DNA of 64,000 nucleotides from Acidimicrobiia bacterium (lineage in GTDB: Bacteria > Actinomycetota > Acidimicrobiia > Spongiisociales > UBA11373). The notes beneath the pieces were generated by a model. The model ran no database searches and had not been told where the DNA came from. It saw nothing but the letters and a program-made list of their open reading frames with translations. The stretch covers positions 765,608 to 829,607 of the forward strand of contig CP129495.1 in assembly GCA_030584185.1 (NCBI GenBank), written 5' to 3'. The position numbers were made by a program, and so were the translations under genes. Within the stretch, counting starts at the first letter, position 1. Every line of letters starts with the position of its first letter. This document shows, piece by piece, positions 1 to 64,000 of this stretch.

Positions 1-608
1 TGATCCTGGTCGGGTGCCACCGTCGCTGCCACCGCCGCCGATCCGCTGGCGATCACGGTTCCGTCGAGTGATGCGATCTCGATGGAAGCCACACCCCCCT
101 GACCCGCCGCCACGACTGCCAGCCGCCCGCCTTGATCGGCGCGCACGAAGAACAGCTCCGGGTCATCAGAACCGGCGTTGCCAAATGAGACACCCAGACC
201 ATCGACCGTCTCCACGCGGCGTGAGTCGTCGCACTGGCGGGACAGGATGCGCAGCATGTCCTCGTCTGCGGCACCGGTGACCTCTCGCTCCATCGCCTCC
301 TGTGCGGCCTCGACGGCGGCTCTCGTCGCCGGACCGAAGGCCCCGTCGACCTCGAGTGGGCCGAGACCGGCGCAGTTGAGCAGGAACTGGAAGGCGGCGG
401 CCACCTCGTTGTCGTCTCCGGGGGAGGCGATCGGGGGGCCGTTGGGAGTGGGGGCCGGTGTCGTCGTCGTGGTCACCTCGATCGTCGTGCTCGCAGCCAC
501 GGTCCCTGAACCGGTGGTGCTGGTGGTTGCGGCGTCATCGTCCGAGCAGGCGGCGAGCACCAGCATCAAGCCTGCCGCCGGCAGGAGGCGGCATCGCCAC
601 CCGGTCAT
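1..608 (-). CDS. Lipoprotein with peptidoglycan-binding-like domain, cut by window edge
   Basis: The reading frame starts at an ATG at 608 and runs open to base 1, so only about the first 202 residues are present. The N-terminus is a lipoprotein signal with lipobox LVLAAC, followed by a Thr-rich linker. Around residues 65-115 is a PG_binding_1-like segment (VDGAFGPATRAAVEAAQ). The rest of the visible part, with a segment running from VSFGNAG to DGTVIASGS, is of unknown fold. It is probably anchored outside the membrane near peptidoglycan. A TAGCCT hexamer (plus-strand 615-620) sits 6 nt before the ATG, which suggests a leaderless transcript. The substrate and the C-terminus are unknown. Confidence 0.75.
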   Translation of the reverse strand, partial: MTGWRCRLLPAAGLMLVLAACSDDDAATTSTTGSGTVAASTTIEVTTTTTPAPTPNGPPIASPGDDNEVAAAFQFLLNCAGLGPLEVDGAFGPATRAAVEAAQEAMEREVTGAADEDMLRILSRQCDDSRRVETVDGLGVSFGNAGSDDPELFFVRADQGGRLAVVAAGQGGVASIEIASLDGTVIASGSAAVAATVAPDQD

Positions 609-617
609 GGCCGGAGG

Positions 618-1802
618 CTAGTCAGGGGGTGGTGCCGGCGGCGGGGGCGGCTCGAGAGGCGGCGTCGTCGGCATCGCCAGACGCCTGCCGACGACGATTC
701 CACCGGTGAAGGCGACCACCAGGCCCATGAGAACAGCCAGGGTGAGCACCAGCGCACGGTTGGAGCTCGACTCCTCGGCGTCGGCTGCATAGGGACCATC
801 ACCGGGAGCCACATCCGCCAGGGTGGTCGTCTTCTCCTCGGGTCCGCCGGCGGCGGTGGTCACGGCCTGTGCCTGAGTCGTGGTCGAAGCGAGCGGCTCG
901 GCGGCAACGGGCGGGATGGTGGCTGCCCACCACATCGGGTACTCCCATCGGAAGTCGCCGAAAGGAGCCGCCAGCAGATCGACTGGTGCACCCCCACCGA
1001 CCGGCACGATCCGGATCAGGGCGGTCTCGTCGGCGATCGCCTCATAGACGATTCTGGACCCGTCAGGCGAGAATCGCGGGGCGAAATCGTTGCTTCCGGT
1101 CTCGAACGGTGTCTGACCGGAGCCGTCCGGGTTCATCAGGTACATGGTGGCGATCGACTCCTCCCGGGAGGAGCGAAACACGATGCGGCTGCCATCGGGT
1201 GCCCAGGAGGGATCCGAGCCGTTCTCGGCCAGCAGGGTCACCGATCCATCGACAGACGAGACCAGGCTCACCCGTGTCAGGGTTCCAGTCGGATCACGGT
1301 GCTCCACGACGATGCTGGCACCGTCGGGAGAAACATCGGGGTACAACGCAGTTCCCTCCAACTCGGCCAGGAGGCGCGGCTCTCCCCCGAAACGGGACAC
1401 TGCGAAGAGCTCAGAGCCCGAGGTGTAGACGATCTCCATGCCATCGGGTGTCCAGGTCGGGCTGTACACCGCCCCCTCGACCACGACCCTGGGGTTGCCC
1501 CCGTCGACGTCGATGAGGGTCAACTGACGCGTATAGCCCTCGCCGTACCGGATGAAGGCGATGGCGGTTCCATCAGGTGAGATCTCGGGGTCGGGGTATC
1601 GCCCTGCCCCACCGGTCAACACCCGACGGTCGGTCCCGTCGGGGCGCATCAGTTGGACCTCGTACTGCTCGGCCTCGAAATGGTCGTAGCCGAGCACGAT
1701 CCACTCCAAGTCGAGGACGGGGGGTCCCTCCTGGCCGGCGACAGGCGGGGTCGCCGCAACCAGGATGGCCGCAACCAACAGCACCGCTCGGATGGGCGTC
1801 AT
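618..1802 (-). CDS. TolB-like beta-propeller (PD40/WD40-like) secreted or membrane-anchored protein
   Basis: The 394-residue protein starts with a Sec signal peptide ending near VAGQ. It then has repeated SPDG and APDG blades typical of WD40-like PD40 repeats (for example YPDPEISPDGTAIAFIR, YPDVSPDGASIVV, SWAPDGSRIVF, RFSPDGSRIVY). Near residues 345-372 is one membrane helix, followed by a short Pro-rich tail. The propeller should sit outside the cell, held by the C-terminal helix. The start has a plausible AAGGA ribosome site six bases upstream. Such propellers usually bind proteins or glycans. No enzymatic residue is recognisable and the role is unknown. Confidence 0.75.
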   Translation of the reverse strand: MTPIRAVLLVAAILVAATPPVAGQEGPPVLDLEWIVLGYDHFEAEQYEVQLMRPDGTDRRVLTGGAGRYPDPEISPDGTAIAFIRYGEGYTRQLTLIDVDGGNPRVVVEGAVYSPTWTPDGMEIVYTSGSELFAVSRFGGEPRLLAELEGTALYPDVSPDGASIVVEHRDPTGTLTRVSLVSSVDGSVTLLAENGSDPSWAPDGSRIVFRSSREESIATMYLMNPDGSGQTPFETGSNDFAPRFSPDGSRIVYEAIADETALIRIVPVGGGAPVDLLAAPFGDFRWEYPMWWAATIPPVAAEPLASTTTQAQAVTTAAGGPEEKTTTLADVAPGDGPYAADAEESSSNRALVLTLAVLMGLVVAFTGGIVVGRRLAMPTTPPLEPPPPPAPPPD

Positions 1803-1895
1803 CGTTCATCCTTGCCGTCGACCGGATATCCGAGTGGTATCGGAGCTCGGCCCGCCTGCCTTGACCCAGAACACCGACACCGTAGCCTGCCGGCC

Positions 1896-2657
1896 ATGAC
1901 CGTTGCCATCGCACCCGAAGTCTCGAGACGCCTCCGCCGCACCAACCTGATGCTGGGAGTGCTCCATCTGGTCCAGGGGATCGCCATCCTCCTGCTGGCC
2001 AACGGATTCGCCCTACCCGTGACCGGATCCTTTCTCGAGGGACCGCCCGGCTCGGGACCGGGCACGGTTCGGACCCTATTCGAGGTGTCGATGGCGGGCG
2101 GCGTCGCCGCGTTCCTGTTCGTCTCGGCCGCAGCCCACTTCCTGATCGCCTCACCCTGGTACTTCGATCGCTACCAGGAAGGTCTGGCTTCCGGCCACAA
2201 CCACGCCCGCTGGGTGGAGTACTCGATCAGCGCCTCGATCATGCTGGTGCTGATCGCCCTTCTCACCGGGATCTACGACGTGGCCGCCCTCACCGCGATC
2301 GCCGCCGCCAACGCGGCCATGATCTTCTTCGGGTGGGTCCAGGAGAGGTACGAGTCCCCCGGCGGGAGCCTGGTCCCGTTCTGGCTGGGGTCGCTGATCG
2401 GTGCCATTCCGTGGGTGGCGATCGGCATCTACCTGATCACCCCGGGGAGCGATGCCTCGCCACCCGGTTTCGTCTACGGCATCTACATCTCACTGTTCCT
2501 CTTCTTCAACTCGTTCGCCATCAACATGTGGCTGCAGTACCGCAGGATCGGTGGCTGGTCCGACTACCTCCGCGGCGAGCGCGCCTACGCCACGCTCAGC
2601 CTGGTGGCGAAGTCGGCCCTCGCCTGGCAGGTGTTCGCCGGCACGCTGGCCGGCTGA
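1896..2657 (+). CDS. Heliorhodopsin
   Basis: This 253-residue protein has seven hydrophobic segments and matches the heliorhodopsin family, whose members bind retinal and are oriented with the N-terminus inside the cell, inverted relative to type I rhodopsins. The retinal-binding lysine is K239 in LVAKSALAWQVFAG of helix 7. The counterion glutamate is E108 in ARWVEYSISAS of helix 3. H24 and H81 align with the His23 and His80 discussed for heliorhodopsin 48C12. Other family signatures are ASPPGFVYGIYISLF and FNSFAINMWLQY. ATG 1896 is preferred over the longer frame because the protein begins just before helix 1 and a TAGCCT hexamer (1883-1888) lies 7 nt upstream, as in many genes here. No carotenoid oxygenase is nearby, so retinal would be made elsewhere or taken up. 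Confidence 0.93.
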   Translation: MTVAIAPEVSRRLRRTNLMLGVLHLVQGIAILLLANGFALPVTGSFLEGPPGSGPGTVRTLFEVSMAGGVAAFLFVSAAAHFLIASPWYFDRYQEGLASGHNHARWVEYSISASIMLVLIALLTGIYDVAALTAIAAANAAMIFFGWVQERYESPGGSLVPFWLGSLIGAIPWVAIGIYLITPGSDASPPGFVYGIYISLFLFFNSFAINMWLQYRRIGGWSDYLRGERAYATLSLVAKSALAWQVFAGTLAG

Positions 2658-2747
2658 TCACATCGCCGCTCCAGCCGGTTCCGACACCTGCCGACATGGG
2701 GCAGGAGCGGCACGCAATACGATGCCAGGAACCGGGAAGGAGGCGGC

Positions 2748-3557
2748 GTGAAGCGAACCATTGCCTTCTTGGCGACGACCCTGCTCGCCCTGGCCGCATT
2801 CGTCCCGGCAGCGCCAGCCGAAGAGGGCCGCTTCACCCTCGCTCCGGTCAATGGCTACGAACCCCTGGTGCGCCTGTCGCCCGGGGATGCGGGAGACGAC
2901 GTCGCCGCCCTGCAGAAGGCCATGACCGAGGCCGGTTTCTATCACCACGCCATCGACGGCGAGTACGGCCGTTCAACGGCTTCGGCGGTGATCGCATTCC
3001 ACAAGTACCTGGACCTGGAGCGCAGCGACGTGTTCAACGCCCTCGACTGGATCCGCCTCTCCGGGCTCCCCGATCCCGGTCTGCCCGAACGGACAGACGA
3101 ACCCGACCGCATCGAGATCGACCTGGGTCGGCAGTTGCTGTTCCTGTTTCGAGATGGGGTCCTCCACCAGGTGATCCCGGTGTCCAGCGGGGGCGGGTAC
3201 ACCTACCGCAGCGCCCGCACCGGGCGGGCGGTGACCGCCTCAACGCCCGAGGGCGACTTCCGGCTCAAGTGGCATCAGCGCACCTGGGTGTGTGACCCGA
3301 CGACCGGATGGTGTGTGTACAAGTACTGGGCCTTCACCGACTACTACGGAATCCACGGATATAGGAGCGTTCCCACCTACCCGGCGTCGCACGGATGCGT
3401 GCGGGTGGAGACCTGGGATGCCGATTGGCTCGAGTCGCAACTGTTCGTCGGGATGCCCGTCCACATCTGGCGGGTTCCACCCGAGGCCGACCCTGTGCCC
3501 GAGTCCCCACCGGACCCCGAGACGGTGGCGGAACTGTTCGGCACCGGGCCCGGTTAG
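2748..3557 (+). CDS. L,D-transpeptidase (YkuD) with N-terminal peptidoglycan-binding domain
   Basis: The 269-residue exported enzyme should form or modify 3-3 peptidoglycan cross-links. The order is a signal peptide (residues 1-24), a PG_binding_1 domain (about 38-90, with VAALQKAMTEAGFY and IDGEYGRSTASAV), and a YkuD catalytic domain (about 120-235). The catalytic motif HGYRSVPTYPASHGCVRV is complete, with H215 and nucleophile C217. GTG 2748 is chosen because a GGAAGGAGG ribosome site lies just upstream and the signal peptide begins there. It follows the heliorhodopsin by 90 bp and may or may not be co-transcribed with it. Confidence 0.92.
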   Translation: MKRTIAFLATTLLALAAFVPAAPAEEGRFTLAPVNGYEPLVRLSPGDAGDDVAALQKAMTEAGFYHHAIDGEYGRSTASAVIAFHKYLDLERSDVFNALDWIRLSGLPDPGLPERTDEPDRIEIDLGRQLLFLFRDGVLHQVIPVSSGGGYTYRSARTGRAVTASTPEGDFRLKWHQRTWVCDPTTGWCVYKYWAFTDYYGIHGYRSVPTYPASHGCVRVETWDADWLESQLFVGMPVHIWRVPPEADPVPESPPDPETVAELFGTGPG

Positions 3558-3582
3558 CCTCCCGGCCAACCCGGAGGCACTG

Positions 3583-5292
3583 TTGCGCCGCACCATCTTG
3601 CTCGTCTGCGTGCCCCTGTTGGCCGCCTCCTGTGGGGGCGGTGCCGGATCCACGACCCTGCCCTCGGGACCGCCGGCAACAGTGCCCGCCGGCCAGACCA
3701 CGACCACCCTGGACCCAAGGCCCTGCCAGGGCACGACGGTGATCGCTCCGGAAGGAGGCAGCAGCACCGAGCCCGTGGTCGAACGGCTCCCAGCGGGCAA
3801 TCCCCACGCCGCAGCCGTCGCCGCCTCACAGGCGATGTTCGACTGCGCCACCGACGTCGTCGTGGTGGGCACCGCCTCCCTCGACCTGGTGGCGATGGCG
3901 GCCACCCTGGCCGTCGCCCTGCAGGCGCCACTCCTCTTCGGCGACGAGGGGATGACGAGCCTGCTCGCCTATGAGCTCGACCGGCTGGCGCCTCAACGCC
4001 TCTGGCTGATCGGTGACTCCGCTGCCGAAGCGCCGGAGTGGACCGAGGTGACCCGTGTCGAAGGCGACATCGACACCATCGCCGCCGAGGTGGCCCGTCT
4101 CAGCGGGGCCGACGAGAAGATCTTCCTTCCCCCCGAAGGCGGAACGGCCACGGTCGCCGTCGCAGTCGAGGCCATGGTCACCGGCAAGTACCTCACTTCG
4201 CATACCACCGACGGCACGACCCAGGCGACTCCCACCACCGGGGACGACGTGGTCGCCGGGGCCGGCGAGTCGGGGATGCTGTGGTTGGTCGACGTCGAGG
4301 AACCCGAGGCGGCCCTGGTGGCGGCGGCCGGGGCGCTCACCTCGGGCGGTTTCATGGCACTGGTGAACGGTGACGATCTGCGCGCCGACACCGCGGTGAG
4401 CAGAGACCTGATGCCCATCGCCGACCTGGTGAGGGCGATCCAGATCGTCGGCGCCAATCCGGACGCCGGATGGCAGGCGCAGGTGCTGCTCAGGGGCGAC
4501 CAGTTGCCCGGCGGCGGGTTCCTGATGTTCCCCGGTCGCCGTCTCATCGCCCTGTACGGCAACCCGGCGACGACCTCGCTCGGCGTACTCGGAGAGCAGG
4601 GACCGGAGGCCGGGCTGGATCGCATCGACACCCTCGCCGTCGGCTTCGACGCCGACGGGGCGCAGATCCTCCCCACGTTCGAGATCATCGCCACCGTGGC
4701 CGCAGGCAACCCCGGAAACGACGGCGACTACTCCAACGAAGTGCCGGTCGACCTGCTCCGCGCCTGGATCGAGGTCGCCGCCGCCGAGGGCGCCTACGTC
4801 CTGCTCGACCTGCAACCGGGCCGGGCGCGATTCATCGACCAGGCGGTTCTCTACGAGGAGCTCCTGTTGTACCCCCACGTGGGGCTGGCCCTGGATCCGG
4901 AGTGGAAGCTGGGTCCCGATCAGCTGCCGTTGCAGCAGATCGGCGGAGTGGGCGCCGAGGAGGTCAACGAGGTGGTCGACTGGCTGGCCGACCTGGTGCG
5001 GGAGAACGCCCTCCCCCAGAAGGTGCTGCTGCTGCACCAGTTCCGCGACGACATGCTGCGCGACCGGGACCTCATCCACCATCCGAAGGAGCTCGCCCTC
5101 GTGATCCAGATGGACGGGTTCGGTACCTATCCGGAGAAGCTGACCACCTGGAACAGAACCACCGCCGGTTGGGAGGAATCCGACTTCCTCTTCGGATGGA
5201 AGAGCTTCTTCGACGAGGACGTGCCCGGGCCGATGGCCCCTGAAGTGATTCTCGACCTCGAGCCGACCGTGGTCTACGTCTCCTTCCAGTGA
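3583..5292 (+). CDS. Lipoprotein with a cell-wall-binding-repeat-2-like segment
   Basis: About 569 residues. A TTG start at 3583, five bases after GGAGG, gives a clean lipoprotein signal with lipobox LLAASC. The open frame extends further upstream but only through sequence antisense or out of frame to the preceding gene. Around residues 77-150 is a segment like PF04122 (cell wall binding repeat 2): alternating Val/Ala strands, then LAVALQAPLLFGDEG and LDRLAPQRLWLIGDS. The C-terminal half (about residues 370-569) contains LLRAWIEVAAAEGAYVLLDLQ and VLLLHQFRDDML, which look like an alpha/beta barrel-type fold. I do not recognise a catalytic function. A surface role is likely. Confidence 0.72.
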   Translation: MRRTILLVCVPLLAASCGGGAGSTTLPSGPPATVPAGQTTTTLDPRPCQGTTVIAPEGGSSTEPVVERLPAGNPHAAAVAASQAMFDCATDVVVVGTASLDLVAMAATLAVALQAPLLFGDEGMTSLLAYELDRLAPQRLWLIGDSAAEAPEWTEVTRVEGDIDTIAAEVARLSGADEKIFLPPEGGTATVAVAVEAMVTGKYLTSHTTDGTTQATPTTGDDVVAGAGESGMLWLVDVEEPEAALVAAAGALTSGGFMALVNGDDLRADTAVSRDLMPIADLVRAIQIVGANPDAGWQAQVLLRGDQLPGGGFLMFPGRRLIALYGNPATTSLGVLGEQGPEAGLDRIDTLAVGFDADGAQILPTFEIIATVAAGNPGNDGDYSNEVPVDLLRAWIEVAAAEGAYVLLDLQPGRARFIDQAVLYEELLLYPHVGLALDPEWKLGPDQLPLQQIGGVGAEEVNEVVDWLADLVRENALPQKVLLLHQFRDDMLRDRDLIHHPKELALVIQMDGFGTYPEKLTTWNRTTAGWEESDFLFGWKSFFDEDVPGPMAPEVILDLEPTVVYVSFQ

Positions 5293-5317
5293 CGGCGGCG
5301 ATAGCCTCCCTCTGCCG

Positions 5318-6526
5318 ATGAACCCTTCCATCTGGAGCCTCGAGCCCGATCTCGTCTTCCTCAACCACGGGTCCTTCGGCGCCTGCCCCGACCCGGTGCT
5401 CGAGTTCCAGGCGGCGCTGCGGGCCCGGATGGAACGACAGCCGGTCCAGTTCCTGACCCGTGATCTCGAGGGTCTGATCGACGATGCCCGCCGGTCGCTG
5501 GGCGAGTTCATCGGTGGCGACCCCGAAGGGCTGGCACCGGTGTCGAATGCGACCGAGGCGGTGAACGCCGTCGTCGGGTCGCTCGACCTCCACCCCGGCG
5601 ACGAGATCGTGGTGACCGATCACGGCTACAACGCCTGCGCCAACGTGGTGTCGCGCGCCGCCGAGCGATCCGGGGCCACGGTGCGCACGGTCTCCCTCCC
5701 CTTCTCCGGCATCGACCCGGACCTGGTGTTTCGACGGGTCGTCGATGCGGTCGGAGACCACACGGTGCTGGTCCTCGTCGACCACGTCACCAGCCCGACC
5801 GCACTGGTCCTCCCCGTCGAGCGGATCGTCGCCGAGCTGGAGGGACGCGGGGTTCCGGTGCTGGTGGACGGCGCCCATGCGCCCGGGATGCTCGAACTCG
5901 ATGTAGACGCCCTGGGCTGCTCCTGGTACGCCGGCAACTGCCACAAGTGGATGTGTGCCCCCAAGGGCGCAGGTTTCCTCTACGCCCGGGCCGATCGCCG
6001 CCACCAGCTGGTGCCCGCCGTCTTGAGCCACGGGTACAACTCGCCGCGCACCGACCGCAGCCGCTACCACCTGCAGTTCGACTGGACCGGCACCGACGAC
6101 CCCACTGCATTCCTGTGCGTTCCGGAGGCCATCCGCCAGGTGGGAGCGCTCCATGAGGATGGCTGGCCGGGGCTGCGCGCCGCCGGCCGGGCACTGGCGC
6201 TGGAGGGGCGGCGCCTGGTGGCGGAGGCCGTCGAGGCCGACGACCTGCCCCCCGAGGCGATGATCGGGTCGATGGCGACCCTTCCGGTGGACGCTCTGGT
6301 CGCACCCGCATCCCACACCGGACGATCCGATCCACTCAACGTCGCCCTCCTGGAGGAGGACCGCATCGAGGTGCCCGTAGTCTCCTGGCCGCGACCGCCG
6401 CACCGCATGCTCCGCATCTCGGCCGCCCCGTACAACACGGAGGCCGACATGCAGCGTCTCGCCGATGCTCTCAGGATGCGCGGCGTGAGGGCGTCGGGCG
6501 CGCCCGGCGCTCGGCCCGGTCGGTGA
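5318..6526 (+). CDS. PLP-dependent aminotransferase class V (isopenicillin N epimerase-like)
   Basis: The 402-residue cytosolic enzyme belongs to the class V aminotransferase / cysteine desulfurase superfamily. It starts with LNHGSFGACPDPVLEFQ, carries the cofactor-binding SNATEAVNAVVGSL, the DGAHAPGMLELDV aspartate motif, and the PLP lysine K210 in GNCHKWMCAPKGAGFLY. That pattern fits the CefD/isopenicillin N epimerase-like branch rather than NifS, since no desulfurase cysteine loop is visible. The true substrate is unknown. A TAGCCT hexamer at 5302-5307 precedes the ATG by 10 nt. The last 56 bases overlap the convergent permease gene tail to tail. Confidence 0.85.
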   Translation: MNPSIWSLEPDLVFLNHGSFGACPDPVLEFQAALRARMERQPVQFLTRDLEGLIDDARRSLGEFIGGDPEGLAPVSNATEAVNAVVGSLDLHPGDEIVVTDHGYNACANVVSRAAERSGATVRTVSLPFSGIDPDLVFRRVVDAVGDHTVLVLVDHVTSPTALVLPVERIVAELEGRGVPVLVDGAHAPGMLELDVDALGCSWYAGNCHKWMCAPKGAGFLYARADRRHQLVPAVLSHGYNSPRTDRSRYHLQFDWTGTDDPTAFLCVPEAIRQVGALHEDGWPGLRAAGRALALEGRRLVAEAVEADDLPPEAMIGSMATLPVDALVAPASHTGRSDPLNVALLEEDRIEVPVVSWPRPPHRMLRISAAPYNTEADMQRLADALRMRGVRASGAPGARPGR

Positions 6527-7379
6527 GCAGCACCCCGATCAGGATCAGCGCACCACCGAGGAGCAGCCCCGGCTGCAGGCGCTCGTCGAGGAACACCATC
6601 CCACCCACCAGGGCGATCGGCGGCACCAGGTATCCGGACAGCGACACCCAGGTGGCCGAGACGGAGCGCAGCATCCAGTAGTAGAGGACGAAGGGCAGGA
6701 AGGTCGAGAACACCCCCATGTAGGTCAGCAGGCTCCATGCCTTCACGGTGGGTGCCGCCGGCACCCCCTCGAAGAAGAGCATCGCCACCGCAATGAAGGC
6801 GGTGCCGCTGACGAAGTGGACCCCGGTCACCTCCAGTGATCGGTACCCGCCCGAGTGGTGCTTGGCGTAGATGCCACCCACTGCGATCGAGGCCACGGCG
6901 AGTACGGCGAGCAGCCCGGCTAGCAGCGGGCGGCCGCCTTCGGCCAGGCCGCTGTCCCCCCACCCGAGGAGGACGGCGACGCCCGAGAACCCCAGCACCA
7001 GTCCTGTGACGCGGATGCCGTCGAGCCGTTCGGCGGGTAGCAGGAAGTGGGCCAGCAGGGCGGTGAAGAGGGGGATCAGGGCGGTGGACAGCCCGAGGAA
7101 GCCTGCCGAGGCGTACTGGAGGGCGACGTTGGAGAGGATGTAGGGCACGGCCAGGTTGGTGACCCCCATGAAGACGCCGACCTTCCACGCCACCGCCGAC
7201 CTGGGCATCCCCGATCGCCGCGCCATCAGGAAGCCGACCACCACCAGGGCCCCGACCATGGATCGAATCGCGGCGAGGGCGTAGGGGCCAACGCCCTCGG
7301 CGAGGACGGCGCGGCTGGCAACGCCCGCCGTGCCCCATCCCAGGGAAGCGATCACCAGTGCCAACCAGACCCGGCGCAT
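6471..7379 (-). CDS. DMT-family permease (EamA)
   Basis: The 302-residue integral membrane protein has about ten hydrophobic segments in two EamA repeats. Recognisable pieces are WGTAGVASRAVL in helix 1, the repeat ends LGFSGVAVLLGW and FLDERLQPGLLLGGALILIGVLL, and a basic C-terminal tail. EamA proteins export amino acids, nucleobases or other metabolites, and the substrate cannot be read from sequence. A TATCGT hexamer (minus strand, 7386-7391) lies 6 nt before the ATG. This start and the divergent gene at 7440 share a 60-bp regulatory region. Confidence 0.88.
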   Translation of the reverse strand: MRRVWLALVIASLGWGTAGVASRAVLAEGVGPYALAAIRSMVGALVVVGFLMARRSGMPRSAVAWKVGVFMGVTNLAVPYILSNVALQYASAGFLGLSTALIPLFTALLAHFLLPAERLDGIRVTGLVLGFSGVAVLLGWGDSGLAEGGRPLLAGLLAVLAVASIAVGGIYAKHHSGGYRSLEVTGVHFVSGTAFIAVAMLFFEGVPAAPTVKAWSLLTYMGVFSTFLPFVLYYWMLRSVSATWVSLSGYLVPPIALVGGMVFLDERLQPGLLLGGALILIGVLLTDRAERRARPTPSRRAS

Positions 7380-7439
7380 CGGCCGACGATAGGGGCGCCG
7401 GCGAGGGCACCCGCCCGGTCCCGCGGCCTACGATCGATC

Positions 7440-8453
7440 ATGGCCCGCACCTGGTCCGGTGCCCTCCTGGTCGTTCTCCTACTCGCGGCGTGTGCCGAAG
7501 GGCAGGTTGAGGACGCCGCACCGCCCGCCGACGGCGTCTGGGTGGTGCCGGATGGTTCCGATGCCGCATCGGGGGGGATGCTCGACCCGGTCGCCACCCT
7601 CCAGCGGGCAGTGGAGATCGCCGGCCCGGGGGGTACCGTCCGCTTGCTGCCGGGACGCCATCACGGATCGTTGCGCGCCGAGGGGCTGGCGACCATCACC
7701 ATCAAGGGCGAGCCTGGGGCGATCCTCGACGGAGAAGGATCGGAACCGCTGGGCATCTTCTGCGAGGACTGTCCAGGGCTGATCGTGGAGGATCTGACCA
7801 TCACCGGGTTCACCGACATCGGAGTGGGTGTGGTCGACAGTGACGGCGTCACCCTGCGGCGACTGGTCGTCCATGGCAACGGCACCGCTGCGCAGCTGAC
7901 CGATTGGGAGATCGAGGGCTACGGGATCCACATCGAGGGCTGCACGGAGGTGGTCATCGAAGACACCGAGGCATGGGACAACGGCCCGCTGCCCGGAGGC
8001 CGCTTCATCCTCGGTACCGCCATCAACACCTACGGCAACCGCGGCGTTGTGATTCGCGGCAACTATGCCCACGACAACCGCGGGGCGGGGATCCTGGTCG
8101 AGGACTCGTTCGACGTCGTCGTGGAGGGCAACACCATCACCGCCAACGACCTCGACGCCACCGCCGAGGGGTGGTGGGACGGTGCCCTCTGGATCGACGG
8201 AGGCGGACAGGTCACCTTGAGGGGGAACATCCTCCGCCACAACCTCGGACCCGCCATCCAGATCAGCGACGAGGACGACCAGTCGCCCCTCGGGTACCGG
8301 CTGACAGACAACGTCGTGACCGACAACGACATCGGCCTGTATGTCTGGGGGTTCGAGGTCGAAGGATGGCCCCCCGAGGAGGTGCTGGAGGTCTCCGGCA
8401 ACGAGATCTCGGGGAACCGAAAAGCCGACGTGGTCCTGACGCTGCTCCCCTGA
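7440..8453 (+). CDS. Lipoprotein with right-handed parallel beta-helix
   Basis: The 337-residue protein begins with a lipoprotein signal (lipobox LLAAC). After a short linker it opens with a DUF1565-like start (WVVPDGSDAASGG) and LLPGRHHG. It continues as stacked parallel beta-helix rungs with regularly spaced G-N and V-V-I/E-x-N motifs (GVVIRGNYAHDNRGAGILVEDS, VTLRGNILRHNLG). Such folds bind or cleave polysaccharides. No clear catalytic Asp pair of a polygalacturonase is visible, so a binding role is as likely. ATG 7440 is chosen because the signal peptide starts there and TACGAT (7429-7434) is 5 nt upstream. Confidence 0.82.
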   Translation: MARTWSGALLVVLLLAACAEGQVEDAAPPADGVWVVPDGSDAASGGMLDPVATLQRAVEIAGPGGTVRLLPGRHHGSLRAEGLATITIKGEPGAILDGEGSEPLGIFCEDCPGLIVEDLTITGFTDIGVGVVDSDGVTLRRLVVHGNGTAAQLTDWEIEGYGIHIEGCTEVVIEDTEAWDNGPLPGGRFILGTAINTYGNRGVVIRGNYAHDNRGAGILVEDSFDVVVEGNTITANDLDATAEGWWDGALWIDGGGQVTLRGNILRHNLGPAIQISDEDDQSPLGYRLTDNVVTDNDIGLYVWGFEVEGWPPEEVLEVSGNEISGNRKADVVLTLLP

Positions 8454-8492
8454 TCTGGTGCCTTGCACGGCCAGGCCCGATAGGGTGCACCG

Positions 8493-9746
8493 GTGACCGA
8501 GGGAGCGCGTTCGATCCAGCGCACCTACCTGCTGCTGACCTTGCTCAGCACTCTGGCCGCTTCATTCATATGGGGGATCAACACCCTCTTTCTGCTGGAT
8601 GCCGGGCTCACCCCCACGAGTGCGTTCGCCGCCAACGCCTCGTTCACCCTGGGCATGGTCCTCTTCGAGATTCCCACCGGTGTGGTGGCCGACACTCGCG
8701 GCAGGAGGTCCTCCTTCCTCCTGGGCACCGGCACGCTGCTGGTTTCGACCCTCCTCTACCTGCTCATGTGGAGCATCGAGGCGCCGTTCTGGGGCTGGGC
8801 CATCGTCTCGGCCATGATCGGCCTCGGATTCTCCTTCTTCTCGGGTGCCGTAGAGGCGTGGTTGGTCGATGCTCTCACCGCCACCGGATTCACCGGGAGT
8901 CTCGAGACGGTCTTCGGCAAGGCCCAGAGTGTCGCCGGGGTGGCGATGCTCACCGGAACCGTGGCAGGCGGATTGATCGCCCAGGCGACCACGCTGGCAG
9001 TGCCCTACATCGTGCGGGCGGTGGTCCTCGGGATCACCCTGGCGGTCGCCTTTCGTGCAATGAAGGACCTCGGGTTCCGGCCCAACCGTGAGACCGGGCC
9101 GATCGCCGAGGTCAGACGGATCCTGCGCTCATCCGTCGACGGCGGCCTGCGCCTACCCCAGATCAGGTGGATGATGCTCACCTCGCCGTTCCTGATGGGA
9201 GTGGCGATCTACTCCTTCTACGCCCTCCAACCCCACCTGCTGGACCTCCATGGTGACGATACGGCGTACTGGGTGGCGGGACTTGCCGCCGCCCTGCTCG
9301 CCGCCGCCCAGATTGCAGGAGGACTGTTCGTCCCAGCGGTTCGCCGGATCTTCGCAAGGCGTTCGACTGCCATCGCATCGGCCGTGGCTCTGGGGTCCAT
9401 CGCCCTGGCCGGAATCGGGGTCACCGAGCACCTGGGCGTCGCCCTCGTCCTGGTGGCGATGCTGGGGGTCGCCCTTGCTGCCGCCACACCACTCCGACAG
9501 GCGTACCTGAACGGTCTGATCGGATCCGACGCCAGGGCGACCGTCCTCTCGTTCGACGCCCTCCTGGGTTCGGCGGGGGGCGTGGTCACCCAGCCGGCGC
9601 TGGGACGATCGGCCGACGCGTTCGGGTACGGGACCTCCTACTTGATCTCGGCCGGAGTACTTCTGGCATCCATGCCGTTCCTCGTGCTTGCGCGCCGATC
9701 CGGGTCCCCGAGTGACGTTGCGACCTCCGCCAGGCGCCCGGCCTGA
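8493..9746 (+). CDS. MFS transporter
   Basis: The 417-residue protein has about twelve membrane segments. The loop 2-3 signature GVVADTRGRRSS is the major facilitator motif A. The protein resembles drug or sugar MFS exporters of actinobacteria, with a substrate that cannot be told from sequence. The GTG start follows TAGGGT (8481-8486) by 6 nt with no ribosome site, so it looks leaderless. It lies 39 bp after the beta-helix lipoprotein gene and could be read from its own promoter. It converges with the DUF302 gene downstream. Confidence 0.87.
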   Translation: MTEGARSIQRTYLLLTLLSTLAASFIWGINTLFLLDAGLTPTSAFAANASFTLGMVLFEIPTGVVADTRGRRSSFLLGTGTLLVSTLLYLLMWSIEAPFWGWAIVSAMIGLGFSFFSGAVEAWLVDALTATGFTGSLETVFGKAQSVAGVAMLTGTVAGGLIAQATTLAVPYIVRAVVLGITLAVAFRAMKDLGFRPNRETGPIAEVRRILRSSVDGGLRLPQIRWMMLTSPFLMGVAIYSFYALQPHLLDLHGDDTAYWVAGLAAALLAAAQIAGGLFVPAVRRIFARRSTAIASAVALGSIALAGIGVTEHLGVALVLVAMLGVALAAATPLRQAYLNGLIGSDARATVLSFDALLGSAGGVVTQPALGRSADAFGYGTSYLISAGVLLASMPFLVLARRSGSPSDVATSARRPA

Positions 9747-9762
9747 TACTGGATCTGCCTAC

Positions 9763-10164
9763 TCAGGCCTCGACCAGGGCACCGAGCGCATCGACCAGCC
9801 GCCGCCGTGCCTCCTCGGCAACCCCGGCCATGGCCGGATCGGCGACCAACTCGGCCATGATCGAAGGCTCGATCACCTCCACGCGGGTTCCCTCAGCCGT
9901 CTGGTGGATGATCACGTTGCACGGGAGAAGCAGCCCGACCTGCGGGTCGATCGCCAGCGCCCGGGACGCCAGATGCGGGTTGCAAGCCCCCAGGATGCGA
10001 TAGGGCTCCCTGGCGACCCCCAACTTGGCCTCGAGGGTCGCGGCGACATCGATCTCCGTGAGTATCGAGAACCCCTGCTCGGACAGTGCCGCTCGAACGG
10101 CAGCCTCCGCCTCGTCGATACCGAGTCGGGTGGCCACTCCGATGCCATAGCGCGTGATGTCCAT
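9763..10164 (-). CDS. DUF302 family protein
   Basis: The small 133-residue cytosolic protein is recognised as DUF302 by GFSILTEIDVAATLEAKLG, the ILGACNPHLASRAL motif and GLLLPCNVIIHQ. Family members form dimers and have no firmly established activity. The frame continues upstream to 10368, but the domain begins at the ATG at 10164. A TACCGT hexamer (minus strand, 10172-10177) lies 7 nt before that ATG, so the shorter start is preferred. It is divergent from the purine permease gene. Confidence 0.85.
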   Translation of the reverse strand: MDITRYGIGVATRLGIDEAEAAVRAALSEQGFSILTEIDVAATLEAKLGVAREPYRILGACNPHLASRALAIDPQVGLLLPCNVIIHQTAEGTRVEVIEPSIMAELVADPAMAGVAEEARRRLVDALGALVEA

Positions 10165-10354
10165 GGCGGCCACGGTAGCCACGGAACCGTCGATGGCCTC
10201 CGGCGAGGCGTCACGGCAGGATCCCGACGCCGATGCCCCGACGCCTGCCTTCACCAGCCGGCTGCACGACCACTGCCGGTTGGCCCTGCATCGCCCTGCT
10301 GCTCCGGTTAGGGTCCCGCCCGGGAAGATCGAACAACTGGGAGGAGGAAGCCCG

Positions 10355-11710
10355 ATGGCAACCGTCACCGGGGAGAAGTCGTCGTTCTTGGACCGCTACT
10401 TCAAGATCTCGCAACGGGGATCGACGGTGGCGACGGAGGTGCGTGCCGGCCTGACCACGTTCCTGGCCATGGCCTACATCATCTTCGTCAACCCGGCGAT
10501 CCTCTCCAACGCCATCGACTTCGATGGGGCGTTCCCGCAGCTGCTCACGGTGACCTGCATGGCGGCCGCCTTCGGGACGCTGATCATGGCGCTGTGGGCC
10601 AACCTGCCCTACGCCCTGGCGCCGGGGATGGGCCTCAACGCCTATTTCACATACACGGTGGTGCTGACGCTCGGCTACGAGTGGCAGACGGCACTCGGTG
10701 CCGTGTTCCTGTCCGGGGTGATGTTCCTGATCGTGTCTCTGACCGGTCTGCGCACCTTCATCCTCGACTCGATACCTCTGTATCTCAAGCACGCCATCAC
10801 GGCCGGGATCGGAGCCTTCCTGGCGATCATCGGGTTCCAGGGTGCCGGGTTCATCGGTGACAGCCCGGCGACCCTGGTCACGCGTGGCGACTGGACCGAT
10901 CCGATCCTGTGGCTGGCAGGGGGCGGGCTCCTGCTCACCGCGGCCCTGGTTGCCAAGCGGGTTCCCGGCGCCCTGATCATCGGGATCGGCGCGATGACGG
11001 TGGTGGCGATACTGACCGGTGCCGAGGTGTACCAGGGTGCCGAGTTCCCAGGCTTCACCGATGGGATCTTCGGGTTCACCTGGCCGAGCGACCTGATCGG
11101 CGCCCTCGACATCGGAGCCGCCCTCAAGACCGGCGTGCTGAGCGTGGTGTTCACCTTCCTGTTCGTCGACTTCTTCGACACCGCCGGGACCCTGATCGGA
11201 CTCTCGGACAAGGCGGGGATGCTCTCCGAAGACGGGAAGATGGAGGCCCCGATGGCGGCGTTCACCGCAGACGGCGCCGCCACCACGGCGGGCGCCCTGC
11301 TCGGGACCTCGTCGACCACGACCTACATCGAGTCGGCGGCCGGGATCGAAGAGGGCGGCCGCACCGGGCTGACCTCACTGGTGACCGGCGTCCTCTTCCT
11401 GCTGGCGATCGGACTCTCGCCACTCGCCACTGTCATCCCGGCGGTGGCGACCGCCCCGGTGCTGATCGTCATCGGGGCGATGATGATGACCGGTGCGGCG
11501 AAGGTGGACTGGAACGACTACCGGACCTCCATTCCCGCATTCCTGGCGATCGTCGGAATGCCTTTCACCTACTCGATAACCGATGGCATCAGCCTCGGGA
11601 TCATCGCCCACACGGTGATCCACGCAGCCACCGGAAAGCACCGCGAGGTGCATCCGGCGATGTACGTGCTGTCGGTGCTGCTGGTGTGGCGGTTCTTCGT
11701 GGTCGGCTGA
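10355..11710 (+). CDS. NCS2 purine permease (AzgA-like)
   Basis: The 451-residue inner-membrane protein belongs to the AzgA branch of NCS2 permeases, which take up adenine, guanine or hypoxanthine with protons. Visible signatures include TTFLAMAYIIFVNPAILS, APGMGLNAYFTYTVVL, VDFFDTAGTLIGLSDKAGM and LGTSSTTTYIESAAGIEEGG, which together cover the substrate-site helices. A GGGAGGAGG ribosome site precedes ATG 10355. A 15-bp hairpin follows the stop codon and probably ends the transcript. No purine catabolic gene is adjacent. Confidence 0.92.
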   Translation: MATVTGEKSSFLDRYFKISQRGSTVATEVRAGLTTFLAMAYIIFVNPAILSNAIDFDGAFPQLLTVTCMAAAFGTLIMALWANLPYALAPGMGLNAYFTYTVVLTLGYEWQTALGAVFLSGVMFLIVSLTGLRTFILDSIPLYLKHAITAGIGAFLAIIGFQGAGFIGDSPATLVTRGDWTDPILWLAGGGLLLTAALVAKRVPGALIIGIGAMTVVAILTGAEVYQGAEFPGFTDGIFGFTWPSDLIGALDIGAALKTGVLSVVFTFLFVDFFDTAGTLIGLSDKAGMLSEDGKMEAPMAAFTADGAATTAGALLGTSSTTTYIESAAGIEEGGRTGLTSLVTGVLFLLAIGLSPLATVIPAVATAPVLIVIGAMMMTGAAKVDWNDYRTSIPAFLAIVGMPFTYSITDGISLGIIAHTVIHAATGKHREVHPAMYVLSVLLVWRFFVVG

Positions 11711-11725
11711 GCACGCCGATGAAAC

Positions 11726-11759
11726 CGTTTGGGGCGGTCCGGAAGGGCCGCCCCAAACG
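11726..11759 (+). terminator. Strong hairpin after the purine permease gene
   Basis: The arms at 11726-11740 and 11745-11759 pair over 15 bp with a single G-U wobble around the loop ggaa. It starts 16 bp after the permease stop and ends before the pirin gene. There is no T-run, which is common for terminator hairpins in high-GC actinobacteria. Termination is an inference from position and strength. Confidence 0.7.
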
Positions 11760-11801
11760 CGTGCGGGGAATCCCTGCGTCGCCGGTGGGGTTGGGGACCA
11801 C

Positions 11802-12770
11802 GTGCCGGCAGTCACCGTTCCCGATGTCCTCGCCCTCCCCCGGATCGCCCCACCAGGCGACACCGTCGAGCGCCAGGTGGTCTCGGTCACCACGGCACCG
11901 CTGGGCTTCGAGGGCGAGGGCTTCCCGGTTCGACGGGCCTTCGCCGGAGTCGACCTCTCGCTGATCGATCCGTTCATCCACCTCGACCAGATGGGTGAGG
12001 TGGAGTACGCCCCCGGAGAGCCGAAGGGCACTCCGTGGCATCCTCATCGCGGGTTCGAGACGGTCACCTACATGCTCGACGGCATCCTCGAGCATCAGGA
12101 CTCCGAGGGCGGCGGCGGAGTCATCACCGACGGCGACACGCAGTGGATGACCGCCGGATCCGGGATCCTTCACATCGAGCGACCGCCGGAGCACCTGGTG
12201 CTCTCGGGAGGCTTGTTCCACGGCTTCCAGCTGTGGGTCAACCTCCCGGCCAAGGACAAGTTCCTGCCTCCGCGCTACCAGGACATCCGTGGCGGCAGCG
12301 TCGGCCTCCTCACCACCCCGGACGGCGGCGCCCTCCTTCGGCTGATTGCCGGAACGCTCGACGGGCACTCCGGACCGGGCGAGACGCACACTCCGATCAC
12401 GATGATCCACGCCACGATCGCCGCCGGGGCTCGGGTCCGGCTTCCATGGCGCGACGACTTCAACTCGCTCGCCTACGTTCTCGCCGGGCACGCCCTCGCC
12501 GGCGAGGAGCGACGCCCGGTCGCCGCCGGCCAGCTGGCGGTGCTGGCAGGGCGAGGAGCGGTGACGATCGCCGCCGAAGAGCGCCAGCAGACCTCGGGAA
12601 GCATCGACGTGCTGCTCCTTGGAGGTCGGCCGATCGGCGAACCGGTCGCCTGGTACGGCCCGTTCGTCATGAACACCCGAGCGGAGCTGGTCCAGGCCTT
12701 CGAGGACTACCAGGCGGGCCGGCTGGGCCGCATCCCCCACGCCGACCCGAGGGAGCCCCCGCCTGCCTGA
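11802..12770 (+). CDS. Pirin family protein
   Basis: The 322-residue bicupin protein carries the pirin metal site in TPWHPHRGFETVTYMLDG, followed by HQDSEGGGGVITDGDTQWMTAG, SGILHIE and FHGFQLWVNLP. Pirins bind iron, and some act as quercetin 2,3-dioxygenases or redox-sensitive cofactors. The C-terminal pirin_C domain is present (residues about 180-285). The GTG at 11802 is the outermost start. The conserved part begins some 20 residues later, so the exact start is uncertain. Neighbours do not suggest a specific pathway. Confidence 0.9.
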   Translation: MPAVTVPDVLALPRIAPPGDTVERQVVSVTTAPLGFEGEGFPVRRAFAGVDLSLIDPFIHLDQMGEVEYAPGEPKGTPWHPHRGFETVTYMLDGILEHQDSEGGGGVITDGDTQWMTAGSGILHIERPPEHLVLSGGLFHGFQLWVNLPAKDKFLPPRYQDIRGGSVGLLTTPDGGALLRLIAGTLDGHSGPGETHTPITMIHATIAAGARVRLPWRDDFNSLAYVLAGHALAGEERRPVAAGQLAVLAGRGAVTIAAEERQQTSGSIDVLLLGGRPIGEPVAWYGPFVMNTRAELVQAFEDYQAGRLGRIPHADPREPPPA

Positions 12771-12800
12771 CGCAGGCTCCTCCCGCTAGCGTCGCCCCAC

Positions 12801-13178
12801 ATGGGACCGAAGCCGGGCGCCGGAGGATTCGCCGAAGTCGTGGTGGGTGTCGAGCACCTCGCCACCACGCTCGGCTCGGGCTCTGTGGAGGTGCTGGGAA
12901 CTCCCGCCGTGGTTGCCCTCTGCGAGCAGGCCACGATGACCGCCCTGGAGGGCCTCCTTCGACCCGGCGAGACCACCGTGGGGATCAGGGTGGTGCTCGA
13001 CCACCTGGCGGCCGTGGGCCCCGGCGCAACGGTCGAGGCCCGGGCCTCGCTGGAGAAGGTGTCGGGGCGCAGGTTCTCCTTCGGCGTCGAGGTGAGCTCC
13101 GGCGACCGGCTCCTCGCCGTCGGGGAGATCGTCCGACACCGGGTCGATCGGCAACGCTTCGAGAAGGGACTGGGGTGA
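12801..13178 (+). CDS. Hotdog-fold thioesterase, fluoroacetyl-CoA thioesterase (FlK)-like
   Basis: The 125-residue protein matches the FlK-like thioesterase group: LGTPAVVALCEQATMTAL, then TTVGIRVVLDHLAAVGPG, and SGRRFSFGVEVSSGDRLLAVGEIVRHRV. In FlK the catalytic set is Thr-His-Glu. Here the T of GTPAV, the E of CEQAT and the H of LDHLA are in place. It probably hydrolyses short acyl-CoA esters, but the natural substrate is unknown and fluoroacetyl-CoA should not be assumed. TAGCGT (12787-12792) lies 8 nt before the ATG. Its stop codon shares one base with the next gene's ATG, so the two are translationally coupled. Confidence 0.82.
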   Translation: MGPKPGAGGFAEVVVGVEHLATTLGSGSVEVLGTPAVVALCEQATMTALEGLLRPGETTVGIRVVLDHLAAVGPGATVEARASLEKVSGRRFSFGVEVSSGDRLLAVGEIVRHRVDRQRFEKGLG

Positions 13179-14026
13179 TGGTGCGGCGGAAGGCGCTATT
13201 CGTAGGCGTCGGGGCCGTGATCGCCTTCTTCGGCGTGATGTGGGCGCTGTCGCTCGGCGGCTACCCCGGAGGGCCCGACGAGTGCATCGCCCGCGGCGAC
13301 TGCTACTGCGAAGCCATCGGACCCGGTGTCGACGCCCAGCCGGCCAACGCGTGGTCGAACCTGGGGTTCGTCGCCGTCGGACTGCTCGTGCTCGGTGCCT
13401 CCGGGCGCCGGCGCAGTGGCTCGGGCCGGATGTCGGTCGACGACCGGTACCCCGCTCTCTACGGCGCCATCGCCGTCTTTCTCGGGCTGGGATCGTTCGC
13501 CTTCCATGGCTCGATGCGGGCTTGGGGCGGGTTCCTCGACGTGCAGTCGATGCACGCCTTCCTCGCCTTCATCCTCGCCTACGACCTGGCCCGAATCCAC
13601 GATGGTGCCTGGCGATGGTTCCTCGCCTGGTACGCCACTCTCCTCACCTTCTTCACCCTGCTCATCGCCCTGGTGCCACCCGAACACGGACGCACCCTGT
13701 TCGGCGTCTTCGTGATTGTCACCCTCGGCGTCGAAGCGGCGGTCTCATACCCCGCCCTTCGGCCCTGGGCGCCCCGGCGGCTCGACCCACGCCGCATGCC
13801 CTGGTTCTGGGCGGGCCTGGGATCGTTCGCCGTCGCCTTCGTCGTGTGGAACCTGTCGCGCGACGCCGGGCCCTGGTGTGAGCCCGACAGCCTGCTCCAG
13901 GGCCATGCCCTGTGGCATCTGCTCTCAGCCGTCTCGGTGGTGTGCTTCTACCGCTACTTCCTTGGTGAAGGAGAGCCGCCCGCCGCCGATCAGACGAGTG
14001 TGTCCCAGTCGACGGCGACATCCTGA
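13178..14026 (+). CDS. Ceramidase-like membrane protein (CREST superfamily)
   Basis: The 282-residue protein has about seven membrane segments and the spaced motifs of the alkaline ceramidase/CREST hydrolases. They are an N-terminal DECIARGDCYCEAIG, then GLGSFAFHGSMR, FLDVQSMHAFLAFI, and a C-terminal QGHALWHLLSAVSV. The Ser, Asp and three His residues of the family's zinc site can be matched to FHGS, LDVQS and GHALWH. The substrate would be a lipid amide or related membrane lipid. Assigning ceramide would be an over-reach in a bacterium. It is translationally coupled to the FlK-like thioesterase. Its 3' end overlaps the convergent gene by 37 bp. Confidence 0.78.
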   Translation: MVRRKALFVGVGAVIAFFGVMWALSLGGYPGGPDECIARGDCYCEAIGPGVDAQPANAWSNLGFVAVGLLVLGASGRRRSGSGRMSVDDRYPALYGAIAVFLGLGSFAFHGSMRAWGGFLDVQSMHAFLAFILAYDLARIHDGAWRWFLAWYATLLTFFTLLIALVPPEHGRTLFGVFVIVTLGVEAAVSYPALRPWAPRRLDPRRMPWFWAGLGSFAVAFVVWNLSRDAGPWCEPDSLLQGHALWHLLSAVSVVCFYRYFLGEGEPPAADQTSVSQSTATS

Positions 14027-14790
14027 TCGTTCGAGCGGTTGACGGCCACATCCACCGTGGCACCCGGCCCGACCTTGCCGTAGATGGCGATCGGAACCCG
14101 ATGTCCGACCTTGGCCGGGAAGGGCTCCCGACCGGGAAGCTTGACGTCCATCTCGATCAAGAACACCCGGTCGTCCTCGTTCGGCGAGCCCTCGGAGACG
14201 ACACCGAGATCCGAGATGTCACCGAGGTCGGTCGCCGCCCTGATCGTCGCCGTGCCGCGACGCCCGGTTCGCAGCAGATCGGCGGCGCTGCTCACCTCGA
14301 AGGTGGGCTTGCTCGGCTGGGGTGTCTGTGGGGCGCCGGGCGCCTGAGAGAAGTCGATGGCGACGTTGCGCCTGGTCTCGGAGTCGGCGATCACCGAAAC
14401 CGTGGCCCCCGGTACCACCGCCCCCATCACCAGACGCGGCAGGATCTGCTTGATCCCGACGGTGAATGGCTCTTCGCCCTCGAGGGTCACCTCCAGGTCG
14501 AAACGGACGACCGGGTTCTCGTTGATCGTCACCCCGGTGTCCCCCATGGCCTGCACCACCGCCGTTCCGCGAACACCGGTCGCTGCCAGGTCCTTGGAGA
14601 CGCCGCTCACCTTGCCGATCGAGCGGGCGATCGAGGTGAGCACGAACCCCGGGATCACGAGGGAGAGGGCGATCACGCCGAGAGTCCCGCGAGCGTCACC
14701 CGAGGCGAACACTGCGCCGACGCCCGCACCCAGCGCCATCAGTAACAGCAGCCTCCCGACACCGCCCAGTCCGTTGAGAAAACCAGTCAT
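13990..14790 (-). CDS. Membrane-anchored protein of unknown function
   Basis: The 266-residue protein has two N-terminal membrane segments (about residues 10-30 and 35-55). Two similar soluble repeats follow, each with a RGTAVV or RGTATI start, then a Val-rich stretch, PFTVGIKQILPR or PFPAKVGHRVP, and a final PGATVSVIAD or PGATVDVAVN. The repeats may be DUF3592-like beta domains. No enzymatic motif is seen. AAGGGGAG just before the ATG is a good ribosome site. The 3' end overlaps the ceramidase-like gene tail to tail. Confidence 0.65.
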   Translation of the reverse strand: MTGFLNGLGGVGRLLLLMALGAGVGAVFASGDARGTLGVIALSLVIPGFVLTSIARSIGKVSGVSKDLAATGVRGTAVVQAMGDTGVTINENPVVRFDLEVTLEGEEPFTVGIKQILPRLVMGAVVPGATVSVIADSETRRNVAIDFSQAPGAPQTPQPSKPTFEVSSAADLLRTGRRGTATIRAATDLGDISDLGVVSEGSPNEDDRVFLIEMDVKLPGREPFPAKVGHRVPIAIYGKVGPGATVDVAVNRSNDQDVAVDWDTLV

Positions 14791-14863
14791 CGGTACTCCC
14801 CTTTCGGTGATAAGACGGTACCGGCTCGGGAGCGGACGCGCCTACCCCGTTAGCCTGCCGGTC

Positions 14864-15544
14864 GTGGTCACCGAGCCCCTGGTCCGGGTGCAGGGCCTGG
14901 AGAAGTCGTACCGGCGCGGCAGGCGGATCGTTTCCGCTCTGAGCGGCGTCGACCTGATCGTCCCAAGAGGCGAGCTGCTGCTGGTGATGGGTCCGTCCGG
15001 AGGCGGCAAGTCGACCCTGCTCAACCTGATCGGTGGGCTGGACAGCCCCGACGGCGGCACGATTCGTGTCGCCGGCTGCGACGTCACCGGCGAGTCGGGC
15101 CGGGGCCTGGACCGCTACCGCAGGGATCACATCGGGTTCGTTTTCCAGTTCTTCAACCTGATCCCCACCCTCGACGCCCGCGACAACGTGGCGCTGGCAC
15201 TGCTGGCCCGCGCAACGCCGTGGCGGGAGTCCAGAAGGAAGGCGGAGGAACTGCTCGAGTCCCTGGGACTCGGCGAACGACTCGGTCACACTCCGGCCGA
15301 GATGTCGGGTGGAGAACAGCAGCGGGTGGCAATCGCCCGGGCGATCGCCGGTGATCCCGTCCTGCTCCTCGCCGACGAGCCGACCGGCGACGTCGACGCG
15401 GTGACCACCGCCTCGATCATGGAGATGCTGGTCGGTCTCAACCGGAGTCGCGGGTTGACCATCGTCGCCGTCACCCACGATCCTGCGCTCATCGAGTATG
15501 CCCATCGAGTGGTGACCCTGCGCGACGGGAGGCTCGAGGGGTGA
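14864..15544 (+). CDS. ABC transporter ATP-binding protein (LolD/MacB type)
   Basis: The 226-residue ATPase has Walker A GPSGGGKST, Q-loop FVFQFFNLIP, signature SGGEQQRVAIARAI, Walker B VLLLADEPTGDVD and the H-loop VTHDP. The FQFFNLIPTLDARDNV region is typical of the MacB/LolD class that drives mechanotransmission or lipoprotein export. GTG 14864 is selected because TAGCCT (14851-14856) lies 7 nt upstream. It is the first gene of a four-gene operon and overlaps the next gene by 4 nt. Confidence 0.93.
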   Translation: MVTEPLVRVQGLEKSYRRGRRIVSALSGVDLIVPRGELLLVMGPSGGGKSTLLNLIGGLDSPDGGTIRVAGCDVTGESGRGLDRYRRDHIGFVFQFFNLIPTLDARDNVALALLARATPWRESRRKAEELLESLGLGERLGHTPAEMSGGEQQRVAIARAIAGDPVLLLADEPTGDVDAVTTASIMEMLVGLNRSRGLTIVAVTHDPALIEYAHRVVTLRDGRLEG

Positions 15545-16638
15545 CGCTGCTCCGCCTGGCCTGGGCCGACGCCGCCGCCGACCGGATGCGCAGCCTCCTC
15601 CACCTGGCCGCCCTCATCCCCATCGTCGTCGCCTACCTGATTCTGATGGCGGTAGCGGGTGGCCTGCGCGCCGAGGCGGTCACTGGCGGCAACCTGGTGT
15701 TGCTCTCCCCCAACGCCCTCGATCCTGCTGCCGGCCGCCTCGATCCGTCGGTCCTGACGATGGCCGAAGCGACGGTGGCCGGCGACGCCGCGGTGGCGCC
15801 CATGATCTTTCGCCCGATCCGGATCGATGATCGTGTGATGCAGCTGCGGGCGGCACCGTTCTCCACCTGGGAGACGGTGCACGGACTGGCCCTGCTCGAT
15901 GGCCGGTGGCCGGGATCCGGCGACGAGATCGCCATCACCGAAGGGGCATCGATCGCAACAGGGTGGACGGTGGGCTCGACCGTGGAGGTGTTCGGGACCG
16001 AGTTTGCGGTGTCGGCCCTGGTGAGGGCGTCCGGCACCAAGTTCGCCTCGGTGTGGATGCGGTTCGACCGTGCCCAGGACCTGTTCGAGGGGATGTCGGG
16101 GGTCCAGATGATCACCGTCGCCCCCCGGCCCGGCGTCGACGTCGCCACCCTGCGATTGCGACTCGAGGCGGTCGCCGGCAGCGACTTCTCGGTGTACGAG
16201 GAGACGATCCTCGCCGAGGAGCAGGGCGCTCGCCAGGGTGCCGCATCCAGCCTGGCGATCGTGTCCACGATCATCGCCCTCGCCGCCCTCACCTTCGCCG
16301 CGTTCAACCTGGCCTCCCTGATGCTCACCGAGCGCCGTCGCGACCTCGGCATCGCCCAATCACTTGGATTCGACCCACGATCGCTGGCGGCGCTGACCAC
16401 CGTTCGAGCATGTCTGCTCACGCTGATCGGCCTGTCCATCGGGGCGCTGGCGGCCTGGCCCGTCCTGGCGGCGGCAGGCACGACCACGATTCGATCGCTC
16501 GTATTCGAGCCCTCGGTGTCGTCCGGAGCCTGGATCGCAGGCTCGGTGCTCGCCCTGGCCGCAACGGCGGCGGGCACCCTGCTGGCACTACGCCGCCCGC
16601 TCCGCCTGCCGGTGCGGGCGCTCCTGGTTCAGCGATGA
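15541..16638 (+). CDS. ABC transporter permease (FtsX/MacB-like), first subunit
   Basis: The 365-residue protein has one N-terminal helix, an extracellular MacB_PCD-like domain (about residues 45-225), and three C-terminal helices of the FtsX domain (about 240-355), including the NLASLMLTERRRDLGIAQSLGF coupling region. It starts with a GTGA overlap to the ATPase stop and ends with an ATGA overlap to the second permease, so the three are co-translated. The two permeases should form the heterodimeric membrane part of the exporter. Confidence 0.87.
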   Translation: MTLLRLAWADAAADRMRSLLHLAALIPIVVAYLILMAVAGGLRAEAVTGGNLVLLSPNALDPAAGRLDPSVLTMAEATVAGDAAVAPMIFRPIRIDDRVMQLRAAPFSTWETVHGLALLDGRWPGSGDEIAITEGASIATGWTVGSTVEVFGTEFAVSALVRASGTKFASVWMRFDRAQDLFEGMSGVQMITVAPRPGVDVATLRLRLEAVAGSDFSVYEETILAEEQGARQGAASSLAIVSTIIALAALTFAAFNLASLMLTERRRDLGIAQSLGFDPRSLAALTTVRACLLTLIGLSIGALAAWPVLAAAGTTTIRSLVFEPSVSSGAWIAGSVLALAATAAGTLLALRRPLRLPVRALLVQR

Positions 16639-17723
16639 TTCCGGCCCTTCGCCTCGCAGCCGCCGACTTCCGTTTCCGGGGTCCCGTACTCTTCGGCGCC
16701 ACGATGCTGGCGGCGGTCCCCCTGACCGGCATGCTGCTCCTGCACGCCTTCGCCGCCGGGATCGATGCCGACTTCGCCGAGGTGGCCTCTGGGGACCTGA
16801 TCGTCCAGGAGGCGAACAGCGTCGGCGAGATCACCGGGAGCCGGATCCCCGAGTCGGTCGGGGTGGACCTGATCGCCGCCGGCGCCGCCTTCGCCATTCC
16901 CGAGATCCACGCAGTGGCCGGATCCTCAGCCGGTGATGCCATCCTGGTTCGTGGCATCGATCCGGCACGCTATCGATCGGTCACCGGTTTCGAAATGGTG
17001 GCCGGGAGCGCCCTGGGGCCCGACGACCTCCCGGGCACTGCCATGCTGGGGGTGGACCTGGCCGAGGCCCGCCTGGTGACCGCCGGTGATGCCGTCTCGG
17101 TCAGGGGCCGCATCTACCCGATCGTGGGCGTGTTTCGGACCGGCACCTATGCGGACAACGAGATCTGGCTCTCGCTCGGCGACGCCCGAAGCCTCCTCGG
17201 CTGGGACGAAGGGGTGTCTCTCTTCGTGATCCCCGGCGACGGTCCGATCGAGGAAGGTGACTCGTTTCCCGGACCGCTGGGCGTCGCCCGGCGCGGTGAC
17301 TTCGTGACCCTTGCCGGCGAGTGGGACCCGGTGTTCGCCCTGGCCGACCTGGCCAACGCTGCCCTTGCCGCAGCGTCCGGGACAGTGATCGCCGCCGTGC
17401 TCTGGCGAAATGCACGGATGCGGGGGCGGGACCTGGCGGTGCTGCGCTCCATCGGGATGGGCCGCTCGGTCACGGTCCTGTACCTGGTGCTGGAGGGCAC
17501 CGCCATCGCCGCCCTCGGGCTCGCCACGGCGATCCTGGCAGCCAGGGCCATGGGGGCGGTGGTCGCCGTCGATGGTCTCGGCCTGACGATCGGCGCGGTC
17601 TTCGACTCCGGCGGTATCGTGCGGGCGGCGACCGTGACCGCGGCGGTCCTGGTAGTCGCCGTGGTGACGGCGGCCACCGGAGTCCTGCGGGCCCGGCCCG
17701 CCGACCTGCTACGTGTCGACTGA
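16635..17723 (+). CDS. ABC transporter permease (FtsX/MacB-like), second subunit
   Basis: The 362-residue protein repeats the architecture of its neighbour: an N-terminal helix (MLAAVPLTGMLLLHAFAAG), an external domain with VNGIDPARY-like and IYPIVGVFRTG segments, and three C-terminal helices with the ARMRGRDLAVLRSIGMGRS coupling loop. ATG 16635 overlaps the upstream stop by 4 nt. The frame is open much further upstream but that is antisense-like shadow. It works with 15541-16638 and the ATPase. Confidence 0.87.
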   Translation: MIPALRLAAADFRFRGPVLFGATMLAAVPLTGMLLLHAFAAGIDADFAEVASGDLIVQEANSVGEITGSRIPESVGVDLIAAGAAFAIPEIHAVAGSSAGDAILVRGIDPARYRSVTGFEMVAGSALGPDDLPGTAMLGVDLAEARLVTAGDAVSVRGRIYPIVGVFRTGTYADNEIWLSLGDARSLLGWDEGVSLFVIPGDGPIEEGDSFPGPLGVARRGDFVTLAGEWDPVFALADLANAALAAASGTVIAAVLWRNARMRGRDLAVLRSIGMGRSVTVLYLVLEGTAIAALGLATAILAARAMGAVVAVDGLGLTIGAVFDSGGIVRAATVTAAVLVVAVVTAATGVLRARPADLLRVD

Positions 17724-17735
17724 AGGAGTGTCCCG

Positions 17736-18581
17736 ATGGCCCGGTCCGCGACGATCCTGCTGGTGCTGACCCTGGTGCTCGTTTCCTGTGGTGACGACAT
17801 CGACGCTCCCCTCTTCTCGTCGAACCCACCACAGTCGACGCTCCCGGGCGAAACCTCGGGCACGACCTCCACCGGAGGCGAGGGATCCACCACCACCACC
17901 GACGGCAACGGAAGCATCGGTGACATCGGAGACCTGGCCGCTGCGCCGCTTCCGATCCAGGAAGGGCTGGGGACCTTCGACAACTACGAGTGGCACATGG
18001 AGCTCTCGACCATCGGCCCGAGCGCCGCCGAGACTTCGATCACGACCACGGACTGGGCGTTCAATCGTGACCCCGAGTCCCGGCTCTCACGCACCTCGAT
18101 GACCCAGACGGGCCCCGACTTCGAAGGCGCCGAGGAGTCGATCACCGAGCTCTACCAGGTGGGCAACGAGTCCTGCCAGTGGGACGGCGAGTCCTGGACC
18201 TACGAGGCGGCCACCCCGCAGCAGCGCGAGGCCCTGGAGGCCATGCAACGCCTCTTCGACATCAGCATTGTCCCCGAGAATCCGGTCGTGGTCGGCGAGG
18301 AGCCGATCGCAGGAATCGACGCCGTCCACTACCGGTTCAGCGTGTCCGGGTTCGGATCGGAGTCGGGCGCTCTGGTGACCGACAATCAGGTGGACTACTG
18401 GATCGCCAAGGGCACGCGGGTGCTGCTCAAGTACGAGATCGTCCTCGACAGCCGCTCCGGTCCCAGCGACGATCCCGCCGCCGAGGTCTTCCGGATCGAA
18501 GCCTCGGCCGAGCTGCGCAGCGCCAACGTCCCGGTGGCGGTCACCCTCTCGCCTGACTGCCTGGCGCTGGCGACCGGCTGA
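17736..18581 (+). CDS. Lipoprotein linked to the ABC exporter operon
   Basis: The 281-residue protein has a lipoprotein signal (lipobox VLVSC), a Thr/Ser/Gly-rich linker to about residue 65, and a beta-rich domain. The fold may be LolA/LprG-like (DNYEWHMELSTIG, DAVHYRFSVSGFG, VDYWIAKGTRVLLKYEIV), although this is only suggested by the strand pattern. A GAAGGAG ribosome site precedes the ATG, and the gene begins 12 bp after the second permease. It is plausibly the extracytoplasmic partner or a cargo-binding component of the exporter. Confidence 0.75.
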   Translation: MARSATILLVLTLVLVSCGDDIDAPLFSSNPPQSTLPGETSGTTSTGGEGSTTTTDGNGSIGDIGDLAAAPLPIQEGLGTFDNYEWHMELSTIGPSAAETSITTTDWAFNRDPESRLSRTSMTQTGPDFEGAEESITELYQVGNESCQWDGESWTYEAATPQQREALEAMQRLFDISIVPENPVVVGEEPIAGIDAVHYRFSVSGFGSESGALVTDNQVDYWIAKGTRVLLKYEIVLDSRSGPSDDPAAEVFRIEASAELRSANVPVAVTLSPDCLALATG

Positions 18582-18604
18582 GGTCCGCTGGCGCCGGAGC
18601 CGCA

Positions 18605-20917
18605 TCAGAGGGTCCTGCGGGTGGCCTCCAGGTACCGCTTGATGGCGGCGAACTGCCCATCGCCGTCCAGTCCCGCCTCGTGCACCACCATCTCCCCGGA
18701 GCCGCTGCCCAGGTAGTGGCCGCCATGGAAGGGATGGAGGGTGTGGGCCCTTCCCAGGTCGCTGCGCACCCAGCGATACATCGTGGGAAGCGTGAAACCG
18801 GTGATCCCAATGGCCCGCTGCGAGATCTCTTCGGGGAACACCTCCCGGCGTTCCTCGGGAGGACGCCGATCGAACAGCTCGGCACTGGTCACCAGGAACA
18901 CCTCGAGATCGATGCCGGCCGCCTCGAGCAGCGGCATCGTCTCCACGACGAATGCGTAGGCGACCTCCGAGCCCTGTATCACCAGATGGCCGTCAGGAGT
19001 ACCGGCCGATGTGCGCAGCCGGTACAGACCGCCGGCGGCGGCGGCGGCCGGAGCCAGACCCAGGCCCTCACGATCGGGAACCCGCTCCGAGGGTCGGGTG
19101 ACGAAGGGCACGATCACGGATGGGCGCGCCTCCAGGGCGGCTGCCAGCAGCGGCCACACCTCGGAGGGCTCCCACGGCGTCAGGGTGACCGCAGTCCCGG
19201 CTACGAAGTTCTCCTGATACAACTGCAACGCCTGCGGATCGGCATGGGTGGGGCCGTCCTCCCCGGTCTTCATCCCGGCGTGACCGCTCACCAGGATCAC
19301 CGGATGCAGCGGACCGGGATCGGTCTGCTGGCGCATCTGGTCGGAGATGGCGTGCACCCTCGCCGCGATGTGGCCGAGAGGTGCGATGAAGGCCCCATAG
19401 GAGGCACCGGCACCCATGTGGTGACCGAAGCCCGAGACCCCGGTCATCACCGCCATCAGCCCGTCCTCGCAGATGCCGAACGGCAGCGTGCGCGACCCCG
19501 GATTGGAGATCATGTCGTATGGACCGGGATCAAAGCCGGCAGCGGCGTCGGCGATGGCCGTCGAACCGAGCAGGTCGGCGGCGGCGATGAGGATCGCCCC
19601 TCCCGACCTGGTGTTGAGGTATCCGAGCGCCTTCCCCAGCTGCTGCCGGAGCGCGATGGCGCTGCCCGATTCCAACATCAGCCCGGCGGGGGTGGCCGCA
19701 GGTTCGAGGCCCTCGAAGACGGCCTCCACCCGGGGGGCATCGGGGCGCGGCTTGCGTCCCCGATCGTCGAGGCGGCGTCCTGTCGCCTCGACCCGGCTCG
19801 CCACCTCCCCGGTCACCGGATCGTCGCCGAGCATCCGGCGGATATTCTGCAGGGTCGACCAGTAGGCAGCCTCGACGGCGACGGGGTCTTTCGGGTCATA
19901 CCTGGGCAGTTCGATGTCGCCGAACAGGGGCCTCACCGACTCCTGGTAACCGTCGGATCCCATGGCGTGGCCACCCCCGTGGGATCGCCGCCCTTCGATC
20001 CCGTAGCGCCACCCCTTGACGGTCCGGTAGACGATGGCGGTCGGCTGCCCGGTCTCGATCCCGGCGACCAGACGCTGGGCGGCGATCACCTGTCCGAAGT
20101 CGAACCCGTCGGCGACCTCGATCACGTTCCAATCGTGGAGATGGAAGAACTCCATCGGATCCCACTGCACGTACTCCCCTGGCCGATCGCCCTCGCGGGT
20201 CACGAACTCGGAGTCGATCGACGCCTGATTCCAATCGAGGTGGATCACGGCGTTGCGCAGCCTGGCGGAGCCGGCGAAGGCCACGGTCTCGGTCACCCTG
20301 CCCGGCGTCAGCCCCCCCTCCCCCTCGAGGATGTGGACCATTGGCGAATCCGAGGGGTGGAGATCGGCTGCGGCCATCGCCAGGCCCAGAGCCGAACCGA
20401 CCCCGACGCCCGACGGGCCGGTGGCGATCTTCACGAACGGTGTGGCCGGTGTGGGATGACCGTCGAGGGCCTTGGATCCGAACTCCCTGAACAGCGGCGT
20501 GGACTGAGTCGGATTGCGCCGGAACCCGAGCAGATCCTCGAGGCGAAGGCGCAGACGATCCTCGCCGGGGAGCAGGCAGGGGGCCTGGAGCCGCACCGCC
20601 TCGTCGCGTAACGCCAGCGTGGCGTATAGGCCGAGAGCCTTGTGGCCGGCGGCGAAGGCGATGATGTCGGCGTCGGAGCGAACCGGATCGCCGATCTGGT
20701 ACTCCATGGAGTCGAGGAGCAGGGCGGTGATGATCCTCCCCGCCGAGATCGACCCTCCAGGATGGCCGGACTGGGTGAAGTTGAACATCACCGAGACCAG
20801 GGTCCGGTAGTAGAGGTCGTACCGCTCCAGGGTTGCGATCGCTGCCCGATCGACACCGTCGGCGGCGCCGTCGACCTTCAGCCAGACGGCGCGTCGCGGC
20901 CCGAACGAAGGGCTCAT
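18605..20917 (-). CDS. Transketolase-like thiamine diphosphate enzyme
   Basis: The protein of about 770 residues has the transketolase order. The N-terminal ThDP domain has SGHPGGSISAGRI, a GEGGLTPGRV diphosphate motif and HLDWNQASID. A pyrimidine-binding domain follows (near 430-600, with FGHHMGAGASYGAF and DGPTHADPQAL), then a C-terminal domain. It would transfer C2 units between sugar phosphates or act on a related 2-oxo substrate. The divergent C-terminus and the lack of pentose phosphate neighbours leave the exact reaction open. An ATG at 20917 is preferred because GAGGTG lies 7 nt upstream. A GTG at 20926 is the alternative. It follows the aminotransferase gene closely and is probably in its operon. 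Confidence 0.82.
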   Translation of the reverse strand: MSPSFGPRRAVWLKVDGAADGVDRAAIATLERYDLYYRTLVSVMFNFTQSGHPGGSISAGRIITALLLDSMEYQIGDPVRSDADIIAFAAGHKALGLYATLALRDEAVRLQAPCLLPGEDRLRLRLEDLLGFRRNPTQSTPLFREFGSKALDGHPTPATPFVKIATGPSGVGVGSALGLAMAAADLHPSDSPMVHILEGEGGLTPGRVTETVAFAGSARLRNAVIHLDWNQASIDSEFVTREGDRPGEYVQWDPMEFFHLHDWNVIEVADGFDFGQVIAAQRLVAGIETGQPTAIVYRTVKGWRYGIEGRRSHGGGHAMGSDGYQESVRPLFGDIELPRYDPKDPVAVEAAYWSTLQNIRRMLGDDPVTGEVASRVEATGRRLDDRGRKPRPDAPRVEAVFEGLEPAATPAGLMLESGSAIALRQQLGKALGYLNTRSGGAILIAAADLLGSTAIADAAAGFDPGPYDMISNPGSRTLPFGICEDGLMAVMTGVSGFGHHMGAGASYGAFIAPLGHIAARVHAISDQMRQQTDPGPLHPVILVSGHAGMKTGEDGPTHADPQALQLYQENFVAGTAVTLTPWEPSEVWPLLAAALEARPSVIVPFVTRPSERVPDREGLGLAPAAAAAGGLYRLRTSAGTPDGHLVIQGSEVAYAFVVETMPLLEAAGIDLEVFLVTSAELFDRRPPEERREVFPEEISQRAIGITGFTLPTMYRWVRSDLGRAHTLHPFHGGHYLGSGSGEMVVHEAGLDGDGQFAAIKRYLEATRRTL

Positions 20918-20927
20918 GATCGGCACC

Positions 20928-22235
20928 TCACAGCGTCAGACGCCTCGCCGAGCCCACGAACTCCTTGAAGCCGACGGCGTCCGAGGCGGCGGCGGCGATC
21001 CGCTCCATCGCCTCGGTGAGTTCCCGATCGCCGGTGGCGATGGAGATCCGCAGAAAGTGCTCCCCCTCGGAGCCGAGCACGCCGAACGAACGCCGATCCA
21101 TGGTGGCCACCCGATGGTGATGGAGCAGGAAGAGCTGGAACAGAGTGGCCGGAGACGACCGACCTCGAACCTCGGCCGGCAACGAGGCGAAAAGGCCGGG
21201 TGCGTCCAGTGCGTCGAGTGCCCCGGCCACGTTGGGAAACACGTAGAAGGCCCCGCGCGGGTTCTGGCAGGTGATTCCCGGGATTTCGTTGAGCGCACCC
21301 ACCACGAGGTCGCGGCGCCGTTGGAAGGCAGCGACCATGGCGGCGATCTCGGGGGCCGACTCAGGCGACTCCAGGGCCGCCTTGACGCCCAGCTGGTTGT
21401 AGGGAGGAATCGACGCGAAGTAGTTGATGTTCAGCGTCCGCTGCACCTTCGCCTCCTCCACGGTGGGGAAGACGCCCCACCCGATCCGGCCTCCCGTCCA
21501 GGAGTAGGTCTTGGAGGCGCCGGAGGCGATGATGGTGCGCCCCTCCATCCCGGGCAACGAGGAGATGGAGACGTGCTCGGCTCCGTCGAACACGATCGCC
21601 TCGTACGCCTCGTCCGAGTACACGCGCACCTCTGGCCCGGTGCGCTCCAGGATGACGGCGGCGATCTCGGCGAGGCGCTCTCTGGAGGCCACCCCGCCGG
21701 TCGGGTTGGAGGGGAAGTTGAGGAAGATCAGCTTGGTGCGAGGCGTTATCAGGGCCGCCAGGTCGTCGCCCGAGAAGTCGAACCCGGTCTCCTCACGCAG
21801 CCGCAGCGGGACCGGTACGGCGTCGAGGTACTCGACGAACGACTCGAAGAGCGGGTAGCCGGGCGAGGGATAGATGACCTCGTCTCCCGGCTCGACGTAG
21901 GCGTGTTGGGTCAGCCCGATCGGGGGGCGACCGCCGGCGTAGACCACGACCCGCTCCGGATCGACCTCGAGACCGCGATCCTCACCGACCCGCCGAGCGA
22001 TCGCCGACCTCACCTCGGGGAGGCCCTGCGGATCGCAGTAGGTGGTGTGTCCCGCCCGGATGGCGGCGACCACGGCCTCGGCGATGTGGGCGGGAAGGGG
22101 GAAGTCGGGCTGGCCGAGATTGCACCTGATCACCGGTCCCGCCTCGGCCTCGACCTCGGCGATGCGGGCGCCGAGAGCGAACGCCGGCTCGGTCCCGATG
22201 CGCCCCACGCGCCCGGCAAAGAGCGAGTGTTCCAT
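20928..22235 (-). CDS. Aspartate aminotransferase-family PLP enzyme (class I/II)
   Basis: About 435 residues from the ATG at 22235, which follows a GGAAAGGAAG ribosome site. A GTG- or ATG-type start 24 bases upstream (22259) is the alternative. The fold-type I signatures are CNLGQPDFPLPAHI, YCDPQGLPEVRSAIA, NFPSNPTGG and PLP lysine K242 in SGASKTYSWTGGRIGW. The GRIGW motif and the aspartate of the YSDEAYEAI strand are present. The closest types are AspB-like or tyrosine/aspartate aminotransferases. The amino donor is not resolved. It is directly upstream of the transketolase-like gene. Confidence 0.87.
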   Translation of the reverse strand: MEHSLFAGRVGRIGTEPAFALGARIAEVEAEAGPVIRCNLGQPDFPLPAHIAEAVVAAIRAGHTTYCDPQGLPEVRSAIARRVGEDRGLEVDPERVVVYAGGRPPIGLTQHAYVEPGDEVIYPSPGYPLFESFVEYLDAVPVPLRLREETGFDFSGDDLAALITPRTKLIFLNFPSNPTGGVASRERLAEIAAVILERTGPEVRVYSDEAYEAIVFDGAEHVSISSLPGMEGRTIIASGASKTYSWTGGRIGWGVFPTVEEAKVQRTLNINYFASIPPYNQLGVKAALESPESAPEIAAMVAAFQRRRDLVVGALNEIPGITCQNPRGAFYVFPNVAGALDALDAPGLFASLPAEVRGRSSPATLFQLFLLHHHRVATMDRRSFGVLGSEGEHFLRISIATGDRELTEAMERIAAAASDAVGFKEFVGSARRLTL

Positions 22236-22281
22236 TGCTTCCTTTCCGGCACCCGACATCGGAGGGAACCGACCGATCAGG

Positions 22282-22923
22282 TTACCCGCCCGGGGCGCCC
22301 GCGGTCGGCGGCGCCAGGCCGGAGACGACGACCCCGATCACGGCCTCGATCAGTTCTGCCGGCTCGACCTGGATCACAGGTGACAGGCTCTCCGCCTGCA
22401 TCAGGACCAGGACGGCTCCGTGTACCGCAGCCCACATGGCGACAGCCAGTGCCATGGCATCCTGGTCGCCGCGCACCGTGCCGGCGGCCATGCCCTCGAT
22501 GATGGTCCCCACCACCAGGGTGAATGCGCGTACCCCCGGGTCGTCGGATCCGGCATCGTCGGGTGGCGCCACCCCGCCCCCGAACAGGACCCGGTACTCG
22601 GCGGGGTGGGAGAGGCCGAACTCGACGTAGGCCCGACCCATCTTCCGCAGGCGATCGATGGCATCCCCGCCGCCCTGGGCGGCCTGCCTCAGCGATGCCT
22701 CGAAGCGGGTGAAGCCGCGGGCGCACGTCTCGAAGAAGACCGACGCCTTGTCCGGAAAGTGGAGGTAGATCGAAGGGGGCGATACGTCGACGGCCTTGGC
22801 GAGCGCCCTGATCGAGACCGCCTCCACCGAGCCCTTCTCCAAGAGGAGCCGCTCGGCGGCGTCGAGGATCTCCTGACGCAGCAGGTCGCCTTCACCCTTG
22901 CGGGCGCGTCGGCGCGGGGTCAC
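22282..22923 (-). CDS. TetR family transcriptional regulator
   Basis: The 213-residue protein has an N-terminal TetR helix-turn-helix (residues about 15-62, with ILDAAERLLLEKG, VSIRALAKAVDVSPPSIYLHF and PDKASVF). A ligand-binding domain of the type that includes SHPAEYRVLFG follows. It probably represses the MMPL exporter, since its GTG start overlaps the exporter's stop codon by 4 nt. The ligand is likely to be a lipid-like or drug-like exporter substrate, which is an inference. The convergent aminotransferase lies just upstream on the same strand direction. Confidence 0.9.
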   Translation of the reverse strand: MTPRRRARKGEGDLLRQEILDAAERLLLEKGSVEAVSIRALAKAVDVSPPSIYLHFPDKASVFFETCARGFTRFEASLRQAAQGGGDAIDRLRKMGRAYVEFGLSHPAEYRVLFGGGVAPPDDAGSDDPGVRAFTLVVGTIIEGMAAGTVRGDQDAMALAVAMWAAVHGAVLVLMQAESLSPVIQVEPAELIEAVIGVVVSGLAPPTAGAPGG

Positions 22924-25097
22924 CGCTCACCCGCCGACTCGCTGATCCCGAACCTGGCGTGAACTCGCTTCATCCAGCGCGGCGCCCACCAGTTGGCCTC
23001 GCCGGCGAGCCTCATGAACGCCGGGACCAGGGTCGCCCGCACCACGAAGGCATCCACCAGGACCGCCAGGGTCATCCCCACGGCGAACATCTTCATGAAC
23101 GCAACCGACGAGGTGGCGAAGGCGATGAACACGATCGAGATGAGCAGGGCTGCCGCCGTGACGATGCGCCCGGTGCGCTCCAGCCCGCGAGCCACCGCAG
23201 CTTCGTTGCCGACACCGCCGTCGTACTCCTCCTTTATCCGGGAGAGGAGGAACACCTCGTAGTCCATGGAGAGCCCGAAGGCGATGCAGAAGATCAGGAT
23301 GGGCATGGTGATCTCCAGCGACCCGGTCGGTGTGAACCCGAGAAGCCCGGACAGGTTCCCGTCCTGGAACACCCACACCAGCGCCCCGAAGGTGGCCGAC
23401 AAGGAGAGGACGTTCAGCACCAACGCCTTGGCCGGCACCACCACCGATCCGAACATGAGAAAGAGGAGCAGGAACGTGGCCAGGCCGATGAGCCCGAGGA
23501 CCAGGGGGAGATCTCCGAACAGCGAGTCCTTGGTGTCGACCAGGAAGGCACTCACCCCGGTCACCTCGACTGGGACACCGGACTCCAGCGCCCGGATCTC
23601 ACGCACCACGGCCTCCGCCTCCTGCGACGAAGGCGCAACGCCGAGGATGGCGGCGAAGTAGGTGCCCGCATCGGATGAGAACCGGGCGTGGGCGGGGGTC
23701 GCCGGTAGCACCAGGACGCCACCGAGGTAGGAACCGGTTGCCGTGTCCACCCGCGACACACCGTCGAGTCTCGACAGGGTGGCGGCGTATTCGCCTATCG
23801 CCTCCTCGTCGAAGACGCCGGCGGCGATCACGTCCACCGGGGACGACTCCGATCCGCTGAACTCGGAACGCAGGACGTCGCCGGCGATACGCGATGGTGA
23901 GGACTCCGGAAGCATTCGATCGTCGGCCTGGCCCAGCTCCACCCGAAGGAACGGCGATCCCAGGACCACGAGGAGTGTCAGGGCAGCGGCGGCGACCGGA
24001 ATCGGCCGGCGCATCACGAAGGTGGCGATGCGGTGCCAGGTTCCGGTCTCGACGGCGGTCGATCTGACTCGGCGGACTCGCAGCCGCTCCACGCCAGGCC
24101 CGAGCAATGAGAGGATCGCCGGCAGCACGATGACGGCGCCGACCGCCGCCATGGTGACCACGGCGATGCCGGCGTATCCGAAAGACCGAAGGAAGGCGAG
24201 GTCGAAGACGATCATTGCTGCCAGCGAGACGGCGACGGTCCCTGCCGAGAACAGCACGGTCCTTCCGGCGGTCCGTACCGTCGCCACCACCGCATCCGGC
24301 GTCGACAGGCCCGCCGCCAGCTCCTCGCGGAATCGGGAGACGATGAACAGGGAGTAGTCGATCGCCAGACCGAGGCCGAGGGCGGTGGTGAGGTTGAGGG
24401 CGAAGATGGAGACCTCGGTCAAACCGCTCAGAATCTGCAGGATGAGGAAGGTGCCGACGATGGCAAGGCCGCCGATCGCAAGGGGCAGCGATGCGGCGAC
24501 CACCCCCCCGAAGATGACGAGGAGGAGCAGCGCCGTCACCGGGAAGGCGATCAGCTCGGCTCGCGCCAGGTCGGATTCGGTGGTCTCCTGCACCTCTGCG
24601 AACAGGGGGCCGAACCCGCCCACGAGGACTTCGAACGAGCCCTGGGTGCCCCGATACTCCTCGGCGATGACTGCGGCGTGGTCGAGCACCTCACCCTGAT
24701 CGCCCTCGATCGAGACCAGGATCAACGCTCGGTCGCGCCCGAAGGAGCGCAGCGGCGGCGGGCTGCCCATGGACCAGTAGGAGGAGGCCGCGGTCACCCC
24801 GTCCTCGGCTGCCAGGTGCTCGGTGAGAGCCAGGCCTTCGGCGACGAGAGCCGGATCGTCGACGTCGCTCCCCGGCGGGACGGTGAGGATCAAGATCGCA
24901 GCCGGGTCGGAGACACCGAACTCCTCGGCGAGTCGATCGGCTGCGATGCTCGACTCGGAGTCCGGATCTTCGAAACCACCGTTGGAGAGGGACGATGCCA
25001 CTCCGCCCCCGATGGCTCCGGCGAGGGCCATGAAGACGATCGCCCCGAGCACCACCGCCCACCGAAACCGGACCACGAACCTGCCCAGCGCCGACAT
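22920..25097 (-). CDS. MMPL-family RND exporter
   Basis: The 725-residue membrane protein has two MMPL/RND repeats, each with an external porter domain and six helices. Both repeats carry the proton-relay Asp-Tyr pair: GLAIDYSLFIVSRF (residues about 245-260) and GLSMDYEVFLLSRIKEEY (about 610-630). MMPL proteins export lipids or siderophores, and the substrate here is unknown. GAGGGGAG is a good ribosome site before ATG 25097. The operon is mmpL-tetR, with a sigma-70-type promoter and two dyad sequences directly upstream, so feedback repression by the TetR protein is likely. Confidence 0.92.
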   Translation of the reverse strand: MSALGRFVVRFRWAVVLGAIVFMALAGAIGGGVASSLSNGGFEDPDSESSIAADRLAEEFGVSDPAAILILTVPPGSDVDDPALVAEGLALTEHLAAEDGVTAASSYWSMGSPPPLRSFGRDRALILVSIEGDQGEVLDHAAVIAEEYRGTQGSFEVLVGGFGPLFAEVQETTESDLARAELIAFPVTALLLLVIFGGVVAASLPLAIGGLAIVGTFLILQILSGLTEVSIFALNLTTALGLGLAIDYSLFIVSRFREELAAGLSTPDAVVATVRTAGRTVLFSAGTVAVSLAAMIVFDLAFLRSFGYAGIAVVTMAAVGAVIVLPAILSLLGPGVERLRVRRVRSTAVETGTWHRIATFVMRRPIPVAAAALTLLVVLGSPFLRVELGQADDRMLPESSPSRIAGDVLRSEFSGSESSPVDVIAAGVFDEEAIGEYAATLSRLDGVSRVDTATGSYLGGVLVLPATPAHARFSSDAGTYFAAILGVAPSSQEAEAVVREIRALESGVPVEVTGVSAFLVDTKDSLFGDLPLVLGLIGLATFLLLFLMFGSVVVPAKALVLNVLSLSATFGALVWVFQDGNLSGLLGFTPTGSLEITMPILIFCIAFGLSMDYEVFLLSRIKEEYDGGVGNEAAVARGLERTGRIVTAAALLISIVFIAFATSSVAFMKMFAVGMTLAVLVDAFVVRATLVPAFMRLAGEANWWAPRWMKRVHARFGISESAGER

Positions 25098-25125
25098 ACG
25101 AGTCTCCCCTCACTTCATCGATTGA

Positions 25126-25164
25126 TAGCGTCGCTAAGTTATCGGCGTTCGGTAACTCTGTCAA
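25126..25164 (-). promoter_or_regulatory. Promoter and TetR-type operator of mmpL-tetR
   Basis: On the minus strand, TTGACA (25159-25164) is followed by a 17-nt spacer and TAACTT (25136-25141), a good sigma-70-type promoter for the exporter. A 21-bp imperfect palindrome centred at 25147 has perfect AGTTA/TAACT ends and covers the spacer and most of the -10. An 11-bp perfect palindrome TAGCGTCGCTA lies at 25126-25136 just after the -10. Both sites are placed where a bound repressor would block RNA polymerase. Confidence 0.75.
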
Positions 25165-25232
25165 GCCCTGCCGTTCTGCCCTGTCGGAGTCGCCGTGGTC
25201 GGGCAAAATTGGGGCGAGGAGAGGAGCGGAGA

Positions 25233-25496
25233 GTGGACGATCGCTGGGAAGAGTTCTCGGTCAGGGGCGAGGAACTGCTCGCCAAGGTCAAGGAGTTGGT
25301 CCGCGAGGGCAACGTGCGAAGGCTGGTGATCGCCGACGCCGATGGGCGCACGCTGGTGGAGTTTCCGCTGACGATCGGCGTGGTCGGGGCACTGCTGCTG
25401 CCGATGGCGGCCGCCGTGGGCGCCATCGCCGCCGTGGTCACCGATTGCACGATCCGGGTCGAGCGACGCCACGATGCCGATGGGGGCGAGTCCTGA
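25233..25496 (+). CDS. DUF4342 domain protein
   Basis: The 87-residue protein matches DUF4342: WEEFSVRGEELLAKVKELV, then EGNVRRLVI, LVEFPLTIGVVGALL and CTIRVER. It has one hydrophobic segment (about residues 46-72) and may be a small membrane protein. The GTG start at 25233 follows a GA-rich ribosome site and matches the family N-terminus. Function is unknown. It lies between the mmpL promoter and a DUF4349 gene. Confidence 0.85.
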   Translation: MDDRWEEFSVRGEELLAKVKELVREGNVRRLVIADADGRTLVEFPLTIGVVGALLLPMAAAVGAIAAVVTDCTIRVERRHDADGGES

Positions 25497-25560
25497 CGAG
25501 CGAGTCGCAGGAACCGGGGGATCGCTCCGGCCGTCCAACCGAGGACGAAACGGAGGAGCG

Positions 25561-26823
25561 ATGACCGCAACCCACCCGCTGACCGCCCTGCTGCTCGCCT
25601 CCACCCTGGCGCTGGCCGCCTGTTCCGGGGGCGGCGACGACGCGGCGAACACGACGATGGCGACGGCGGGCTCCTCCGGGCAAGTGACCGAACAACCATC
25701 CTCGGACAACGATTCGGAGGGTGACGCTCGCGAGCCAGCAGCGCCCGGAACCGACGCCATGGCCACCGTCCTGGTCAGCGGCATCGAACGGAGCATCGTC
25801 TACACCGCCGCCATCGAGGTCGAGGTCACCGATGTGGGCGCCGCCGTGGCCCAGGTCCAGGCGGCCGTCGCCGACCTGGGCGGAATCGTCTTCGGCCAGG
25901 AGACGACGACCGGAGACCAGCCTCGGTCGGTGCTCACGATCAAGGTCCCGCCGAACCGATTCTCCGAGGCCATGGAGAGGCTGGGAGGCGTCGGACGGCT
26001 GATCCGACAGTCGGTGACAGCCGACGACGTCACCGAGCGAGTCGTCGACCTGGAGAGCCGCATCGCCACCGCCGAGGCCAGCGTCGCCCGGCTGCGTGCC
26101 CTCTTCGAGACGGCGGCCACCGTCGAGGACGTCGTCGAGATCGAGGCGGAGCTGCTCACGCGCGAGACCGACCTGGAGCTGCTGCGGGGGCAGCTGCGTA
26201 CCCTCGTCGATCAGGTGGCCCTAGCGACGATCGTGATCGTCCTCGGCGAACCCCAGCCGGCCCCGATGATCGAGGTCGTGGAGACCGTCTACCCCGGTCA
26301 CGACGGTGGGACCGGGTGCCCGGGATCCCGGAACGAGATAACCCTGGAAGAGGGCGAGGAGGTCACCTTCTGCTTCACCGTGGTGAACACCGGCGACACC
26401 ACCCTCGCCGAGATCGCCGTGTCCGACGACGGGCTCGACGCCGATCACTCCGACCTCATCGCCGTCTCCGGGGACCCCGAGGCTCCTCTGGCTCCGTCAG
26501 ATCGCCTCATCCTCGCATTCGAGACCGAGGCCGATCCCCGGAACTGGACTGCGCCCCAGGTGTCCGCCACAGCCATCGACGAGGAGGGGGCTCCCCTCTA
26601 TGTCGAGGTGGAGACCTCGACGACGCCGGCCTCGCCCCACGTCGTCGAGGACACCTCCCTGCCTGGCTTCACCGATGCCTTGAAGTCGGCCTGGGAGTCG
26701 CTGCAGTGGCTGGTGGGAGTGGCGGTCATCGGCGCCGGCGCCGCGGTGCCTTTCCTCTGGGTGCCACTGGTGCTCGCGGGTCTGTGGTGGTGGCGCAGGC
26801 GCCGTTCGACGGACGACGGATAG
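25561..26823 (+). CDS. DUF4349 lipoprotein with C-terminal membrane helix
   Basis: The 420-residue protein has a lipoprotein signal (LALAAC) and a DUF4349 core. This core holds a strand segment (IVYTAAIEVEVTDVGAAV), then FGQETTTGDQPRSVLTIKVPPNRF and a long coiled coil (about residues 150-220, VVDLESRIATAEASVARL). A CARDB-like domain of about 100 residues follows (EEGEEVTFCFTVVNTGDTTL). Near the end are a membrane helix and an Arg-rich tail. The protein is therefore attached to the membrane at both ends. No function is established for DUF4349. Confidence 0.82.
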   Translation: MTATHPLTALLLASTLALAACSGGGDDAANTTMATAGSSGQVTEQPSSDNDSEGDAREPAAPGTDAMATVLVSGIERSIVYTAAIEVEVTDVGAAVAQVQAAVADLGGIVFGQETTTGDQPRSVLTIKVPPNRFSEAMERLGGVGRLIRQSVTADDVTERVVDLESRIATAEASVARLRALFETAATVEDVVEIEAELLTRETDLELLRGQLRTLVDQVALATIVIVLGEPQPAPMIEVVETVYPGHDGGTGCPGSRNEITLEEGEEVTFCFTVVNTGDTTLAEIAVSDDGLDADHSDLIAVSGDPEAPLAPSDRLILAFETEADPRNWTAPQVSATAIDEEGAPLYVEVETSTTPASPHVVEDTSLPGFTDALKSAWESLQWLVGVAVIGAGAAVPFLWVPLVLAGLWWWRRRRSTDDG

Positions 26824-26829
26824 GAACCG

Positions 26830-27276
26830 TTACCAGGACTCGGTAGGCCACGCCGCCACATTCGCCGGGGTGCACTGAAGCGGCGCCGACTGGCCGTAGC
26901 GGTCGCCTGCCGAGGACGAGTGGTACATGGAGAACCACGCCCCATCCTGGGTGCTGGCGAACAAGCACACATCGAGATCCTCCCGGCCCACCTCGGACGC
27001 AACCACGATCGTCCCATTCGCTCCGTCGAGCGAGTACTGCAGGTTTGGTTCGAGAGCGGTCAAGGTGATGGCGTCGGAGCTGAAGGCACCGGTCTCGAGA
27101 TGGAGAAGCGCCTGGACCTTGACCGCCGTGACCAGGTCGAGCTGCACGCCGCGCGCCTCGGCCTGCCGCTGCACGCCTCGGTAGGAGACGAGGCCGATGG
27201 TGAGTAGGACGGCGACTATCGCCACCACGACGACCATCTCGACCAGCGTGAACCCCGAGTCTTCTCTCCGACGCAT
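26830..27276 (-). CDS. Type IV pilin-like prepilin
   Basis: The 148-residue protein has a class III signal sequence: a short basic leader, then the prepilin peptidase site G-F in SGFTLVEMVVVVAIVAVLL, with the conserved Glu at +5 of the mature protein. The rest is a pilin-like globular domain with two Cys. The ATG at 27276 is chosen because GGAGGG lies upstream and the leader is short. The frame continues further but not as plausible protein. No prepilin peptidase, ATPase or secretin gene is adjacent, so the assembly machinery would be elsewhere. Confidence 0.82.
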   Translation of the reverse strand: MRRREDSGFTLVEMVVVVAIVAVLLTIGLVSYRGVQRQAEARGVQLDLVTAVKVQALLHLETGAFSSDAITLTALEPNLQYSLDGANGTIVVASEVGREDLDVCLFASTQDGAWFSMYHSSSAGDRYGQSAPLQCTPANVAAWPTESW

Positions 27277-27401
27277 GGCGTCGCCCTCCATCCGCAACGG
27301 CGTGAGCCACCGCATCGGCAGGGTGCCTCCACAACTTGAACCCTTGCCTGTGGGTAGCAATACTCCTCCGGTCGAACACCCCGCTCGCCCCGAGGACGGT
27401 G

Positions 27402-27719
27402 ATGAGAGAACCGAGGTCGGCTCACGACGCCAGGCTGGTCGATCGCTTCCGCGTCGCCGCCTTCCTCGGCGTACTCGGAACCGGCGCCGCCGCCTTTGCC
27501 GGGCTGACCTTGATGGCAGCGGATCCGGCGACCGGGACTTCGGCACAACGAGTCCTGGACAGAGTGGTCACCGCAGGCGCGGCGATCGGAGCCGTCTCGC
27601 TGGCGGGTGCCGCCATCTACGCCGAGGTCCACAACCTGTGGCGCTTCACGTCCCCGTGGCTGCGCTGGACGGCCTGGGCCGTGCCGCTCGCTCTCCTCGG
27701 CGCGGCCCTGCTGCGCTGA
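27402..27719 (+). CDS. Small two-helix membrane protein, unknown
   Basis: About 105 residues, with a basic N-terminus and hydrophobic segments near residues 19-40, 55-75 and 85-104. No family is recognised. The ATG at 27402 and a GTG one codon earlier are both possible. The gene ends 46 bp before purU and could be transcribed with it. Coding status is supported mostly by GC bias and the clean hydrophobic pattern. Confidence 0.5.
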   Translation: MREPRSAHDARLVDRFRVAAFLGVLGTGAAAFAGLTLMAADPATGTSAQRVLDRVVTAGAAIGAVSLAGAAIYAEVHNLWRFTSPWLRWTAWAVPLALLGAALLR

Positions 27720-27765
27720 CCACGAACGGCGATACGCTGCGCGCATCAGCCGAGAGGAACACCCG

Positions 27766-28620
27766 GTGGGAGAGACGGCGCGACTGTTGATCGCCAGCCC
27801 CGACGACACGGGGCTCATCGCCGCCGTCTCCGGCTTCATCGCCGATCATGGCGGCAACATCGTCGATGCGGATCAGCACACCGACATCGAGGCCGGGAAG
27901 TTCTTCATGAGGGTCGAGGTGGAGGCGGCCGGCTTCGGTCTGACCGCGGAGGAGTTCGGGGCGGCATGGTCCCCGGTGGCCGATCGCCACTCCATGCGCT
28001 GGCGGGTGCGATGGACCGGGACCCGATCGCGGGTGGCGATCCTGGTCGGCCGCGAGGGCCACTGCCTGGCCGATCTGTTGTGGCGCTGGCGCACTGGAGA
28101 ACTGGATGCGGACATTCCCTTGGTCGCCTCCAATCATCCCGATCTCTCCGGGTTCGTGGAACCCCACGGCATCCCCTATCACCACCTCCCGGTGACGCCC
28201 GGGAAACGCGACTCCCAGGAGGCTCATCTGGCCTCACTTCTCGACGAGGCGCGGATCGACCTGGTCGTGCTTGCCCGATACATGCAGGTTCTCGGGCCCG
28301 AACTCGTGGGGCGATGGCAGCATCGCATGATCAACATCCACCACGGCTTCCTTCCCGCCTTCGCCGGAGGACGCCCCTATCACCAGGCTCACGAACGGGG
28401 CGTGAAGCTGATCGGGGCGACCGGTCACTACGTGACCGAAGACCTCGACCAGGGGCCGATCATCGCCCAGGCGACCACCACCGTTCGGCATCACGACACC
28501 GTCGAGGACATGGTGCGCAAGGGCCGAGACCTGGAACGCGTCGTCCTCGCCGAGGCGGTCCGGCTGCACCTCGAGGATCGCATCCTGGTGTCGGGAAACC
28601 GGACCGTGGTGTTCGAGTAA
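27766..28620 (+). CDS. purU: Formyltetrahydrofolate deformylase
   Basis: PurU hydrolyses 10-formyl-THF to formate and THF, supplying formate for purine synthesis and balancing C1 pools. The 284-residue protein has an N-terminal ACT domain (residues about 1-80) and a formyltransferase-like catalytic domain. The catalytic Asn-His region is NIHHGFLPAFAGGRPYHQA and the catalytic Asp is in YVTEDLDQGPIIAQ. The GTG at 27766 fits the family start and has a GAGAGGA ribosome site nine bases upstream. It converges with serA. Confidence 0.92.
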   Translation: MGETARLLIASPDDTGLIAAVSGFIADHGGNIVDADQHTDIEAGKFFMRVEVEAAGFGLTAEEFGAAWSPVADRHSMRWRVRWTGTRSRVAILVGREGHCLADLLWRWRTGELDADIPLVASNHPDLSGFVEPHGIPYHHLPVTPGKRDSQEAHLASLLDEARIDLVVLARYMQVLGPELVGRWQHRMINIHHGFLPAFAGGRPYHQAHERGVKLIGATGHYVTEDLDQGPIIAQATTTVRHHDTVEDMVRKGRDLERVVLAEAVRLHLEDRILVSGNRTVVFE

Positions 28621-28662
28621 CCGGTCGGTGTTGGGGAGGCTCGCGACACAGGTCTCCCAGCG

Positions 28663-29841
28663 CTAACCGCCCGGGGTGAGCACCCGTGCGGTCAGGACCC
28701 CCTCGATGGAGCACACGCCGGCGAAGACGCCCTCGCCGAACGGACCGTCCACGTCGACGATCGTGTAGGCGAGATCACCGCGAGATGCGTTGAGCATCTC
28801 GCGAATGTTCAGCCCGGCGTTGGCCACCTCCTGAGAGATCTGGCTGACCATCCCGGGCACGTTGCTGTTGGCCACCACCATCCTCACCCCCCCGCCGAAC
28901 GGAAGGTTGGCGTCGGGGAAGTTGACCGAGTGCCGCACGACGCCCTCCTCCAGGTAGGCGCGCAAGCTGTCGGCCACCATCGCCGCCGAGTTCTCCTCGG
29001 CCTCGGCCGTTGACGCCCCCAAGTGGGGAAGGGCGATCACACCGGAGTGGTCCTTCAATGCCCCGGTGGGAAAGTCGGTGACGTACGCTTGCAGGTCGCC
29101 CCTGTCGAGTGCCGCCGCGACCGCCGACTCGTCGACGATGCCCTCCCTCGCGAAGTTGAGCAAGACCGCCCCGCGCCTCATCCACGCCAGCAGCCGTTCA
29201 TCGACCATGCCTTTCGTGCTCTCCATGAGCGGGACATGGAGGGTCACCACATCGGCATCGGCACACAGCGTGTTGAGGCTGGCCGCCTGTTGCACACCGG
29301 CCGACAGCTGCCAGGCCCGGGTGACCGAGATCGCCGGATCGAACCCGATCACCCTCATGCCCAGCGCCAGGGCGGCGTTGGCCACCTCGACCCCGACGGC
29401 GCCGAGCCCCACCACGCCCAGGGTCTTCCCGGGCAACTCGAACCCGACGAACCGCTTCTTGGCCGTTTCGACCTCTTCGGCGAGAGAAGGCGACGATGCG
29501 TCGAGCCCGCGAACGAACTCCCACGCCGGCAGGATCCGTCGCGCCGACATGAGCATTCCGGCGATCACCAACTCCTTGACCGCGTTGGCGTTGGCGCCGG
29601 GGGCGTAGAACACCGGCACCCCGCGGCGACTGAGGGCGGCGACGGGGATGTTGTTCACACCCACCCCGGCCCGGCCGACGGCCAGCACCGACTCGGGGAT
29701 GTCCATGGTGGTCATGTCCGCAGACCGAACCAGGATGGCGTCGGGATGGGTGGCCGACCGGTCGACCGTGTAGCGATCTGCCGGCAGCCGCGCCAGACCG
29801 GCAGGGGAGATCTCGTTGAGGGTGAGGATGGTGAAGGGCAT
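28663..29841 (-). CDS. serA: D-3-phosphoglycerate dehydrogenase
   Basis: The first enzyme of serine synthesis oxidises 3-phosphoglycerate to phosphohydroxypyruvate. The 392-residue short form has a Rossmann NAD-binding motif (LGVVGLGAVGVEVA), the catalytic Arg-Glu-His set in LLNFAREGIVDE and ALPHLGASTAEAEENSA, and a C-terminal ACT domain of about 75 residues. The open frame runs far upstream, but ATG 29841 follows serC's stop by 5 bp and gives the family length. Serine feedback through ACT is plausible. It is co-transcribed with serC. Confidence 0.93.
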   Translation of the reverse strand: MPFTILTLNEISPAGLARLPADRYTVDRSATHPDAILVRSADMTTMDIPESVLAVGRAGVGVNNIPVAALSRRGVPVFYAPGANANAVKELVIAGMLMSARRILPAWEFVRGLDASSPSLAEEVETAKKRFVGFELPGKTLGVVGLGAVGVEVANAALALGMRVIGFDPAISVTRAWQLSAGVQQAASLNTLCADADVVTLHVPLMESTKGMVDERLLAWMRRGAVLLNFAREGIVDESAVAAALDRGDLQAYVTDFPTGALKDHSGVIALPHLGASTAEAEENSAAMVADSLRAYLEEGVVRHSVNFPDANLPFGGGVRMVVANSNVPGMVSQISQEVANAGLNIREMLNASRGDLAYTIVDVDGPFGEGVFAGVCSIEGVLTARVLTPGG

Positions 29842-29846
29842 CGACT

Positions 29847-30923
29847 TCAGCCGTGGCGGTCCTGGAAGTCCCGCATGAACCCGACCAGGGCCTGCACCGA
29901 CTCCTCGGTGACGGCATTGTACAGGCTGACCCTCACCCCCCCCACCGAGCGATGGCCCTTGAGGCCGATGAATCCCTCGGCGGCCGCTTCGGCCAGGAAC
30001 ACCGGCTCCAGGTCGGTTGGCGTCAGCAAGAACGGAACGTTCATCCACGACCGATACCTGGCATCCACACGGTTTGTGTAGATCGGGGAGGCATCGACGA
30101 CCTCGTAGACCAGCGCCTGCTTTCGCCGGTTGCGTCGCTCCATCTCCTCGAGGCCACCCTGCGCGATCAACCACTCGAAGACCAGGCCGGCCAGATACCA
30201 GGCGAGAGTCGGCGGCGTGTTCAACATCGATCCCGACGCCGCCATCGCCGCGTAATCGAGGACTGTGGGGATCACACGGCCCGACCGGCCAAGCAGGTCG
30301 CGCGCCACCACCGCCACCGTCAGCCCGGCCGGGCCCAGGTTCTTCTGGGCACCCGCATAGAGGACTCCGAAGCGGGACACATCCAGAGGACGGGACAGCA
30401 GGTTCGAGGAGGCATCGGCCACCAGCGGAACCGGGAAAGCCGGTGGCTCGGTCATCTCGACGCCGTGAATCGTCTCGTTGGAAGCGTATGCGAGGTAGGC
30501 GGCGTCACCTGGAACCTCCCAGGTGGAGGGATCGGGTACGCCGATGAATCCGCCCGGCTCGGCATCGGCGACGATGTCGACCGGACAATGCCGCCCCGCC
30601 TCGTCGGCCGCCCGGCGCGACCAGTGGCCGGTCACGATGTGAGCGGCCCTGCCCCCGTCGGGGACCAGGTTGAGCGGGACGGCCGAGAACTGGCCCGTGG
30701 CGCCGCCCTGGAGGAAGAGGACGGCGTGGGTGTCACCGATGTCGAGCAGACGGCGAAGGTCTTGCTCCGCCTTCTCGGCGATGGCGACGAACTCGGGGCT
30801 GCGATGGGAGATCTCCATGACCGTGACCCCGCGACGCTCCCGCCCGGCCAGCTCGTCTGCGGCCAGCGCCACGACCTCTGCCGGCAGTGCCCCCGGACCT
30901 GCACTGAAGTTGTGTCTGCTCAT
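29847..30923 (-). CDS. serC: Phosphoserine aminotransferase
   Basis: SerC converts phosphohydroxypyruvate and glutamate to phosphoserine. The 358-residue class V aminotransferase starts with NFSAGPGALP, has the HRS substrate loop EISHRSPEF, and holds the PLP lysine K194 in YAGAQKNLGPAGLTV. TATGTT (minus strand, 30931-30936) precedes ATG 30923 by 7 nt, suggesting a leaderless start. serA follows at once, so the two first steps of serine synthesis are coupled here. serB is not in the window. Confidence 0.94.
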   Translation of the reverse strand: MSRHNFSAGPGALPAEVVALAADELAGRERRGVTVMEISHRSPEFVAIAEKAEQDLRRLLDIGDTHAVLFLQGGATGQFSAVPLNLVPDGGRAAHIVTGHWSRRAADEAGRHCPVDIVADAEPGGFIGVPDPSTWEVPGDAAYLAYASNETIHGVEMTEPPAFPVPLVADASSNLLSRPLDVSRFGVLYAGAQKNLGPAGLTVAVVARDLLGRSGRVIPTVLDYAAMAASGSMLNTPPTLAWYLAGLVFEWLIAQGGLEEMERRNRRKQALVYEVVDASPIYTNRVDARYRSWMNVPFLLTPTDLEPVFLAEAAAEGFIGLKGHRSVGGVRVSLYNAVTEESVQALVGFMRDFQDRHG

Positions 30924-30970
30924 GGCTCCCAACATAGGCCCGACCCGGCGGGACCCCGCCGCTTCCGGTC

Positions 30971-31855
30971 TCAGGAAGCAGGTGGTGGGTCGGTGTCGTC
31001 GCCGCGAAAAGGGCTCTGCTCGGCGGCGCGCCTCTTGGCGGCGATGACATTGGAAAGCCAGCGGGTCGACGACGCCGCAGCCTCGACCTCGGTCAGCTGG
31101 AGATCGGCGGCAAGGGCGAGGTCCTCCGAGGAGAGCCCGATCCCCTTTTCCGCTGCATAGAAGGCGCCGGAGCGGCTGTGACGGCGGGTGCGGGTCTCGG
31201 CTCGCTGCAGGTAGTAGTGGCTGACCGTGTGGAACACCTCCCCCAGGCCGTGGCGAAACACCACCGCCACAGGGTCTGCGCCGTAGTTGGTCTCCAACTC
31301 CCCGGATGTGATCAGCACCTCGACCTTGCCCGGGTCGAGGATGTCCATCGGGTAGGAGGAGCCCTCCAGCCACCACAGCGGATCGTCCTCGGGGTCGAGC
31401 ACACCGCGCAGAAACGGGTTGTCGTGCCTGCCTACCGAAATCCGGACGATGTCGTTGCGGGTCGGTCTCCGGTTGAACCGGATCGTTCCCGGGAATCCGG
31501 GCTCGATCAGGTGGCGCAGAGCCCAGTCGGTGGTGAACAGCGACCCGCCGCCATCGACGAAGGCGCTCGCAGCCTCTATGCCATCCGGTCCAAGGCGACC
31601 GGGGCAGTTGACGATCAGGAGCTGGTCCGGCGCCAGCGGGAACGAGGCGACGTCGTCGGGCTTGATGATGTGGTGGGGCAGCCCGAGGGCCTCCAACACC
31701 CACTCCACCTTGTCATATGCCCCGGACACCACGATGATGTCGTCGTCGCCTACGGCATCGAGTGCTGCGGCGTCCTCGGGGGAGTCCTGCTCCATCCGGG
31801 CTCGAGAGATGCGAGCCCCGACCAGGTAGGATCGCCTTCGCCTTTCGCTCTCCAT
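30971..31855 (-). CDS. Hypothetical protein with glutamine-amidotransferase-like fold
   Basis: The 294-residue protein begins with a basic stretch. It continues with an alternating alpha/beta pattern: DDIIVVSGAYDKVEWVLEALG, LLIVNCPGRLGPDG and FVDGGGSLFTTDWALRHLI. This is like ThuA/class I amidotransferase-like folds. The NCPG cysteine may sit at a nucleophile-elbow-like place, but this is speculative. The C-terminal segment is helical and charged. GAAAGGA before the ATG is a good ribosome site. It is divergent from an XRE regulator, with 111 bp between the two starts. Confidence 0.62.
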   Translation of the reverse strand: MESERRRRSYLVGARISRARMEQDSPEDAAALDAVGDDDIIVVSGAYDKVEWVLEALGLPHHIIKPDDVASFPLAPDQLLIVNCPGRLGPDGIEAASAFVDGGGSLFTTDWALRHLIEPGFPGTIRFNRRPTRNDIVRISVGRHDNPFLRGVLDPEDDPLWWLEGSSYPMDILDPGKVEVLITSGELETNYGADPVAVVFRHGLGEVFHTVSHYYLQRAETRTRRHSRSGAFYAAEKGIGLSSEDLALAADLQLTEVEAAASSTRWLSNVIAAKRRAAEQSPFRGDDTDPPPAS

Positions 31856-31900
31856 GCGTCCTTTCCGGCTTGCCGTCGGAAAACTACACGACGAGAGTGA

Positions 31901-31916
31901 CGAAAAACGCCAAAGG
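31901..31916. promoter_or_regulatory. Motif shared with the second XRE regulator's upstream region
   Basis: The 16-base sequence cgaaaaacgccaaagg lies in the divergent spacer, 51 bp before the regulator ATG. A similar sequence, cgaaacgtgtcaaatgg, lies at 40506-40522, 47 bp before the paralogous regulator. Both have CGAAA, ACG, CAAA and GG in the same order with similar spacing. A common operator is an inference. Confidence 0.4.
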
Positions 31917-31966
31917 TTGCCAATGGCTTCCGAGGTGACATCTACCTACGACGAGCGGAGAGTGCA

Positions 31967-32413
31967 ATGCCGGCAGCAGACCAGGCAACAGAGGGCGGGT
32001 TCAACGCAGCCATGGGCCGCACCATCCAGGTGCTGCGCACCGACCGCGGTCTCGACCGCAAGGAGCTCGCAGCACGCTCCCGGATCTCGTATTCGTACCT
32101 CTCGGCCATCGAAGCCGGCAAGAAGCAGGCGTCCTCGGAAGTGCTGCTGCGTATCGCCGAGGCATTGGGAATGCGCAGCCACGAGCTCTTCGCCTCTGCC
32201 GAGCAGAGGGTGGATCGTGCCACCAACCTGTCGCTCGTCCCTCCTCCGCGTCGCCGCTGGTTCCACGGTGACCCGGAGGCCGAAGACTCTCCGGCGCCTG
32301 CGCAAGGGCCCGGCGCCGACGAGGCTCGCCTGCTGGACGCCTTCCGCAGCCTGGCACTCGAGGACCGGCGGCTGCTCCAGGAGATCGTCGACCGGATGGC
32401 CTCAGGAATCTGA
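31967..32413 (+). CDS. XRE-family transcriptional regulator, paralogue A
   Basis: The 148-residue protein has an N-terminal helix-turn-helix (residues about 14-73, GRTIQVLRTDRGLDRKELAA, SYSYLSAIEAGKKQASSEVL, RIAEALGMRSHELF) and a variable linker. The C-terminal helical tail is KR-poor (EARLLDAFRSLALEDRRLL). It is about half identical in the HTH to the regulator at 40569-41033. A GGAGAG ribosome site precedes the ATG. The tail end overlaps the convergent cytochrome c gene by 12 bp. Targets are unknown. It is too short to be a RamB-type regulator. Confidence 0.85.
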   Translation: MPAADQATEGGFNAAMGRTIQVLRTDRGLDRKELAARSRISYSYLSAIEAGKKQASSEVLLRIAEALGMRSHELFASAEQRVDRATNLSLVPPPRRRWFHGDPEAEDSPAPAQGPGADEARLLDAFRSLALEDRRLLQEIVDRMASGI

Positions 32414-32860
32414 GCCGGGCACTGCTCCGTCCCCCGTGCCGGTGAATCCGCAATCGGCGAAGGCTCTCGCCTTGTCCTCTCCGCCGAACTCGACGCGCTC
32501 GTAGAGGGCCACGGTGGCGATCTGGTCGTCGCCGAGCCGGTCGTGGGCAGGCATCCCGCCATTCACAGGCTTTCCCGTGGCACCGTAGGTGGCGCCCACC
32601 TCGGTGAGCCAGCGGTCCGAACCGAGACGGATCCATTTCTGCTGATCGGAGCAGGCGGGGAAGTCGATCACCACCTCTTCGAGTGAAGGCCCGACGCCGC
32701 CCTGCCCTCGCGCTCCGTGGCACGCCGAGCAGGAATCCCCGTAGACGGTGCGACCGGCACGGATCGGGTCGTCTGCCTCCGCCGGATCGGCACAACCGAC
32801 AGCGGCCAAGGCGGCGATCACCGCCAGCATGGCGAGAAGCGGGAGGCGCCTGGGCGACAT
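32402..32860 (-). CDS. Lipoprotein c-type cytochrome
   Basis: The 152-residue protein is an exported, lipid-anchored monoheme cytochrome c. The signal ends at C23 (lipobox AAVGC). The heme site is C44-S-A-C47-H48, and a GGMPAH segment near residue 100 likely supplies the axial Met. The domain contains QGGVGPSLEEVV as in class I cytochromes. TAGACT (minus strand, 32868-32873) precedes the ATG by 7 nt. It faces a membrane protein with heme-oxidase-like His motifs 99 bp away, a probable electron-transfer partner. Confidence 0.86.
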   Translation of the reverse strand: MSPRRLPLLAMLAVIAALAAVGCADPAEADDPIRAGRTVYGDSCSACHGARGQGGVGPSLEEVVIDFPACSDQQKWIRLGSDRWLTEVGATYGATGKPVNGGMPAHDRLGDDQIATVALYERVEFGGEDKARAFADCGFTGTGDGAVPGSDS

Positions 32861-32959
32861 CGGCGGCAGTCTAAGACGGCCCCGTCCGGCAGGCCTTTGC
32901 GGCTACTTGTACGATTGCGCATGAAGACTGGGGTGGAGATCTGGGAGGGAGGCACGACC

Positions 32960-34165
32960 ATGTCTCAACACGAGAACCGGCTGCCGTTGGCGGCCCGAAC
33001 GGTGTTCGTCACCGCTCTGATCCTGTTCGTGGCCACGATCGTCATCGGCATCCTCAACGGAGCCGATCTGTATGAACCCGACCACGACACGCTCATCGGC
33101 CACGTCCACGCCGGCACCCTGGGGTGGATCACACTCGCGGTAGCTGGCACCTCGTTCCTGGTGTGGGGCGGGACCGGGGCGACGGCCATCGCCCGGGCGT
33201 TGTCGGGGGCGGTGACCCTGTACGTGGCCGCGTTCTTCGCCGGCGATGCCATCCCGGGCGACCGCATCGCTCGACCCATCGCCGGCACCCTGCTCCTGTT
33301 GGTGGTGATCTGGTTCCTGGCTTGGGTCACCAGGGCGAACCGGACGGCAACGGGATCGTCGGCGGCAAGGATCGGGCTCATCCTCGCCTGGTGGTCGATG
33401 CTGATCGGCGCCGTGTTCGGGATCGTCCTCGGGATCGCCATCTCACGGGGGGAGGTCCCCGGCCTCTCCGACAAGGTGGCCGACTCGATCGCCGAGGCGC
33501 ATCCTCCGGCGATGGTGATCGGCTTCCTGCTCCTGGCGGCGATGTCCCTTATCGAGTGGCTGATCGGCGGGGGGAAGACCGGCCGATCCGGGTCGATCCA
33601 GATGTGGCTGACCTTCGTGGCCGGAGTCCTGGTGAACATCGGCTTCATCACCGGGCGCGAAGAGGAGATCGTAGGTCTTGCCAACCTGCTGATGATCGTG
33701 GCCGTCGTGATGCTGGTCTGGCGCCATAGGGCGATGCTGACCCCGGCGTCATGGAAGGGGGCCGGAACCGGAGCCTTCCCGCGAATCGGTGTCGCCTTCC
33801 TCGTGGTCTACCTCGGTCTGATCACGGCGCTCGTGATTCAGATCACAAACGGGAGCCTGGATGTCGACGCCTTGACCGAGGTTCAGGAAGGCCTCATCCT
33901 CACATTCGACCACGTCATGTTCATAGGAGTGATGACCAACCTCCTCTTCGGGGTCCTGGCGGTGCGACTCCATGGGGCCAGCAACAGTGCTGTCGATCGC
34001 ATCCTGCTGTGGGGGGTCAACGTCGGGATCGCCGGGTTCGCCACCGGGCTGATCTTCCTCAACGCGCCCATCAAGCGGGTGTTCACGCCGCTGATGGGGA
34101 CCGCCCTGCTGGTGGGCATCGTGGGGTATCTGATCGAGCTGCGACGAAACGGCGCCGCCGCCTAA
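32960..34165 (+). CDS. Multi-pass membrane protein resembling heme-copper oxidase subunit I
   Basis: The protein has about 401 residues and eleven or twelve membrane helices. Conserved His-containing helices are GHVHAGTLGWITLA (helix 2), AEAHPPAMVIGFLLLAAMS (middle) and FDHVMFIGVMTNLLFG (late). These resemble the heme- and copper-binding helices of cbb3/NorB-type subunits, although the full set of six His ligands cannot be confirmed. An ATG at 32960 is preferred because GGGAGG lies 9 bases upstream. An ATG at 32921 with TACGAT five bases before it is the alternative. The divergent cytochrome c gene fits an oxidase or reductase role. Confidence 0.6.
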   Translation: MSQHENRLPLAARTVFVTALILFVATIVIGILNGADLYEPDHDTLIGHVHAGTLGWITLAVAGTSFLVWGGTGATAIARALSGAVTLYVAAFFAGDAIPGDRIARPIAGTLLLLVVIWFLAWVTRANRTATGSSAARIGLILAWWSMLIGAVFGIVLGIAISRGEVPGLSDKVADSIAEAHPPAMVIGFLLLAAMSLIEWLIGGGKTGRSGSIQMWLTFVAGVLVNIGFITGREEEIVGLANLLMIVAVVMLVWRHRAMLTPASWKGAGTGAFPRIGVAFLVVYLGLITALVIQITNGSLDVDALTEVQEGLILTFDHVMFIGVMTNLLFGVLAVRLHGASNSAVDRILLWGVNVGIAGFATGLIFLNAPIKRVFTPLMGTALLVGIVGYLIELRRNGAAA

Positions 34166-34180
34166 ACCCTCGGTTCGCGG

Positions 34181-35896
34181 TCACCGAGTCGTGTCGAGCC
34201 GTCGCTGTGGGGCGTACGGGGGGATCTCGACGGGCTCCCCCCGCCGAACCAGGTCCTGAATCCGATGCCAGGTGATCGGATCGAAGAGATCGGCATGCAC
34301 CGTCTCGAAGATCTCCCGTAACGGCTCCGGCAGACCGAGGAACGAGCGGAACTCCTCGGGGAACACGTCGGCAGGTCCGGCGCCCCAGGTCGGTCCCGAA
34401 CGCATCTCGTCCTCCGGGTGCTCCGGCTCGGGGATCCGACGGAAGTTGACCGTGGTGAGGAGTGCCAGCTCGTCGTAGTCGTAGAACACGACCCGCCCGG
34501 AGCGGGTGACGCCGAAGTTCTTCACCAGCATGTCGCCCGGGAAGATCCCCGAGAGTGCCAGGTCGCGCACCGCATCACCCATGTCGATCAGGGCCGCCGC
34601 CGCCTGCTGCGACGGCCGGGTTCGCACATACACGTCGAGTGGTGTCACCCTGCGCTCCACATATGCATGGTGCAGCACCACCCTGCTTCCGACCGCCTCG
34701 ACCGAACGGCCTGCGGTGGAGAGCAGCTCGTCGAGCAATCCGGGTTCGAAGCGGTCCCGATCCAGCTCGAGGTGTTCGAACTCCCAGGCGTCGATGAGAC
34801 GCCCGGCGCGGTCATGGCCGAAGACCAGGCGGTACCGTTCCATGACGGCGCGCCGGGTGGTCTGCTTGGGAGCGGGAAACGAGTCCCGGATCACCTTGAA
34901 CACCAGGTCCTGCGACGGCATGCCGAAGGCGACCATCACCATCCCGGGCACACCCGGGGCTCGCTCGAATCGTTCGCCACTGGACTCCAGGAATCCGATG
35001 AGGTCGCCGTACAACTCGGTCTTGCCGTGCTTGTCGAATCCGATCGAGATCCAGAGCTCGGCGCGTCGCTTGCGAGGTAGAAGGCCGCTCAGGAACTCCA
35101 CCAGGGCCGCCGGGTCCTCCGTCTCGACGTGGAAGTAGGACCGCGTGTAGGAGAACAGGATGGATACGTCCTGCTCGTCGAGGAGGACGGCCTCGACGCG
35201 GGCACCTTCGGGGTGGTTGCCCACGGCGAGGACGATGGGAAGCGCCGGTCCGTCCTCAGGAAGCAGACGCCCCACCAGGTAGCCGCCCAGGCCGCGGTAG
35301 AACGGCTTCACCGCCATCTCCGCGGCCACGGGGCCGGGTGGGATCGCCCCGGCGATACGCTCGCCTACGAGGAGGGCGTCACGGACGGGATCCTCGAAGG
35401 CGACACCCGGCGACACCGAAGCAATGATCTTTCCGACCAACTCGGGAGCAGGGGCGCTCGGGATGGGCAGGCTCACCGGGTCGCCCCTTCCCTCCCGTGG
35501 TGGCGCCTCCCCGGAGACGAACTCGACGTCGCGGGCCACGCCGACCGTGCCGAACAGCCGCCTCGTGATCGAGTTGAAGAAGGTCGCAGCCAGCGGGGCG
35601 TCGTGCCGTCCTGCCAGTTCGGCAGCCAGCCTGCGCTTCATCTCGGCCCATACGAACCTATCCCCGGTGCGGCCGCCCATGGCTGCGGCTACGGCTTCCT
35701 CCAGTCGGTCGATCGCCGCCCGATAGGAGCCGAGACGCCGCGTGGCGTCGGCCTGCATCTCTCGCCATTGCCTGGAGGCGAAGTGGGTACCGGCGCGGGC
35801 GGTGATGCGGTCGAATTCGCAGCGGTGGGCGGCGTAGGCCTCCAGGATCACCGACAGTCCGGCGGCCGCCGGGTCGCCAGGCCCGACGTCGGTCAT
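34181..35896 (-). CDS. aceK: Isocitrate dehydrogenase kinase/phosphatase
   Basis: AceK phosphorylates and dephosphorylates isocitrate dehydrogenase, controlling the split between the TCA cycle and the glyoxylate shunt. The 571-residue protein has the bifunctional kinase core: the [15 protein letters not shown] lysine region (matching E. coli K336) and the catalytic motif [11 protein letters not shown] with D455 (E. coli D457). The FYDYDE metal motif matches E. coli D475/D477. Its ATG overlaps aceA's stop by 4 nt, so it is third in an aceB-aceA-aceK operon. This is the classic gammaproteobacterial gene order and is unusual in an actinobacterial setting. The icd gene is not in the window. Confidence 0.92.
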
Positions 35897-37176
35897 CCCA
35901 CGAACTGCTCCTCCTCGGTGGAGCCGGTCAGAGCCAGGGTGGCGGCACGACCGCCGGCCACCACCTCGGCCACCAGGTCGAAGTACCCGGCGCCGACCTC
36001 CTGTTGATGTCGCGTCGCCGTATAGCCGTCATCCTCCATGGCGAACTCGTCCTCCTGGAGGCGGACGTAGGCCGGCATCCCGGACTCGGCATAGCCCTTC
36101 GCCAGAGAGAACATCGAGGCGTTGACGGCGTGAAACCCGGCCAGGGTGATGAACTGGAACTTGTAACCCATCGCCGCCAGGTCCCTCTGGAAGGAGGCGA
36201 TGGCGGAGTCGTCGAGGTGTCTCTTCCAGTTGAACGACGGCGAGCAGTTGTAGGCGAGCAGCTTGCCCGGGAAGCGCAGGTGTATGGCCTCGGCGAAGCG
36301 CTCCGCCTCCTCCCGGTCGGGATGGGCGGTCTCGCACCACAGCAGGTCGGAGTACGGGGCGTAGGCGAGCCCCCTGGCGATGGCGGCATCGATCCCACTT
36401 CGCACCTCGTGGAACCCCTCCGGCGTGCGCACGCCGGTGAGGAACTGCCGGTCGGCCTCGTCAGCGTCGCTCGTGAGCAGCGTCGCCGAGTTGGCGTCGG
36501 TGCGCGCCACCAACAGGGTGGGCACGCCCGCCACATCGGCGGCCAGTCGAGCGGCGGTGAGGGTTCGCACGTGCTGAGAGGTGGGGACCAGCACCTTGCC
36601 ACCCATGTGCCCGCACTTCTTCTCAGAGGCGAGCTGATCCTCGAAGTGGACGGCGGCGGCGCCCGCCTCGATCATCCCTCGCATGATCTCGAAGGCGTTG
36701 AGTGCGCCTCCGAAGCCGGCCTCGGCATCGGCGACGATGGGTAGGAAGTAGTCGACGTCTCCTCCCCCGCCCGCCCACTGGATCTGATCGGCGCGCCGCA
36801 AAGCTGCATTGATCCGCCGCACCAGTGCCGGGGCGCTGTTCGCCGGATACAGGCTCTGATCGGGGTAGGTCTCACCGGCAAGGTTGGCGTCGGCGGCGAC
36901 CTGCCAGCCGGACAGGTACACCGCCTCCAGGCCGGCCTTGGCCATCTGCACCGCCTGGCCGCCGGTGAGGGCGCCGAGGGCGGCGACGAAGTCGCGCTCG
37001 TGCAGGAGGCTCCACAGGCGTCCGGCAGCGAACATCGAGTAGGGCAGCTGGGGTGGGTGCGAGCCCTGCAGGCGTACGACGGCGGCCGCCTGGTAGTCGC
37101 GCGTCACCCCCTCCCATCGAGGGTCCTCTGCCCAGGAGCGGGTCATGGCGGTGGCGCGGGCTTCGAAGTCGGACAC
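35893..37176 (-). CDS. aceA: Isocitrate lyase
   Basis: AceA cleaves isocitrate to glyoxylate and succinate. The roughly 427-residue protein has the active-site [14 protein letters not shown] loop (cysteine 188 here), [28 protein letters not shown] and [14 protein letters not shown]. It is close in length to mycobacterial Icl1. A GTG at 37176 is preferred because GAGGTG is placed 6 nt upstream. A GTG at 37185, directly after the aceB stop, is the alternative. It sits between aceB and aceK. Confidence 0.95.
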
Positions 37177-37186
37177 GGCTCTCACC

Positions 37187-38758
37187 TCAGATCAGATCGT
37201 ATGCGGGAATGGTCAGGAAGGGGATGAACTCGTCGGCGAGCGCCACCTCGAGGAACAGGCCCAGGGCATCGTCGAGACGTGGCGGCGGCTCGGCGGCCTC
37301 GATCCGGGACACCTCCTCGGCGGCGATCGCCCTCACCAGCCCATCGGTGATGACGGTGCCATCGTCCATGACCGCCCCATGGCGAACCCACTGCCACACC
37401 TGGGTGCGGGAGATCTCGGCGGTGGCGGCATCCTCCATCAGGTCGTCGATGGCGGCGGCGCCGACGCCGCTCAGCCAGGACGCCAGGTACCGGATTCCCA
37501 CCGACACGTTCTGACGCAAACCAGTCTCGGTGATCAACCCACCGGGGACGGCCACATCGAGCAGGGCGGCGGCGTCGGGGGTGACATCGTCGCGAAGCCT
37601 TCCGGCCTGGTTGGGCCGGCCGTCGAGCACGGCGTCGAACTCGGACATGGCGGTGGCCACCAGGTCGGGATGGGCCACCCAGGTTCCGTCGAAGCCGTCT
37701 CTCGCCTCGCGCCGCTTGTCGGCGGCCACCTGCTCCAGAGCCCGCTCGGTGACCTCCGGATTCCGCCGGTTGGGAATGAACGCCGCCATGCCGCCGATGG
37801 CGTGGGCACCTCGCCGGTGGCATGCCCGAACCAGCTGTCGGGTGTAGGCGCCCATGAAGGGCACGGTCATCGTGATCGAGCCGCGGTCGGGAAGCACCAT
37901 CTCGGGGCGGTTGCGGAAGGTCTTGACGATGCTGAAGATGTAGTCCCAACGCCCGGCGTTGAGGCCGGCACAGTGCTCCCTCAACTCGTGAAGGATCTCC
38001 TCCATCTCGAAGGCTGCGAGGACGGTTTCGATCAGCACGGTGGCTCGAATCGTTCCCACCGGCAGGCCGAGCACCGCCTCGGCGTGGAGGAAGAGGTCGT
38101 CCCACAGCCGAGCCTCCAGATGGCTCTCCATCTTGGGCAAGTAGCAGTAGGGCCCGCTTCCCCGGCGCACCAGTTCGGCGGCGTTGTGGAAGAGGTAGAG
38201 GCCGAGATCGAAGAAGCCGGCGGCCATGGGCACGCCGTCGACCAGGGCGTGGCGCTCGACGAGGTGCAGCCCCCTGGGCCTCACCATCAGAATGGCCGTC
38301 TCCTCGGCGAGGCTGTAGTGCCGGCCATCGTCGGTGGTCAAGGAGATCGCCCGGCGCACCGCATCCCAGAGGTTCACCTGCCCGTCGATGATGTTGTCCC
38401 AGGTGGGAGCGTTGGCGTCCTCGAGGTCTGCCATGAAGACGCGAGCCCCCGAGTTGAGGGCGTTGATCATCATCTTGCGTTCGACCGGCCCGGTGATCTC
38501 CACGCGGCGGTCGAGCAGATCATGGGGAGGGGGGCTCACCTTCCAGTCTGCTGCCCGAAGCGACTCGGTCTCGGGCAGGAAGCCGGGCAGCTCGCCGGCG
38601 TCCCATCGGCGTTGGCGCTCCTGGCGCATGGCCAGCAGTTCGGTGCGACGGCCGCCGAATCGGTGCTCGAGCGAGGCCAGGAAGTGCAGTGCCTCCGGGG
38701 TGAGGATCTCGGCGCGGCGCCCAGATGCGGCTCCGGTGATCTCTACGGAGTCGAGCAT
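37187..38758 (-). CDS. aceB: Malate synthase A
   Basis: AceB condenses glyoxylate with acetyl-CoA to malate. The 523-residue protein is of the A form: [58 protein letters not shown], and the catalytic aspartate region at its C-terminal domain. The frame is open further upstream, but ATG 38758 has a GGAGG site and gives the usual length. A TATCCT hexamer (minus strand, 38783-38788) could be the -10 of the aceBAK operon. The aceA gene begins within 11 bp of the stop. Confidence 0.95.
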
Positions 38759-38782
38759 TGGCCTCCGGGGGCAGGGGCGCCG

Positions 38783-38788
38783 AGGATA
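38783..38788 (-). promoter_or_regulatory. Possible -10 element of the aceB-aceA-aceK operon
   Basis: TATCCT on the minus strand lies 24 bp before the aceB ATG and would give a leader of roughly 18 nt containing the GGAGG ribosome site. No good -35 is visible at the expected distance, so an activator may be needed. Confidence 0.4.
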
Positions 38789-38934
38789 CAGGATGCACGG
38801 GTACCTGCCCCCAGCGCATCGACTGCCGCATGCACGACCGTCGGGCGTCCAGCCGACTCCATGCGGGTTTGCCCCACCGCCGGTCGGCGTGGAAGCGGCC
38901 TCGATCACCGCTCGCCGACGAATAACCTGCCGCT

Positions 38935-39591
38935 GTGACCACCGAGCACCTCAGGGTGTCGCCGAAGGCCGGAGCGACTCTCATCGTGAGCCTCGCCTTC
39001 GCCTCGGCCGGGATCACCGCCCTCTTCCTCGGGATGCGGTCGGTGATGGACATCGGCGGGTTCTGCGCCGAAGGTGGCCCCTACGTCATCGAGCACCACT
39101 GCCCCGATGGGGTCGCCGGGGTCATGGTGGGTTCGATCTGGCTGGGAGCAATCGCCGCCATCATCTACGCGGTTACTGCCGCCCGCGCCCGCATCCCTTC
39201 GTTCGTCGCCTTCTTCTGGCCGGCGCTGTTCGTGTCACTGGGCTGGAACTTTCTCGAGTACTCGTTCGATCCGCCCGTCGGCTCAGGGCCGGTGTGGGGG
39301 TGGCTGATCCCTGGAGTCCTCTTCGTCCTCATGGGCGCCGTGCCGCTGTGGCTCTGGATAAGGATGGGAGGCTTCAGCGCCGGCGGCATCCGATCCGGGC
39401 GAACCGAAGTGGATGGCCCCCACATCGGCCCTGTGGTGGCGCCGTTCCCGGTGGCGGAGGCACCGCCGTCGTCCGAATCCATCGAGGGCCACGATCTGGT
39501 CGCCACCCTCGAACGCCTCGACGAACTCCATCGCTCCGGCTCCCTGAGCGATGACGAGTTCGCCAAGGCGAAACGGAGGCTGCTCTCATGA
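38935..39591 (+). CDS. Membrane protein with C-terminal SHOCT domain
   Basis: The 218-residue protein has four hydrophobic segments in its first 145 residues, with Cys residues in the loop [19 protein letters not shown], then a soluble linker. The last 30 residues are a SHOCT domain ([20 protein letters not shown]). SHOCT tails are linked to oligomerisation. Function is unknown. TAACCT (38923-38928) is 6 nt before the GTG. Its stop overlaps the start of a 32-codon gene. Confidence 0.75.
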
Positions 39592-39686
39592 ACCGCCGAG
39601 ACTGGATCTGGGTTGGAGTCCAGGCGGCGGCGGCAGTGGCAGGAGTCTGGTTCGGACTCTGGGCATTCGGAACCATCACCGGCTAG
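39588..39686 (+). CDS. 32-residue membrane microprotein coupled to the SHOCT gene
   Basis: An ATGA overlap places this ATG on the stop of the SHOCT gene. The product has a basic start (MNRRDW) and one hydrophobic helix (IWVGVQAAAAVAGVWFGLWA), ending in a TAG at 39684-39686. It is too short for most gene finders. It may associate with the neighbouring membrane protein. The coupling, and the fact that the frame looks like protein, are the only evidence. Confidence 0.5.
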   Translation: MNRRDWIWVGVQAAAAVAGVWFGLWAFGTITG

Positions 39687-39718
39687 GGCAAGGCCGTCCC
39701 CGGGCGGTGGTACCGGCG

Positions 39719-40384
39719 CTACTTCGCGGGCTCGCTCTCCGCCTCAGGCACGTAGAAGTGGTCGGCATCCTGACGCCGGAGTGCTGCCGCCTTCTCCCGG
39801 TGCAGGGTCGTCGAACGACTCAGGTCGCGATACACCTGCTCCACGCCCTGCTTGGACTTCGACCAGTTCCGCGCGTTCGGTGCCGCCACACCGATCGCCC
39901 CGCCGGCGGCGAGCGAGTCCTGGTCGGCACCGAGGAACACGAACACCCAGCCACTGGAGCGGCGGTGTTCGATCAGTGGGAGGACGTCGGCCCGGCTGAA
40001 CTCCCGGCTGGCATTCTCCAAGCCGTCGGTGAGGATCACCACGACCTGGTCTTCGGCGGGCTCGCCGTCGACTCTCCTGCGGGCGACTTCGGTGTCGATG
40101 CGGGCGATCATCCTGCCGATGGCATCGAACAGGGGCGTGGTGCCTCGGGGCCGGTACGCCTCCCGCGCCAGGGGTTGCACGGTCGTGATGTCGGTGCCGT
40201 CGACCAGCACCTCGAAAGGGTCTTCCGAGTCGAACTGGGCGAGCGTGAGCCGAGCCTCGCCTCGGACCTTCTGCTGCTCGCCGAGGTAGGCGTTGAAGCC
40301 GCCGACGACGTCGTCGGCGATCGAGGCCATCGAGCCCGACCTGTCGAGTACGACGGCGATGTGTACCGGGGTGTCTGTGGTCAT
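39719..40384 (-). CDS. VWA domain protein
   Basis: The 221-residue soluble protein is a von Willebrand factor A domain with the metal-ion-dependent adhesion motif DRSGSMASI near its start, a downstream TDGLEN aspartate, and RGTTPLFDAI. Similar small VWA proteins are linked to metal-ion-dependent protein assembly, often with unknown partners. An AAGGAGG ribosome site precedes ATG 40384. A near-consensus promoter lies about 100 bp upstream. It is divergent from XRE paralogue B. Confidence 0.87.
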   Translation of the reverse strand: MTTDTPVHIAVVLDRSGSMASIADDVVGGFNAYLGEQQKVRGEARLTLAQFDSEDPFEVLVDGTDITTVQPLAREAYRPRGTTPLFDAIGRMIARIDTEVARRRVDGEPAEDQVVVILTDGLENASREFSRADVLPLIEHRRSSGWVFVFLGADQDSLAAGGAIGVAAPNARNWSKSKQGVEQVYRDLSRSTTLHREKAAALRRQDADHFYVPEAESEPAK

Positions 40385-40489
40385 GTGGTCTTCCTCCTTC
40401 AGCCTCATTGATACCAGCGGCGTGCGACAGAAACGCACAGGGGCGGTTCGGAGCAGAACTCCCCTGATTCGACTCCGTGCGTAGACATT

Positions 40490-40518
40490 ATTATTCTGCT
40501 GACGTCGAAACGTGTCAA
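40490..40518 (-). promoter_or_regulatory. Near-consensus sigma-70-type promoter for the VWA gene
   Basis: On the minus strand, TTGACA (40513-40518) is followed by 17 nt and AATAAT (40490-40495, five of six consensus bases). This is unusually AT-rich for the region. The predicted leader is about 100 nt before ATG 40384. The -35 overlaps the motif at 40506-40522 that resembles a site upstream of the other XRE gene, so the XRE protein could control this promoter. Confidence 0.65.
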
Positions 40519-40568
40519 ATGGGGCAACCAGCCTCACATTCCTATCCCGGAGCGCCTATGCTGCGCCG

Positions 40569-41033
40569 ATGGCCACCGAGGCGACCGGTGCCGACTCCGG
40601 GTTCTACGAGGCTCTGGGCAGAAGCATCCAGGTGCTGAGGACCGACCGGGGGCTGAAGCGCAGGGAGCTGGCGACCCGTGCCGGCATCTCGTACTCCTAC
40701 CTGGCCTCCATCGAGAACGGGAACAAGCAGCCGTCGTCGTCGGTGCTCATCGCCATCGCCGAGGCACTCGGACTTCGCAGCCACGAGCTGATGGCGGCTG
40801 CCGAACAGCGCCAGGAGCGGGGACCCCTCACCACCGAGTACCCGTCGTGGCTCACCGGGGATCGCCGGCCGTCGTCGCAGGGCGGGCCACCTCGAGCGCC
40901 GGTGGCCAGGACCGAGGGCCCCGACCTCGCCGCTTTCCTGGATGAGATGACCGACCTTGCAGCCCCCCTCGATCCACACGAGCGAGAGGTGCTGCTGCGC
41001 CTTGCCCGAAAGTTGGCCCCGCGCGAGCGCTGA
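40569..41033 (+). CDS. XRE-family transcriptional regulator, paralogue B
   Basis: The 154-residue protein has the same plan as the regulator at 31967-32413: HTH at residues about 15-75 (GRSIQVLRTDRGLKRRELAT, ISYSYLASIENGNKQPSSSV, IAEALGLRSHELM), a Pro-rich linker and a helical tail. The two share long identical blocks, so they are recent paralogues and may bind similar sites. TATGCT (40557-40562) lies 6 nt before the ATG, which suggests a leaderless start. It is divergent from the VWA gene. Confidence 0.87.
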   Translation: MATEATGADSGFYEALGRSIQVLRTDRGLKRRELATRAGISYSYLASIENGNKQPSSSVLIAIAEALGLRSHELMAAAEQRQERGPLTTEYPSWLTGDRRPSSQGGPPRAPVARTEGPDLAAFLDEMTDLAAPLDPHEREVLLRLARKLAPRER

Positions 41034-41110
41034 GGCGCCTGCCGACCCCTCTCGATAGCGACTGCCCGCCCGACCCCTCTCGGCCATCGATCGCCGGGTG
41101 CGCCAACCGA

Positions 41111-41290
41111 TCAGGTGCTCGGACGCCGGACGACCGGGATGAGGTGGCCGCCGCTGACCGACGAGCGGTGCCCGTCGTCCCAGAGCACATGGACGGTGGA
41201 GCCCTGCACCCCGAGGACGCGACCCTCCCGTCCCACCTGCCCGACCTTCCTGGTCAACTCCCGGAACCGCATCCCCTTGCGAAGCCTCAT
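41111..41290 (-). CDS. DUF1918-like small protein
   Basis: The 59-residue protein has an SH3-like pattern (MRFRELTRKVGQVGREGRVL and VHVLWDDGHRSSV) like DUF1918 and related small beta-barrel proteins. The function of such proteins is unknown. TACGCT (minus strand, 41298-41303) is 7 nt before the ATG. A 13-bp direct repeat, ccgacccctctcg, lies at 41042-41054 and 41070-41082 in the spacer to the XRE gene. Confidence 0.62.
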   Translation of the reverse strand: MRLRKGMRFRELTRKVGQVGREGRVLGVQGSTVHVLWDDGHRSSVSGGHLIPVVRRPST

Positions 41291-41345
41291 GTGTGCGAGC
41301 GTAAGCCATCTCGTGCCGAAATGGGGGGCCGACAGTGAGCAAGAC

Positions 41346-41981
41346 TCACTCGCCGACATCGACCAGGATGAATTCGCAGGCGTGCTCCTCCATCCACTCC
41401 GCCACTCCTGCGACGCCGACCAGACCGAGATGCCTGACGACGTCATCCACCAGATGGAGCACGAGCCGGTCGTGGCCGTCGTCGACGGTCATCTCGCCGT
41501 CCTCCGACTGAACCACCAGCGTGTCGGGACCGAGCGAGAATCGAATCAGAGCGCCGGAAGCCTCGCCATGTGCCGACAGCGCTAGGTCGTGCAGCCAGCG
41601 AGTGAGCACCGCCCCGTCGTCGAACAGTGTGAGCAGCCCGGCGAGCACCACCGAGTCGACGTGGTCTGGATGCACCACGACCATCGTCACCCGGTCCCGG
41701 AGCAGCAGCGGACCGCCGACCGTGTAGACACCGTGCATGTCCTGTCCGTGAGCGCCGAGGCGCACCTGATGGCTCCCGCCGCGGCCGAACACACCGCGCG
41801 TCCAGACGAAGGTCCTGCAGTCCGGGCACCGATGTGTCGGAGCGGCGTCGGCGACGGCGCAGTCGGGGAGTTCGACCCCCCGGGTCGCCTCCCTGGGCGA
41901 ACTGGAGCCGGGCACCCCGTCTCCGACGACGGGCTCCAGGCGACCCTTGCCGCACCCCGGACAGGGTCGTTCACTGCTCAT
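41346..41981 (-). CDS. Hypothetical protein with N-terminal zinc-ribbon-like CPGCG
   Basis: The 211-residue protein begins with CPGCGKG and has CPDCRTFVWTRG about 50 residues later, so four Cys could bind one zinc. The remainder is beta-rich with several His, Asp and Glu, and resembles no family known to me. The frame is open upstream to 42068, but TACGGT (minus strand, 41988-41993) lies 6 nt before ATG 41981, which sets the start. Confidence 0.62.
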   Translation of the reverse strand: MSSERPCPGCGKGRLEPVVGDGVPGSSSPREATRGVELPDCAVADAAPTHRCPDCRTFVWTRGVFGRGGSHQVRLGAHGQDMHGVYTVGGPLLLRDRVTMVVVHPDHVDSVVLAGLLTLFDDGAVLTRWLHDLALSAHGEASGALIRFSLGPDTLVVQSEDGEMTVDDGHDRLVLHLVDDVVRHLGLVGVAGVAEWMEEHACEFILVDVGE

Positions 41982-42118
41982 GTGTCGACCGTATCCATCG
42001 GGGGTGACCGAAACCGGCTTCGACCCGCCGGCCGGCGCCGTCTTCGACCGACGGCGGACACGATCCATTGCCGCACCGGCTCCCCTTCCTACAGTTGCGA
42101 TGGACAGGAGGAGGTCCC

Positions 42119-42592
42119 ATGGCCCGACCCACTACGTATGCGACTCCGATCTGCATCGCCCTCACCGTCCTCGCCGGCCTCGGGATCCTCCTCGGACTGC
42201 TCACCGAAACGGTGCTGTATCCAATCGCCTTCGTGGTGCCGGCCGTGGGCTACGAGGCTTACCGGACGGAGGGCGCCTCCACACGATGGGCATCATGGCT
42301 GCTGGCAGTGCTCACGATCTCATTGATCGTCGTCAACGTCTTCGACATCTCGTACGACCTGAGCACTCTCCTGGGTTCGTCCAGCGCCACGGTCGGCGGC
42401 GAGGAGGTGCCACTCGGAGATGTCGCCGTTGTGTTCCCGGCGGCCATGGGGGCCCTGGCCGTGGTCCTCTGGACCCGTACCCGCGGCATCTACACGAGAT
42501 GGTTGGCGGCCATCGTGTTCGTCACCGCGGCTGCGATCGTCTACCTCACCGCACCGGAAGCCCTCGGCGACCTGGTAGATCGCGTGATCTGA
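42119..42592 (+). CDS. Membrane protein, unknown
   Basis: The 157-residue protein has about five hydrophobic segments with few charges. ATG 42119 follows an AGGAGGAGG ribosome site, and the preceding in-frame codons are not needed. No family recognised. It lies 61 bp before the LysE-type gene, which has its own ribosome site. Confidence 0.6.
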   Translation: MARPTTYATPICIALTVLAGLGILLGLLTETVLYPIAFVVPAVGYEAYRTEGASTRWASWLLAVLTISLIVVNVFDISYDLSTLLGSSSATVGGEEVPLGDVAVVFPAAMGALAVVLWTRTRGIYTRWLAAIVFVTAAAIVYLTAPEALGDLVDRVI

Positions 42593-42653
42593 CCGCCACG
42601 GCGGCACCGGGCGGGACTTCGGCGACAATCCCGGCCCACACAGGAGGTGTTCC

Positions 42654-43277
42654 ATGCTCGAGGCGCTTCTCGGTGGGCTCGCCGCCGGGTTCGGCATCGC
42701 CATCCCGGTCGGGGCCATCGCCATCCTCATCGTCGAGACCGGCATGCGCTGCGGGTTCCGCTGCGCAGCCTTCGCCGGGGCAGGCGCCGCCACCGCCGAT
42801 CTCCTATACGCAACGGCAGCAGTGTTCGGCGGTGCCGCCATCGCCTCGGCTGTCGAGGCCTCGGCGACGCCGTTCAAGTACGGGAGCGCAGCCATCCTGG
42901 CGCTGATGGCTTTCGCCGGGCTCCGCAAGGCGCGGCGATCGCGATCGGCCGGTCTCACCACCTTCGACCAGGTTCCGAACCGGGGCGAGCTGCTCCGTAC
43001 CTACGGGAAGTTCCTCGGCCTGACGGTGGTCAACCCCCTCACCGTCGTCTACTTCACCGTATTCGTGGTAGGGCTGGGCATCGCCGAGAGCCTCGACGCC
43101 ACTCAGGGAATCGTGTTCGCCGGATCGGCCTTCGCCGCATCCCTGTCGTGGCAGACCCTGCTGGCCGCCATCGGCGCCTCGGCACACCGCCGACTGCCCG
43201 ATCGCTTCAGGTTCATCGCCTCGGTTGTAGGCAACCTGATCGTGCTCGGTCTGGCAGTGCTCGTGGTGACGCGGTAG
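42654..43277 (+). CDS. LysE-family amino-acid exporter
   Basis: The 207-residue protein has six membrane segments and the LysE/RhtB pattern: an N-terminal GLAAGFGIAIPVGAIAILIVETGMRCG and a central NPLTVVYFTVFV. These proteins export amino acids. A perfect AGGAGGTG site precedes ATG 42654. The substrate is not known. Confidence 0.87.
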   Translation: MLEALLGGLAAGFGIAIPVGAIAILIVETGMRCGFRCAAFAGAGAATADLLYATAAVFGGAAIASAVEASATPFKYGSAAILALMAFAGLRKARRSRSAGLTTFDQVPNRGELLRTYGKFLGLTVVNPLTVVYFTVFVVGLGIAESLDATQGIVFAGSAFAASLSWQTLLAAIGASAHRRLPDRFRFIASVVGNLIVLGLAVLVVTR

Positions 43278-43287
43278 GCGTCACTTC

Positions 43288-44091
43288 TCATTTGCGCGCC
43301 CAGGCCATCACGTCGTCGACGATCATCGTGTGGCCGGCGGCATCTGCGTAGAGGATGAACCCGAAAGTCCCGGCGGTGGCAGCAAGGGTGCCATTCCAGG
43401 TGGTGACGGCGACCCCATTGATGCTCACCGTCACCCCGCCACCATCGATCACGATCGATACCGCGGTGGCCTCCGACGGGTCGAATCCGGCCTCCGCCGG
43501 GATCCGGGCCTCCGAGACCTCCATCAGGTTCACGACGCCGTCGGCGGTCCCGAGCGAGACGAACTCCAGGAACCCGGTCTCCGACGCCGGGTTGACCGCT
43601 ATCGAGAGGTAGTGGCGATCAGGGTCGAGGAACAACAGCACACCGAATCGAGTCCCGGTTCCCCATGCGTCCGAGGTGAGGGTGAACTGGAGCTTCGCCA
43701 GGTCCAGCGCGACCGGGTACTCGAACCGCCCCACACCCGACTGGGTGGCCGTGATCCGGCCCCTGCCGTCGGCCGTCACCTCCAGAGTCGCCGACGGATC
43801 GATCACGGCGAGCGGTGACGATCCCTCGAACGAATCCTCGAAGTCGGGAGGGATGGTCGTCGTCGTGGCGACGACCGTGGTGGTCGCAGCAGGCAAGGCC
43901 TCTGTGGTGGTCACGGCGGCCGTGGTCGGAACCGCCGTGGTCGCCGCCAGGTCGTCAGGGGCAGGATCACCGTCCGCCATCAGCACCCAGATCAGGGCGA
44001 TCACGAGCACCAGCATCGCCCCCGAGGCGAAGGCGAGCCACGGGCGGAGGTCGGCCGGCGGCGCGGGCGGCGGCGGAGGAGGCTCGATCAT
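43288..44091 (-). CDS. Membrane-anchored, Thr-rich surface protein, ConA-like
   Basis: The 267-residue protein has a Pro-rich cytoplasmic N-terminus, one helix (residues about 18-40), a Thr/Ala-rich linker (about 45-85) and a beta-rich extracellular domain (LQFTLTSDAWGTGTRFGVLLFLD, HYLSIAVNPASE and VSINGVAVTTWNG). The domain is like concanavalin/DUF1080 jelly rolls. It shares this plan with 45967-46920. TAGGCT (minus strand, 44098-44103) is 6 nt before the ATG. It probably binds a carbohydrate or cell-wall component, which is not proven. Confidence 0.68.
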   Translation of the reverse strand: MIEPPPPPPAPPADLRPWLAFASGAMLVLVIALIWVLMADGDPAPDDLAATTAVPTTAAVTTTEALPAATTTVVATTTTIPPDFEDSFEGSSPLAVIDPSATLEVTADGRGRITATQSGVGRFEYPVALDLAKLQFTLTSDAWGTGTRFGVLLFLDPDRHYLSIAVNPASETGFLEFVSLGTADGVVNLMEVSEARIPAEAGFDPSEATAVSIVIDGGGVTVSINGVAVTTWNGTLAATAGTFGFILYADAAGHTMIVDDVMAWARK

Positions 44092-44169
44092 GGCCGCAGC
44101 CTACGCCTCCGACTCTGGCACAACCCCCAAATCCTCAACAATCGGCCACAACCGGCCGAAGATCAGCCC

Positions 44170-45963
44170 ATGCCGTCACGCGACGCCACCTTCGCCCGTG
44201 CCGTCCTCGACTTCCTCCGCAAGGCAGGGACCGAGAGGTCGACCGGCCGCGTGGTGGCCGAGATGTTTCGGTTCTTCGCCGAGACGTTCTCGTTCGATCG
44301 GGTGACCCTCTTCCTGGCCCGGGGACCCGATCGCCGGATGGAGCCGTTCGTGTCCGAGTACGCCGACGGCAGCGCCGACCCAGCCCTCTACGACGAGTGG
44401 CGAGCGCTGGACCCGGAGAAGTTCCCCCTCATGGATCGGATCCGCGACGGGGTCGGCTCGATGCTGGTCACCGACCCGTTCTCACCAACCGACGGCCTGC
44501 CCCCCGAGGTCGTGCAGCGCTACGACATCCAGCCGTTCGTGGTGTTCGCTCTGAGTCGCGACGGCGAACTCATCGGCGTGCTCATGGTCGAAGGCGACGT
44601 CGACACGCTTCGCCGCCATCAATCGGAGACCGCCGAGCTCGCCGACCACGTCACGACTGCACTGGCCAACGCTCGAGCGTTCGAGGACGAGCACAGACGG
44701 GCGAGCGATGCCGAGGCACTGCTCGAAGTGGCGAGCGTCCTCACCAAGACCACCGAGCTGACCTCGGTGCTCGCCGCAGTGGCCCAGAACGCCGCCCGGG
44801 TGGCCCACTTCGACCGATGCTCGGTGTTCCTGGTCGACGAGGCGACCGGTGCCCTGCAACCCACGATGAGTCAGTTCGCCGACGGCCACGTCGACGAGGC
44901 CGCCTGGGAGCGCTTCGTCGGCACCCGCTTCGAGGTTCCTCTCGCCACCGCCGTGATGAGAAGCGGCATGCCCCAGGTGATCGACGACCCGGAGAACCAA
45001 CCCGACCAGATCCCGATCGAGTGGGTCGCCCCGTTCGGGATCAAGACGATGCTGTTCGTCCCCCTCAGCGCCTGGGGCCAGAGCTTCGGCGTGCTGGTGC
45101 TCGACCGCCGCCGTCGCGATCGGATCGGCGCCAAACAGATCCGGGTGGCACAGGGGGTCGCCTCCCAGGGGGCGGCCGCAATCGGGATCGCTCGACTGCT
45201 GGCCAGAGAACGAGCGGCGATCGCACGCCTCGAAGAGCTGGACCGGCTCAAGACCACCTTCGTGGCGGCGGTCTCCCATGAGCTGCGCACTCCGCTCACC
45301 TCGATCATCGGCTTCGGAGCGATCCTTGCCGACCACGTGCACGACGATGAGGGGAAGGAGTTCGTCTCGCTGATCCACCGCGAGTCGGCGCACCTTGAGT
45401 CCCTGATCAACAACCTCCTGGTGACCTCCCGCCTCGAAGCCGGCCTGCTCCGTTACGAACGGTGCCAGGTCGACGTGGGTTCTGTCATCGAGGAGGCCGC
45501 CGAACTGGTGAGAACGCTGTATCCGCACAGAAGCATCGAGCTGAACCTCGAGCCCGACCTCGTCATCCAGGAGGGCGACGCAGGCCGGCTCCGCCAGGTG
45601 TTCGTCAACCTGCTCCAGAACGCCGCCAAGTACACCCCTCAGGAGTCACCGGTGGAGGTGTCCATACGGCGAGACACCGAGTCCGGCCTCGTGGTCCGTG
45701 TCGACGACCGCGGCGACGGTATCCCCGAGGAGGAACGCGAGGCCATCTTCGACCGCTTCCGCAGGGGCCGGGACCAGACGGTTCAGGGAACCGGGATCGG
45801 CCTCTACCTTGTCCGCACCCTGGTCGAGGCCCACGGAGGTCGGGTCTGGGTCGAGGCCCGACCGGACGGTCCCGGTGCAAGGTTCGTGGTCACCCTTCCC
45901 GTGTTCGCCTCATCGGCGGAGATGGCCTGGGAGACGGCAGCAGAACGGATCGAGGTCGCCTAG
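44170..45963 (+). CDS. Soluble GAF-GAF sensor histidine kinase
   Basis: The 597-residue protein has two GAF domains (residues about 20-170 and 185-335), a HisKA domain with the phospho-accepting H370 in AAVSHELRTPLTSIIGFGA, and a C-terminal HATPase with N-box FVNLLQNAAKYTP, G1 DDRGDGIPEE and G2 GTGIGLYLVRTLVEAHGG. It lacks membrane segments, so the signal is cytosolic. No response regulator is adjacent, so it is an orphan kinase here. Two Thr-rich surface proteins flank it. Confidence 0.92.
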   Translation: MPSRDATFARAVLDFLRKAGTERSTGRVVAEMFRFFAETFSFDRVTLFLARGPDRRMEPFVSEYADGSADPALYDEWRALDPEKFPLMDRIRDGVGSMLVTDPFSPTDGLPPEVVQRYDIQPFVVFALSRDGELIGVLMVEGDVDTLRRHQSETAELADHVTTALANARAFEDEHRRASDAEALLEVASVLTKTTELTSVLAAVAQNAARVAHFDRCSVFLVDEATGALQPTMSQFADGHVDEAAWERFVGTRFEVPLATAVMRSGMPQVIDDPENQPDQIPIEWVAPFGIKTMLFVPLSAWGQSFGVLVLDRRRRDRIGAKQIRVAQGVASQGAAAIGIARLLARERAAIARLEELDRLKTTFVAAVSHELRTPLTSIIGFGAILADHVHDDEGKEFVSLIHRESAHLESLINNLLVTSRLEAGLLRYERCQVDVGSVIEEAAELVRTLYPHRSIELNLEPDLVIQEGDAGRLRQVFVNLLQNAAKYTPQESPVEVSIRRDTESGLVVRVDDRGDGIPEEEREAIFDRFRRGRDQTVQGTGIGLYLVRTLVEAHGGRVWVEARPDGPGARFVVTLPVFASSAEMAWETAAERIEVA

Positions 45964-45966
45964 CGG

Positions 45967-46920
45967 CTACCGGGGCTCGACCGTGAAGTAGTCGACCACC
46001 AGCCGGTTCCCCGCCGCCGAAGCGGTCACCAGGAACCCCAGGCGGCCGCTCGTCGTCGGCACCGGTCCGGCGTACTCCGTGACCAGCACCGAGTTCAGGC
46101 TCACCCGGACCACTCCTGAAGCGGTCTCGAGGGACAAGACGTTGTAGTCGTCGGCCAGGAATGCTGCGCCGGCGGGAATCCCGGTGACGACCGGATCCCC
46201 CCATGCGCCGGCGAGGAACGGCGCCACGAGGATGGTGCCCTCGATCTCGCGCACCTCGACCACCAGGAAATCGGTCAGGGAACCGTCGGAGGGATCGTCT
46301 GCGAACAGCATGACGCCGACCGCCCCGGCGGCGGTGCCCACATCCGACCGGAATCGCATCTCGATGATGGCGTCACCGAAGGGCTCCGGGTAGAGGACGG
46401 GAATCACCCCGGTGGTGCCTGCGGTCACCTCGGCCCTGCCATTCATGACCTCGACCGTCACCACCGATGCATCAAACGGTGACACTGCAGCAGTCGGCCC
46501 GTCGAACTGGTCGCCGATGCCGGGGATGGTGGTCGTGGTGGTCGTCGTGGGGGCTTCGGTGGTGGTGGTCGCCTCACTCGTGGTGGGCTGGGCGGTGGTC
46601 GTGGTCGTCCCGATCGTCGTTGCCGGCGGCAGAGTCGTCGCCCCCGGCTCGGTCGTGGACACGACGGTGGTCGAAGTGCTCGCCGTGACCGGCTCGCCGT
46701 CGTCCTTCAGCAACACCCCCCACACGACGCCGATGACGGCCAGGGCGGCGGCGCCACCGATCAGGTACTGGATCCACTGCGGCATGCCGGCTCCGGCGCC
46801 CGACGATCCGGATGGCGGGGGAGGAGGCGGGGGCGGAGGCGGCGGGGTGGGCGTCCGGCCCGACATGGCCCCGGCACCAGACGGTGGGGGCGATGGTGGA
46901 GGGAGTGGTGCGTCGGCCAT
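45967..46920 (-). CDS. Membrane-anchored, Thr-rich surface protein, paralogous in plan to 43288-44091
   Basis: The 317-residue protein has a Pro/Gly-rich N-terminus, one helix (residues about 50-72), a long Thr-rich linker (about 80-135), and a beta-rich outer domain (FGDAIIEMRFRSD, VGVMLFADDPSDG, DYNVLSLETASGVVRVSLN). The order matches 43288-44091. The outer domains are similar in strand pattern more than in identity. TAGCCT (minus strand, 46929-46934) lies 8 nt before the ATG. Confidence 0.68.
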   Translation of the reverse strand: MADAPLPPPSPPPSGAGAMSGRTPTPPPPPPPPPPPSGSSGAGAGMPQWIQYLIGGAAALAVIGVVWGVLLKDDGEPVTASTSTTVVSTTEPGATTLPPATTIGTTTTTAQPTTSEATTTTEAPTTTTTTTIPGIGDQFDGPTAAVSPFDASVVTVEVMNGRAEVTAGTTGVIPVLYPEPFGDAIIEMRFRSDVGTAAGAVGVMLFADDPSDGSLTDFLVVEVREIEGTILVAPFLAGAWGDPVVTGIPAGAAFLADDYNVLSLETASGVVRVSLNSVLVTEYAGPVPTTSGRLGFLVTASAAGNRLVVDYFTVEPR

Positions 46921-46950
46921 TTGGCCGGAGGCTACCGGCTTCCCAGGGCG

Positions 46951-47079
46951 GGTGCTGTTGGCGGGGCAGCATCCGGCACAGGTCAGGCGACCGGCCCTAC
47001 CCCAGGAGGTGACCCGAAGGGCCGGAGGGGCAACCGCGCGACCCGGCCTACAGCAACACCGGGCATGACCGGTGTTGCT
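46951..47079 (+). ncRNA. Structured intergenic segment with mutually exclusive helices
   Basis: A helix of 46951-46960 with 47051-47060 (8 Watson-Crick pairs, one wobble, one mismatch) encloses a perfect 8-bp stem at 46991-46998/47018-47025. A perfect 11-bp hairpin at 47052-47062/47069-47079 uses the same bases as the outer helix, so the two cannot form together. This is the layout of an attenuator or riboswitch. The segment 46981-46996 (ggtcaggcgaccggcc) vaguely recalls a B12 box but the rest does not fit. The strand is assumed. Confidence 0.35.
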
Positions 47080-47198
47080 TCTGCCCGCCCTCCCGGCTTG
47101 GCCGCTCTCCCTTACAGTTGGTGGACCGACCGGTTCGCCCTATCGGCAAACGCCTTGACTGCGCCTTTCTTCCAGCAGGCCGTACTCTTGCGCCGGTC

Positions 47199-47822
47199 AT
47201 GCACAGAGCCCTGTCCCTCTCCGCTGGTCTCGCCCTGCTGCTCGCCGCCTGTTCCGGATCGGCGGCGTCGACGCCTGCGACCACAGATCCCCCTGGGACA
47301 ACCGTGCCCACAACGAGCACCTCGACGACGGTCCCCGATGCCGCCGCCACGACCACCTCCGAAGCGCCGGCCACCACGACTACATCGACGACGGTCGCCT
47401 CGACCACGACCTCCTCGACCATTCCCCTTCCCGTGGACCCCGACCTGGAACCGTGGGCCGGCCTCTTCCGCCAACCCACGACGTTCACCGGCTACCTCCT
47501 GTTCGAGCCGAACGGCGTGGTGCGTGCGGGCGAGGCCGTGGACAACCTGCCCGTCATCGGGCGCTGGGACTACGACGAGGCGGCCGACGCCATCGTCTTC
47601 TCCGACTTCGACTTCGGCGATGGATGCGGAGGCGAGCAGGGGCGGTACGCCCGCGACTCGGCTCCGGGGGGCAGCAGGAGACTGACTCTCATCGAGGATC
47701 CGTGCACGGCGCGCGTCGAGTGGCTGATCCAGGCCGAGTCGTCGTGCCAGTGCCTCATCTACCTGAGGGTGGATCTCCCGGAGGACGCCGAGGAGACCGA
47801 AGCCACCGAAGAGCAGGCCTGA
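47199..47822 (+). CDS. Thr-rich lipoprotein, unknown
   Basis: The 207-residue protein has a lipoprotein signal (lipobox LLAAC) and a Thr-rich linker to about residue 75. It ends in a small beta domain (TTFTGYLLFEPNGVVRAG and IVFSDFDFGDGCGG) that holds four Cys in two pairs. Fold and role are unknown. A TACTCT hexamer (47183-47188) is 10 nt before ATG 47199. It lies downstream of the structured segment 46951-47079. Confidence 0.65.
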   Translation: MHRALSLSAGLALLLAACSGSAASTPATTDPPGTTVPTTSTSTTVPDAAATTTSEAPATTTTSTTVASTTTSSTIPLPVDPDLEPWAGLFRQPTTFTGYLLFEPNGVVRAGEAVDNLPVIGRWDYDEAADAIVFSDFDFGDGCGGEQGRYARDSAPGGSRRLTLIEDPCTARVEWLIQAESSCQCLIYLRVDLPEDAEETEATEEQA

Positions 47823-47828
47823 GGCGGC

Positions 47829-48311
47829 TCAGCCGGGGTGGCGCCGCCGGGCCTCGGCGATGACGGACTCCGCAACTTTCACCCCGCTCCACCCCAGCGC
47901 CGCCGTCTTCTTGCCCTCCAGGGCGGTGTACACCTCGAAAAAGTGCTCCAGCTCGCGCCTCAGGTGATCGGGGAGATCGGCGACATCGTCGGTCCCGTCC
48001 CAGCGTGAGTCCCCAGCAGGCACCCCGATGACCTTGTGATCGGGAAGGCCCTGGTCCTCCATCAGGAACACGCCCAGAGGCCGCACCCGCACCCTGCACC
48101 CGGGGAACGTCGGCTCTGCGGTCAGCACCATCACGTCGAGAGGGTCACCGTCCTCGGCGAGGGTGTCGGGAATGAACCCGTAGTCCGCCGGATATCGGGT
48201 GGCAGTGAAGAGCATCCGGTCGAGAAAGATCTCTCCGGTCTCCGGATCCATCTCGTACTTGTTGCGGCTCCCGCGTGGGATCTCCACCACCATGGTCACG
48301 ACGGTCGACAA
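47829..48311 (-). CDS. ppa: Inorganic pyrophosphatase
   Basis: Family I soluble pyrophosphatase drives biosynthesis by hydrolysing PPi. The 160-residue protein has EIPRGSRNKYEMDPETG, the metal site DGDPLDVMVLT and the KYYFIP-like region YPADYGFIPDTL. A TTG at 48311 after GGAGGG is taken as start. An ATG at 48341 and one at 48293 are alternatives. It is convergent with the lipoprotein gene. Confidence 0.93.
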   Translation of the reverse strand: MSTVVTMVVEIPRGSRNKYEMDPETGEIFLDRMLFTATRYPADYGFIPDTLAEDGDPLDVMVLTAEPTFPGCRVRVRPLGVFLMEDQGLPDHKVIGVPAGDSRWDGTDDVADLPDHLRRELEHFFEVYTALEGKKTAALGWSGVKVAESVIAEARRRHPG

Positions 48312-48503
48312 GGTCCCTCCCGCTCGGCTGTTCTGCACCATCGTGGCACGATCCCCTGCCAGCAGATGGCGCCGGATGCGCTACGCGCTCCAGGGGCCGC
48401 TATCATTGGTGACGGCTGCGTGGTTGGTGAGCGTTGCGTCTCGAGAACCCAAAGCCGACACTCGATCAAATCGATCGGGTGGGGACTCGAGAAAGGGACC
48501 CAA

Positions 48504-48749
48504 GTGAATCTATTTGTGGGGAATCTCCCCTATACGACCACCAGCGAAGACCTGGTGAGTCTCTTCTCCCAGTACGGAACCGTGGAGCGTGCGTCCGTGA
48601 TCAGCGATCGCGACACCGGACGCTCCCGCGGCTTCGGCTTCTGCGAGATGCCCGATGCCGACGGCCGCAAGGCCATCGAGGCACTCGACGGGTACGAGAT
48701 GGACGGCCGTCGAATCAACGTCAACGAGGCGCGTCCCCGCACCCGCTGA
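48504..48749 (+). CDS. RNA-binding protein with one RRM domain
   Basis: The 81-residue protein is a single RRM with RNP2 LFVGNL at the start and RNP1 RGFGFCEM in the middle. Such proteins are best known from cyanobacteria as cold-response RNA-binding proteins. GTG 48504 follows an AAAGGGA site. The presumed leader is about 90 nt long (from TATCAT at 48401-48406), which could hold regulatory structure. Confidence 0.87.
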   Translation: MNLFVGNLPYTTTSEDLVSLFSQYGTVERASVISDRDTGRSRGFGFCEMPDADGRKAIEALDGYEMDGRRINVNEARPRTR

Positions 48750-48776
48750 CCCGTGGCCGCTTGGCGGCCCGTCGTC

Positions 48777-50084
48777 CTACAACAGCTTGGTCGGCAGCGA
48801 TGTCACCGGGCGCCACTCCTTCGGCACCGCCGAGGGCGGCATCAGGCGGCGGGCCGCAGCGGCGACCTCCTCGACGGTGACCCCGTCGAGCACGACATCT
48901 GCGACCACCCGGCTCCCCCACTCCGGATCGGCGGCGCCGGTGACCCGGGCGTCGACGACCCCGGGGACCATCCGCAACGCCGACTCCACCGCGGTCGGAT
49001 GCACCTTCTCGCCACCGGTGACGATCACGGCGTCGGCGCGACCCAGGACCACGAGCCGCCCCCGATCATCGATCTCGCCTAGGTCACCGGTGCGCAACCA
49101 TGTCCCCGGTTCCCGAGTCTGCTCACCCAGATACCCGGGAGACACCATCGGTCCACGCACCTCCACGCGCCCATCCTCCCCGATGCGAACCGCGGCTCCG
49201 TCGATGGGGCGTCCTGAGGTCCCCAGGTCGATCTGCTCTTCGCCCGGTGCGACCGTGGCCACCTGAGAGGTGGTCTCGGTCATTCCGTAGGTCTGCAGGG
49301 CGGGGATGCCGGCGTCCATGGCCCGTTCCAGCAGGTGGCGGTCGGCGGGACCGCCACCCACCAGCACGCCCCGAAGAGTCTTCGATCCGACCGCGCCGGC
49401 GGCGAGGAGACGTCGCAACATGGTCGGCACCACCGATGCGAATGCGGCGCCTTCGAGCAGCCCCGCTGCCCGCGACGGGTCGAAGGTCGGTTCGAAGAGC
49501 ACCGGTGCCCCCTGTTCGGCTTGCCGCCAGAGGATGGAAGTCCCGCCGACGTGGAAAGTTGGAAGCACCGCCAGCCAGCCGTCGTCGGGGCCGTTGCCTA
49601 GCCGCTGTGCCGATCCGGCAACCGAAGCGGCGATGTTCTCCCCCGTCAGCACCACGCCACGCGGTTCCCCCTCGCTTCCCGAGGTGAACACCACGAACCG
49701 GCACGGCCCCGGCGGACCGGTGCCCGGAAGATCCGAGAGCGGTGTGCGATCGAGGAGCCGATCGAAGGTGGCTTCGTCCAGGGTCGACCACAACCCTCTG
49801 GCGCCGGAGAGCCGCGTCAGGCGCATCGAGAGATCCGGCGGCCAGGCAGGATCGACCGGAACCGCCGTTGCACCGCCGCGCGGAATCCCCCACAGGGCGG
49901 CGGCCGCAGACGGGTGGCGCTCGCCCCAGAAGGCGACGGCGCCGCCCTCCAGCCCGCTCTGCACGACCACGGTGGCGACGACGTCGGCGGCGCGATCCAG
50001 CTCGGCGTAGGTGATCACCCGTCCCGGTGTGACCAGTGCCGGGGCCGCCGGGCGGTCGGCGGCGGCGCGACGCAACCAATCCAT
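48777..50084 (-). CDS. menE: o-Succinylbenzoate-CoA ligase
   Basis: MenE activates o-succinylbenzoate with CoA in menaquinone synthesis. The 435-residue AMP-binding enzyme has FTSGSEGEPRGVVLTGENI, the YGMTETTSQV adenine motif, and the hinge-and-lysine region RTGDLGEIDDRGRL and GGEKVHPTAVE. The short length is typical of MenE. TAGCTT (minus strand, 50091-50096) lies 6 nt before the ATG. It is divergent from menB. Confidence 0.88.
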   Translation of the reverse strand: MDWLRRAAADRPAAPALVTPGRVITYAELDRAADVVATVVVQSGLEGGAVAFWGERHPSAAAALWGIPRGGATAVPVDPAWPPDLSMRLTRLSGARGLWSTLDEATFDRLLDRTPLSDLPGTGPPGPCRFVVFTSGSEGEPRGVVLTGENIAASVAGSAQRLGNGPDDGWLAVLPTFHVGGTSILWRQAEQGAPVLFEPTFDPSRAAGLLEGAAFASVVPTMLRRLLAAGAVGSKTLRGVLVGGGPADRHLLERAMDAGIPALQTYGMTETTSQVATVAPGEEQIDLGTSGRPIDGAAVRIGEDGRVEVRGPMVSPGYLGEQTREPGTWLRTGDLGEIDDRGRLVVLGRADAVIVTGGEKVHPTAVESALRMVPGVVDARVTGAADPEWGSRVVADVVLDGVTVEEVAAAARRLMPPSAVPKEWRPVTSLPTKLL

Positions 50085-50164
50085 GCGGTCAAGCTATCAC
50101 CACGAGCCGATGACCCCGTTCTCCGCAACTACCATCGACTGCCCGTCACCCCCACCGGAGCACC

Positions 50165-50983
50165 ATGTCCTTCGACTGGAAACCAAAGGGCGAGTACACC
50201 GACATCCGCTACGAGACGATCGATGGAATCGCCAAGATCACGATCTCCCGGCCCGAGGTGCGCAACGCCTTTCGTCCCACCACGCTGTTCGAGCTGAGCG
50301 CAGCCTTCGAGGTCGCCCGCGACGACCCGGATATCGGGGTGATCATCCTCACCGGCGAGGGCGATCTGGCCTTCTGCTCGGGAGGCGACCAGCGGATCCG
50401 GGGGGACGCCGGCTACCTCGACCCTGCCGGAACCCCGCGCCTCAACGTCCTCGACCTGCAGGTGCAGATGCGGCGACTCCCCAAGCCGATCATCGCCATG
50501 GTCGCCGGCTACGCCATCGGCGGCGGACACATCCTCCACCTCGTCAGCGACCTGACCATCGCCGCCGACAACGCCGTCTTCGGCCAGACCGGCCCCAAGG
50601 TCGGCTCCTTCGACGGCGGCTACGGCGCCGGCCTCCTCGCCCGCATGGTCGGCGACAAGCGGGCGCGGGAGATCTGGTACCTGTGCCGCCAGTACACCGC
50701 CGACGAGGCGTATCGGATGGGGATGGTCAACAAGGTGGTCCCGCTCGCCGAGCTGGAGGCCGAGACCGTTGCCTGGGCCAAGGAGATCCTGGAGAAGTCG
50801 CCGCTGGCGATCCGCATGATGAAGGCTGCGATCAACGCCGCCGGCGACGGCCTCTCCGGCCAGCAGCAACTGGCTGGGGACGCCACCTTGCTCTTCTACC
50901 TCACCGAGGAGGCGCAGGAGGGACGGGACGCCTTCGTCGAGAAGCGCAAGCCCGACTTCGGGAAGTTCCCCCGGCTGCCGTGA
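50165..50983 (+). CDS. menB: 1,4-Dihydroxy-2-naphthoyl-CoA synthase
   Basis: MenB closes the naphthoate ring from OSB-CoA. The 272-residue crotonase-fold enzyme has [14 protein letters not shown], the GGDQ loop [18 protein letters not shown] and [14 protein letters not shown]. The C-terminal [13 protein letters not shown] is the MenB signature. The stop codon overlaps the menA GTG by 4 nt, so the two are translated together. Confidence 0.95.
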
Positions 50984-51849
50984 GGGCCTGGCTGGTAGCC
51001 GCCCGGCCGCCCACCCTGCTGGCGGCGGTGGCGCCGGTGCTGGTCGGGAGCGGGTTGGCGTGGGGCGACCGGGTGTTCCGCCTCGATGCCTTCCTGGTCA
51101 CGCTGCTCGCCGCACTCCTCATCAACGTCGCCGCCAACTTCGCCAACGACGCCTCCGACCATGCCCGCGGCGCCGACGGGCCGGAGCGGATCGGGCCACC
51201 GCGTGCCGTGGCGTCGGGACTGCTCACCCCCCGCCAGGTGTGGGCGGGAACCGCCGTCGTGTTCACCCTGGCCGCCGGCTGCGGCCTCTATCTGGCGTGG
51301 ATCTCGGGGTGGCAGGTGATCGCCATCGGTGCTGCCGCCATCGTGGCCACCCTCGCCTACACGGGCGGCCCCTGGCCGTACGGCTATCGCGGCCTGGGCG
51401 AGGCGTTCGTGTTCCTCTTCTTCGGCGTGGCGGCGGTCGTGGGGAGCCGCTTCGTCCACGATGCCACCGCCCCCAGGGAGGCCTGGGTACTGGCAGTGCC
51501 CGTCGGCCTGCTCGCCGCAGCCATCCTCACCGCCAACAACACGCGCGACATCGACACCGACGGCGCCGCGGGCAAGCGCACCATGGCGGTGCGCCTCGGA
51601 CGGCGGGGCTCCCAGATCATGTTCTGCTCGCTTCTGGTGTCCGCCTTCGTGACGATCGGGATCGCAGTCGCCTCGGGTTTGGTGTCCGCCGGGGCACTCC
51701 TAGCCATGGTCGCCCTTCCCCTGGCCATCGTCCCGGCACGGCTCGTGCTCACCGAGGAGAGCGGCCCCGAGCTGGTCAGGGCCCTCAAGGCCACGGCGAG
51801 GCTCCATGCCGCGGTCGGCCTCTTGCTGGGCGTCGGGGTGGCGCTCTGA
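50980..51849 (+). CDS. menA: 1,4-Dihydroxy-2-naphthoate polyprenyltransferase
   Basis: MenA attaches the isoprenoid chain to dihydroxynaphthoate at the membrane. The 289-residue UbiA-type enzyme has about eight helices and the two Asp-rich motifs: [15 protein letters not shown] (residues about 45-60) and [16 protein letters not shown] (about 180-195). GTG 50980 overlaps the menB stop. The frame is also open far upstream, which is an antisense-type shadow over menB. Confidence 0.95.
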
Positions 51850-51885
51850 AGATCGACCCCGGGCAACACAAGTAGCCTCCACACG

Positions 51886-53577
51886 GTGACCGAGCGCAAC
51901 GCCGCCTTCGCCTCGACCCTCGTCGACGCCCTCCACCGGCTCGGGGTGGACCATGCCTGCGTGTCTCCCGGCTCCCGGAGCACGCCCCTGGCACTGGCCG
52001 TGGCCGACTCCCCCATCACCGACTGGTCCCACCACGACGAGCGCTCCTCGGCGTTCTTCGCCCTCGGTGTCGCCAGGGCGACTGGACGCCCCGTGGCGGT
52101 GATCACCACCTCGGGAACCGCCGCCGCCGAGCTCCACCCGGCACTGGCCGAGGCGAGGGCCGCCCGGGTGCCGCTGATCGCCATCACCGCCGATCGTCCG
52201 TTCGAGCTGCGCGACGTCGGTGCCGCGCAGACGATCGACCAGCGGGGGCTGTTCGGCCCAACGGTGAAGTGGTCGCACGACACCGGGGTGCCCGATCCGG
52301 CGTTGGTGCCGTACGGTCACGCCGCCTCCCTGGCGGCTCACCTCGTCGCCGAAGCCGGTGATCCGCCGGCGGGACCGGTGCATCTCAACCTCCGCTTCCG
52401 AGAGCCCCTCATGGGCTCGGTACCGCCGGATGCCACCCTCGTCCCCGAGATCCTGCGCCCGCGGGTTCGCCCGGACCCCGCGGCCGTGAACCGCCTGGCC
52501 GACCTGGTCTCGGGCCGGCGCGGCCTTCTGATCGCCGGACCCGACGCCGATCCGGGAACCCCAGGTGCCGCCACCGCCGCTGCCGCCGCACTCGGCTGGC
52601 CGATCCTCGCCGACCCGCTGAGCGGGGTGCGCGCCGGAGAGCATGACCTCTCACGGGTGCTCGCCGCCTCCGACGCCCTGGGATGGGCCGGCTTCCTCGA
52701 TCGCGTCTCGCCCGAGGTCGTGATCCGCTGCGGAGCAATCCCGACCTCGAAGCCGGTGGTCCACTGGCTGGCGGAGCATCCCGATGTGCCTCAGGTCATC
52801 ATCGACACGGCAGGTTGGCGCGATCCCGGCGGCTCCGTGAGCCTGGTCGTGCGGTCAGATCCGGGTGCCGCCCTGTACTCCCTGGCCAAGGCGGGACCCG
52901 ACCCGGCCGGCTCCGATTGGTGGAACCGTTGGGCGGCCGCAGATGCAGCTGGCGCCGAAGCACTTCACTCGACGATCGATGCCGCCGGGTTCCCCAACGA
53001 GCCCGCCGTGGTCCGCACCGTCGAGGCCGCTCTCCCCTCGGACACGATGCTCTGGGTCGCCTCGTCGATGCCGGTCCGGGACCTCGACGCCGTGATGCGG
53101 CCTTCGCCGCGGCGACTCCGAGTGATGGCCAACCGCGGCGCCAACGGAATCGACGGATTCGTCTCGACGGCGCTCGGGGCGGCCGCGGCGGGAGGCGTCC
53201 CCGTGGTCGCCCTCGCCGGCGACCTGTCGTTGATCCACGATGCCACCGCCCTGGCCACCGCCAGCCGTCTCGGCATACCGCTCAAGGTGGTGGTGATCGA
53301 CAACGACGGCGGCGGCATCTTCCACATGCTCCCCCAGGAAGGTCATCGCCACTTCGAGCGGCTCTGGGGCACCCCGCACGGCCTGGACCTGGCGCGTGTC
53401 GCCGAGGCGTTCGGGGTCGAGGCCGAGATCCTTGACGAGGCGGAGCGCCTTGCGTCGTCGGTCGCCTCTCCGAACGACCGGCCGCGCCTCATCCTGGCCC
53501 GCACCGACCGATCGGCCAATGCTGCCCTCCACCGGCAGATCCGCGAGGCCGTGGCCGCCGCCCTGGATGGTCTCTAG
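51886..53577 (+). CDS. menD: 2-Succinyl-5-enolpyruvyl-6-hydroxy-3-cyclohexene-1-carboxylate synthase
   Basis: MenD is the ThDP enzyme that joins 2-oxoglutarate to isochorismate, the first committed step to menaquinone. The 563-residue protein has SPGSRSTPLALAV, the catalytic DERSSAFFALG Glu, SGTAAAELHPALAEA, and the ThDP site GDLSLIHDATAL with VIDNDGGGIFHMLPQ. TAGCCT (51873-51878) is 7 nt before GTG 51886. It overlaps menF's 3' end by 4 bp. Confidence 0.95.
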   Translation: MTERNAAFASTLVDALHRLGVDHACVSPGSRSTPLALAVADSPITDWSHHDERSSAFFALGVARATGRPVAVITTSGTAAAELHPALAEARAARVPLIAITADRPFELRDVGAAQTIDQRGLFGPTVKWSHDTGVPDPALVPYGHAASLAAHLVAEAGDPPAGPVHLNLRFREPLMGSVPPDATLVPEILRPRVRPDPAAVNRLADLVSGRRGLLIAGPDADPGTPGAATAAAAALGWPILADPLSGVRAGEHDLSRVLAASDALGWAGFLDRVSPEVVIRCGAIPTSKPVVHWLAEHPDVPQVIIDTAGWRDPGGSVSLVVRSDPGAALYSLAKAGPDPAGSDWWNRWAAADAAGAEALHSTIDAAGFPNEPAVVRTVEAALPSDTMLWVASSMPVRDLDAVMRPSPRRLRVMANRGANGIDGFVSTALGAAAAGGVPVVALAGDLSLIHDATALATASRLGIPLKVVVIDNDGGGIFHMLPQEGHRHFERLWGTPHGLDLARVAEAFGVEAEILDEAERLASSVASPNDRPRLILARTDRSANAALHRQIREAVAAALDGL

Positions 53578-54881
53578 GAGAGGACCTCGACGATCGGGGC
53601 CAGCTTGAGGCGGGTCTCTTCCAGCTCGGCTGCAGGCTCGCTCTCGGCAACGATGCCGCTCCCGGCGAAGGCGGTCACCCGATCACCCCGCACCAGGGCG
53701 CAGCGAAGGGCGATCGCCAACTCTCCGTCGCCGCCGGAGTCGGCCCAGCCCACGCCGCCGGTGTACCAGCCGCGGTCGAAACCCTCGATCTTGGCGATGA
53801 ACGCCACGGCCTCGTTGCGGGGATACCCCCCGACCGCGGCAGTCGGGTGCAGTGCCCCCGCCAGCTCGAGGAGCCGGGAAGAAGTCGTGCCGCCGATCGG
53901 AGTAGCCAGGTGCTGCACACTCCCGAACCGCTCGAGGCGCGGCGACGGTGACCGGTGCAAGGTGGTGACCAGGGGCTCGAGCCGGGCCATCGCATCCTCG
54001 ACGACGATCTCGTGCTCCCACCGATCCTTGTCGCTGGCCAACAGGGCCTCGCCGAGCCGCCGATCGCGACCGGCATCGGGGTCACGCCGCGCCGAGCCTG
54101 CGAGGGGGCTCAAGTGGAACGTCTCGCCTCGCCGCTCGACCAGCAGTTCGGGACTGGCGCCGACGAACGCTCCCTCACCCTCCTGCCAGGCGAACACCCG
54201 GCAGGACGGGTGCAGGTCGCGCAGCCGGGCAGCAAGATCGAACGGGTCGATCGGCAGGGACCGCTTCACGGTCACCGAGCGGGCGAGCACCACCTTGCGC
54301 ATGGCACCGGCGCGGATGGCGGCGACCGCCTCGTCGACTTCGCCCAGATACTCGGACGGGGGCGGCCGTTCCTCCATCTGTGGCGGGGTGTCGTCCGGGC
54401 GGCTCCGTGGCGCCTCCACCCTGGGCATGGTCGCCAGCTGCCCGAGCACGGCCTGTCCGTCCGAACCCGGGGCGAGGACCAGGACGAGGCGGGTTCGCCC
54501 GCCGTCACCGATGACCGCCACCTCCGGCACCACGGCCGTGGCTGCGCCGAACCCCTCCCACTCGACGGCGGCGGGGCCGGCCTCGTCGAAGGAGAACCCG
54601 ATCAGGACCGGGAGGTCTCTCTCGAGCCCGACGATATCGGCGTCGATGGCGCCGAACCTTCCATGACCGGATGCCGAGAATCGGCGGGCCACGCCGAGCG
54701 CCCCGATCGCCCGGCCCTCGGGTGACGAAAAGCAGGCGGCGAAGCCAAAGGCCGACGCACCCGAGCGGACCAGATCGAACGGATCGAGGTCGAGTTCGAC
54801 CTCGACGCGGCGGAGTCCGCCACCCGAGGCATCCGAGATCCCGGCGGCGAGCGTTCTCAGGATCCGTTCCGACAGCAGCAT
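53574..54881 (-). CDS. menF: Isochorismate synthase
   Basis: The 435-residue protein turns chorismate to isochorismate, feeding MenD. It has the chorismate-binding core (KVVLARSVTVKR lysine, FVGASPELLVERRG, SPLAGSARR, HEIVVEDA metal Glu, FGSVQHLATPIGG, FAGSGIVAES). The lysine in KVVLARS fits an isochorismate synthase rather than a salicylate synthase. TAGCAT (minus strand, 54891-54896) is 9 nt before the ATG. menC, menH and menG are not in the window. Confidence 0.92.
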   Translation of the reverse strand: MLLSERILRTLAAGISDASGGGLRRVEVELDLDPFDLVRSGASAFGFAACFSSPEGRAIGALGVARRFSASGHGRFGAIDADIVGLERDLPVLIGFSFDEAGPAAVEWEGFGAATAVVPEVAVIGDGGRTRLVLVLAPGSDGQAVLGQLATMPRVEAPRSRPDDTPPQMEERPPPSEYLGEVDEAVAAIRAGAMRKVVLARSVTVKRSLPIDPFDLAARLRDLHPSCRVFAWQEGEGAFVGASPELLVERRGETFHLSPLAGSARRDPDAGRDRRLGEALLASDKDRWEHEIVVEDAMARLEPLVTTLHRSPSPRLERFGSVQHLATPIGGTTSSRLLELAGALHPTAAVGGYPRNEAVAFIAKIEGFDRGWYTGGVGWADSGGDGELAIALRCALVRGDRVTAFAGSGIVAESEPAAELEETRLKLAPIVEVLS

Positions 54882-54927
54882 GGGCCAGCGATGCTACCGA
54901 GCCGCCGATGGTGCGCCGGCCGGGCCA

Positions 54928-55602
54928 TCAGGAGAGCGGGTAGGGCTTCTCCTGCTTCTGGTCGTCCACCTGGAAGGTGAGGTGACTGTCCACCCTCACC
55001 ACTCCGGCAATGCGGCGAGTGAGCTCTTCGAGCAGGTTGGCCTCGGTTCGATTCTCCAGTTCGCCTCTCAGGGCGACCACACCATCGCTCACCGTCACCT
55101 CGATGGCGTCGGGTGGCAGGAACAGCAGGCGGCGCACGATGTCCTCGCGCACCTCGTCCTCGATCACCTCATCGGGCTTGGTGAACGCGCTCATCACGTC
55201 GGCGCGGCTGATGATTCCGACCAGCACGCCGCCACCGTCGATGACCGGAAGCCGGTTCACCTTTCGGTTGGCCATCACGCGGGCCGCCTCGCCGAGGTTC
55301 GTGTCGGGGGCCACGGTCAACACCTGTTCGGTCATCACCTCGCCCACGGTCTCGGCTCCGGGGTGGGCCGGGGGCTGGTCGCCGAAGAGTGCGTCGAGGA
55401 GGCTGAAACGGTAGGGCTGGTCACGCGTGGCCTCCTGGCGGAGGAAGTCGCCCTCGGTGACGATCCCGACCAGGCGACCGTCGCCATCCACCACCGGAAG
55501 CCCACTGACGCGGGCGTCGAGCATGGCACGCGCCGCCTCCTTGAGGCCGGTCTCCGGCGTGGTGGTGATCGGCTCCGTGGTCATCAGGTCTCGAACCTTC
55601 AT
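54928..55602 (-). CDS. CBS-CBS-BON domain protein
   Basis: The 224-residue protein has two CBS domains (residues about 7-58 and 85-140, with MTTEPITTTPETGL and MTEQVLTVAPDTNL) and a C-terminal BON domain (about 150-212). CBS pairs bind adenine nucleotides and sense energy state. In mycobacteria, two-CBS proteins such as Hrp1 belong to the DosR regulon. The gene lies downstream of the universal stress protein and response regulator on the same strand, probably in one operon. Confidence 0.87.
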   Translation of the reverse strand: MKVRDLMTTEPITTTPETGLKEAARAMLDARVSGLPVVDGDGRLVGIVTEGDFLRQEATRDQPYRFSLLDALFGDQPPAHPGAETVGEVMTEQVLTVAPDTNLGEAARVMANRKVNRLPVIDGGGVLVGIISRADVMSAFTKPDEVIEDEVREDIVRRLLFLPPDAIEVTVSDGVVALRGELENRTEANLLEELTRRIAGVVRVDSHLTFQVDDQKQEKPYPLS

Positions 55603-55603
55603 C

Positions 55604-56035
55604 TCACTCCTCCTGGTAACGAACCACTAGTACGTCACAGCGGGCATGGTTTGCCACACGATGGCTGGTGCTGCCCAGGAGCAGCGACGCCAGGTCGCCC
55701 CGGCCCCTGCTGCCCACGACCACCAGCTCGGCCCCCACCTCGGCGGCATGCTCGACCAGAGCGTCGGGGGGATACCCCTCGATGTCGATTCGCCGCACCT
55801 CCACGGTGGCGCCTTGGAGCGCAGGCGCCATCCTCTCCCAGACCGCATGCCGCTGGGCGGCGGCGAACTCCTCACCGATGGTCGGCACCCCACCCATCGC
55901 CGCCAGCACTGTCACCGGGACATGGGTGACGTGCACCGCATCGACGCTCGCCTCGAGAACGGCGGCATAACGAAGCGCCGTCCGCAGCGCATTCTCGGCG
56001 GTGGGACTGTCGTCGACACCGACCACGATCCTCAT
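55604..56035 (-). CDS. Universal stress protein
   Basis: The 143-residue UspA-fold protein has the ATP-binding motif GSRGRGDLASLLLGSTSHRV, with RIVVGVDDSPTAENAL at its start. Such proteins act in dormancy and stress survival in mycobacteria. ATG 56035 overlaps the response regulator stop by 4 nt, so the two genes are co-translated. The next gene starts 1 bp after its stop. Confidence 0.9.
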   Translation of the reverse strand: MRIVVGVDDSPTAENALRTALRYAAVLEASVDAVHVTHVPVTVLAAMGGVPTIGEEFAAAQRHAVWERMAPALQGATVEVRRIDIEGYPPDALVEHAAEVGAELVVVGSRGRGDLASLLLGSTSHRVANHARCDVLVVRYQEE

Positions 56036-56709
56036 TGCGGCCACTGCTCCGGTGGATAGCGGTTCTCGTGCTCTGCCGCCACCCGGGCGACGTACGCCGC
56101 CGCCTCGGCACGACGGCTCATCTCCAGCTTGGCGAGCACGTTCGACACGTAGTTCTTGACCGTCTTCTCGGCGAGGAACATCTCCTCGGCTATCTGCCGG
56201 TTGGTGAGGCCGACGGCGATGTAGTCGAGGATCTTGCGCTCCTGCTTGGAGAGCCGGGCCAGCAGCGGATCGGCCGTCTCCTCACCCCGGATTCGCCTGA
56301 AGACGCGTTCGGTCATCTCCGGATCGAGCAGCGACTCGCCGCGCCCCACCTTGTGGATGCTCTCCACGAGTTCGTTGCCCTTGATCTGCTTGAGCACGTA
56401 CCCGGAAGCCCCGGCCATGATCGATGAGAAGAGTGCCTCCTCGTCGGCAAAGGAGGTGAGCATCAGCACCCTGATCTCGGGCCAGCGCGCCCGGATCTCC
56501 CGACACGCCTCGATCCCGGAACCGTCGGGGAGTCGCACGTCGAGGATCACGATGTCGGGCTGGTCGAAGCCGACGCGGCGGATCGCTTCTTCCACCGAGC
56601 CCGCTTCACCTACCACCTCGATACCCTCGTGGCCGTCGAGCAGGGAGCGCACCCCCTGCCGAACCACCTCGTGGTCGTCCACCAACTCGACCCGCAGGAC
56701 GTCTTTCAC
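56032..56709 (-). CDS. DosR/DevR-like response regulator (NarL type)
   Basis: The 225-residue regulator has a receiver domain with phospho-acceptor D57 (VILDVRLPDGSG). The LuxR/NarL helix-turn-helix carries FLAEKTVKNYVSNVLAKL, nearly identical to the DosR recognition helix. GTG 56709 follows TATCGT (minus strand, 56716-56721) by 6 nt. The first gene of an operon with the stress protein and CBS-BON genes, it faces a GAF histidine kinase across a 123-bp spacer. DosR-type hypoxia or redox control is inferred. Confidence 0.9.
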   Translation of the reverse strand: MKDVLRVELVDDHEVVRQGVRSLLDGHEGIEVVGEAGSVEEAIRRVGFDQPDIVILDVRLPDGSGIEACREIRARWPEIRVLMLTSFADEEALFSSIMAGASGYVLKQIKGNELVESIHKVGRGESLLDPEMTERVFRRIRGEETADPLLARLSKQERKILDYIAVGLTNRQIAEEMFLAEKTVKNYVSNVLAKLEMSRRAEAAAYVARVAAEHENRYPPEQWPQ

Positions 56710-56753
56710 ATGCCCACGATATCGCGTCACGGCACCCAGGCACCGGCCCATCG

Positions 56754-56782
56754 GGGACACTGTTCGAAGGGACCATGGTCAC
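56754..56782. promoter_or_regulatory. DosR-box-like sequence between the regulator and kinase genes
   Basis: GGGACCATGGTCAC (56769-56782) fits the pattern GGGAC-N4-GTCCC, with GTCAC in the second half. It matches 8 of 11 fixed positions of the mycobacterial box GGGACTTNNGNCCCT. A second GGGAC begins at 56754, 15 bp away. The sites lie between two divergent starts and near the expected -40 to -70 region of both genes. Confidence 0.5.
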
Positions 56783-56832
56783 ACCGTGGACGGTAGGGAT
56801 GCCGCCAGGCGCGACCCGTAGACTCCCGGTCG

Positions 56833-57981
56833 ATGGTCGACTTCTCGTCGGAGCGAATTCGGGACCTGGTGGTGGCGGCGGCCAACGTCGCCGGACAGAT
56901 CGATCTCTCGTCGCTGTTGCACTCGACGGTCACGACCGCCGTCGAGCTCACCGGCGCCCGTTACGGGGCGCTGGGCGTTCTCGGGGAGCACGGAACGCTG
57001 GTCGACTTCGTCCATGTCGGCATGAGCCCCGAGGATGCCGCCCGCATCTCCCATTTCCCGAGGGGCGACGGCGTGCTCGGCACCATCACCCGGCGGGCCG
57101 AGACCGTCCGGCTCGAGGATGTCGCCGATCACCCCGACTCGGTCGGATTCCCGGAGCACCACCCGGCGATGCACTCCTTCCTCGGCGTTCCGGTGCGGGT
57201 CGGCGACCGGGTGTTCGGCAACCTCTACCTGACGGAGAAGGAGGGCGGGTTCACCGACGCCGACCAGACCCTGGTCGAGTTCCTGGCGGTCACCGCGGGC
57301 GCCGCCGTGTCCACCATTCGCCTGCAGCAGCGGTTGAGGCGCGCCGCACTGCAGGAGGATCGGGAGCGGATCGCTCGCGACCTCCACGACTCGATCATCC
57401 AGGACCTCTTCGCCCTCGGCCTCGACCTGCAGCGCGCCTCCGGCCAGGTGCGCTCGGAACCGGAGTCGGTGGAACAGCGCCTGGCATCCGGTGTCGACCG
57501 CCTCGACGACGCCATCGCCTCGCTGCGCCGGTACATCTTCGACCTGCGTCCTCCTCTGTGGGCCCGACCCGAGATGGATGTCGAGCTGCGCCGCCTGGTC
57601 ACCGACATCTCTGCTCCGTACGGGATCGCGGTCGGCGTCGAGGTCGACTGCCCGCCCCAGGTGCCGGAGCCGCCCCTCAGCGACCACGTGCTCGCAGTGG
57701 TGAAGGAGACGGTGAGCAACGCCCTGCGGCACGCCCGAGCGTCGAGCATCGACGTGCGTGTGGCCTGCGACGGCTCCCGGCTGCTGATAAGCGTCGTCGA
57801 CGACGGCGTCGGCTTCGATCCGAGCGTTCAGTACGGCGGTCTCGGCCTCCCCAACCTGGTGAGACGGGTGAACGTCGTGGGCGGCGAGTACAAGCTTGAC
57901 AGCGCCCCGGGGAAGGGAACCGTGGTGATGGTGTCCCTGCCCTTGAGCGCCAGCGGAGCGGACCCGACCGGGTCGGAGTGA
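56833..57981 (+). CDS. GAF sensor histidine kinase, DosS/DevS-like
   Basis: The 382-residue kinase has one GAF domain (residues about 20-165), a HisKA_3 domain with H185 in RIARDLHDSIIQDLFALGL, and a HATPase (N-box VKETVSNALRHARA and GLGLPNL). The GAF segment VGFPEHHPAMHSFLGVPV aligns with the DosS region holding its heme ligand His149, with H110 in that place. Heme sensing of O2, NO or CO is therefore possible. TAGACT (56819-56824) is 8 nt before the ATG. The single GAF differs from the two in DosS. Confidence 0.88.
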   Translation: MVDFSSERIRDLVVAAANVAGQIDLSSLLHSTVTTAVELTGARYGALGVLGEHGTLVDFVHVGMSPEDAARISHFPRGDGVLGTITRRAETVRLEDVADHPDSVGFPEHHPAMHSFLGVPVRVGDRVFGNLYLTEKEGGFTDADQTLVEFLAVTAGAAVSTIRLQQRLRRAALQEDRERIARDLHDSIIQDLFALGLDLQRASGQVRSEPESVEQRLASGVDRLDDAIASLRRYIFDLRPPLWARPEMDVELRRLVTDISAPYGIAVGVEVDCPPQVPEPPLSDHVLAVVKETVSNALRHARASSIDVRVACDGSRLLISVVDDGVGFDPSVQYGGLGLPNLVRRVNVVGGEYKLDSAPGKGTVVMVSLPLSASGADPTGSE

Positions 57982-57991
57982 ACGCCCGGAC

Positions 57992-58006
57992 GGGACCGTC
58001 GGCCTG
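57992..58006. promoter_or_regulatory. DosR-box-like sequence upstream of the PPDK gene
   Basis: GGGACCGTCGGCCTG lies 49 bp before the PPDK ATG and matches 8 of the 11 fixed positions of GGGACTTNNGNCCCT. It also forms an imperfect inverted repeat with GGTCC 4 bp later. Control of PPDK by the adjacent regulator is an inference. Confidence 0.4.
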
Positions 58007-58054
58007 GTCCGATCGACGTTCGACCCTGGCGACGTCAGGAGTTTGGTGGGCAGA

Positions 58055-60688
58055 ATGACGGTGATGGCGCGGTACGCCTACGACTTCGACCACCCCGGCG
58101 AGCCCGATCCCGACCTGCTCGGCGGGAAGGGGGCCGGGCTGGCCACCATGACCCGGCTCGGGCTTCCGGTACCCCCCGGGTTCACCCTCACCACCGAAGC
58201 CTGCCTGCTCACCCTCGAGGAGGGCGGGCTTCCCGAGACCATGTGGACGGAGGCGGTGGACGCGGTGCGCCGCCTCGAGGAACGGACCGGAAGGCGGCTG
58301 GGGGGCGACGGCGGCAGAGCGCCGCTGCTGCTCTCGGTGCGGTCGGGCGCCCGGTTCTCGATGCCAGGGATGATGGACACCGTCCTCAACCTGGGTTGCA
58401 CCGCCGGGACGGTCGACGCCCTGATCGCCTGGTCCGGGAACCCGCACTTCGCCTGGGACGCCGCCCGGCGGTTCGTGCAGACCTACGCCAAGGTCGTGCT
58501 CGGGATCGACGAGATGAGGTTCCAGGAGGTGCTCACCGACCTGCGTGAGCGCCGGGGGGTGCCCGACGACGCCTCTCTCACCCCGGAGGACCTCGAGGAG
58601 GCCGAGTCGAGGTTCCGCCGGATCGTGGCGGAGGTCGGCGAGGAGATCCCCGCCGACCCTCTCCACCAGCTGCACGCCGCAGTGGAGGCGGTGTTCGGCT
58701 CGTGGAACAACAGGCGCGCCCGCGAGTACCGCCGCATCCATGGGATCTCCGAGAGTCTGGGGACCGCCGCCAACGTGCAGATGATGGTGTTCGGCGATCT
58801 GGGCGAGGATTCCGGGACGGGGGTGTGCTTCACCCGCAACCCGGCGACCGGAGAGAACCGCCCCTACGGCGACTACCTCCCCGACGCCCAGGGGGAGGAC
58901 GTGGTGGCGGGGATCCGCAACACCCTCGACCTCGACGCCCTCGCCGGGCGCCACCCGCAGCACCACGCCCAGCTGGTCGAGGTGATGGGGACGCTGGAGG
59001 GTCACTACAAGGACATGTGCGACATCGAGTTCACAATCGAGCGCGAGGTCTTGTGGATCCTGCAGACCCGTGTCGGGAAGCGCACCGCCGCCGCCGCCGT
59101 GCGGATGTCGGTGGAGATGGAGTCCGAGGGGCTGATCGACCGCCGCACCGCCCTGCTCCGGGTGGATCCCTCGACGCTGGAGCAGCTTCTGCATCCCCGG
59201 CTGGTGGAGCCGGTGGAGGCGGACCCGATAGCCACCGGGCTCAACGCCTCGCCGGGCGCTGCCCGGGGCGAGGCGGTGTTCGACGCCGACCGCGCCGTCG
59301 AGGTGGCGGCCACCGGGACGCCGGTGATCCTGGTGCGGTGGGAGACCACCCCGGACGACATCCACGGGATGGCAGCGGCTCAGGGGATCCTCACCAGCCA
59401 CGGCGGCCGCACCAGCCACGCCGCGGTGGTGGCCCGGGGAATGGGGATCCCGGCCGTGACCGGCGCCGGGATGATCGCGGTGGACCAGGCGGCCCGACGG
59501 TTCACCGTCGACGGGGTCGTGGTGTCCGAGGGCGACATGATCACCCTCGACGGCGGGACCGGACGGGTGTACCTGGGCGGCCTCCCGGTGACCTCACCGG
59601 AACCGGGACCCGAGCTCGAGGTGCTGCTCTCCTGGGCCGACGAGATCCGCCGGCTCGGGGTCCGGGCCAACGCCGACGACGGTCCAGGCGCTAGGGAGGC
59701 GGCCCGCTGGGGTGCGGAGGGGATCGGCCTGGCCCGCACCGAGCACATGTTCATGGGCGACCGCCTCCCCGTGGTGCGCCGGGTGATCCTGCAGGACGAG
59801 CCCGAGGCGGCCCTGGCCGAGTTGCAGCGCCTGCAGGTCGGCGATTTCGAGACGCTGCTCGAGGCCATGGACGGCAAGCCGGTGGTGGTGCGCCTCCTCG
59901 ACCCGCCGCTTCACGAGTTCCTCCCCTCGCGCCTCGACCTCTATGAGGAGCGCGCCGCACTGACCGCCGCCGGGGGCGACACCGTGGAGGTCGACCGCAT
60001 GGTGGAGGCGGTGAAGCGCCTCGAGGAGGCCAACCCGATGATGGGTCTGCGCGGGGTACGCCTCGGCGTGGTCCGCCCCGAGCTGTATCGGGCTCAGGTG
60101 CGCGCCGCCCTGGAGGCGGTTCGACTGCGGCTGGATGCCGGGGGCGACCCACGGCTGGAGATCATGATCCCGCTGGTGGCTACCGGGGCCGAGCTCTCGC
60201 TGATGGAGGGGATGATCCAGGAGGAGGTGGCTGCGGTCGGCCTGGAGCGCGAGGTGCCGGTGGGGACCATGATCGAGATCCCCCGCGCCGCCCTGTGCGC
60301 CGGCGAGCTGGCCACCCATGCCGCCTTCTTCTCGTTCGGGACGAACGACCTCACACAGATGACTTTCGGTATCAGCCGCGACGACGCCCAGGAGGCCTTC
60401 CTGCGGCGATACCTGGACGAGGGCATGCTCGCCTCCGACCCGTTCGCCACCCTCGACATCGCCGGGGTGGGCAGGCTCATCGAGATCGCTGCCGCCGAGG
60501 GTCGGGCGGCGCGGCCCGGCCTGGAGCTGGGAATCTGCGGCGAGCACGGCGGCGACCCGGCGACCATCGCCTTCTGCGAGCGGGCAGGGCTCGACTACGT
60601 GTCGTGCAGCCCGCCCCGGGTGCCGATCGCCCGGCTGGCGGCGGCCCAGGCGACCATCGGCGGGGAGGCCGGCCGGGCCTCGGTGTGA
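58055..60688 (+). CDS. ppdK: Pyruvate phosphate dikinase
   Basis: PPDK interconverts pyruvate, ATP and Pi with PEP, AMP and PPi. The 877-residue protein has the N-terminal ATP-grasp domain (LLGGKGAGLATM and SVRSGARFSMPGMMDTVLNLG), the swivelling phosphohistidine domain (GGRTSHAAVVARGMG) and the PEP/pyruvate barrel (GLARTEHMF, FSFGTNDLTQMTFG, ICGEHGGDP). With the ATG at 58055, the catalytic histidine is H455, the same number as in the Clostridium symbiosum enzyme, which supports this start. TTG 58043 and GTG 58046 are alternatives. No PPDK regulatory protein is adjacent. Confidence 0.95.
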   Translation: MTVMARYAYDFDHPGEPDPDLLGGKGAGLATMTRLGLPVPPGFTLTTEACLLTLEEGGLPETMWTEAVDAVRRLEERTGRRLGGDGGRAPLLLSVRSGARFSMPGMMDTVLNLGCTAGTVDALIAWSGNPHFAWDAARRFVQTYAKVVLGIDEMRFQEVLTDLRERRGVPDDASLTPEDLEEAESRFRRIVAEVGEEIPADPLHQLHAAVEAVFGSWNNRRAREYRRIHGISESLGTAANVQMMVFGDLGEDSGTGVCFTRNPATGENRPYGDYLPDAQGEDVVAGIRNTLDLDALAGRHPQHHAQLVEVMGTLEGHYKDMCDIEFTIEREVLWILQTRVGKRTAAAAVRMSVEMESEGLIDRRTALLRVDPSTLEQLLHPRLVEPVEADPIATGLNASPGAARGEAVFDADRAVEVAATGTPVILVRWETTPDDIHGMAAAQGILTSHGGRTSHAAVVARGMGIPAVTGAGMIAVDQAARRFTVDGVVVSEGDMITLDGGTGRVYLGGLPVTSPEPGPELEVLLSWADEIRRLGVRANADDGPGAREAARWGAEGIGLARTEHMFMGDRLPVVRRVILQDEPEAALAELQRLQVGDFETLLEAMDGKPVVVRLLDPPLHEFLPSRLDLYEERAALTAAGGDTVEVDRMVEAVKRLEEANPMMGLRGVRLGVVRPELYRAQVRAALEAVRLRLDAGGDPRLEIMIPLVATGAELSLMEGMIQEEVAAVGLEREVPVGTMIEIPRAALCAGELATHAAFFSFGTNDLTQMTFGISRDDAQEAFLRRYLDEGMLASDPFATLDIAGVGRLIEIAAAEGRAARPGLELGICGEHGGDPATIAFCERAGLDYVSCSPPRVPIARLAAAQATIGGEAGRASV

Positions 60689-61026
60689 GGGGGGCGAGGG
60701 CACACTCAGGTGCACACGCGGGAAGCTTGGGCGAAGCCACCCGAACCAGACCCGCCTCCTCCTGATTCGCTTGGTGACAGCGCCGGGGTACGTGTACCGG
60801 GGGCACCCGAGATACCCTGCTCTACTCGCCCATGATTGACAGCGAGAGTTGCACCACGATTCGGTCAGCGGCACCACCTTGTCGCGGGCAGCCCACTCCG
60901 GGGCGATCACGGAGCTGTCTAGTTGGATGATGCACTCAATACCCAAGCCCGTAGCAGCGCTGACATGGTCTCGGCCATTGACAGGAAGTGGCACAGGGTG
61001 TACGCTGACGGAGTAAGGGAGGATCC
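60689..61026. other. 338-bp intergenic region with a promoter
   Basis: No convincing gene is seen. A TTGACA at 60836-60841 has no good -10. The useful feature is the promoter at 60978-61006. A minus-strand frame through 60690-60940 has protein-like codon use and may be a decayed gene fragment, but I cannot identify it. Confidence 0.5.
60978..61006 (+). promoter_or_regulatory. Sigma-70-type promoter of the secreted protein gene at 61027
   Basis: TTGACA (60978-60983), a 17-nt spacer, and TACGCT (61001-61006) form a good promoter. The leader would be about 14 nt, ending in GGGAGGA before GTG 61027. Confidence 0.75.
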
Positions 61027-61686
61027 GTGGGAGGGTTCGTCGGCCGCATCCTTCAAAGCAGACTGGTCGTTTCCCTCGGCCTCGCGTGGTCGCTCTTTGT
61101 CGTTGGATCGGTCGTAGCACCGTCCATCGCTCTTGCCTATTCCCATGGTTACGCATATCCATCGGGCTGCGACGCCGATGTCGACATCTATCGGAACCCG
61201 TATCTCGACTCCGATCCCCACAGCCTGTACGGGACCTGCTGGACTCGCCGCTACTCGCCGGGATACACCGCCGGCGGGCTCACTGCTTGGGTTCAAGCCT
61301 CCATCGACGGCGAGGGCTACTCATTGACAGTCGACGGGTACTTCGGGCCGGCGACTGAGTCGAAAGTCAAGTCCTGGCAGACAGCTCGCGGAATCACATC
61401 CGATGGCATCGTCGGCAACAACAGCTGGGTTCGAATGGACGAATGGGGAACCGTCAGGGCCTGGACCCTGGTCGGGACCTGTGGCTCCCAGGGCACACCT
61501 GGTGTCCAGTACCTCAAGAACGAACATCCAACAGACCCATTTCTCGCAATCCGGCCGTGTGCTGGAGCAGTCAATGGGGTCCCCAACGGTAGTTACTGCC
61601 TCCAAGTTGACACTTCCTGGTACTACGTGCGCGCAGACGCCACGCCTCCCGGGAGTTGGCCTGGCGACGACTGCCTGCCGATCTAG
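61027..61686 (+). CDS. Secreted protein with peptidoglycan-binding-like domain
   Basis: The 219-residue protein has a long basic signal peptide (residues about 1-37), a Tyr- and Cys-rich segment, and a PG_binding_1-like domain (about 98-138, SLTVDGYFGPATESKVKSWQ and DGIVGNNSW). The C-terminus has several Cys that may form disulfides. It has a strong GGGAGGA site. It may be a secreted wall-binding effector or hydrolase accessory protein. No catalytic domain is evident. Confidence 0.8.
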   Translation: MGGFVGRILQSRLVVSLGLAWSLFVVGSVVAPSIALAYSHGYAYPSGCDADVDIYRNPYLDSDPHSLYGTCWTRRYSPGYTAGGLTAWVQASIDGEGYSLTVDGYFGPATESKVKSWQTARGITSDGIVGNNSWVRMDEWGTVRAWTLVGTCGSQGTPGVQYLKNEHPTDPFLAIRPCAGAVNGVPNGSYCLQVDTSWYYVRADATPPGSWPGDDCLPI

Positions 61687-61701
61687 GAGGGATTCGGGCC
61701 G

Positions 61702-62637
61702 ATGATTAGAGGTCAAGGCGAACAACCTGTGAGGAAGGGTCGGCAAGTCTCAGGGCCGATTGCCGCGGCTATGGCCATGCTGCTCATTGCCCCTGTCGTC
61801 GCGATCGGCGCGGTGAGTGCCGCCGGCGACGATCCGCCTCCGCAGACCAAGGAACTACACCTGAGTTCCAATGCCCGGGACCTGGCGTCGGTCTCCGAGG
61901 GCCTCTCCCCCAACCTGGCGCCCGACTCTGCCCCGGCCACGGCCGTCGGCCTGGAGGAGCTGACGCTGACGCCGGCCGAAGCCGCCCAAGCCTTCGGGGC
62001 CACCGACCCTGCCGCCGAGGCCCTCAGGAGGACCCGCACACCGGCGGACCAGGCACCCGCGCCCAATGAGATTCGCGCCGCACTCGCTCTGATCGAGTCG
62101 GCGCTGTCTGAGCGTGGCGCCATCGGTGGCGCGATCTTCTGGCCTGGCTGGGGGTTCGGCTACCGGGGCACGGCTCCCGGGTTTCAGACCTGGGTGGACG
62201 TCGATGTCTACCCGAGCATCGACGGTTCCCTGGAGCTCATCGCCAGACGCGAACTGGCGGCCTACTCGATGGTCGAGGAGGACCTCCCGCCGGATACACC
62301 GGCCGGCCGGGTCTGGCTGGGCGAAGGTGTCGCCTACGGTCACAACTCGGGTGACGACCCCGATGAGTGGGTCGCCCTCGAGATCGGCTCCGAGCTCTTC
62401 CTCGTTCGGGTCTTCCATTCCGGAGGCCTCGAGAACCTGATTGGCCCGGATGCCTTCCTGCCGCTCGCCCTCGACCTCGTCGAGGTGCTGAGGGAGGTCG
62501 GGATGGCCCGAGACACACTCGCCTCGTCTCCGGCGTTCCAGGCAGACCCCTTGCTCGGACAGAAGATGCTGGTGGCCCTGGTCACCGACTGCGAAGACAT
62601 CTGCGGGCCCGTTTCGACCCGAGGTCCCGATCGGTAG
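61702..62637 (+). CDS. Secreted protein of unknown function
   Basis: The 311-residue protein has a basic start, a signal peptide near residues 18-40, a Pro/Ala-rich linker, and a globular domain (WVDVDVYPSIDGSLELI, WVALEIGSELFLVRVFHSGG). Two Cys lie near the C-terminus. No family recognised. It begins 15 bp after the previous gene and is likely in one transcript with it. Confidence 0.68.
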   Translation: MIRGQGEQPVRKGRQVSGPIAAAMAMLLIAPVVAIGAVSAAGDDPPPQTKELHLSSNARDLASVSEGLSPNLAPDSAPATAVGLEELTLTPAEAAQAFGATDPAAEALRRTRTPADQAPAPNEIRAALALIESALSERGAIGGAIFWPGWGFGYRGTAPGFQTWVDVDVYPSIDGSLELIARRELAAYSMVEEDLPPDTPAGRVWLGEGVAYGHNSGDDPDEWVALEIGSELFLVRVFHSGGLENLIGPDAFLPLALDLVEVLREVGMARDTLASSPAFQADPLLGQKMLVALVTDCEDICGPVSTRGPDR

Positions 62638-63310
62638 ATCGGCGACGACACGGTAAGGGTGGCGAGGATGGCACTCGGCCGCGCCGGTTGGCTGCGGGCC
62701 ACCTCGTCAAGACCCTCGGGCTTGGCACTGCACCTCGGGTCAATTATCACCCGGTGCCAGAGGGTCAGCTTTCAGGCGGTGTTGACAGACCAAGCGAAGC
62801 CAAGATGCACGGCCGGGGACTTCAAGCATCCGGCTGGCCATCTTCCCAGTAACAACCGTCCGGAGGTGCGCGTTAGAGCGTTTCCTCAAAGCAAAACTGG
62901 TCTGGCGAATTCGCGGTGACCTAGCAACTTCTGCGTGCGCCTGGATCGTCCGTTCCCCAGCCCCTCCTATGCACACACCAGAGCCTCACGCGATGGAGAA
63001 GGCTCGCCCGCGATCCGGTGCCCTAAGTGTAATCGCTCTGCTCTAGCGACGCGCGCTAGGTCGAGCGCGCCGTCGAGGCGGAGACGATCGGCGGTTGGAT
63101 CCGGATTGGGGGCAGGCACCTTGGCGAATGCGTGCTGACTCGGCTTCGCTGGAGAGGTCAATCGCGACGGCTTCGATCGACTGCAACCGCGGTTGCCGCG
63201 ATATCTTTCAATGGCATCAACCGACGCCACACCTCATACTGGTTGCATTAGGCAATACGCGGGGCATTGCCACGAAAGGGAGAGGCCACAAGGGAGAAAG
63301 GGTACGCAAG
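62638..63310. other. 673-bp region without a convincing gene
   Basis: No frame here combines start, length and family resemblance. A 78-codon minus-strand frame (62740-62976) has no recognised relative. A 6-bp inverted repeat with 5-nt loop (ctagcg and cgctag) lies at 63043-63059. The base composition is more even than in flanking genes. Confidence 0.5.
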
Positions 63311-63805
63311 ATGTTCAGGCCCGTTGGAATCCTGACTCGGCCGTGGACTCGCTCGAGATCAGCCACGGCCCGAGTCTTGGCCGTTGCAGCGCTAGTAGGC
63401 ATCGCATCGATCGCGTTTGTCGCTGCTGCTCCCCCGGCGGCGGCTTCGAACTGCCCATACCCGGGGGGGGCCGACCTCCCAGACTGTATCAACCCGAACG
63501 CTTACTGGGAGTGCGGCGGCGCGTCAACGATCAGGTCGGTTGACACCCTCATCGGGGTTCTGGAACTCAGATACAGGGGCGTCCTATGTGCGTCGGGGTG
63601 GGCGCGGATCATTACCGCAAGTTCCTTCTCGATGCTATGGACGGCTCGCGGCAATGGTGCATACACTGGCGACACTCTCGGCCTGACGTACAAGTCGGGC
63701 AACAGCAACTGGTCGGGGACACTCCACAGGCCCAGCGCAAACACCCTCAAGGCGTTCCTTTTGCGAGATATTTGGCACGCGCCGGACGCCACGGCTTGGG
63801 GATGA
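63311..63805 (+). CDS. Secreted protein with DUF2690-like domain
   Basis: The 164-residue protein has a twin-basic signal peptide (VLAVAALVGIASIAFVAAA, cut near AAAS). A Cys-rich domain follows with LELRYRGVLCASGWARI, which resembles DUF2690. The frame is open much further upstream, but ATG 63311 gives the signal peptide and has GGGAGAAAGGG upstream. DUF2690 is found in secreted actinobacterial proteins of unknown role. Confidence 0.75.
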   Translation: MFRPVGILTRPWTRSRSATARVLAVAALVGIASIAFVAAAPPAAASNCPYPGGADLPDCINPNAYWECGGASTIRSVDTLIGVLELRYRGVLCASGWARIITASSFSMLWTARGNGAYTGDTLGLTYKSGNSNWSGTLHRPSANTLKAFLLRDIWHAPDATAWG

Positions 63806-63948
63806 TTGCGTAGCGGCTGAGTCGATGGGAGACAGTGGCCGTCGTTGCCTCAAAGTGCTGCTGTTTGATTGGCTCACCCAACCTCGACCCGTAGCACTCG
63901 CCAGCTCCTAGCATTAGGGAGCGTGCAGACATTGGAATCAGGTACACT

Positions 63949-64000
63949 ATGATGTCCCGCGCTCCACGAGTGGTTGCCATGGCGTTGGCGCTATGGACGT
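63949..64000 (+). CDS. Start of a secreted protein, cut by the window edge
   Basis: Two ATGs in a row (63949 and 63952) open a frame with Arg then a hydrophobic run (VVAMALALW), as in a signal peptide. TACACT (63943-63948) directly precedes it. Only 17 codons are present, so this is tentative. The spacer 63806-63948 shows nothing else. Confidence 0.35.
   Translation, partial: MMSRAPRVVAMALALWT

Follow-up and report, generated by a model that had tools for sequence, protein, structure and literature searches.

Two members of the heliorhodopsin family with solved structures serve as the closest points of comparison for the gene described here. These are 48C12 (PDB 6su3, 6su4, 6uh3 and 9ljj) and TaHeR from a Thermoplasmatales archaeon (6is6 and 7u55). 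Heliorhodopsins without ion transport have been documented, and the stranded loop between helices A and B is regarded as unique to the family (PMC9385722). TaHeR comes from a host that does not synthesise retinal, and a membrane opening near the retinal ring has been proposed as the entry for outside retinal (PMC9385722). Use of heliorhodopsin by organisms without the pathway, together with rapid binding of retinal by the protein, has been described in Saccharibacteria (PMC9296517), and a dependence on outside retinal has been described for freshwater actinobacteria carrying a heliorhodopsin (PMC12422013). Some family members act on a partner encoded in the same operon. For AbHeR the partner is glutamine synthetase (PMC9529153); for OcHeR it is the OmrDE transporter (PMC11109279).

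Heliorhodopsins of the UBA5794 group have also been published, with photolyase and regulators among their neighbours (PMC12008989). Retinal supply is not discussed in that paper, and the word "retinal" is absent from its main text. UBA5794 is probably the same order as the set of 119 genomes used in this study. We place it there in part because paired squalene-synthase-like genes are confined to heliorhodopsin-free members of the set (17 of 73, versus none of the 46 heliorhodopsin genomes), which matches the report of such genes only in the sponge group (PMC12008989).

The heliorhodopsin gene studied here lies in a window of 64,000 nucleotides of the contig CP129495.1 from an Acidimicrobiia bacterium. 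The host genome consists of this one contig of 2.21 Mb and is 96.5% complete. Its heliorhodopsin belongs to the same family as TaHeR, with which it shares 44% identity; the host of TaHeR is an archaeon. The neighbours of the gene differ from those published for UBA5794.

Identification of the heliorhodopsin gene

The gene occupies positions 1896–2657 on the plus strand and encodes a protein of 253 amino acids. The boundaries of the reading frame are exact: the ATG codon is at 1896 and the stop codon ends at 2657. The protein matches the Pfam family PF18761 with an E-value of 4.7e-96 over profile positions 1–242 of 242, and its score of 321 bits is above the curated cut-off of 26.7. The NCBIfam equivalog NF038020 is matched with 314.9 bits at a cut-off of 100. 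PF18761 is the sole family found in the Pfam scan, which gave no match to the type-1 microbial rhodopsin profile PF01036. The nearest solved structures are those of 48C12 (E ~3e-81), whose homology to the protein extends over the full length; aligned by structure, the two are about 52% identical. The AlphaFold2 model, built from 22 aligned heliorhodopsins, has a mean pLDDT of 92.3. Besides the helices it contains strands at residues 39–45 and 58–65, which occupy the place of the A–B loop, as in 48C12. When the model was used as a Foldseek query, 48C12 (6su3) was the top match with a TM-score of 0.93, and type-1 rhodopsins followed far behind.

The initial annotation had recognised, from the letters of the DNA, a heliorhodopsin whose retinal site is complete, naming K239 as the Schiff-base lysine, E108 as the counterion and histidines at the places equivalent to 23 and 80. 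Alignment with 48C12 and with 120 heliorhodopsins bears this out. K239 (codon 2610–2612, plus strand) falls on K241 of 48C12 and E108 (codon 2217–2219, plus strand) on E107, the helix-3 glutamate counterion. The two histidines are H24 and H81, aligned with H23 and H80. S235 corresponds to S237 and forms the helix-7 SxxxK motif together with the retinal lysine. The lysine, the counterion glutamate and the helix-7 serine are invariant across the 120 sequences, and the histidines are kept in 116 and 118 of them. Every retinal-site column is retained. Relative to 48C12 the sequence shows no apparent functional difference; at position 113 the protein has alanine in place of Ser112 of 48C12, a variant present in 22 of the 120 heliorhodopsins. 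Compared with its nearest relatives, the gene shows dN values of 0.23–0.28 and dS values of 0.59–0.85. The excess of dS over dN implies that the gene is under purifying selection. The product of 1896–2657 is a genuine, intact heliorhodopsin.

A viral origin of the gene was also considered and rejected, as viral contigs gave a single weak and partial heliorhodopsin match.

Genes adjoining the heliorhodopsin gene

The heliorhodopsin gene opens a run of four co-directional genes. It is followed after 90 nt by a gene (2748–3557, plus strand) for an L,D-transpeptidase, as had been noted initially. The product combines a YkuD domain (PF03734, E 1.9e-15) with a peptidoglycan-binding domain PG_binding_1 (PF01471, E 7.5e-07) and has a signal-like stretch at its N-terminus. 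The third gene (3583–5292, plus strand) lies 25 nt further downstream and encodes a lipoprotein-like protein of 569 amino acids with a lipobox-like N-terminus (LAASC), for which neither Pfam nor NCBIfam gave a match. The protein is conserved: of 59 genomes of the order, 32 have a homologue, and within its own family these are mostly paired with a YkuD transpeptidase. In one relative two tandem L,D-transpeptidase copies precede the homologue (G003:C31; L193:4832-6378). The run ends, after another 25 nt, with a gene for a class-V aminotransferase-fold protein (5318–6526, plus strand; PF00266, E 4.3e-27). Divergent from the heliorhodopsin gene lies a gene (618–1802, minus strand) for a TolB-like PD40 propeller protein (PF07676, E 3.4e-20) with a C-terminal stretch resembling a membrane anchor. 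No homologue of the propeller protein was found in the compared relative loci.

Retinal supply

Genome-wide searches for retinal-forming genes were carried out with profiles and proteins. The initial annotation had reported no carotenoid gene in the window. As far as Blh, phytoene synthase and RPE65-family oxygenase are concerned this is true, not just of the window but of the whole genome. Profile searches of the 2.21 Mb gave no match to Blh (PF15461), to phytoene synthase (PF00494; control searches with this profile did match), to RPE65-family oxygenases (PF03055) or to type-1 rhodopsins (PF01036), although a distant or novel retinal-forming enzyme would slip past such profiles. If a retinal-auxotrophic rhodopsin host is defined by a rhodopsin without Blh or a carotenoid pathway, the genome belongs to this class, as PF15461, PF00494 and PF03055 are all unmatched.

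The same state prevails in the order. A heliorhodopsin above the cut-off is carried by 46 of the 119 genomes, and Blh was found by profile search in none of the 119. As the control genomes gave no Blh match either, the search was run on 50 other heliorhodopsin genomes from many phyla and detected Blh in three of them, namely in Tessaracoccus antarcticus (E 2.8e-69), a freshwater actinobacterium (3.3e-37) and a Nanopelagicales fragment (5.3e-7). This indicates that the search works in actinobacteria and speaks against Blh having been missed through a weak search. It also shows that a heliorhodopsin without Blh is the common state among the 50 genomes of the control set. A phytoene-synthase-like gene of any sort is present in 7 of the 46 heliorhodopsin genomes of the order. 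The initial annotation had treated the source of retinal as an open question. The puzzle is real, but it is not peculiar to this host: heliorhodopsin hosts without retinal synthesis have been published (PMC9385722, PMC9296517, PMC12422013), and papers already account for them by uptake of outside retinal. A heliorhodopsin without Blh is known ground. The combination of heliorhodopsin and absent retinal pathway found here is one already known for the family.

RPE65-family oxygenases were considered as a retinal source and set aside. They are missing in the host and occur in six of the 119 relatives (G015, G045, G095, G096, G104 and G115; for example, L188:2636-4258), five of which have a heliorhodopsin. 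The one examined, the protein of G096, is closest to a carotenoid 9,10-dioxygenase and its gene is set among thiolase-like genes; for these two reasons it has no clear role as a retinal maker. The five genomes with both an RPE65-family oxygenase and a heliorhodopsin lack phytoene synthase.

Proposed function

We consider it likely that the heliorhodopsin is a light sensor and not an ion pump, and that it is loaded with retinal from other organisms. The data that bear on this proposal are the family, the fold, the retinal-site columns, the missing recognised retinal genes and the purifying selection. By analogy with characterised family members, the apoprotein would pick up all-trans-retinal released by other organisms, and the precedent for this step is the proposed entry of outside retinal into heliorhodopsins through the membrane opening (PMC9385722, PMC9296517). 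The retinal would form a Schiff base with K239, and E108 would act as its counterion. The topology is expected to be inverted, with the N-terminus inside, and the photocycle to be slow, sensory and non-pumping, as in the homologues (PMC6951262, PMC9385722), with the proton retained inside the protein. A change at the cytoplasmic face may then be passed on to a partner protein. The transport of protons by some viral heliorhodopsins (PMC9448325) counts against the non-pump reading. The locus provides a clean, single-contig case of a heliorhodopsin under selection in an order with Blh in none of 119 genomes, and it lends support to the idea that many hosts of such proteins rely on retinal made by other organisms.

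Alternative explanations

The initial annotation had hinted at a conserved pairing of the heliorhodopsin with the wall enzyme. If the two genes formed one operon and a functional pair, a light-sensing heliorhodopsin could tune wall cross-linking. The genes are on the same strand, no terminator-like site was found in the gap between them, and regulation of a same-operon protein is known for heliorhodopsins (PMC9529153, PMC11109279). Comparison of the neighbourhoods among relatives gives a different picture. Genes were called around the 46 heliorhodopsin loci of the order, and the downstream gene was readable in 42. The transpeptidase is downstream of the heliorhodopsin in three of these 42, in the host genome, G007 and G012, which retain the adjacency across two genera of one family; across the order as a whole the context is not conserved, the outcome named in the initial annotation as a refutation. 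Moreover, the transpeptidase adjoins the homologue of the 569-amino-acid protein without a heliorhodopsin in G003, G005, G008 and G013, and lies about 1.4 kb from it in G002 and G010. The same upstream block and transpeptidase pair recur in G008, which is 98% complete; the genome search gave no heliorhodopsin match anywhere in G008 or G013. In the heliorhodopsin tree, G003 is nested in the clade that the three paired proteins form (support 100/99), yet its heliorhodopsin gene is located elsewhere. With its signal-like N-terminus the transpeptidase is expected to work on the outer side of the membrane, while the heliorhodopsin partners known so far, glutamine synthetase among them, are presumably cytoplasmic. 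A functional pair is very unlikely. The ten published groups of heliorhodopsin neighbours do not include an L,D-transpeptidase. The pairing is best read as an inherited position within one small lineage; the wall enzyme, most probably no more than a neighbour, is a poor clue to heliorhodopsin function.

Another explanation concerns the source of retinal, which the lineage could make with an unrecognised enzyme or take up through a dedicated importer. The absence of Blh from all 119 genomes, set against the heliorhodopsins in 46 and type-1 rhodopsins without Blh in five, is the reason to propose such a route. A functional rhodopsin has been reported from a bacterium that lacks any known retinal gene (in a reference cited by PMC11561045 and PMC12422013). 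Without a phytoene synthase, however, the host is not expected to produce a carotenoid precursor itself, and passive uptake of outside retinal accounts for the data with nothing new needed. We regard this explanation as quite improbable for the lineage; a non-Blh enzyme or dedicated importer serving the heliorhodopsin-bearing members of the order in general appears unlikely as well, if slightly less so. The missing retinal source would also fit a heliorhodopsin that is a relic or functions independently of retinal. This is extremely improbable given that the lysine, the counterion and the other family-invariant residues are kept and that dN is well below dS. A light sensor loaded with outside retinal remains the preferred reading.

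Recurrent neighbours and further observations in the order

Genes for a photolyase, a protein with HTH and B12-binding domains, an SDR-DUF2867 protein or a DUF427 protein are found near 16 of the 46 heliorhodopsin loci of the order. HTH and B12-binding domains together characterise light regulators of the LitR/CarH type. The same four neighbour types are near none of 25 control loci of the order, a contrast that is indicative only, because the controls are smaller (0.21 Mb versus 0.61 Mb for the heliorhodopsin loci) and non-random, having been fetched for other genes. Genome-wide, photolyase is present in 35 of 46 heliorhodopsin carriers versus 12 of 73 other genomes (Fisher p 1e-10, uncorrected for relatedness and habitat). 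The recurring links to photolyase and regulators agree with published heliorhodopsin neighbours (PMC11109279, PMC8612252, PMC12008989). The same photolyase profile has no match in the host genome, which carries one B12-type regulator about 0.5 Mb from the heliorhodopsin gene.

The five genomes of the order that carry type-1 rhodopsins without Blh are G001, G040, G086, G096 and G105 (loci L032–L035 for the first four). In G090 (G090:C17:156953-157643) the heliorhodopsin match is in two pieces on adjacent stretches, possibly owing to a frameshift or an assembly error.
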